This document shows positions 1 through 26,624 of a DNA stretch of 26,624 nucleotides, in pieces. The stretch spans positions 1-26,624 of the IMG/VR virus record IMGVR_UViG_3300042309_000677; one strand, 5' to 3'. The DNA comes from a virus. The translations under genes were made by a program, and so were the position numbers. Under the pieces are notes generated by a model. That model ran no database searches. It was not told where the DNA came from and saw only the letters and a program-made list of their open reading frames with translations. Position 1 is the stretch's first letter. Each line of letters begins with the position of its first letter.

Positions 1-1476
1 GTCGACATCGAAGCCTTTGCCAACCCGGAGGTTGCCTAAGTGGTCAAAGGAGATGAAGAAAACGCGACCCCTGTTGGTTTCGACCGTTTCGTTGGCCGGG
101 AGGGGAACGCCGCCGTTCTCGGGGAGGGCGTTGTAGTTGGTCCCAGAGCCGACGTACTCCATGTTGTGGCCGCCCGTCGAGATCTGGGAGCGGCGCACGA
201 AGTTGATCGTCGTGCCGTTGGGAATAGCAGTCGAAAGGGCCGGGAAGAAGTTGACCCGGAAGCCGGCTTGACCGCTCGTCAGGGGTACTGAACCGGTGAC
301 GGTGTAGAAGGAGCTACCGATCTGCATAAGCAGACCGGGCAAGGGACGGGCGATGTTCCCGAAACGGGGATTGCTGATGTTGACGACGTTGACGTAGGTC
401 GTCGTCGATCCCGCCGCTGTACCGCTGAAGACCGGGTTGGGGCTATAGCCGTCGGCCCATAGGCCATAGGTGCCGAAGTTTGTGGTCGAGGCTGAGATCG
501 AGGCTTGGCCGCCGGTCTCGCACTTGACGTGGTACTCGCAGAAGGTGCTGAAGAACGAGACGAGCTGGGCGAAGCCGTCGTTCTTGATTAGGCAACCAGG
601 GCCACCGAGGTTCACCTGGGTGAACGAATCGACCACCATCGAGCGCAGTGGCGAGTTGCTTGCGCAAGCGGCGCCGTCAACTATGAGGCCGCCCCCGGTG
701 ACGCCGGTCGAGACTGAGCCGCCCGCGCCATCGTTCTGACGAGCGGTCAGGCTCGTGCAGTTCTGCATGTAGGGCGAACGTGTGATGTAGGCACCGAAGC
801 CCGATGCCCCGAGGGCGAGGTTGTTCGCCGTGGCATTGAACTGGACGACCCAGGCGGTCTTGTAGACGCCGTTGTGAGTGCCCTGCTGGTGGCCGGTGAA
901 GGTGCAGCCGTAGCAGTAGAAGCCGGAGTCGACCTCAAAGATGCCGTCGTACTTGGTGGCTTCCGTGGGCCGGATGGTGACCTGACGCAGGGCGTCGCCG
1001 AAGATGCCGACGTTGCGCTTGACCTGCATCGGGCAGGTCTCGATGTACTCGCCAGCGCCGAGCATGATCGCGGTGCCGGGCTGGGCCAGCTCGATGGCGC
1101 GGCGCAGCGTTTTCAGGGGCTCGGCCGGGCTGGTGCCGTTGCTGGCGTCATCACCGTCGGTGTCGACGTAGAGGCGCTTGCTGTAGCGAAGGGCGTCCTT
1201 GAAGGCCTCGTGCTTGCTGTTGACCTGGGCGAGAGCCGCCGCGGTTGGAGCCAGCAGCTCACTTGTAGAAACCAGCGAGTTTGTGAGCTGGACGGCACCG
1301 GGGGTACTGGTGGACGCCTTCCCGCCAACCCGGCGGATCACATTCAAGCTGTCCTTGATATAGAGCGCAGGGTCGCTCGCGTTGTAATTGACCGCTATCT
1401 CAGCCGGCTTGAGATCGCTGGGTAACGGCTGATTGCCCGCGACTCCTGAATTCTTATGGATCAGTTCAGCGCTCAT
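1..1476 (-). CDS. Tail fibre / receptor-binding protein, N-terminal part (runs off the window)
   Basis: The frame is open from the ATG at 1476 to the window edge (492 codons, no stop), so only the N-terminal part is seen. About 110 residues of virion-attachment-like sequence precede a beta-helix domain that opens with YVDTDGDDASNGTSPAEP and LKTLRRAIELAQPGTAI, the pectate-lyase-like start typical of phage fibres. Later motifs RSMVVDSFTQVNLGGPG, FSTFCEYHVKCETGGQ and NMEYVGSGTNYNALPENGG match, from memory, fibre domains of T4-like cyanophages. It lies 30 nt after the preceding tail gene, at the distal end of the tail-tip cluster, as expected for host recognition. After the first 110 or so residues codons are strongly C-ending (most Tyr are TAC), unlike the J-like gene, which suggests an exchanged module. 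The family assignment is strong; the receptor is unknown. Confidence 0.85.
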   Translation of the reverse strand, partial: MSAELIHKNSGVAGNQPLPSDLKPAEIAVNYNASDPALYIKDSLNVIRRVGGKASTSTPGAVQLTNSLVSTSELLAPTAAALAQVNSKHEAFKDALRYSKRLYVDTDGDDASNGTSPAEPLKTLRRAIELAQPGTAIMLGAGEYIETCPMQVKRNVGIFGDALRQVTIRPTEATKYDGIFEVDSGFYCYGCTFTGHQQGTHNGVYKTAWVVQFNATANNLALGASGFGAYITRSPYMQNCTSLTARQNDGAGGSVSTGVTGGGLIVDGAACASNSPLRSMVVDSFTQVNLGGPGCLIKNDGFAQLVSFFSTFCEYHVKCETGGQASISASTTNFGTYGLWADGYSPNPVFSGTAAGSTTTYVNVVNISNPRFGNIARPLPGLLMQIGSSFYTVTGSVPLTSGQAGFRVNFFPALSTAIPNGTTINFVRRSQISTGGHNMEYVGSGTNYNALPENGGVPLPANETVETNRGRVFFISFDHLGNLRVGKGFDVD

Positions 1477-1506
1477 GGAACCGCGGCTGCTCTTGCTGCC
1501 GGCAGA

Positions 1507-2211
1507 TTAGAGAGATTCCACTTCGCTACTAAAGCTCAGCCTCGGCGCCTCAAGGAACACTGCTTCGACCGTGCCGGCCAGATGCGATGGGTGCCGACTG
1601 TTGATGGCGATTTCAGCCAGTACGCCAACTCCCCTGTAGCCAAAGGCAGTGCCGGGCTCGGCCCCATCGCACAGACGGAGGAAACAGTCGGCGCTGTCGG
1701 TGGCCCGTTTCCCTGTCAGCTCAAACTCTTGGCAGATCCGCCAATGCGGGCGCTCGGCGCTGTCGGGCAGGTCATAGAAGAAGTTGCCGACCAGGGCGCT
1801 GCAGGCTAATGATGCAATCGCTTCGCCGAACTGCTCCTCGATCCGGTCGAGATCTATAGATGCTCGGCCCTGGTACAGCGTCCAGTCCACAAGCGTGGAG
1901 CAAAAACAGCTCTGGTTCCCGGCGGCAATCCTGCATTCGCCACCTACTAGGAGATCCTGCAGCGGCACACGCTGCTCCGGGGCGCCTTCAAACGCTTGTG
2001 CCAGATCTGTATAGAGCGAGTGGTAGCCCAGTTCGTTGACGCCCACCACATAGCCACGCCCAGCGATGCTGACCTGATCACCCGTAAGCAGCCCTGTCCG
2101 CGGCGGAAGCCATTCGTTTGTGCCGCGCTGGCATTCGTCGGCTCGCAACACGATCTCTGGCACAGCTTCACGCCTGAATTGGATGAAGCCTCCAACCCCC
2201 AGGTGCGCCAC
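1507..2211 (-). CDS. Tail-tip associated protein, function unknown
   Basis: A 234-aa product starting MAHLGVGGFIQFRRE. I do not recognise a named domain. The N-terminal 70 residues look beta-rich (LTGDQVSIAGRGYVVGV), the middle is Cys-rich (GGECRIAAGNQSCFCSTLVD) and the C-terminal half is mixed helix and strand. It begins 4 nt after the preceding tail gene ends and is followed 30 nt later by the tail fibre, so it probably links the tip to the fibre or helps fibre assembly. No signal peptide or membrane segment is visible. That it is a virion component is inferred from position only. Confidence 0.7.
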   Translation of the reverse strand: MAHLGVGGFIQFRREAVPEIVLRADECQRGTNEWLPPRTGLLTGDQVSIAGRGYVVGVNELGYHSLYTDLAQAFEGAPEQRVPLQDLLVGGECRIAAGNQSCFCSTLVDWTLYQGRASIDLDRIEEQFGEAIASLACSALVGNFFYDLPDSAERPHWRICQEFELTGKRATDSADCFLRLCDGAEPGTAFGYRGVGVLAEIAINSRHPSHLAGTVEAVFLEAPRLSFSSEVESL

Positions 2212-2215
2212 TGCC

Positions 2216-2629
2216 TTAGAAGCCTGAGTTGGGCTTGCCGCTTACCTGAAAGTCAAAGCTGCAAGCCACCAGATCACCGGCAGAAACTTCCATGCCAACA
2301 GCCGTCAACACAATCTCCAGGTTGGAGAAGCGTCCAGCTGTGTTATCTGCGTTGAGGGTCAGCTTGCCGTCTTTCTGGTCGCCATTCAGGATCTGGTTCA
2401 GAAGTGTCCTGCCCAGCGTGTCTGTGCTTCGGTAGACCAAGGTTCCGCTCCCGCTGGTGGCCCTTATCCCTGCCACATAGGAGCGGTCTGTGTCTCCTAT
2501 GACCGTCGTCTCCAAGGCATCTTTGCGGATCTCAAGCCGCACGTCTCTCACGTTGGCCAGCTTGGTCGCCGTGCCACCTGACGCCAAGGTATAGAGCAGC
2601 TCAGCGTTGTGAGCGACAACCACAGACAT
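2216..2629 (-). CDS. Small tail protein with tail-tube-like sequence pattern
   Basis: A 137-aa, beta-rich protein. It has charged strands (VRDVRLEIRKDALETTVIGD), then YVAGIRATSGSGTLVYRS and a C-terminal ACSFDFQVSGKP. The pattern of 'TxxGDxxRxYVxGxxxxSGSGTxxY' followed by 'xxSFxFQVSG' resembles lambda gpV-type tail-tube folds in other siphophages. However, this gene sits after the J-like hub rather than before the tape measure, so it may be a tip or decoration protein that reuses the tube fold. Its ATG overlaps the preceding stop by one base (TGATG). The fold call is from pattern memory. Confidence 0.7.
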   Translation of the reverse strand: MSVVVAHNAELLYTLASGGTATKLANVRDVRLEIRKDALETTVIGDTDRSYVAGIRATSGSGTLVYRSTDTLGRTLLNQILNGDQKDGKLTLNADNTAGRFSNLEIVLTAVGMEVSAGDLVACSFDFQVSGKPNSGF

Positions 2630-3015
2630 CAGAGCGTCCCCACAAGCGTCACCTCTACATTAGATCTGCCCTTAAACGTTGTTTCGACGGTGGGGCCGTT
2701 GCCCTCGGCGAACCGCCAGGCAAGACCACTCCCCACCATGGCCTGCTTCAGGGCAGAAGAGGCCCCATCGAAAAGTTCATTGGGCAGGGTGAGCGAATCA
2801 AAATTGCCTTTTGCTTGCTGGTGGGCGCTCAGGATCGCCGTGGTGTCCGTATCGCTGATGTTGCGAAAGGAGAGCCGGAGCGTGGCGTTGCTTGAGCTGG
2901 ATCCCCACAGCCGCCGAACCGTTGCACCGGACTGGGCCTTGTAGACCGTCACTGGGTATTCCGCTGCCGCAAAGGATCGGCTCGACGGCTTGATGGAGGG
3001 GAAGGTCACTGCCAT
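2629..3015 (-). CDS. Small tail-tip protein
   Basis: A 128-aa product beginning MAVTFPSIKPSSRSF. Features are ATVRRLWGSSSSNATLRLSF, NISDTDTTAILSAHQQAKG and LAWRFAEGNGPTVETTFKGR. Similar short proteins follow large tail-hub genes in cyanobacterial phages, in my recollection, and are annotated only as phage tail proteins. It starts 2 nt after the J-like gene stop and shares a TGATG junction with the next gene, so it is almost certainly co-translated. It could be a tip cap or a fibre adaptor; the sequence alone does not decide. Confidence 0.72.
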   Translation of the reverse strand: MAVTFPSIKPSSRSFAAAEYPVTVYKAQSGATVRRLWGSSSSNATLRLSFRNISDTDTTAILSAHQQAKGNFDSLTLPNELFDGASSALKQAMVGSGLAWRFAEGNGPTVETTFKGRSNVEVTLVGTL

Positions 3016-3017
3016 GG

Positions 3018-6000
3018 CTACTCCTCAATGACCCAGGCGGTGGGGCTTGTCCAGTTTGCCGTCATTTCCTCGGTCGGCATGTGGACCGCCTCGACGGTGA
3101 TGGCTCCGTTTTCTTCCACCCCCAGCGACTCGATTTGGTAGGTGCGGATGGAGCTGATCACATTCTGGACAGAGAAGATGATCCCTGTCGGGCTGGCCGT
3201 TGTGCCGGAGTTGCTTACTGTCAGCGTCGTTTCATCAGGCCCGGTGTCCCCCGACCCATCCCATGCAAACACTTGATACTGCCCGTCGCTTAGCGACTGG
3301 GTGCTCGTCAGCTGGCCATTGGCCGCCACAACGCCATTGTTGAAGTCGTCGTAGTAGCTGGTGTCGATTGCACAACGGATGTAATCCCCTGGCGCCAGGT
3401 TGGCAGTTAGCCCGTCATAAGTCGTCTGGAACTTGATCCCGTGGGTCGGGAGCCGCCTCATTCGGATGATGAACTTCGCAATGTCAATCGCGTGCGCTCT
3501 GGATGTTACATAGTCCGAGACATCAATCTGCTCTACCTTCTCGGTCTCTGCGGTGCCCTGCTCGCGTATCAGCAGCTCGCGCTCTGTTGGGAACAACCCT
3601 GGGTTGGTCAGGGAGTCGGCGCCGCGTTCCTCTCGATATTTGATGCTGACCTGGATGGGCAGCCGGTCCTCGGCGTCCAGGTATTGCATTTGATATGACT
3701 TTTCAAGTACGTTGTCGGCGGTGAACAGCCCTTTGATCTCAGGCGAGCCGAACTCTAAGGCAGGCCGCAGGAAGAATTTGCCGTTGACTTCACCAAAAAT
3801 CAGCAGCATGGTCGCAGCAACGTCCGCTGCCCACTGGCGGATGTTCTGCCTTTCAGAGATCACACCATCAAAGTAGTAGCCACGCTGCGAGCACCACGTC
3901 GCTGCAGCAGCAAAGGAGTCATTGTCGATCTGCTCAGCAGTTATGGCGTGGCCAAGCCCGTAGCGTGTGTTGAGCAGGATGTCTTTCAATATCTCGGGGA
4001 ACAGGTGGGTGTTACCAATCCCGCCTGTCACATAGCAGGAGAAGCGCGAGAACTGCTGCCATTCCAGCGATGACCTTATGTTCAGGCCCAGGATCGCAAG
4101 GTCTCCATAGGCGGGCGCCACGGCGTTGTTGACGATCTCGTTGATGTAAACGATTTCGTGCTCCGGCGCTGAGGTGCTTGTTGAGACCTCTTCATAGATA
4201 AAGCTCTCGGCCAGCTTGCCCCAGCCGTCGATGTAGTTATTGACTCCTGCCTCAGGTAGCGGAATTCCCATGTCTCCGCGCTCTGCAACCGGAATTGAGA
4301 AATTCTCGCGGCTGCGCGGCACCGCGATTCCATTGAACTGGATCGTCGCTCCAGCGGCCGTGAGGCTAATGGGAGTGCTCAGCCTGGACTCCAGCACATA
4401 AAGAGTGCCCGCCGCCTTCCCTGTCCTTACCTCCCATCCTGAGACAGGCTCAAACCTAAACTCCCAGCGTTTCTTGCTGGGCATCGCGAAGCGAATCGCA
4501 TTGAATTGGTTTTGCTGGGTGAGCCCTCGGACACCGAAGCAATGCCCGAGATCGGTAAATGCCACCGGGTTGCCCTGGGCATCTAGTTTTCCTGCCTCGC
4601 GAACCGCGATGCGAAAGAAGCTAAAGCGCTCGACACTGCAGCTAACTGAACCGCTTTGGTAGACATCAACCTTCAGCGTGTCGCCGCGGCTCACTCTCCT
4701 TCCGCTCTTTGAATAGCAGGCCTTGTTGTCTGTCTCCCCAAAGGTGAGTGCATCCTTGAAGTTTAGGAGGCCTCCAACCCGTGTTCCAAGAACGCTTTTG
4801 ATGCCAATCTCTACTGCATTGCATTCGCGTGCGGTTGTGACGTTCCCAATCGCTGTGCGGAATAACTGAGGGCCTGAAGTGCCTGTGGTTCTTGCTACGG
4901 ATTGCAGGCCGCTGGCCTCAAGGGTCTGCTGGGTGTAGAACGCAGCTTCGCCCCCGCGAATTGCCTTAAAGGTGGCGGTGATCTCTTTGCCGCCGCCTAC
5001 AGGGGTGAATTCCGCTTCAGACTGGAACACATCGTCTGTCCGCGAGATGCAGATGGCCAATGCAGAGCCGATTCGATAAAGCTCGCCGACAACAATCGAA
5101 TCGTCCCAGCCGCGTTGGCGGCTAGCCACACTCGACGCAATGTCACCGGCTTTTTCTTGGTGGAATTGGCCTTCGTCAAACCCAGCCTGTATGGTGTCAG
5201 AGGTATTGGAGAAGGTGGTGGTATAAGTGGTAGTGGGTTGAACATTGCCAAATACGCTCACACTGCCGCCTGATGTAAGCGTGATTGTCGCGCCATCTGT
5301 TGTATAGACAGGATCTGTGACCGTTGCGCTTGTCTGCTCCCAGTTGTATGACGTGCCTGAACTCTGGCTAACACCCACGCTAAAGGAGCGCTCGATAGAC
5401 ACATCGCCATTGGTGAAGCGTATCTTGTAGTTCAGGGTATAGGTGCCTGGCCTCACGTACTTGAATACATTTGCGCCTGCGATGACGTTGAACGTCGCGA
5501 CTGTGGTGATTGTTGAGTTCGGGATGTTTACCGTAGGCGTGCTCACGCTCACTAGCCCTTCCAGGGTCTGGGTTGATGGTGCGCTACTGCTCCCACCGTT
5601 GTAACCCCAGAAATACGAAGGCTGGAATGAATCCGTTGGCAGGCTGACACTCACGCCCCAGGAGTTTCCCTGCAGCTCCACCGAGAACTCGGTGTTGGCA
5701 TCACTGGTGCGAAACAGCTTGTAGGTACAGGTGTCGCCGATGGCGCTCACGCTGCCCGAGATCAATCCACTGCGAGTGGAGAAGAACGCCTTGTACTTCT
5801 CCCGCATGGACGCAGACACGTTGTCGCGATCACACTTGACCTTGGCATCGCCTTCGTCTCCTTCGGGTACGAGGTTGGCGTTGACCGCTGGTCTTACGAC
5901 TGGGTTGACGCGAATGCCCAGGTTGTTGCCGATTGGCGCGTAGACGCCAAAGGTCGTTTGCGTGGTTGGCTTGCTGCTGGAGCAGAAATGGGCCCCGCTC

Positions 6001-6701
6001 TGATGGCGGAAGATGTCTGCCTGGTCGACCGCTCCGGGGTCGGTATTTGCAGGCCGGCCGGCGATGTGATGGGTTGCGCTCAGTCTTCCGCCGGAGCCGC
6101 TGAAGTAAATGCTGAGCCGGCTTTGGTCGGCTGCGCCATCGAGGAGGTAGCCGCCGATGGCATTGGAGCCAATGGCAAAGTTGTTGGCGTCAATCGACGT
6201 GATCGTGCCTTCGCTGATCAAGAAGACTGCCCGAAGAAGCTGTGAGCCCCCATAGCTCTGGATTTGGGACCAGATCAGTGGGCATGTGATACGGACGCCT
6301 CCGACATAGGCCCCATTGATCAGCTCACGCTTTGCGTAGACCAGAGGGATCGTCTGCCCAATTCGGGCAATGTCCTGCGCTGCGTCGAAGCCGACCCTTG
6401 GCGCGTACCGCTCGACGCTGTTGATCGCGTCCTCGGCCTTTTGGTTGGCCTCTAGCTTGGCCGGCCTTCCCGGCTTGGGCTTGAAGAAGCTCGCAACGAT
6501 TGTCAGGCCAACAGAAATGACCGTCAGCACCAACGAAATAAGGGCCAGTACCCCTGGCTCATTCACCACCAACGGTGATGGCTGCTCTCGGTAGCGCTGG
6601 CGTGCTTGGGCCTTGAATTCGGCATATTCCTCATCGCTGATCTCCAGCATCCGCGCCAGATACCGGTCAGAAGGCAGCAGCGGGTAGTCCTTGTCTTTCA
6701 T
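3018..6701 (-). CDS. Tail-tip attachment protein (lambda J-like central hub/fibre)
   Basis: A 1227-aa protein in the position of lambda J, after the tape measure, L-like and NlpC-like genes. It has an N-terminal charged helix, one strong hydrophobic segment at residues 51-73 (VLALISLVLTVISVGLTIVA), then a hub-like region with ARIGQTIPLVYAKRELING, as seen in TipJ-type proteins. The middle (about 290-560) is Ser/Thr/Gly-rich and beta-structured, with Ig-like stretches. The last 300 residues again look like hub domains (NTRYGLGHAITAEQIDNDSF, FGEVNGKFFLRPALEFGS, LPTHGIKFQTTYDGLTANLA). The ATG overlaps the upstream stop as ATGA. The protein should form the trimeric tip that binds and opens the host surface. 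Family placement is firm by order and motifs; domain limits are approximate. Confidence 0.85.
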   Translation of the reverse strand: MKDKDYPLLPSDRYLARMLEISDEEYAEFKAQARQRYREQPSPLVVNEPGVLALISLVLTVISVGLTIVASFFKPKPGRPAKLEANQKAEDAINSVERYAPRVGFDAAQDIARIGQTIPLVYAKRELINGAYVGGVRITCPLIWSQIQSYGGSQLLRAVFLISEGTITSIDANNFAIGSNAIGGYLLDGAADQSRLSIYFSGSGGRLSATHHIAGRPANTDPGAVDQADIFRHQSGAHFCSSSKPTTQTTFGVYAPIGNNLGIRVNPVVRPAVNANLVPEGDEGDAKVKCDRDNVSASMREKYKAFFSTRSGLISGSVSAIGDTCTYKLFRTSDANTEFSVELQGNSWGVSVSLPTDSFQPSYFWGYNGGSSSAPSTQTLEGLVSVSTPTVNIPNSTITTVATFNVIAGANVFKYVRPGTYTLNYKIRFTNGDVSIERSFSVGVSQSSGTSYNWEQTSATVTDPVYTTDGATITLTSGGSVSVFGNVQPTTTYTTTFSNTSDTIQAGFDEGQFHQEKAGDIASSVASRQRGWDDSIVVGELYRIGSALAICISRTDDVFQSEAEFTPVGGGKEITATFKAIRGGEAAFYTQQTLEASGLQSVARTTGTSGPQLFRTAIGNVTTARECNAVEIGIKSVLGTRVGGLLNFKDALTFGETDNKACYSKSGRRVSRGDTLKVDVYQSGSVSCSVERFSFFRIAVREAGKLDAQGNPVAFTDLGHCFGVRGLTQQNQFNAIRFAMPSKKRWEFRFEPVSGWEVRTGKAAGTLYVLESRLSTPISLTAAGATIQFNGIAVPRSRENFSIPVAERGDMGIPLPEAGVNNYIDGWGKLAESFIYEEVSTSTSAPEHEIVYINEIVNNAVAPAYGDLAILGLNIRSSLEWQQFSRFSCYVTGGIGNTHLFPEILKDILLNTRYGLGHAITAEQIDNDSFAAAATWCSQRGYYFDGVISERQNIRQWAADVAATMLLIFGEVNGKFFLRPALEFGSPEIKGLFTADNVLEKSYQMQYLDAEDRLPIQVSIKYREERGADSLTNPGLFPTERELLIREQGTAETEKVEQIDVSDYVTSRAHAIDIAKFIIRMRRLPTHGIKFQTTYDGLTANLAPGDYIRCAIDTSYYDDFNNGVVAANGQLTSTQSLSDGQYQVFAWDGSGDTGPDETTLTVSNSGTTASPTGIIFSVQNVISSIRTYQIESLGVEENGAITVEAVHMPTEEMTANWTSPTAWVIEE

Positions 6702-7243
6702 TGGCGAAGCCGGTGGAAGGATTGAGGCTGGATGCTTCCGAGATAGGTCCAGGTGACGCCTTTTTCAGGTGTTGCCGTGACCAGGCCGTTATCAACAACG
6801 ATGGCAAAGCCCCTGTTGCCTGGCTCGCGGAAGATTGCCAAGGCGTACTGCTCGGCCTTGCTGATGGGCTCTGTGAACTCGGCGAACGCTTTATCGAACT
6901 GCTCAAAGTCGCAGCGCCGGAATGCCTCGTACCACCAGGCTTCCGCTTTTGGGCGCGGGAGGCCAGCAGACTCCAGCACCCTCAGCGTCAGCAGGATGCA
7001 GTCAGCGCCGCGGCCGTCCAGGGGATCAGCTTTAAGCCTGAATGGCAGGCCGATGAACTGATGCCAGCTAAACGGCCGCGAGGCTGGCTTTAGGAGATCA
7101 CCAGATTGCCCGTGATCGGCAGACTCCCGACGAGGGAGCTGGATAGCTGTCGCCTTGGGAACTGTGCCCTCACGGCATCGAGCGGAGATGCCAGGCGAAC
7201 CACAATCTTCTCGACATCTATCTCCATGCTTGCCGCCAACCAT
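6698..7243 (-). CDS. NlpC/P60-like tail protein (lambda K-like), start uncertain, catalytic His not evident
   Basis: The longest frame encodes 181 aa. The segment from about residue 57 has the NlpC/P60 tail-protein layout: FSWHQFIGLPFRLKADPLDG then GRGADCILLTLRVLESAGLP, with Cys82 in the catalytic position. The region where the family has its His reads FAIVVDNGLVTATPEKGVTW, with no His, so the peptidase may be inactive. Gene order (L-like, this, J-like) fits lambda K. The only canonical start in frame is the ATG at 7243, which would overlap the upstream gene by 154 nt and has no Shine-Dalgarno sequence. I found no ATG, GTG or TTG between it and the Cys. The true start may be a non-AUG codon near 7090. 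The stop overlaps the next ATG (ATGA). Confidence 0.65.
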   Translation of the reverse strand: MVGGKHGDRCREDCGSPGISARCREGTVPKATAIQLPRRESADHGQSGDLLKPASRPFSWHQFIGLPFRLKADPLDGRGADCILLTLRVLESAGLPRPKAEAWWYEAFRRCDFEQFDKAFAEFTEPISKAEQYALAIFREPGNRGFAIVVDNGLVTATPEKGVTWTYLGSIQPQSFHRLRQ

Positions 7244-7530
7244 ATTTCATTGGTCAGAGTGGGCCCAGTTGTCAGACTAGCTCCTTCCAGCAGCACAGTT
7301 GTGATCCTGATTATGTGTCTGTTCTGAACCGACTCTGTTGCAAAGTTAAGGCTGATTGGGTCGTTGCCGAGGACCAGAGAGGTCTCTCCACGGTCGCCAC
7401 CTTTTTTCGACCCACGACCTGTCAGGCCAAATGGTGCAAAGTCTGGTTGCCCAACAAAGAAGTTCTGGAAGCTCCATGACGTTCCACTGCCTGATGATGT
7501 CAGGTAGTTCACGATTGCAAAGCTGCTCAT
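7090..7530 (-). CDS. Minor tail protein (lambda L-like)
   Basis: A 146-aa product. The C-terminal half carries IVVRLASPLDAVRAQFPRR followed by LSSSLVGSLPITGNLVIS, the 'SPxDAVxxxxPxRxL' pattern of lambda gpL / DUF1833-type minor tail proteins that link the tape-measure end of the tail to the J hub. The N-terminal part (SWSFQNFFVGQPDFAPFGLT) is Gly/Phe-rich and not recognised. The ATG overlaps the tape measure stop by 4 nt (ATGA). In lambda this protein binds an iron-sulphur cluster through C-terminal cysteines; none are visible here, so the C-terminal domain is shorter or different. Confidence 0.72.
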   Translation of the reverse strand: MSSFAIVNYLTSSGSGTSWSFQNFFVGQPDFAPFGLTGRGSKKGGDRGETSLVLGNDPISLNFATESVQNRHIIRITTVLLEGASLTTGPTLTNEIWLAASMEIDVEKIVVRLASPLDAVRAQFPRRQLSSSLVGSLPITGNLVIS

Positions 7531-10500
7531 AGCCCCAGCCTCTTTCTTGCGCTCACGCTATTCTGCATTGTTTGAAATGCCAGCGCTCGGCCTCGTTCAG
7601 CCGACTCGGCCATGCCTTTCTTGAATTGATCTGCAGTGACATATTCAACGCTGTTGATGACTTGGCTCTCATATTTGACGTTGAGGGCGCTGGTGAAGGC
7701 CCCGGACCTGGCCTGGGAGTTTTGCTTGCTGCTTTCAATCGCGTATCGGTTCTGGGTGAATGGATCACCTTCGCCCGCGCCCATTGCTTTTCTGATCTTG
7801 TCATTGGCGATGATCGTGCCTGACTGCCCTGGCACAAACAGTTCTGGGCCTTTTTCCCCAACCATGTAGGTGCGCCCGTAGTCCACTGGCCCGCCTGCGG
7901 CTTTCTTGCCGGCGAACATGCCGCCAGTGCCGAACATCCCGGTGATCGAGCCCAGGCCGCCAAAGATGCCAGCAATGCCCATGAGGGTGTTGTAGGTGCC
8001 CCCTTTGCCCATCTGCTGAACGCCGCCAACGATGCCCATCACGCCCATGGCTAGGCCGCCAATGCCGCCCAGCAGGCTTCCGAAGGACGCATTTGCCTTC
8101 TCTGTCTGCTCCGGCACCTGGCCCATCTTCTCCTGCAGGTTGAAGGCAGACTCGCCGAACATATTCATGTCCTGCGTAAGGCCGCTCATGTCGAAATTCA
8201 ACTCCGCGGCGTCTGTGAAGCTCATCCCGCTCGCTGCGGCGAAGTTGGAGGTGTCAAGGTTCCAACTGCCTGCTCCGGCCTGGCCGCCTATCGCGCTGTT
8301 GGAGAAGTCGATCTTGCCTTCGTAGGCAAGTGTTGATGCTGCGGACATCCATTCCGGCGCCCCTGCTGCCAGGCCCAGTAGGGGGTTCGCCCCTGTTCCG
8401 GGTGCTGTCGGGCTACCAGTGGCGGCCTGCAGCATTCGATTGGCGGCCTCCAGCATGGTGTTGCCGGCCGTGACCATGGTGTTGCCGGCGGCCTGTTCCG
8501 GGGTATTGATCCCAGCCCCTGGCGCCACGCCGGGCATTCCACCAACGGCGTCCTCGGCCTGCTTGTCGATTTTTTGCTTGTTGAATCCTGTCAGGCCGCC
8601 AAAAAGGGCCTTGGTCATCGCCTGCTCAGCCGGCGCCAGTAGGAAGTTCAGTGTGGACTCGATGTAGCGATCGGCCATCCGCTCCAGCATGTCCGTCATC
8701 AGCTGGCCAAGGTCAACGCCGCCCTCTTTGCGGGCCTTGGCCACGGCTTCGCGGACCATGCCGCTCATCCCGCTGACAAAGGTTTCCGTGTACTCGCCCA
8801 TGAGCTTGTTCCACGGCTGCTTCATGAATTCCGCGGTCAGTTCATTGCGCTTGTTGTCAATCTGAAGCTGCCGCAGCTCCAGCGCCTGGCGCTCCTGCAG
8901 CGCCTTGATCTGGTTCTGCAGGATCTCGCCGCTCGCTTCTTCCGTCTTGGCGATGGCGTCCTGGGTTTCTTTCAGCTCTTTGAGCTTGTTGTTGTAGTTG
9001 CTGGTGGCGTTGGCCGCATCTTGCGTCGACAGAGTCGCCGAGTTGACGGCTGCGCCTGGGCCACTGTCGGCTGACCTGCCGGCCGCAGGCTGCAAGGCCC
9101 GGACGCCTGAAGGTTGACGGAGGCTTTCCTTGATTGCATTGAGCGGATTCAGCAACTTGCCGAACTGGTCCCTGAGTTCGTAGTGGAGGTGTGTGTTGCT
9201 GCCGTCGTTGTAAACCGTCGCCAGGCGCTGCCCAGCTGATACAGGGTCCCCGACGCGCACCGCAGGGTTTTGGACATGGCCATAGGTCCCCTCGCTGCCG
9301 TCGTCGTATCGAACGCGCAAGCCCGCGCCCATATACCGGTTGCCGGGCCTTGTGAAGCTGGGGATGTACTGGACCACCCGCCCGGAGCGCCTGGCGTGGA
9401 TGGGATCGCCTGGATCGAGCCCAAGGTCCTGCCCTTGGTGACCTCGCCCGGCCCCCAACCCGTCGTTCCAGTTCGGGCCCCCCCGTGTTCCCGGCAGCAT
9501 GTTGCCGATGACGCCTGTGGCGGCCGGCGGCAATGCACGCGGCGGTGGCGCCAGCCCACCAACTGCCGCGGCCCTTCTGTCGCGGTCTTGGTTGATTTTC
9601 TGTGTGCCGGTCTCGTAGTTGAGCTTTGCTTGCAGCAGAGCGGCCTCGGCCTCCACCACCTTCAGCCTCACCGCCGCGATCTTCAGCTCAGACATCTCGC
9701 GCTGGTGCTGGATCTCCAGCGCCATGCGCTGCGCTTCGTGCTCCAGCCGCATGGCCCGCTCCTTGGCGGCTGATTCGGCTCTGGTGGCGTCGAGGATCGA
9801 CACATAGCCCTGCTGGCCCTGGGCCAATGCTTCGATCTCGGCGCCGATCACAGCCGACACCGAGGTGGGGTTCTCCCTCGCGTTCTCCTGGGCTTCCGCG
9901 AGTTTGAGCATGTTCTGGGCCCTTGTCTCTTGGGCCTTCGCTTCTGCTCGCGCCAGCTCCAGCCGGCTTTCCATCACCTTGTTCTGGCGTTCGGCTGCCT
10001 GGAGCCGGCGCTGCTCGCTGGCTTGCAGCTCATCGAGCACCTGTTTTTCGGCCTGCAGGGCCTTCTCGCGGGCCTGCACCTGCTGAGCGAGCTTCAGCTG
10101 CTGCCGCTCGTACTCGTTGAGGATCGTTTTTTGCTGCAGCTGTTCCAGCGTCATTTGCCGCTGGGTGTCCAGGGATGCCGCCTTGGTGTCCAGGGCCCGT
10201 TGCTCCAGGCTCGATGTGTCCTTGAGCAGCTTTTCCTCCTCGTAGCTGAGGCTGACGGTCTTGCTGATCAGAGCCAGCTGGTCGGCGCGGACCTTGTAGA
10301 GACGTTTTGCCTCGTCGTACTGCCGCTGCAGGGCCTTCAGATCAGTCCCCTTGGCGGTGCGCATCTTCTCGCGCACTTCCTGTTGGGCATTCCAGGCGGA
10401 CTGCTTCTGGTTTTCGATCTCAAGCCGCTGGATCTTCAGCTGCTCTTGCTGAATGCGTTGCTGGCGAAGCTGGATCTGCAGCTGTGTCCGCTGAATGTCT

Positions 10501-12563
10501 TTTTCTGTGGCCAGCAGCTTCGCTTGGTCGTCAATGCGAGCCATCTCATTGCGGCTCTGCACTTCGGCCTGTTTTTGCTGCGCATCCAGCTTGGTTTCGG
10601 GCGAGGTAGCAAGCTGTACCGCGAAGCCCACTCTCTGCTCTTCCAGCCGGCGGATCATGTCCCTGGCGTTCGCCTGCTCCTGCACCAGCCCACGCTGGGC
10701 CTGCATTAGCTTCAGGCCCTGCTCAAGCGCTCTAATCTCGTTTTTATAGGTGTCCTCTTTGATCTTTGCTGCTTCCCTAGCGAGAGCAAGGTTGCGTTCG
10801 CTCTGGGATGTGCCCAGTTCTTTGGCCCGTTCTTCTAGGGTCCGCCTGGTTCGATCAGATAGCTGCAGACTGACAAGATCAACTTCCTCGTTTTCTCCGA
10901 CAGTCTGGTTGTAGCTGGACACTGCAGCATCACCGGCTTGCCGCACCTGCCGCCGCTCGTCTTCCGTGAGCGGTGTCCCGCCGCCACCGCGGGAATCGAG
11001 GATTCGCTGCAGTTCTTTCTGTTCGGCAAGTTGGCGGGCCATGGCGCGTCCGCCATCTGCCATCTTCTTGTTGTTTTCATCAATGGCGTCTCCCCAGTTG
11101 CTGAGCGTCTTAAGGATCGAGTCGAGGAAATTCATGACCGCGCTGTCTTTGGCGAGGTCCGTCATGACCCTTAGGATTCCGCTCAATGGGCGCAGGATCC
11201 CGCCGATGCCCTTTGCAAGCAGCTCCACGGCCTTGGCGATGATCTGAAGGATCTTGCCGATACCTTCCAGAACGGGCCCAAGCGACAGCCCGACCAAGTT
11301 GGTCACAACAGCCGCCAGGTCCATCACGATGGCCAGGAGGCTGGAGAAGAACGACCCGACTGACACCAGCATCCCGCCGAGCTGGCCCAGCATCTTGAGC
11401 AATGGCTCAAGGGCCTCGTTCGTGCCCCTGATGAACATCATGAATGAGTCCTGCAGCCGATCCAGAGGCGTCAGAACGGACTGGAGCATCCCGGCCAGGC
11501 CCCGCTCAAGGGCTTGCCCGCCTTCGGATTGGATTGTCTCTGCTACGTCCTGAAAGTTACTTTTGACATTGGACAGCGATTGCGCGAGGACTTTCTGGCC
11601 CTCGTACAGCTTGTTCAGCTTGGTGATCAGGTCGTCATAGAACTTGCCCTGGGCCTGCAGCTGCTGAATATCGGCCGAGGAGGTGTATCCCAGCTTCTTG
11701 GCCAGCATTGAGTCCGGGCCAATGTTGCCCATCATTAGGGCGTTTACCTCTGAGCGGAGCTGATAGCCCGGAACGCCCAGGGTGTTCATGCCTGCGGCGA
11801 TCCTGGTACTCAGGTTGCGGATCTTGCCAAGATCCTGCCCTTCTTTACCTAGGTTTCCTGCATTCTGCAGGATGATATTAAATCCCTCGTAGATTTCAGA
11901 TGCGGTCGCCCCGCTGATCTTTGAAACCTCTTTTTGGATCTCCTTGTATTCACGCGAGATGACGCCCCTGACTGCCCGCATCTGGTTGGCGGTTCCTTCG
12001 ATCACTTCTCCATCTGGGCCCAGGATGGAGAAAGCGTTGGCCGTGAAGATCCCGGCTTCTGCCACCTGCTTGTTGAATCGGCCTGCCTCTGCCGCAAGCC
12101 GCTCCAGAGGCGCAAGCATCCCTTGGATGGCCGCCGCGGCCCCATTGAAGATGGCAGTCAGACCAGTTACAGCTAGCCCGATCTGGCCGAGATAGGGGAT
12201 CGCCCGCAGCGCTCCAGCCCCCAGGGCTGCCAGCCGGCCTCCCATGGCGCCCACTGCTCCACCGGCGCCAGCTGCGGCCTCCCCAGCACCCCCCAACCTG
12301 GCTGCCAGGTTCTCAAATACGTCCCCGTTTCCACGGAGCCCCTCATTGATGCTGCCCAGGATTCCCTGGAAGCCATTGAGCTTGTTCTTCAGCTCATCGA
12401 CTTTTCTTGTCGCCTCGCCGGTATCTGCGTCGAATTTGACACTGATACCCTGTCGCTCCAGCTTTTCTGTGTAACGCCTGAGCAGCTCAATTTCACGATC
12501 TAGGCTGCTGCGATCCCCAAAGAACCGCAGCGTGGCAGTCCCGAGGTTGTAGTCGCCTGCCAT
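7527..12563 (-). CDS. Tail tape measure protein with internal M23 peptidase domain
   Basis: A 1678-aa protein, the longest in the window, directly after the frameshifted chaperones. It has an N-terminal helical region, hydrophobic glycine/alanine-rich stretches (about 85-165 and 395-470), a long Gln/Glu/Arg coiled coil (about 580-980), then an M23 lysostaphin-like domain (about 1035-1140). This carries GHQGQDLGLDPGD (His1042, Asp1046), TYGHVQNP and THLHYEL (His1125, His1127), the metal-binding and catalytic signatures. A second short coiled coil and a Gly-rich hydrophobic C-terminus follow, with the tape-measure motif VGEKGPELFVPG near 1566. The protein sets tail length, and the M23 domain probably cuts peptidoglycan during entry. 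At about 0.15 nm per residue the tail would be near 250 nm, an upper estimate. It starts 24 nt after the chaperone stop. Confidence 0.93.
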   Translation of the reverse strand: MAGDYNLGTATLRFFGDRSSLDREIELLRRYTEKLERQGISVKFDADTGEATRKVDELKNKLNGFQGILGSINEGLRGNGDVFENLAARLGGAGEAAAGAGGAVGAMGGRLAALGAGALRAIPYLGQIGLAVTGLTAIFNGAAAAIQGMLAPLERLAAEAGRFNKQVAEAGIFTANAFSILGPDGEVIEGTANQMRAVRGVISREYKEIQKEVSKISGATASEIYEGFNIILQNAGNLGKEGQDLGKIRNLSTRIAAGMNTLGVPGYQLRSEVNALMMGNIGPDSMLAKKLGYTSSADIQQLQAQGKFYDDLITKLNKLYEGQKVLAQSLSNVKSNFQDVAETIQSEGGQALERGLAGMLQSVLTPLDRLQDSFMMFIRGTNEALEPLLKMLGQLGGMLVSVGSFFSSLLAIVMDLAAVVTNLVGLSLGPVLEGIGKILQIIAKAVELLAKGIGGILRPLSGILRVMTDLAKDSAVMNFLDSILKTLSNWGDAIDENNKKMADGGRAMARQLAEQKELQRILDSRGGGGTPLTEDERRQVRQAGDAAVSSYNQTVGENEEVDLVSLQLSDRTRRTLEERAKELGTSQSERNLALAREAAKIKEDTYKNEIRALEQGLKLMQAQRGLVQEQANARDMIRRLEEQRVGFAVQLATSPETKLDAQQKQAEVQSRNEMARIDDQAKLLATEKDIQRTQLQIQLRQQRIQQEQLKIQRLEIENQKQSAWNAQQEVREKMRTAKGTDLKALQRQYDEAKRLYKVRADQLALISKTVSLSYEEEKLLKDTSSLEQRALDTKAASLDTQRQMTLEQLQQKTILNEYERQQLKLAQQVQAREKALQAEKQVLDELQASEQRRLQAAERQNKVMESRLELARAEAKAQETRAQNMLKLAEAQENARENPTSVSAVIGAEIEALAQGQQGYVSILDATRAESAAKERAMRLEHEAQRMALEIQHQREMSELKIAAVRLKVVEAEAALLQAKLNYETGTQKINQDRDRRAAAVGGLAPPPRALPPAATGVIGNMLPGTRGGPNWNDGLGAGRGHQGQDLGLDPGDPIHARRSGRVVQYIPSFTRPGNRYMGAGLRVRYDDGSEGTYGHVQNPAVRVGDPVSAGQRLATVYNDGSNTHLHYELRDQFGKLLNPLNAIKESLRQPSGVRALQPAAGRSADSGPGAAVNSATLSTQDAANATSNYNNKLKELKETQDAIAKTEEASGEILQNQIKALQERQALELRQLQIDNKRNELTAEFMKQPWNKLMGEYTETFVSGMSGMVREAVAKARKEGGVDLGQLMTDMLERMADRYIESTLNFLLAPAEQAMTKALFGGLTGFNKQKIDKQAEDAVGGMPGVAPGAGINTPEQAAGNTMVTAGNTMLEAANRMLQAATGSPTAPGTGANPLLGLAAGAPEWMSAASTLAYEGKIDFSNSAIGGQAGAGSWNLDTSNFAAASGMSFTDAAELNFDMSGLTQDMNMFGESAFNLQEKMGQVPEQTEKANASFGSLLGGIGGLAMGVMGIVGGVQQMGKGGTYNTLMGIAGIFGGLGSITGMFGTGGMFAGKKAAGGPVDYGRTYMVGEKGPELFVPGQSGTIIANDKIRKAMGAGEGDPFTQNRYAIESSKQNSQARSGAFTSALNVKYESQVINSVEYVTADQFKKGMAESAERGRALAFQTMQNSVSARKRLGL

Positions 12564-12587
12564 CTAGCCCACTACCAATGAGCCAGG

Positions 12588-13567
12588 CTAGCCACGAAGG
12601 TCTTCCATCACTAAGCCAAAGAGTGCCGCCGGCAGCTGCCGAGTTTTGAGCAGCATCTTGAGGGTCTGCTTGCCTTCGGCGCTCAGCGCCGACCTTTTCT
12701 CTTCCCGGTCAATCTGCTCAGGGTCGTAGGGCAGGAAGTCAGCCGCTGTGACCTTCTTGGCGCCGCGGCCCGACAGCGCAGCTACCACCACAGAAGCGAG
12801 CCTTGCGGTCGCCAGTGAGTTGAGGTTCACGTCGACCTGGGATTGCTTGTCGATGAAGTCGAGGGTGCGCGATAGGTGCGAGAGGGGGAGCTTTCCGAAG
12901 TTGGTGGCGTGATACTTGGGGTCGTTCAGATTGGCTGCAGCAACGCGCAAATACAGCCGGTCCCAGTTGGTCTCGGGCTGCTGCAGCTGTGCCTTGAGTT
13001 GCGCGAGGTGGCGCTCTAGGTCCAGACCATCCTCTACGTCTCCTCGTCTTTTTTTCCCGGCTCAGGCCATCCTGTCTTCTCGTTGCGGATGAACTCCATC
13101 ACCTGTTCGCGAAGCCTGTTGGGCATTCGCATCGTGTCCTCTTGCTGCCAGTCGTCCAGAGCCTGCCAGCGCTTGCTGCGCAGGATCTCAGCCCTGCTGC
13201 GCACGAACAGGGTCACCAGTTTCGCCTCGGTCAGCACTTGCAGTGGCTGGCCGATGTTGGCCACCATCATGTCCTCCAGGTACTCCTGCACCAGGCCGGA
13301 CTGTGACGGGTCACTGGTGCCCTGGGCCAGCAAATCGAAGGCTTGTTGCAGCGGGATCTTCTTCTCCTGGCTGCAGCGCTTGGCCACCTGGATCAGATGC
13401 ACCATGGCCTGCATCCGATCGCGCTCGATCTGCTCCAGCTCAGCGGCCTCGGCCACCAGCAGGTCGTCGTAGCGGCGCATCCGAAGCGGCCCGACCTGTT
13501 CATATCGCGCTTCCGCGCCTTCAAAGAGGAGATCTCGGTAGTTCGTCCTTGTAGCAGTGCTGTTCAT
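12588..13567 (-). CDS. Tail assembly chaperone, frameshifted long form (gpGT-like)
   Basis: This is the product of a -1 ribosomal frameshift inside the upstream chaperone gene. Residues 1-173 are read in the first frame. After slippage at 13055-13049 the next codon starts at 13049, and reading continues in the -1 frame to the stop at 12588, giving about 326 aa. The -1 frame is open over the whole join, and its 33 codons before 12950 run straight into the downstream frame (LRVAAANLNDPKYHATNFGK). The downstream part ends KQTLKMLLKTRQLPAALFGL. It has no good start of its own: its first possible start is a TTG at 12950. In lambda and many siphophages the G and GT forms recruit tape measure and tube subunits, and neither is in the finished virion. 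The tape measure gene follows 24 nt on. Confidence 0.85.
13034..13567 (-). CDS. Tail assembly chaperone, short form (gpG-like)
   Basis: A 177-aa, largely helical, charged protein (DDLLVAEAAELEQIERDR; EDTMRMPNRLREQVMEFIRN). It sits exactly where siphophages keep the G gene: after tail tube genes and before the tape measure. A slippery heptamer lies four codons before its stop at 13034. By analogy most ribosomes end here and make the short form, while a few shift into the long form. Its ATG overlaps the upstream stop by one base. I do not recognise the family by sequence; the call rests on position and the frameshift arrangement. Confidence 0.83.
   Translation of the reverse strand: MNSTATRTNYRDLLFEGAEARYEQVGPLRMRRYDDLLVAEAAELEQIERDRMQAMVHLIQVAKRCSQEKKIPLQQAFDLLAQGTSDPSQSGLVQEYLEDMMVANIGQPLQVLTEAKLVTLFVRSRAEILRSKRWQALDDWQQEDTMRMPNRLREQVMEFIRNEKTGWPEPGKKDEET
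13049..13055 (-). promoter_or_regulatory. Programmed -1 frameshift slippery site A-AAA-AAA
   Basis: On the minus strand the run GGGAAAAAAAGAC places seven A bases so that the zero frame reads GGA-AAA-AAA-GAC. This is the canonical X-XXY-YYZ heptamer with both tRNAs able to re-pair in the -1 frame. The zero-frame stop (TAG, 13036-13034) follows after four more codons. The -1 frame is open from here to 12588. I did not find a convincing stem-loop or pseudoknot just downstream by eye. Confidence 0.85.
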
Positions 13568-13812
13568 CAGAAGCGTGCGCTTGGCAGTTGGACGTGGTAG
13601 GCCTTGTAACGCTCGGGCTGGTCAATGACTGCCATTGGCAGCTGACACTCATATACGACACCCTCCAGTTTAGGCCGATCTGACACCTGAACCCATACTG
13701 ATTCGGTGTAGGGTTCCACAAACATCAGCTCGGCTTCGATGCCCCGTTCAGTGGATTCGCAGTGGATCAGAACGACATGATCGTTCTTGCTCCGCAGTAT
13801 CGGGTGGTGCAT
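13567..13812 (-). CDS. Small hypothetical tail-region protein
   Basis: An 81-aa product starting MHHPILRSKNDHVVLIHCES. It appears to be mostly beta-strand (VLIHCES, AELMFVEPYTESVWVQVSD, YECQLPMAVID) with no motif I recognise. Both ends use TGATG junctions with their neighbours, so it is embedded in the operon between the tail-tube-like pair and the chaperones. It might be a small tail-assembly factor; no function can be assigned. Confidence 0.65.
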   Translation of the reverse strand: MHHPILRSKNDHVVLIHCESTERGIEAELMFVEPYTESVWVQVSDRPKLEGVVYECQLPMAVIDQPERYKAYHVQLPSARF

Positions 13813-15275
13813 CAGGCCAGCGCCAGGATCCCTGTGCTACGTGGTTGCACATCGGCGTTGTTGTAGGTCAGCGTCCCATTGGCTTCCAGTGGACCCACGA
13901 TGGTTGCGGTCCCACCGTTGATGTAGAAGTGCTCCATCGGCGACGGTCCCACGTTTACGCGCATCATTGGGCCCGTTCGCACCAGTCCGCCCCCGACAAA
14001 GGTGTGGGCGATGTCCGATGTCCCGACATTGACGGTGATGGTGGCAGAGGTGAAGGACGTCACCTGAAACATCGAGTGTGCTGTCTCCTGCGGAAAGGCC
14101 TTGACGATTGGCTGCCCACTGCTCAGGCAGCTGAACCGCAGGCCACTGAGGCTCACCCACGTCCCGACCTGGATCGTTTCGGTGGAATCAAGCGTCAGGA
14201 CGGCAGCGCCCGTTACGTGGTTGTAACTGGCCTGCTTGACCTCATACTCGCGCACATCCCGATCGACGATCTCTTGGATCGTGAACTCCGCTGGGTCGCC
14301 TGCTCGGGGGAAGTATGTGCTGTTGTAGGCCTCGGAGCTGAAGCAACCAAAGGCCAGGCCATAGAGGCGGACGGTGCGGCCGACGCCGAAGTGATCCAGA
14401 CCGGACATCAACAGCCAGGCCTGGCCCGTTGTGTGGTCGTAGCGGACGTTTTCAACACCGGCGCTTGGCGGGGTGTTGGCGAGGATTGCGGTGAACTCCG
14501 GGCCAAATCGGCAGATCGACTCCTTGGTCACCTCGTCTCGGAAGTCGCTCAAGGTCCAGTCGTCACTGAATCGGATTGGGTCCTGGGAGCGGTAGCGGCC
14601 CACGTACACCTCGCCAACTGAGGCCAGTTCGTAGGTCACCTCGGTGAGGCCCTCGGCCCCGTCCTGCTCTGCGTAGTTGAGCACGTTGCATTCAAAAGCC
14701 ACCAGGTCGTAGACGAGGGGACTTGTGCTGTTCCCGGTTTCCCGGCCCAATTCCTTCAGGATCTCGACGTAGACCCGGTTGTTGCGACTGCTGAGTGAGC
14801 TGCCAATCCTCCCTATGTCCTTGTTGTGCCTCGCCTCTTTGATGATCTTGAAGCCACGTTCCCACGGCCCGCTGGTCTCGGCCGGGATGTAGCAGGCCAC
14901 CCCGCCATTGCGATATGCCGCGCCAGTCGGTGTCGCCCCGGAGGTTCCCAGGTTGTAGGAATCCATGAACTGGAGATCCCGCATGAAGTAGCTGGTGATC
15001 GCCGCCCTGGCCCTCGTCCCTGTGACGCAGCCGTCTGACCAACCGTCATCTCCTATGAACCGGTGCTCCTGGGGGGTGTCGTCAATGCTGATCTGGCAGT
15101 TGCTGATTCCAGCCAACTGCACGTAGTAGTCGCCCGGCATGAGCGTGGGGAGCACGATATAGCCATTCGCGTCGAATGTGCATTCGTATTGGTTGGGGTG
15201 CGAGAGCTTGATCGCACGGATGATCGTTTTGCTGGCGCGGTGGAACGCACCGGAAATCTGATAGTTAGCAGCCAT
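13812..15275 (-). CDS. Tail-tube-like protein paralogue with C-terminal beta-repeat extension
   Basis: A 487-aa product. Residues 1-245 are clearly homologous to the next gene upstream (15302-15919). Shared landmarks are an N-terminal His-Arg/Lys element, NG(I/Y)I(T/V)LPTL, GDDGWSD, YFM(K/R)D, RH(D/N)K and GAEGLT. The remaining 240 residues are beta-rich and hold at least two repeat units near 278 (YDHTTGQAWLLMSG, VGRTVRLYGLAFGC) and 349 (YNHVTGAAVLTLDS, VGTWVSLSGLRFSC), followed by ITVNVGTSDIAHTFVGGG. Repeats of this kind are common in cyanophage structural proteins, in my recollection. It may be a minor, decorated tube subunit, a tube-end protein or a surface adhesin built on a tube domain. 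A Shine-Dalgarno-like GAGGG precedes the ATG. Confidence 0.8.
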   Translation of the reverse strand: MAANYQISGAFHRASKTIIRAIKLSHPNQYECTFDANGYIVLPTLMPGDYYVQLAGISNCQISIDDTPQEHRFIGDDGWSDGCVTGTRARAAITSYFMRDLQFMDSYNLGTSGATPTGAAYRNGGVACYIPAETSGPWERGFKIIKEARHNKDIGRIGSSLSSRNNRVYVEILKELGRETGNSTSPLVYDLVAFECNVLNYAEQDGAEGLTEVTYELASVGEVYVGRYRSQDPIRFSDDWTLSDFRDEVTKESICRFGPEFTAILANTPPSAGVENVRYDHTTGQAWLLMSGLDHFGVGRTVRLYGLAFGCFSSEAYNSTYFPRAGDPAEFTIQEIVDRDVREYEVKQASYNHVTGAAVLTLDSTETIQVGTWVSLSGLRFSCLSSGQPIVKAFPQETAHSMFQVTSFTSATITVNVGTSDIAHTFVGGGLVRTGPMMRVNVGPSPMEHFYINGGTATIVGPLEANGTLTYNNADVQPRSTGILALA

Positions 15276-15301
15276 GGATCAGCCCTCGCGGTGTGTGTTC
15301 A

Positions 15302-15919
15302 TCAGAACTCGGAGAATCCAAGCGGATTGGCGCCATTGTCATAGACGCCAAACACGGCTCGGCCCCTGCTGCTCAGCTCAAACTGAACCTGGGTGAGGCC
15401 CTCTGCCCCCAGCTGTTCGCTGTAGCCCGTGACCACGGCATTGAAGCCAGCAAAGTCGTAGACGTAGTTGCCGGTGGCCCCGTCCTTGCGGCCCATCTCT
15501 TTGAGCATCTCGAAGTAGACCTCAAAGTTCTTGTCGTGGCGGCTTCGCTGGATCACCTCAAAGCCTTCGTCGTAGCCCCCTTTGAAAGTGGGCGTCACGC
15601 TTCCAGCGGCCGGGGCGTCGATGTCCTTCATGAAGTAGGTCGTGCAGCTGGCCCGCACACTGGCACCGGTGATCACGCTGTCGCTCCAGCCATCGTCGCC
15701 AAGCAGCCGAAACTCCTGGTTGTTGTCCTGAATCGAGAAGGAGCAGTCGGTCACACCGGAGATGACGCGATAGTTCTCTCCCGTCTCAAGGGTGGGCAGG
15801 GTGATGATGCCGTTTGCATTGCGGCTGGCGAAATACCGACTCGGCGCAGTCAGCGGAACGCACCGCACCAAGGTGCGGTGGGCCTTGTGGAAGCTCAAAC
15901 CGATTGCATAGTCAGCCAT
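15302..15919 (-). CDS. Probable major tail tube protein
   Basis: A 205-aa, beta-rich protein starting MADYAIGLSFHKAHRTLVRC, with an AGGAG ribosome-binding site 6 nt before its ATG. It follows the neck/tail-terminator gene and precedes the chaperone and tape-measure genes, the usual place of the tube gene. Length fits siphophage tube proteins. It is homologous to the first half of the following 487-aa protein. Of the two, this shorter and simpler one is the likelier main tube subunit, since it lacks extra domains. Assignment is by position and size; the family was not recognised by name. Confidence 0.75.
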   Translation of the reverse strand: MADYAIGLSFHKAHRTLVRCVPLTAPSRYFASRNANGIITLPTLETGENYRVISGVTDCSFSIQDNNQEFRLLGDDGWSDSVITGASVRASCTTYFMKDIDAPAAGSVTPTFKGGYDEGFEVIQRSRHDKNFEVYFEMLKEMGRKDGATGNYVYDFAGFNAVVTGYSEQLGAEGLTQVQFELSSRGRAVFGVYDNGANPLGFSEF

Positions 15920-15931
15920 GACGTTCTCCTA

Positions 15932-16351
15932 TTAGGGAAGGGTGATCAAGATGTGGTCGGGCAGCTCAACAGTGAGCTGCTCATAGGTGGTTTCTGTTTG
16001 CGGCATATACCGCTGGACGGCAGTCGGGTAATGCCGATACAAAGCCACCCGCACCGCTTCCAAGGTGGAGTCGGTGTCGAAGTTGCGGACCTGCAGGGTC
16101 CACACCCGTTTCGTCGGCAAGGAGCCAACCCCACCCAGGGGCATCAGGTCTGGGCAGCTGACCAGCACGACCTCAATCCCGGTGACGGTCCACTGGGGCC
16201 GAACCTGATTGGGGCCCATGACATAGAAGGCAGGGGCTGTGGATGTTCCGCCCAGCTTGTAGGTGCCCAGATAGGGCTCCATGAGACTGAACAGCTCATC
16301 GCGAACTGCTCTCAGGCTTGGGACCAGCTCGTAGCCGGGGATCACAGTCAT
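15932..16351 (-). CDS. Tail terminator-like protein
   Basis: A 139-aa protein. It starts MTVIPGYELVPSLRAVRDEL and has TSTAPAFYVMGPNQVRPQWT, then GIEVVLVSCPDLMPLGG, WTLQVRNFDTDST and a C-terminal TVELPDHILITLP. The layout of an N-terminal helix followed by a sheet that ends in conserved beta-strands, just before the tube gene, is that of tail terminator/completion proteins (lambda U-like). Its start overlaps the upstream stop as ATGA. The call is from order and size, with weak sequence support. Confidence 0.68.
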   Translation of the reverse strand: MTVIPGYELVPSLRAVRDELFSLMEPYLGTYKLGGTSTAPAFYVMGPNQVRPQWTVTGIEVVLVSCPDLMPLGGVGSLPTKRVWTLQVRNFDTDSTLEAVRVALYRHYPTAVQRYMPQTETTYEQLTVELPDHILITLP

Positions 16352-16752
16352 GGCTGGCCTGCCCTCCGTCGCATTGCCAAGGCAAAGCGAGCCTGGATGT
16401 ACCGCTGGATCTTTTCCCGGTCCTGCAGGACAGGGCGGGTCCAGGGCCTAGCGGTCAGTGTTCGCGGGTTGCCTTCGGCATCAGTGGCTTTGAACACAGC
16501 CCCGTCGTGAACCACGGGGGCATATGGAGCCGTCCATTCATAGAAGGTCTCCAGGTTCTTCTGCCCAAGTCCATGCGTGATGCGCAAAGACTTTCTGAGA
16601 TTCCCCGTATCCACGATGTCGCGGATGGTGGGCTCAGTCGGCCATGGCCATTTCTCTTCTGAGATCTCGTTGGTAAAACGGCGTCCCAGATATGCGGCCA
16701 AGTCTTGCCACGCCTCCTGCAGGGCATCATCAATGCGGAAGTCAAGGGCCAT
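16348..16752 (-). CDS. Neck / tail completion protein (HK97 gp10-like)
   Basis: A product of about 134 aa starting MALDFRIDDALQEAWQDLAA. It carries IRDIVDTGNLRKSLRITHGL, then TAPYAPVVHDGAVF and TARPWTRPVLQDREKIQ. The pattern 'DTGxLRxSLxI ... YAPxVHDG ... ARPWxxPxL' is that of HK97 gp10-like neck proteins. The frame is open further upstream, to an ATG at 16815, but the ATG at 16752 has GGGAGG 8 nt ahead while the one at 16758 has it only 2 nt away, so I choose 16752. It overlaps the preceding gene by 11 nt and the following gene by 4 nt. Confidence 0.8.
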   Translation of the reverse strand: MALDFRIDDALQEAWQDLAAYLGRRFTNEISEEKWPWPTEPTIRDIVDTGNLRKSLRITHGLGQKNLETFYEWTAPYAPVVHDGAVFKATDAEGNPRTLTARPWTRPVLQDREKIQRYIQARFALAMRRRAGQP

Positions 16753-17149
16753 TGCCATTTCCTCCCACGACTCTGAATGTCCCCTGGATGTTTTGCCGTA
16801 GGTCGGCATATCCAAGGCGTGATTCTGCGAGGTTGAAGATCACCTCAAAGTGGCCCTTGTAGCCATTGATAGTGGCCACGGCAGCACTTCCGTTCGTAAT
16901 CCTGGGGTCCAACACCGGCGGGAACAGCACACGTCCTGAGCAGCCGTAGGTCGTGATGTCCACGCCTTCGTGCTCCTTCCAGTTCGGTGCCTGCAGGTCC
17001 AGTGATGCGAGGTATTCCAGGGTCTGGGTCCCTTGCACCGGGTTCCCGGTGGCTGGGTCCACAGTGGCTGCGCCTGCGCCCACCTCAAAGGTGAGAACGG
17101 CGTTGCCCCAAGGGGCATAGCCAGCGATCGTGTCTGCCGTGACAGCCAT
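16742..17149 (-). CDS. Head closure-like protein, family unrecognised
   Basis: A 135-aa, beta-rich product. Key segments are GNAVLTFEVGAGAATVDPAT, TLEYLASLDLQAPNWKEHEG, CSGRVLFPPVLDPRIT and a C-terminal GTFRVVGGNGNGP. Its place between a DUF4054-like adaptor and a gp10-like neck protein is where head-closure or stopper proteins lie (SPP1 gp16-like), and its size fits. Its ATG overlaps the upstream stop by one base (TGATG). The role is inferred from order. Confidence 0.68.
   Translation of the reverse strand: MAVTADTIAGYAPWGNAVLTFEVGAGAATVDPATGNPVQGTQTLEYLASLDLQAPNWKEHEGVDITTYGCSGRVLFPPVLDPRITNGSAAVATINGYKGHFEVIFNLAESRLGYADLRQNIQGTFRVVGGNGNGP
16761..16766 (-). promoter_or_regulatory. Ribosome-binding site that decides the gp10-like start
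   Basis: GGGAGG on the minus strand lies 8 nt before the ATG at 16752 and inside the end of the preceding gene. It favours 16752 over the in-frame ATGs at 16758 and 16815. Confidence 0.6.
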
Positions 17150-17457
17150 CAGATGACGAAGCCAGTAGCGGGTAAAAGGGCCCGCAGTGCCTCGTACTGC
17201 TGCCCGTAGTAAGTGGCCTTGGTGCCTTCCCCATTCGGCTGCCCCGATGGCTTGCCCAGGGTTTGCCCGACTTCTCTGACGCGGGAGGTGATCAGATGGG
17301 CGGCGTAGAACGCCACCCCATCGCCGTGCAACTCGCCCCAGATGGTCTCGTCACACACGCGGCCCGCTAAGGCGAGGGCCGGCACAATCACTTCCTCTGA
17401 GTGGATGGCCAGGTCAGGAAACCTGCCCAGAAACTCCGCCAGAGTCGGGGCTGCCAT
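17149..17457 (-). CDS. Head-tail connector/adaptor protein (DUF4054-like)
   Basis: A 102-aa protein, mostly helical. It starts MAAPTLAEFLGRFPDLAIHS, then IVPALALAGRVCDETIWGEL, FYAAHLITSRVREVGQ and a Gly-rich linker before YGQQYEALRALL. The pattern 'FLxRFPxL ... ALAxAxxxxDxxxWG ... AxxYxAAHLIT ... YGxxYxxLxxLL' is that of DUF4054/gp6-like adaptors, which sit beneath the portal. TGATG junctions at both ends couple it to neighbouring connector genes. Confidence 0.8.
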   Translation of the reverse strand: MAAPTLAEFLGRFPDLAIHSEEVIVPALALAGRVCDETIWGELHGDGVAFYAAHLITSRVREVGQTLGKPSGQPNGEGTKATYYGQQYEALRALLPATGFVI

Positions 17458-17873
17458 CAGGCCTCTCCGCGATTGAGGTCTGCAAGGCGCCGCTTGGTCG
17501 CGTTGCGGATTTCGATCCGCTCGTCTTCGTCATGCCAGTCCTGCAGTTGCTTCGCATCACGGGAGTGATGGATCAACCGCAGAGCAGCACGCTTTTCGAC
17601 TTTGGCGATCGAGATGACGCCCGCGGCCGGGGTCTCCGAAACCGTCTCGGTGGAGAGGTCGATCTCTTCCACCATCTTCATGTCCACCAGTTCTTGAATG
17701 GCGGGCAACGCCTGGACTTGACGCCACAGGCCGGGGTCAACGACGTTGTTGCCGGGGTTCAGAACCAGCTGCTTGCCTTCCTTGTAGAGGCTCACGATGA
17801 ATGAGCCCCCGCTGACGTTTGCCAGCGTCAAGGGGTCAGACAGCTCAGGGGTGTAGGCAATGCAAAGGGTCAT
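17457..17873 (-). CDS. Head-region protein of unknown function
   Basis: A 138-aa product directly after the major capsid gene. The first 75 residues form a beta-rich domain (SGGSFIVSLYKEGKQLVLNP, NNVVDPGLWRQVQALPAIQE). The last 50 are a charged helical tail (AALRLIHHSRDAKQLQDWHD, ATKRRLADLNRGE). Proteins with this two-part layout often lie between major capsid and adaptor genes in phages and may be accessory head or connector proteins. It starts 5 nt after the capsid gene stop. No catalytic motif is visible. Confidence 0.68.
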   Translation of the reverse strand: MTLCIAYTPELSDPLTLANVSGGSFIVSLYKEGKQLVLNPGNNVVDPGLWRQVQALPAIQELVDMKMVEEIDLSTETVSETPAAGVISIAKVEKRAALRLIHHSRDAKQLQDWHDEDERIEIRNATKRRLADLNRGEA

Positions 17874-17878
17874 AGCGA

Positions 17879-18808
17879 TCAGGCCTTGTCCACGTAGGTG
17901 ACGGATTTGGGGTAGTACAGAGCAACACCTGCAAACTTGGCTTCTGCAGGAACCATGAACGCGAGGTTGCGCTGCTGAGGCGAGTGGAACTTCAGTGGCA
18001 TCGCAATGTGGAACTGAAGTTTCTCCGGGCTGCGCTTGTAGATCACAATGCGCTCTTTGCTCAGAGCACCGCCGCTGTTTGCCGGATCCAGCTCATTGAT
18101 TGGCTCGATCTGGGTGATGTAGGGATTGGTCCGCAGGAAATACTCCAGCACCGTGGTGTCGGAGGTTGTGCTGCGCGGCGTAGTGCTGATCTTCCGGTAG
18201 ACCGAATAGGGCAGCAGCATCGTGTCTGGTGTCTCCACCATCTTCGTTGCCTGTCGCTGATACGTGATCCCTTCATTGAGGATCTCGATCATGTCGTCGG
18301 GGGTGGCAGCGCTGGCGTCAAACCAGCCGTCATTGGAGCTGCCAGTGGCCACGATCTTGTCGACAACCGGATGGTTGAAGAACCCCTTCATGCCAGTTCC
18401 AGCCTGACCAAAAAGGGCCAGGCGGTTGGCCAGCTGCTCATAGGCCTTGCGCACGGCATCAGCACGGCGTTGCTCCAGGGAGACGCCCGCGAACTGGGCC
18501 TTGCGAAGTTCTTCGGTGGTGTACTTGAACGAGCCGCCAAAGCCACGGATCGTGTTGACGATCTCGCCACGCAGCACGTCGCTGGTGGGCAGATCGTCCC
18601 CGTAATCGCTCAGCAGAGCGAATTCGCCAACGTGGTCGTAGATCTCGTACTTGTAGGTTTCGGCGCCCTCGGGCACCTCGTTGCTGACAGGAATGAGGCG
18701 GGAATAGGGGATGTCGGCATAAACCGTTTCCAGTACCCGCGGGAGCATGTGCTCCAGCTCGCGCTGGAGAAACACTCCAGGGCTGGCGTTGTCAAGTCTA
18801 AAAGTCAT
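17879..18808 (-). CDS. Major capsid protein (DUF2184-like)
   Basis: A 309-aa protein. The N-terminus has FLQRELEHMLPRVLETVYAD then IPYSRLIPVSNEVPEGAETY, followed by the YDHVGEFALLSDYGDDLP segment. This is the characteristic opening of DUF2184-type capsid proteins with the HK97 fold. The middle holds a GTGMKGFFNHP motif often seen in capsid families with a bound-particle loop, and the end is FAGVALYYPKSVTYVDKA. Length is normal for the family. It follows the decoration protein gene after 10 nt and precedes the connector genes. Capsid subunits of this type need no protein tag for assembly, but the protease upstream may trim the prohead. Confidence 0.9.
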   Translation of the reverse strand: MTFRLDNASPGVFLQRELEHMLPRVLETVYADIPYSRLIPVSNEVPEGAETYKYEIYDHVGEFALLSDYGDDLPTSDVLRGEIVNTIRGFGGSFKYTTEELRKAQFAGVSLEQRRADAVRKAYEQLANRLALFGQAGTGMKGFFNHPVVDKIVATGSSNDGWFDASAATPDDMIEILNEGITYQRQATKMVETPDTMLLPYSVYRKISTTPRSTTSDTTVLEYFLRTNPYITQIEPINELDPANSGGALSKERIVIYKRSPEKLQFHIAMPLKFHSPQQRNLAFMVPAEAKFAGVALYYPKSVTYVDKA

Positions 18809-18818
18809 GGCGGTGGCC

Positions 18819-19394
18819 TCAGTTGTCAGCGGTGAACGAGAGTTGCGCGGGAGTGTTGATCTCCAGGGCCAGCACCTGGGAAGTGCTGCCGCCCTTGCGG
18901 ATCACCCAGCCACCAGCTGCCAGGGCGAGGGTGTTGCCGGCGCTGGCGGTCTTGCCCCACTTGCCGGCATTGGCGCCGGACTTGTGGAAGCGCAGGGTGT
19001 CGCCGGGGGCCACGTCTTCCATCACCTGCAGGTAGATGGTCCCCTGGGTGAGGACGTTGACGCTCTTCAGGTCAGGAACGCCCTCGGTGTAAGACGGTGC
19101 AGCGCCGGGGGCGGGAATGCCGATCTTCTCGTTCACCGACGTGCGAACACTGATGCCGAGGATGGCTCCGGCGGCCGTTGCCAACTTGCAGCTGTTGGGC
19201 AGCACACCGCTGGCATTGGCGGCCACGGGAACGCCATAGGCGATCACCGCGCCGGTTTCGTTGTTGCCGCTGATCACTCGGCTGCCACTGAGATCAGCGA
19301 TTTGGCCAGGGACGCCGCGGGCTTGGGTCAGCTTGTAGTTAAACTGCGCACCTTCCCCGGAACTAACCGCGGTAGGGGTGAAAGTGATGGCCAT
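18819..19394 (-). CDS. Capsid decoration / cement protein
   Basis: A 191-aa, Gly/Ala/Val-rich beta protein. Key segments are ARGVPGQIADLSGSRVISGN, NETGAVIAYGVPVAANAS and GTIYLQVMEDVAPGDTLRFH. The 'GQIAD ... N ... IxxGVxV' pattern resembles P22-type head cement proteins, which stabilise the shell. The gene lies between protease/scaffold and major capsid, typical for decoration proteins, and has an AGGAG ribosome-binding site 7 nt before its ATG. High expression is expected from the good site, consistent with a stoichiometric capsid component. Fold call is moderate; role call is good. Confidence 0.78.
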   Translation of the reverse strand: MAITFTPTAVSSGEGAQFNYKLTQARGVPGQIADLSGSRVISGNNETGAVIAYGVPVAANASGVLPNSCKLATAAGAILGISVRTSVNEKIGIPAPGAAPSYTEGVPDLKSVNVLTQGTIYLQVMEDVAPGDTLRFHKSGANAGKWGKTASAGNTLALAAGGWVIRKGGSTSQVLALEINTPAQLSFTADN

Positions 19395-19395
19395 T

Positions 19396-20151
19396 TCAAG
19401 CTCCTTTGGTTTTGGACAGGGGTTGTTGCCAGGCGTTCTTTTGGGCCTCGATCATTCGCTTCCTGGCTGCGTCTTGATCGCCCGTTGACATGGGGATGCC
19501 ACCGAGCGCTTCTGCCAGCGGGTCGCTGTCATGGCGCCCCTGGCCGGCGATGGCCATGGCATCGAAGGTGGCAGCGATGTAGTCGTCGCTCTTGCCTTCC
19601 AGCCGATCCGGGTCCACGCCGGCCTCGATCAGCGTGTCCACCATGATTTCCCGATCCGACAGGCCATCGAAGGTGGGTCGCTCGCCAAGGATTTGCGTGG
19701 CGCGGTCAATCAGCTCAAGCCGATCTGCGACCAGCTGATCGAGGTTGATGTCGGCGCCATCCAGCCGCTGGTCAAGCTCAGACTCCAGGCTGTCCAGGCG
19801 CTCAATGAGAGCATCCAGGCGGCCCAGGTCACGCTCATGAGCAGCGACGGCGTCATCGCGCTCAGCGCAGGCCCGGTCATACATGGCCTTGGAGACCATG
19901 CCGTCCTTTTTGGGGATCTTGTAGGAGCCAAGGTTGGCGGCCATGCCACCATCCATCTCCTCTTCCTCTTCCATCTCTTCGTCTTCCCCTAGACCTTCTT
20001 CGTCTGGGGCCATTTCTTCGCCCTCTTCCATGTATTCGTCTTCGCTGCCTTCACGAGACTCCGCCTTTCCTTTTGCATCTGCCCTGATCTGGGCATTCAG
20101 TGCATTGGCGAGGGCCTCGGTGGCATTGCTGAGCGCTGCCACTGCTGTCAT
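19396..20151 (-). CDS. Probable nested scaffold protein from internal start (251 aa)
   Basis: The ATG at 20151 is in frame with the protease gene (codon 199) and has AGGAGG 5 nt upstream, a much better site than that of the full-length GTG start. Translation from here would give a protein of 251 aa lacking the protease domain but having the acidic linker and coiled coil. This matches the lambda C/Nu3 layout, where free scaffold is made from an internal start. The codons CAG-GAG-GAA-TCC could produce the motif by chance, so it is a prediction. Confidence 0.5.
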   Translation of the reverse strand: MTAVAALSNATEALANALNAQIRADAKGKAESREGSEDEYMEEGEEMAPDEEGLGEDEEMEEEEEMDGGMAANLGSYKIPKKDGMVSKAMYDRACAERDDAVAAHERDLGRLDALIERLDSLESELDQRLDGADINLDQLVADRLELIDRATQILGERPTFDGLSDREIMVDTLIEAGVDPDRLEGKSDDYIAATFDAMAIAGQGRHDSDPLAEALGGIPMSTGDQDAARKRMIEAQKNAWQQPLSKTKGA

Positions 20152-20745
20152 GGATTCCTCCTGGGTCGTTGGTTGAGCTGTGCCATCTGTTAGATCGAGT
20201 GGGTCGATCGCATAGGCGGCATCCATGTGCAACCGCACTTCAGGGCCCGCCCGCCCCTTGCGCACGATCGCGACGTGGTTGCCACTGATTTCGCGCTGAA
20301 TTCCGTCGTACCGCTGACCGTCTGGCGTGACACCAGGAGTCGCGTCGAATTTCACGCGATAACCGACCGAGACCTCACGCGCCTCACCGCTTTTGACAGC
20401 CTTGATGGCGTCAGCGTCGGTGATCGTCACCACCCCATAAGCAAATGGAGTGCGGTACTCGACGTTGGAACCCGTGTGGCCACGCTGGTACTCCCGGCAG
20501 GTGTCGGGGGTTAGCAGCTCGGGCGGATGCTCCAGCGTGACGGGCAGATTGGCCAGCGATAAGAGGCTGTCTTGCTTGGAGACTTCCTCTTCCGGCCTGT
20601 ATTCGACTGCCTCTGTACCGTCTTGCCGCCGATAGCGCTGCAGTCCAGTACGCGCAAAGGTTGCTTTGATGCGCAGATAGCCCTCGGGAGTCTCCTCCCA
20701 GCTGGGCTCAATCAGAGCACGGTCATAGCGAATTGCTTGACCCAC
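19396..20745 (-). CDS. Prohead protease fused to scaffold (DUF2213-like)
   Basis: A 449-aa product with a GTG start; no in-frame ATG lies near. Residues 1-175 match DUF2213: IRYDRALIEP, GYLRIKATFARTGLQRY, AYGVVTITDADAIKAVKSGE, REVSVGYRVKF and GNHVAIVRKGRAG. This family is widely treated as a prohead protease; the GNHVAIVRKGRAG block is the diagnostic end. Residues 225-268 form a very acidic Glu-rich linker and 285-345 a coiled coil (RDLGRLDALIERLDSLESEL), as in scaffolds. The protease would cleave the scaffold part so that it can leave the prohead. There is a strong internal start at codon 199. Only a weak ribosome-binding site precedes the GTG, so the exact start is uncertain. Confidence 0.83.
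   Translation of the reverse strand: MGQAIRYDRALIEPSWEETPEGYLRIKATFARTGLQRYRRQDGTEAVEYRPEEEVSKQDSLLSLANLPVTLEHPPELLTPDTCREYQRGHTGSNVEYRTPFAYGVVTITDADAIKAVKSGEAREVSVGYRVKFDATPGVTPDGQRYDGIQREISGNHVAIVRKGRAGPEVRLHMDAAYAIDPLDLTDGTAQPTTQEESMTAVAALSNATEALANALNAQIRADAKGKAESREGSEDEYMEEGEEMAPDEEGLGEDEEMEEEEEMDGGMAANLGSYKIPKKDGMVSKAMYDRACAERDDAVAAHERDLGRLDALIERLDSLESELDQRLDGADINLDQLVADRLELIDRATQILGERPTFDGLSDREIMVDTLIEAGVDPDRLEGKSDDYIAATFDAMAIAGQGRHDSDPLAEALGGIPMSTGDQDAARKRMIEAQKNAWQQPLSKTKGA
20157..20162 (-). promoter_or_regulatory. Internal ribosome-binding site AGGAGG
   Basis: AGGAGG on the minus strand, 5 nt before the in-frame ATG at 20151 and inside the protease-scaffold gene. It is one of the strongest Shine-Dalgarno matches I noticed among the starts in this window, and it lies at the protease/scaffold domain border. 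Confidence 0.55.
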
Positions 20746-20843
20746 GGGCAGTCGAACTCTGCGTTGATTGTGTAAGCCACGCTGGCCGAGTTCTCTACAA
20801 TGTCGCCGGACCCGGCATTTTCGCCGCGCTCCCCGTCATTCAC
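20712..20843 (-). CDS. Possible small open frame before the protease gene (43 aa)
   Basis: A GTG-started frame directly after a stop codon encodes 43 residues (starting VNDGERGENAGSGDIVENSA and ending CPWVKQFAMTVL). It overlaps the first 34 nt of the protease-scaffold gene in another frame and is antisense to the start of the plus-strand regulator. No Shine-Dalgarno motif is visible and I recognise no homologue. If translated it might couple to the weakly initiated protease gene. It may equally be chance. Confidence 0.2.
   Translation of the reverse strand: MNDGERGENAGSGDIVENSASVAYTINAEFDCPWVKQFAMTVL
20796..20801 (+). promoter_or_regulatory. Possible -10 element (TACAAT) for the plus-strand regulator
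   Basis: TACAAT in the 109-bp gap is five of six bases of the TATAAT consensus and lies 54 nt before the regulator ATG. No good -35 hexamer is present at 16-18 bp; TTGATT at 20764-20769 is 26 bp away, too far. The call is weak. Confidence 0.25.
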
Positions 20844-20854
20844 CTATTTGGCCG

Positions 20855-21082
20855 ATGTTTGTGGCGCAACCCGATCGCTATGTCCGGGTGGTATTTGGCG
20901 CCAGGCTGCGAACGATGCGCAAGCACCGCGGACTCACCCAGGACCAACTGGCTGAACAAATCAGCGTGAGCAGGCAATGGGTCTGTGATGTGGAGCGCGG
21001 CCGGACCATCCCCAATGCCGGGCGTGTCCGAGCGCTCTGTCAGCTATTGAACTGCTCGGCCGACTTGTTGCTTGATCTTTGA
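20855..21082 (+). CDS. Xre-family helix-turn-helix regulator (75 aa)
   Basis: A plus-strand gene among minus-strand late genes. From the ATG at 20855 the product is 75 aa, with a complete HTH_3/Cro-C1 domain: LRTMRKHRGLTQDQLAEQIS then VSRQWVCDVERGRTIPNAGR and LCQLLNCSADLLLDL. The frame is open to 20768, but the earlier part (Arg/Pro/Ser-rich) does not look like the family, so I prefer 20855. No Shine-Dalgarno motif is visible. Its 3' end overlaps the end of the gene at 21040-21339 by 43 bp, tail to tail, and it diverges from the protease gene. It probably binds DNA as a dimer. It is likely an accessory (moron-like) gene with its own promoter; its target is unknown. Confidence 0.82.
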   Translation: MFVAQPDRYVRVVFGARLRTMRKHRGLTQDQLAEQISVSRQWVCDVERGRTIPNAGRVRALCQLLNCSADLLLDL

Positions 21083-21339
21083 TCACCCTGGATCTTGCGC
21101 CACTGGGCCATCGCTTTGCGATTCAGTTCAACGCCAATCGCTGCTTCGCGGTTCACCAGATCCCAGTCGATCGGTGGTTCCTGATCTTCTGCCTTGTCTT
21201 TCTCGGCGTCCGCTCGGCTGTTCGGCGCTGTGAGCAGCTGGCGCCACAGCTTTTGCTGCTTCTCGGCTTCGTCTAGATCGCCCTTGTCCCTGGCTTGTTG
21301 CATGGCCGCCCAGGCCTGGGCATGAGCAGGAATGTCCAT
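21040..21339 (-). CDS. Small charged helical protein, hypothetical
   Basis: A 99-aa product starting MDIPAHAQAWAAMQQARDKG. It is Lys/Glu/Gln-rich and appears helical (DLDEAEKQQKLWRQLL, GVELNRKAMAQWRKIQGDQ), with no recognised motif. The frame is open to an ATG 21 nt upstream, but the ATG at 21339 is just 2 nt after the kinase gene stop and is more plausible. Its stop at 21040 overlaps the 3' end of the plus-strand regulator by 43 bp. It may be a small head accessory protein. Confidence 0.6.
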   Translation of the reverse strand: MDIPAHAQAWAAMQQARDKGDLDEAEKQQKLWRQLLTAPNSRADAEKDKAEDQEPPIDWDLVNREAAIGVELNRKAMAQWRKIQGDQRSSNKSAEQFNS

Positions 21340-21341
21340 GG

Positions 21342-22577
21342 CTACTCGGCCTCTTCCCAAGCAGCGTAATGCCGGTCTACGGAACGGCGGAACCGGCGCA
21401 AATGGCTGGGGCCAAAGATCCGGTCGCGGGCTGCTTCTGCCTGCTTTCTCACCTTGTCTGGTATCGGTGGCAGCAGGCCCACTTGCCGTTCAGCCTCGTC
21501 AAATTCCATGCCGGCTTTCACAAGGGCATTGGCTTGGGTGATGCGCTGCAAGGCATTGGGGACCTTCTCGTCGCCGTTGGCTTCACGCCAAGCGTCGTCA
21601 TGGGCCTCGATCACCTTCTTGTAGGCCCGTTCAGCGTCCCAGGCCTGGCTTCTCACCCGGTCCAGGAAGTCGGCGATCGACGGCTTGATTCGCTTGGCGC
21701 CGCGGCCACGCCGTTCGACTTGAGCGTTCACGTTCATGAGGGTGCCGCCCATGACGAACAACGCCACGGACTCCTCTCTGGCCACATCAAGAGGCAGGCG
21801 CCTCGTTTTTTGCCTTGCCAGTCCCCAGTCAATCAGTGAGGGGGTTCCATCGGGCCCCACCAGGATGTTGCCCCCGTGCAGATCGCCATGGTCCAGGCCT
21901 GAGTCGGCCATGATCCGCGCAAGCCTGGCGACTCCTTTGGCATACCGGGTCAATGCGCCTGGCTTGGACAAGATGGCCTCGGCCTCGGGGGTCGCCCGCA
22001 GCGCCCGGTGATCCTTGGCCAGCGGGGTGCCAGGTTGCATCCGGTACGCAAAGGCAAGCCGGCCCCCGGCCAGCTCCGTCACCTCGCCAATCGGCTCGGG
22101 CCCGATGCCCAGCTCAAACGCCTTCTGCATGTTGGCTCGCTCCCGCTCGACCATGTTTCGGCGCTGCGTCCTTCGGTCCACGCCTGGATTGGCCTCCAGT
22201 GGATCGCCATTGGTCAGCCGATCGACTTTCACCACCACGGGTCCGGCCGGTGTCTCGGCCAGATAGGTGTCGCCAAAGGCCCCGCCTCCCAGAGCTTTTA
22301 CCGGCGCCTTCCCGTTGATGAGCAGCTGGCCCTGTTCGTTGCTGCCAAGGACCACCCGCCCCTGGCTCGCCGCCGTGTTCCCCGTCGCGGGGGGCTCTCC
22401 TTTGCGGCAGCGCTTTTTGGCGGAGATGTACCCCTCGCCGCACGGCTTGCCCTTCTCACCGCCGGCCAGGTCCAGGCTCATCTGGCCTGGGGCCTGCCTG
22501 ATCCGCGCATCGAGCCGGACCAGCCGTTCGCAGGCTTCATCCAGCCGGCGTCCCATTTGCGGGTGACTGGCTTTCAT
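21342..22577 (-). CDS. Protein-kinase-fold protein with N-terminal Cys module
   Basis: A 411-aa product. Residues 28-60 carry a Cys module (APGQMSLDLAGGEKGKPCGE, GYISAKKRCRKG; Cys46, Cys57) shared with the next gene upstream. Residues about 94-260 have a full kinase core: glycine loop GGGAFG (97-102), lysine VVVKV (Lys117), possible helix-C Glu144/146, catalytic HGDLHGGNILV (Asp232, Asn237) and metal-binding IDWG (Asp250), replacing DFG. It looks like the RIO/ABC1/Bud32-type kinase fold rather than a standard Ser/Thr kinase. About 160 C-terminal residues are helical. The ATG overlaps the upstream stop (ATGA). It may phosphorylate host or virion proteins; the substrate is unknown. All core residues are present, so it should be active. 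Confidence 0.83.
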   Translation of the reverse strand: MKASHPQMGRRLDEACERLVRLDARIRQAPGQMSLDLAGGEKGKPCGEGYISAKKRCRKGEPPATGNTAASQGRVVLGSNEQGQLLINGKAPVKALGGGAFGDTYLAETPAGPVVVKVDRLTNGDPLEANPGVDRRTQRRNMVERERANMQKAFELGIGPEPIGEVTELAGGRLAFAYRMQPGTPLAKDHRALRATPEAEAILSKPGALTRYAKGVARLARIMADSGLDHGDLHGGNILVGPDGTPSLIDWGLARQKTRRLPLDVAREESVALFVMGGTLMNVNAQVERRGRGAKRIKPSIADFLDRVRSQAWDAERAYKKVIEAHDDAWREANGDEKVPNALQRITQANALVKAGMEFDEAERQVGLLPPIPDKVRKQAEAARDRIFGPSHLRRFRRSVDRHYAAWEEAE

Positions 22578-24643
22578 GATTCACCACGCTCCCGGCGAAT
22601 GCGCACTGCCCGGAACACATTGTTGAGACCCCAGATCCAGTCGCCATAGCCGGGGTCTCGCCCGCCATTGCCCTGCCGGCGCTGCTTGCGCTCCGGGGGC
22701 TTGCCAGTCTCCTCCCCATAGGAGCGCTTCCGCTGCTGCAAACGCTTCTGGGCCGGGCTGGTGGTGCCCAGATAGCGGCTGGCCTCCATAAACACCATCG
22801 CGGCCTTCAACCGCTCGTCATCCACGCCGCTCAGTTGGTTGCGGGCCAGGCTGCGCTGGTAGTCCAGGGCCTCCTTCTCGCTGCCATGCACGCTGGAGTC
22901 CGCCTCAAGGTTGTAGGTCAGCTCAGCCCGGTCAATCCCGGTCATTCGCACGATCTGGTCAGTGGCCCAGTTCAGTTCATCGGCGCTCATGCGCTGGGCG
23001 ACGGCAGCCTGAAACAGGCTCCCCCCGAGTGACTGGTCCCCGTAGCGGAGACCATCACTGATGTAGCCGCGGTCGTTGAAGAACTCCTGGTCGTTCTTCT
23101 CCGCGAACTTCTTGAGCCCCTTCGGCCTGGGCAGGCCCTCGCCCTTCGGTTCGATCGGTTGAAGCCGCGCTGGCTTTTCCTTTGGCCGAACCACCCGCGG
23201 CGTCGCGCCCTCGCTGCTGGTGCTGGAGCCCGCGGCCGTGGCCTGGCCGGCGCCCTGTGGTGTCGCCTTGGCACCAACAAAGGCACCCTCGCTCATCCAA
23301 GAGCCGCCGGGATACCAGTGCCCGTCTGGCCCGTATTCGCCGCCGGGCTTGGCGCGGCGCAGCTTGACCTCCACCGATGGCTTGCGGCCGGTTTTGGCTG
23401 CCTCGGCCTTGCGGCGCTCGCGCTCTGCCCTGGTCACGGCACGTTGCTCGACGGCCTCAGCTCGCAGGGCCTTGGCTTTGGCCATGGCTTCTTCGGGCTT
23501 GAGCACGCCGATACCGCGGGGTGCGATTTCACCTCGGGCCAGCTGCTGCAACCTTGAGATGCGCTCTTTGCTGACGCCAGCACGGGCTTCTTTGCGGCAA
23601 TCCTTCTGGACGCTGATGCAGGAACTGCCGCAGCTGTAGCCCGTGCTGCAACGTCGCTTGATTGCATCGAGCCTGGCGAAGAGCCAGTCCAAGGGCCCCT
23701 GGGAGTCGCTGCGGGCCGCCGCCTGCAGCTTGGCCTCTGCACGCTGCAGCCGCTTGGCCAGGTCACTTCGCTCGTTTTGGAGCTTGTTGGCCATGGCCGT
23801 TTTCCTCTGGCCCGTGTAGCTCCAGCCCTTCTCGCTCATCCGCTCTGCTTTCCACTGCACATTCAGCTGGGCGTACATGTCCTGCTCGCTGGAGATGCCA
23901 TTGCTGTTTTCGATCTGGTCAGCGGTGGCGTCGCCCATCCGCCATTCCCGCCTGCGGCCCCAGTCTTCTGTTCGCCACGCGCCGACGCTGACCTCTGGCC
24001 GGGATGACAGCTCCACCTCATCCCAGTCCTTCTGCCATTTCTTTTCCAGCTCGCCGAGCTGGTGCTGGGCCATTCGCAGCCGGGCGACGGTGCGGGCAGT
24101 GCTTTGAAGGCCCTTGAACTCCTTTCGATCCAGCGGGTCGGTGTAGCCCATCAGCTTCAGGGCTGATTCGGCGCTGACCACGCGGGTTTGGCCCTGGTGC
24201 TCGACCTCAAATTGATGCACCACGTTGCGGCCGGTCTCGACGTTGGCGATGCTCTTCTCCCAGTCAGACACCCGGCGCTCGACCACCTCGCCTCGCTGGT
24301 CCTGCACCTCTTCTGTCGTCCACTGCCAGGTGTAGCCAATGAGCCTGGCGCCGCTGGGTCCGGTGATCGGGCTCTCAAGCGCCACCCGCTCTTTGGGCCG
24401 GCTGCGGCGTGCCTCAACTGGGGCAGACCCTGGGCCGCCTGCCTCAGATGAGGCGGTTTGAGGGTTTGCACCTCCAGCGCTTTTCTGGCAGGTCTTGTCC
24501 CTGGAGATCCACCCCCTACCGCACGGCTGGCCCTTGCCGCCGCCGCCAAACAGATCCAGCTGGCCTGGGGCGGCCTTGACCTTGGCGTCCAGTCGCCGCT
24601 CCAGCTGCAGCAACCGCTCTGAGATCTCTGCGGTGGTGGCCAT
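22574..24643 (-). CDS. 689-aa protein with two Cys modules, function unknown
   Basis: Residues 24-54 carry the first module (APGQLDLFGGGGKGQPCG, WISRDKTCQKS; Cys41, Cys52), shared with the kinase. Residues 324-375 carry a second type (CSTGYSCGSSCISVQKDC; Cys332, 338, 342, 349, then RISRLQQLARGEIAPRGIG), nearly identical to the start of the metallopeptidase upstream. Between them is a charged helical region (REWRMGDATADQIENSNG). At 436-456 there is GEYGPDGHWYPGGSWMSEGA, a pattern I recall from phage and polyvalent proteins. The C-terminus is helical and basic. It starts 1 nt after the metallopeptidase stop. It may be a virion-associated or delivered protein; no catalytic site is recognised. 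Confidence 0.78.
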   Translation of the reverse strand: MATTAEISERLLQLERRLDAKVKAAPGQLDLFGGGGKGQPCGRGWISRDKTCQKSAGGANPQTASSEAGGPGSAPVEARRSRPKERVALESPITGPSGARLIGYTWQWTTEEVQDQRGEVVERRVSDWEKSIANVETGRNVVHQFEVEHQGQTRVVSAESALKLMGYTDPLDRKEFKGLQSTARTVARLRMAQHQLGELEKKWQKDWDEVELSSRPEVSVGAWRTEDWGRRREWRMGDATADQIENSNGISSEQDMYAQLNVQWKAERMSEKGWSYTGQRKTAMANKLQNERSDLAKRLQRAEAKLQAAARSDSQGPLDWLFARLDAIKRRCSTGYSCGSSCISVQKDCRKEARAGVSKERISRLQQLARGEIAPRGIGVLKPEEAMAKAKALRAEAVEQRAVTRAERERRKAEAAKTGRKPSVEVKLRRAKPGGEYGPDGHWYPGGSWMSEGAFVGAKATPQGAGQATAAGSSTSSEGATPRVVRPKEKPARLQPIEPKGEGLPRPKGLKKFAEKNDQEFFNDRGYISDGLRYGDQSLGGSLFQAAVAQRMSADELNWATDQIVRMTGIDRAELTYNLEADSSVHGSEKEALDYQRSLARNQLSGVDDERLKAAMVFMEASRYLGTTSPAQKRLQQRKRSYGEETGKPPERKQRRQGNGGRDPGYGDWIWGLNNVFRAVRIRRERGES
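23508..23550 (-). repeat. 43-bp exact direct repeat, copy A
   Basis: These 43 bases are identical to 26371-26413, 2.86 kb away, within a longer homologous stretch encoding the LQQLARGEIAPRGIG segment in both proteins. Identity ends sharply at both edges. It is probably the trace of a module duplication or gene conversion, and could support recombination between the two genes. Confidence 0.9.
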
Positions 24644-24644
24644 C

Positions 24645-26588
24645 TCAGCTCAGCCAGAAAACGAAGCGCCGCACCCGCTCCTCGCGGGAATCGCGCCGGG
24701 TTCCACCTGGGAAGTCGTCCTGGCGGATCTGGGCCATCAGAGCGTCAAACATTGGCTCCATCGCCTCGGCTTGCTCCCTGGTGGGCCACAGCGGATCGCC
24801 AGTGGCTTGCGTGAGATAGCTGTTCTCTCGTCCGGCCTTGGCCAGCTTCAGCTGGCAGTAGGTCTCAAACGAACGGGCAAACATCTCCTCACGCGACTGC
24901 CAATACTGATCGCTGATCATCATTCCCTGCTTTTTCTTCTCTCTGATTGCGCGGTACACCTGCTGGATGTAGCCAGTTGTTTCCCATGACGCCATCACGC
25001 CGCGCATGGCGGCTCTTTTCTCAGGGCTGCCAACCCCCTGGGTCAGGAATGACCGGCCACCTGCGGTGTAATTGTCCAGGGCGTGGCCCCATTCATGGGC
25101 CAGCGTGCCGATGCCTTTTTTGCGGGTCAGGTTGATCACCTTCATGCCTGGCTCGTAGTGAGCCATGGCCGTGCCCTTGCCGCGGGCCCCGATGGCCAGG
25201 CCCAGCGTGCCCTTGAGGCTGATGGCTTCATCAGGCAACTCCAGGATGTCCGCCAGGTCCACCAGGGCCTCGGCGGCCTTCTGGACGTGATGCTTGCGCT
25301 CGTCATCCGTGACGGAGTTGCCGTATTGCAGGCCGCGGAAGCCTGAGCGTTTGATGATCTGCTCGGTGGCGGCCTCCACAGAGCCGCCGACACTGCGACC
25401 GCCGACACGCCGGGCAGGGGCCACGTACAGATCAGCCGCGCTGAAGCGCTTCTTGCCGCTGCCTTCCTTGCCAAATGCCGCGGCCAGGGTGGAGCCCTCG
25501 ATGATCCTGGTGGCTGCCTCTGCAGCCCTGCCCATGGATGTGGCGGGGTTCTGGCGCCAGTCCGCGCCAACATCGGCGGCCAGGGCCTTGGCGAACGCTT
25601 CCATCTGCCCGTAAACGCTGGTGCTGCCGCGCTTGGTCAGGCGCCTTTGCATGTCCACCAAACCGTTGGCCACTGGGTTAAACGGGTCCCCATAGGTGCT
25701 CTGGTAGCCCTGGCCCTCGGTCTTGCGGTACTGGCTGATCAGCTCCGATAGGCGCCTTTTCAGGGCCGAGCGCACGTCGCCGGCCGGCATGTCCTTGTTG
25801 GCCTCGACAAAGCTCCGCACGGACTGGAAGGCGTCGAAATACTGCTTGCGCAGGGTCTTCGCGTCGGCCGCCTCGATCGTCCGGCCGCCATAGGTCATCC
25901 TGTCCCGCGCCTGCCGGCTTTCCATGTCGGAGAGGTAGTCCGCCACGGCCTTCGCCGACAGGCCAGGGAAGGCTTTCAGGCAGTAATGGGCCTCCAGGCG
26001 GGAGAGGCAGTTGGTGGGCTCGATCCCGGCGATCAGATCCGTCGGGAAGTTTTTGAGCATGTTGTCCCGCGTGATCAGCTTCTCGGCCTGACCAGAGGCC
26101 TCCGCCTCCTCGATCGTGCGGAAGGCATTGCGCTTGTGCCGGGCCGAGTTGGCCAGGTCCTCACCAGCGTTCTGGACCGAGGATTTGCGAGCGAACGCAT
26201 AGTCCTCGTCCTGCTCAACCGGTTTGGCCTTGGTTCGCGGCGAGCCCGCTGGCGGGGCCGCCTTGGCTGCTTGAGCCGCCTGGCGCTGCTGCTTGATTTC
26301 GGAAGCCCGCGCCTGCCGGCCGGCGGCCAGTTGCTCGGCCTTGGTGGCGGCCTCGACCGGCTTTAGGGTCCCGATACCGCGGGGTGCGATTTCACCTCGG
26401 GCCAGCTGCTGCAGGCGGTTGATCCGTTCTTTGCTGATCGCAGAGCCGGCTTCCTTTCGGCAGTCCTTCTGAACCGAGATGCAGGTGCTGCCGCAGCCAT
26501 AGCCCGTCACGCATTTGCGCTTGACTGCATCGAGCCGTGCCTCGATCTCGCCCAACAAGGCCTGCCGTAGGCACAACTGAACCTTCAT
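24645..26588 (-). CDS. LPD1-like zinc metallopeptidase with Cys module (polyvalent-type)
   Basis: A 647-aa product. Residues 26-43 hold a Cys module (CVTGYGCGSTCISVQKDC) followed by a segment shared with the neighbouring 689-aa protein. The C-terminal third matches large polyvalent-protein-associated domain 1: FRGLQYGNSVTDDERKHH, GTLGLAIGARGKGTAMAHYE, then LAHEWGHALDN with HEWGH at 498-502, and a later EEMFARSFE (567-575) that can give the third metal ligand. These residues form a gluzincin-like zinc site. Polyvalent proteins are delivered into recipient cells by phages and conjugative elements and protect the incoming DNA. The ATG at 26588 shares TGATG with a possible upstream stop; GTG at 26591 is an alternative. 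Peptidase activity is predicted, its target is unknown. Confidence 0.85.
   Translation of the reverse strand: MKVQLCLRQALLGEIEARLDAVKRKCVTGYGCGSTCISVQKDCRKEAGSAISKERINRLQQLARGEIAPRGIGTLKPVEAATKAEQLAAGRQARASEIKQQRQAAQAAKAAPPAGSPRTKAKPVEQDEDYAFARKSSVQNAGEDLANSARHKRNAFRTIEEAEASGQAEKLITRDNMLKNFPTDLIAGIEPTNCLSRLEAHYCLKAFPGLSAKAVADYLSDMESRQARDRMTYGGRTIEAADAKTLRKQYFDAFQSVRSFVEANKDMPAGDVRSALKRRLSELISQYRKTEGQGYQSTYGDPFNPVANGLVDMQRRLTKRGSTSVYGQMEAFAKALAADVGADWRQNPATSMGRAAEAATRIIEGSTLAAAFGKEGSGKKRFSAADLYVAPARRVGGRSVGGSVEAATEQIIKRSGFRGLQYGNSVTDDERKHHVQKAAEALVDLADILELPDEAISLKGTLGLAIGARGKGTAMAHYEPGMKVINLTRKKGIGTLAHEWGHALDNYTAGGRSFLTQGVGSPEKRAAMRGVMASWETTGYIQQVYRAIREKKKQGMMISDQYWQSREEMFARSFETYCQLKLAKAGRENSYLTQATGDPLWPTREQAEAMEPMFDALMAQIRQDDFPGGTRRDSREERVRRFVFWLS
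26371..26413 (-). repeat. 43-bp exact direct repeat, copy B
   Basis: Second copy of the repeat at 23508-23550, here near the start of the metallopeptidase gene. Confidence 0.9.
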
Positions 26589-26624
26589 CACGACCGCCCG
26601 CTATGGGGGCAGTATTGCGCCGCT
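26588..26624 (-). CDS. Possible 3' end of an upstream gene (partial)
   Basis: The last 37 bases are open in a frame that ends with TGA at 26590-26588 and encodes about 11 residues (AAQYCPHSGRS). The stop would overlap the metallopeptidase ATG as TGATG, the junction type used at several places in this operon. A second frame ends with TAG at 26603-26601, so the reading is not certain. A portal or minor head gene would be expected here. Confidence 0.3.
   Translation of the reverse strand, partial: AAQYCPHSGRS

What the first reader, a model, noticed from the sequence alone, without database searches (positions are those of the whole stretch)
21342..26588. Three adjacent genes, including a kinase and a metallopeptidase, share small cysteine modules
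Seen: the kinase and the 689-aa protein share an N-terminal module built on APGQ(L/M)..., GKG(Q/K)PCG, GxIS and K.C.K. The 689-aa protein and the metallopeptidase share C-x5-C-x3-C-x6-C modules (CSTGYSCGSSCISVQKDC and CVTGYGCGSTCISVQKDC) followed by RLQQLARGEIAPRGIG. All three modules are preceded by an RLDA-like helix. Known: phage-delivered proteins often carry common packaging or delivery modules. Inference: the Cys modules could be a packaging or docking tag, or bind metal, so that two predicted enzymes and a third protein are loaded into the capsid and injected together.
Basis: partly seen in the sequence, partly recalled or inferred. Interest (0 to 1): 0.78.

Follow-up and report, generated by a model that had tools for sequence, protein, structure and literature searches.

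The report
Cleavable tags on phage-injected enzymes
Three neighbouring phage genes make enzymes that all carry the same small tag, a likely cut site (RLD|A) for the phage's own capsid protease followed by a cysteine mini-domain, which suggests they are packed into the virus head, trimmed there and delivered into the host cell with the DNA.

Summary
The same family is in dozens of phage proteins, between a head-targeting part (portal, MuF or leader domain) and varied enzymes: kinases, LPD1 zincins, ADP-ribosyltransferases, GNAT, Zeta toxin, lipase. It also follows the signal peptide of exported bacterial Endonuclease I. The "RLDA helix" is probably the key part. R-hydrophobic-D-[AS] is about 12-fold enriched in the tagged proteins, the DUF2213 head-maturation protease/scaffold and the major capsid protein of these phages, while control motifs are not. 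In coliphage TLS, which has the same protease family, Edman sequencing put the mature capsid N-terminus at ...AKND|ASDMGIW, the aligned site. The site precedes 50 of 59 modules in contigs with this protease or its capsid partner, and 1 of 16 without. Best reading: effector precursors are targeted to the prohead and cut at RLD|A, leaving the cysteine module as new N-terminus; the 689-aa protein would give two effectors. C1 and C3 are lost together, suggesting disulfides rather than a metal site. Packaging, cleavage and injection in this lineage remain unproven.

The parts
24645..26588 (-). tagged effector 1: LPD1/CLCA_X-type zincin metallopeptidase (HEWGH at 25083-25097)
   Evidence: Pfam LPD1 7.5e-14 at aa 560-623, NCBIfam CLCA_X 2.2e-28, phrog_616 1.6e-35; 40% identity to DdrB-ParB/LPD5-type phage proteins
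26526..26537 (-). RLDA, predicted head-protease cut site (D|A, aa 21|22)
26460..26513 (-). 4-Cys module CVTGYGCGSTCISVQKDC
26370..26417 (-). RLQQLARGEIAPRGIG segment after the module (predicted helix)
22574..24643 (-). tagged effector 2: 689-aa protein made of two tagged units (aa 20-326 and 327-689) of unknown enzymatic type
   Evidence: no Pfam or NCBIfam family and no fold match; relatives keep both tags
24584..24595 (-). RLDA, N-terminal cut site of the 689-aa protein (aa 17-20)
24488..24526 (-). 2-Cys form of the module, PCGRGWISRDKTC, preceded by APGQLDLFG
23663..23674 (-). internal RLDA (aa 324-327), predicted to split the 689-aa protein into two effectors
23597..23650 (-). internal 4-Cys module CSTGYSCGSSCISVQKDC
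23507..23554 (-). RLQQLARGEIAPRGIG segment after the internal module
21342..22577 (-). tagged effector 3: APH/RIO-like protein kinase (HGDLHGGN at 21867-21890, LIDWG at 21822-21836)
   Evidence: Pfam APH 5.4e-09, RIO1/ABC1/Pkinase weaker
22506..22517 (-). RLDA, predicted cut site of the kinase (aa 21-24)
22407..22445 (-). 2-Cys form of the module, PCGEGYISAKKRC, preceded by APGQMSLDL
19396..20745 (-). head maturation protease (DUF2213) fused to an acidic scaffold-like tail; carries RLDA/RLDS at 19810-19821 and 19789-19800, plus further [KR]xD[AS] sites
   Evidence: Pfam DUF2213 1.3e-46, phrog_530 3.8e-86; sites
17879..18808 (-). major capsid protein; RLDN at 18788-18799 lies at the position aligned with the proven TLS cleavage site
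   Evidence: Pfam PF09950 5.2e-56; alignment

Best explanation
The three genes encode precursors of virion-delivered effector enzymes: a kinase, a zincin and a double unit of unknown activity. Each precursor starts with a short helical leader ending in R-hydrophobic-Asp|Ala. The leader takes the protein into the assembling prohead, together with the DUF2213 protease-scaffold and the capsid protein, which carry the same sequence. The DUF2213 protease then cuts after Asp, leaving the small cysteine module as the N-terminus of the mature effector. In the 689-aa protein the internal RLD|A would release two effectors, so three genes would give four. The effectors would leave with the DNA at infection. 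The Cys module is probably a disulfide-pinned hairpin (Cys1-Cys3, Cys2-Cys4) that caps the mature N-terminus. Shown here: module homology, its fusion partners, motif enrichment, and alignment of the motif with a published cleavage site in a relative. Inferred: cleavage of these proteins, packaging, injection, disulfides and the job of the Cys module.
For: Enrichment: R-phi-D-[AS] occurs 75 times in 27,679 residues of protease, MCP and Cys-module proteins versus 33 in 146,555 other residues of nine phage sequences (about 12-fold, p about 2e-35); five control motifs give 1.0-1.8-fold. In complete phage PaV-LD all 16 occurrences lie in the 38-66 kb structural region; in CL131 9 of 10 lie in the structural half, including portal, protease and MCP. 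Published cleavage: TLS mature MCP begins ASDMGIW (PMC11447400) and its precursor reads GAKND|ASDMGIW, so P1 is Asp and P1' is Ala. The R-x-D of the window-lineage MCPs lies 3-7 residues before the same conserved G-x-[FW] element. [KR]xD[AS] is 27-fold enriched in TLS protease and MCP (10 in 715 aa versus 7 in 14,576; p 7e-10, controls not significant), and [KR]xD is kept at the MCP site in four other Drexlerviridae. Tracking the protease: a site lies within 60 aa before 50 of 59 modules in contigs with DUF2213 or its capsid partner, against 1 of 16 in contigs without (p 8e-9). 31 of 41 modules deep inside proteins have a [KR]xD-type site upstream. Effector context: module proteins match kinases, LPD1, ART, portal, MuF, InPase, Zeta toxin and lipase families. 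Disulfides: Cys1 and Cys3 absent together in 12 of 12 two-Cys cases.
Against: There are no proteomic data for this phage. The TLS authors, comparing with Rogue1, surmise that 45 residues are removed in TLS rather than the 27 that their Edman sequence implies. The window MCP has RLDN, not RLDA. Nine of 59 modules in the right contigs lack the site; three of these have RLDF/RMDF instead, and two PaV-LD zincins have nothing similar. RLDA repeats at 7-residue spacing in the scaffold tail and some leaders, so it could be a coiled-coil docking motif. Modules are homologous to each other, so the enrichment counts are not independent. The module model has mean pLDDT 63.
Confidence: 0.66

Rival explanations
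1. RLDA is a docking helix, not a cut site. It mimics the scaffold coiled coil and takes the intact effectors into the prohead; any trimming is incidental.
For: RLDA/RLDS are spaced by seven in the protease-scaffold tail and in several leaders (GRLDALIERLDSLE; RLDALAARLDARAR). AlphaFold2 places RLDA in a helix. Coiled-coil content would suit scaffold binding.
Against: The motif also stands alone at MCP N-termini and after the beta-type leader of PaV-LD, with no heptads. The homologous TLS position is cut in the mature capsid. In PaV-LD and TLS the sites are scattered along the protease chain.
Confidence: 0.15
2. The zincin in the cluster (LPD1), not the head protease, cuts the tagged precursors, as proposed for polyvalent proteins. 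The tags mark its sites.
For: [quoted passage not shown] A zincin is encoded next door.
Against: TLS shows the same motif and a proven D|A cut, and its annotation lists a capsid maturation protease but no zincin. The motif is most frequent in the head protease itself and the MCP, and it tracks DUF2213 or its capsid partner.
Confidence: 0.08
3. The Cys module is a metal- or nucleic-acid-binding knuckle that holds the effectors on the packaged DNA; RLDA is simply part of the domain.
For: Small Cys modules often bind zinc, and the module is basic (K/R-rich) (sequence).
Against: The two-Cys forms cannot build a four-Cys site, and the Cys1/Cys3 pair is lost as a unit. The same module sits after signal peptides of exported Endonuclease I. 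Distances from the motif to the module vary from 9 to over 20 residues.
Confidence: 0.08
4. The shared stretches are only the trace of recent duplication and shuffling in a head-proximal gene cassette, without a targeting or processing role.
For: The 77% DNA identity between two copies shows recent duplication.
Against: The module recurs with the same position relative to effector domains across unrelated phage lineages and portal types. The motif is shared with the non-homologous MCP and protease.
Confidence: 0.03

Closest known systems
T4 internal proteins and Alt with a capsid targeting sequence processed in the prohead
   Same: A short N-terminal leader directs effector proteins, including an ADP-ribosyltransferase, into the prohead, where the head protease removes it; the proteins are injected (PMC9024508, PMC9503650).
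   Different: Here the protease is of the DUF2213 family with a [KR]xD|[AS] site, and a conserved Cys module follows the cut. Several tagged units can be fused in one chain. Targeting is predicted, not shown.
Giant-phage (SPN3US/phiKZ) inner-body proteins cut by the prohead protease
   Same: Many ejected head proteins are trimmed at a short consensus shared with other substrates of the prohead protease (PMC10052503).
   Different: A different protease and consensus, and no Cys module.
Phage P1 Dar system (DarB, DdrB, DarA)
   Same: Large effector-type proteins are loaded into the head; 30 N-terminal residues of DarB suffice for loading (PMC9024508).
   Different: Unrelated leader; no RLDA or Cys tag described.
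Polyvalent proteins (Iyer et al. 2017) and MuF/portal-fused toxins
   Same: LPD1/zincin, kinase, ART, InPase and Zeta toxin domains in virion-encoded effectors (PMC5512222).
   Different: The Cys module and the cut-site rule are not described there ('cysteine' has 0 occurrences in the main text). The effectors here are smaller, separate genes.
DUF2213 head maturation protease of T1/TLS-like phages (Drexlerviridae)
   Same: Same protease family and capsid fold; the TLS MCP is cut at D|A.
   Different: No Cys-tagged effectors were seen in those phages (module search).

Membership tests
Capsid-targeted, protease-processed internal proteins (T4-type) | N-terminal leader ending in the consensus of the phage's own head protease | tested here: met
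   R-phi-D-[AS] is shared with the MCP and protease, and the homologous site is proven in TLS. Sequence evidence only.
Capsid-targeted, protease-processed internal proteins (T4-type) | Present in virions in cleaved form | not testable with these tools
   LC-MS/MS of CL131 virions found 23 structural proteins, but the table is in a supplement that could not be read.
Capsid-targeted, protease-processed internal proteins (T4-type) | Leader is sufficient for packaging | not tested
   Needs a reporter fusion.
Polyvalent / MuF-type phage effectors | Domain repertoire of known effectors, encoded with virion genes | tested here: met
   LPD1, APH/RIO kinase, ART, InPase, GNAT, Zeta toxin; gene clusters by MCP/protease; portal and MuF fusions.
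Polyvalent proteins sensu stricto | Large multidomain chain (2-15 effector domains) | tested here: inconclusive
   Window proteins have one effector domain or two units; relatives reach 1,828 aa with three modules.
DUF2213 head maturation protease | Pfam DUF2213 above cut-off, next to the MCP | tested here: met
   159 bits against a cut-off of 22; phrog_530.
Known Cys-rich or zinc domain (Pfam, NCBIfam, PDB) | Profile match to the module | tested here: not met
   No Pfam, NCBIfam or PDB match to the module; only the unnamed phrog_33618.
Zincin metallopeptidase (LPD1) | HEXXH plus LPD1 region | tested here: met
   HEWGH at aa 499-503; LPD1 7.5e-14.
Protein kinase-like fold (APH/RIO) | Catalytic HxD...N and metal-binding DxG motifs | tested here: met
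   HGDLHGGN and LIDWG; APH 5.4e-09. Activity not tested.

The most novel reading that the evidence does not exclude
The Cys module is a general junction domain of a phage protein-injection system. Lineage-specific leaders (portal, MuF, beta-domain or short helix) carry interchangeable enzymes into the head as polyproteins. The head protease cuts them into a set of effectors, and the disulfide-pinned module at each new N-terminus is what lets them leave the virion and cross the periplasm, as it may do for exported Endonuclease I.
Probability: 0.25. Interest if true: 0.87.

Novelty: new variant of a known kind. Interest (0 to 1): 0.7.

Why it matters
If RLD|A is the cut site, one simple rule, [KR]xD|[AS] before a Cys module, lets the injected enzyme set of a large group of phages (cyanophages among them) be read directly from sequence, including enzymes hidden inside long 'hypothetical' proteins. 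It also gives a consensus for the DUF2213 protease family, which is found in over 1,600 phage records, and a short, testable delivery tag comparable to the T4 capsid targeting sequence.

Tried and rejected
Zinc-binding reading of the module: not favoured because Cys1 and Cys3 are lost as a pair. Known domain: no Pfam, NCBIfam, PDB or fold match. Function of the 689-aa protein: no family, and a low-confidence model (pLDDT 56) with no significant fold match; left open. One universal cut motif for all lineages: rejected. Mu-portal and lambda-portal lineages have other shared strings before the module (phi-D-F-A, EGLTP), and these are not found in their other head genes. A homologous leader domain across Mu-portal and DUF2213 lineages: weak (hhalign probability 46% and 7%), but PaV-LD and the other DUF2213 leaders are related (90%).
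Full report
1. The observation. The three ORFs and all quoted motifs are in the sequence. That makes four copies, each with RLDA upstream. Two copies are 77% identical at DNA level, so this is homology. In the close relative L003 a fourth tagged gene follows, a 475-aa protein with HELGH; the window ends just before it.

2. What carries the module. Seventy-one proteins were scanned. They match APH/RIO/Pkinase kinases (7), LPD1 (6), DnaJ (5), Mu-type and other portals, ADP-ribosyltransferases, Zeta toxin, inorganic pyrophosphatase, MuF, lipase/esterase and others. In portal fusions the module lies between portal and enzyme (L013: Portal_Mu, then module, then ADP-ribosyltransferase). Planktothrix phage PaV-LD has the module in at least six proteins beside its capsid genes. 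From their motifs these include ADP-ribosyltransferase-like and zincin-like proteins. Synechococcus phage S-CBWM1 has it in a RIO-like kinase and in a protein that looks like an HNH nuclease. In bacteria the same module follows the signal peptide of exported Endonuclease I. It has no Pfam, NCBIfam or PDB match; in PHROGs only the unnamed phrog_33618 matches it.

3. The RLDA sequence. In complete PaV-LD, R-phi-D-[AS] occurs 16 times, always within the 38-66 kb structural region: protease (6), MCP N-terminus, tagged proteins, tape measure and one small protein. In CL131 9 of 10 lie in the structural half, including portal, protease and MCP. Over nine sequences the density is 2.71 per 1000 residues in protease, MCP and tagged proteins against 0.23 elsewhere. 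Controls (K-phi-D, R-phi-E, swapped, reversed, other first residue) give 1.0-1.8-fold. The tagged proteins are related to each other and so are not independent counts, but the protease (19 sites in 3,227 aa) and the MCP are not homologous to them. MCP N-termini in this lineage nearly all read R-x-D within the first dozen residues, 3-7 residues before a conserved G-x-[FW] element.

4. A proven cleavage in the family. The window's protease is DUF2213/phrog_530. T1/TLS-like coliphages have the same protease and capsid families. For TLS, Edman sequencing of the mature MCP gave ASDMGIW (PMC11447400). The precursor reads GAKND|ASDMGIW, so the cut is after Asp, before Ala, at the place where the window lineage has R-x-D. 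The authors themselves surmise a longer removal (45 residues) by analogy with Rogue1; the direct sequence is what is used here. In TLS [KR]xD[AS] is 27-fold enriched in protease and MCP (10 in 715 against 7 in 14,576 residues), with no significant enrichment of control motifs. Four more Drexlerviridae keep [KR]xD at the MCP site and repeat [KR]xD[AS] along the protease.

5. The motif follows the protease. Among contigs carrying DUF2213 or its capsid partner, 50 of 59 modules have [KR]xD[AS] within 60 residues upstream; among contigs without them, 1 of 16. Modules deep inside long proteins have a site too (31 of 41, using [KR]-phi-D-[ASFN] within 60 residues). Several relatives consist of two or three tagged units in one chain. 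In the window the 689-aa protein has this build, with sites at aa 17-20 and 324-327.

6. Mechanism proposed. Leader, entry into the prohead, cut at RLD|A, Cys module as new N-terminus, exit with the DNA. T4 and P1 set the precedent: a short N-terminal signal suffices to load foreign proteins into heads (PMC9024508). In giant phages the head protease trims ejected proteins at a consensus shared with its other substrates (PMC10052503). Not shown for this phage: packaging, cleavage, injection, enzyme activity.

7. The Cys module. Of 107 distinct module sequences, 12 lack both Cys1 and Cys3; 6 seemed to lack Cys1 alone, but inspection shows a Cys shifted by one or two positions. No case has Cys1 without Cys3. 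This pairwise loss, and the exported relatives, argue for disulfides Cys1-Cys3 and Cys2-Cys4 rather than zinc. AlphaFold2 gives helix-hairpin-helix with modest confidence (pLDDT 63) and no PDB match. Its job is unknown; capping or steadying the new N-terminus is my guess.

8. The enzymes. Zincin: LPD1/CLCA_X with HEWGH. Kinase: APH/RIO type with HGDLHGGN and LIDWG. The 689-aa protein has no assigned activity.

9. Host and phage. The nearest named phage is Synechococcus S-CBS4 (MCP 52% identical), so a picocyanobacterial host is likely but not shown.

10. Verdict. The 'packaging tag' idea is partly supported, with the active element shifted from the cysteines to the RLD|A sequence. This is a new variant of a known kind: head-processed, delivered effectors with an unnamed Cys module and a protease rule that I have not seen described. 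I searched a limited open-access library and no supplements.

Noticed in passing
window 20768-21082 (+): An HTH (Cro/C1-type) gene runs antisense just upstream of the DUF2213 protease. S-CBS4 (gp021) and CL131 (gp037) have an antisense 'transcriptional regulator' at the same place, which hints at a conserved control gene of the head operon.
   Followed up: no
window 21040-21360 (-): A small 106-aa ORF between kinase and protease, kept in L003 and L004, ends in a conserved PIDWDLVNREAAIGVELNRKAM motif and holds SRADAEK. It may be another head-processed protein.
   Followed up: no
window 7527-12563 (-): The 1678-aa tape-measure-like protein carries an M23 peptidase domain (Pfam 2e-15), probably for cell-wall passage.
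   Followed up: no
L005 (PaV-LD) ORF065R, 078R, 079R; L030, L035, L058, L081, L120: A beta-type leader domain of about 80 aa lies N-terminal to the RLD[A/F] site in larger effectors. PaV-LD and other DUF2213 phages share it (hhalign probability 90%); similarity to leaders in Mu-portal phages is weak (46%).
   Followed up: partly
L313, L300, L304, L307, L311 (contigs G024, G005, G034, G033, G035): In phages without DUF2213, other short strings ([LVI]DFA, EGLTP) precede the Cys modules of different effectors and portal fusions. They may be cut or docking sites of other proteases.
   Followed up: partly
L299, L261, L278 and others: The same Cys module sits directly after the signal peptide of bacterial Endonuclease I (EndA) relatives; a separate 8-Cys form (CCKVCRKGKACGNSCIS..KTC...CAC) occurs in small exported proteins of proteobacteria.
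   Followed up: partly
(one module protein): One tagged phage protein matches Pfam ATLF (lethal-factor-like metallopeptidase) at E 1.3e-5; noted only as another zincin-type effector.
   Followed up: no
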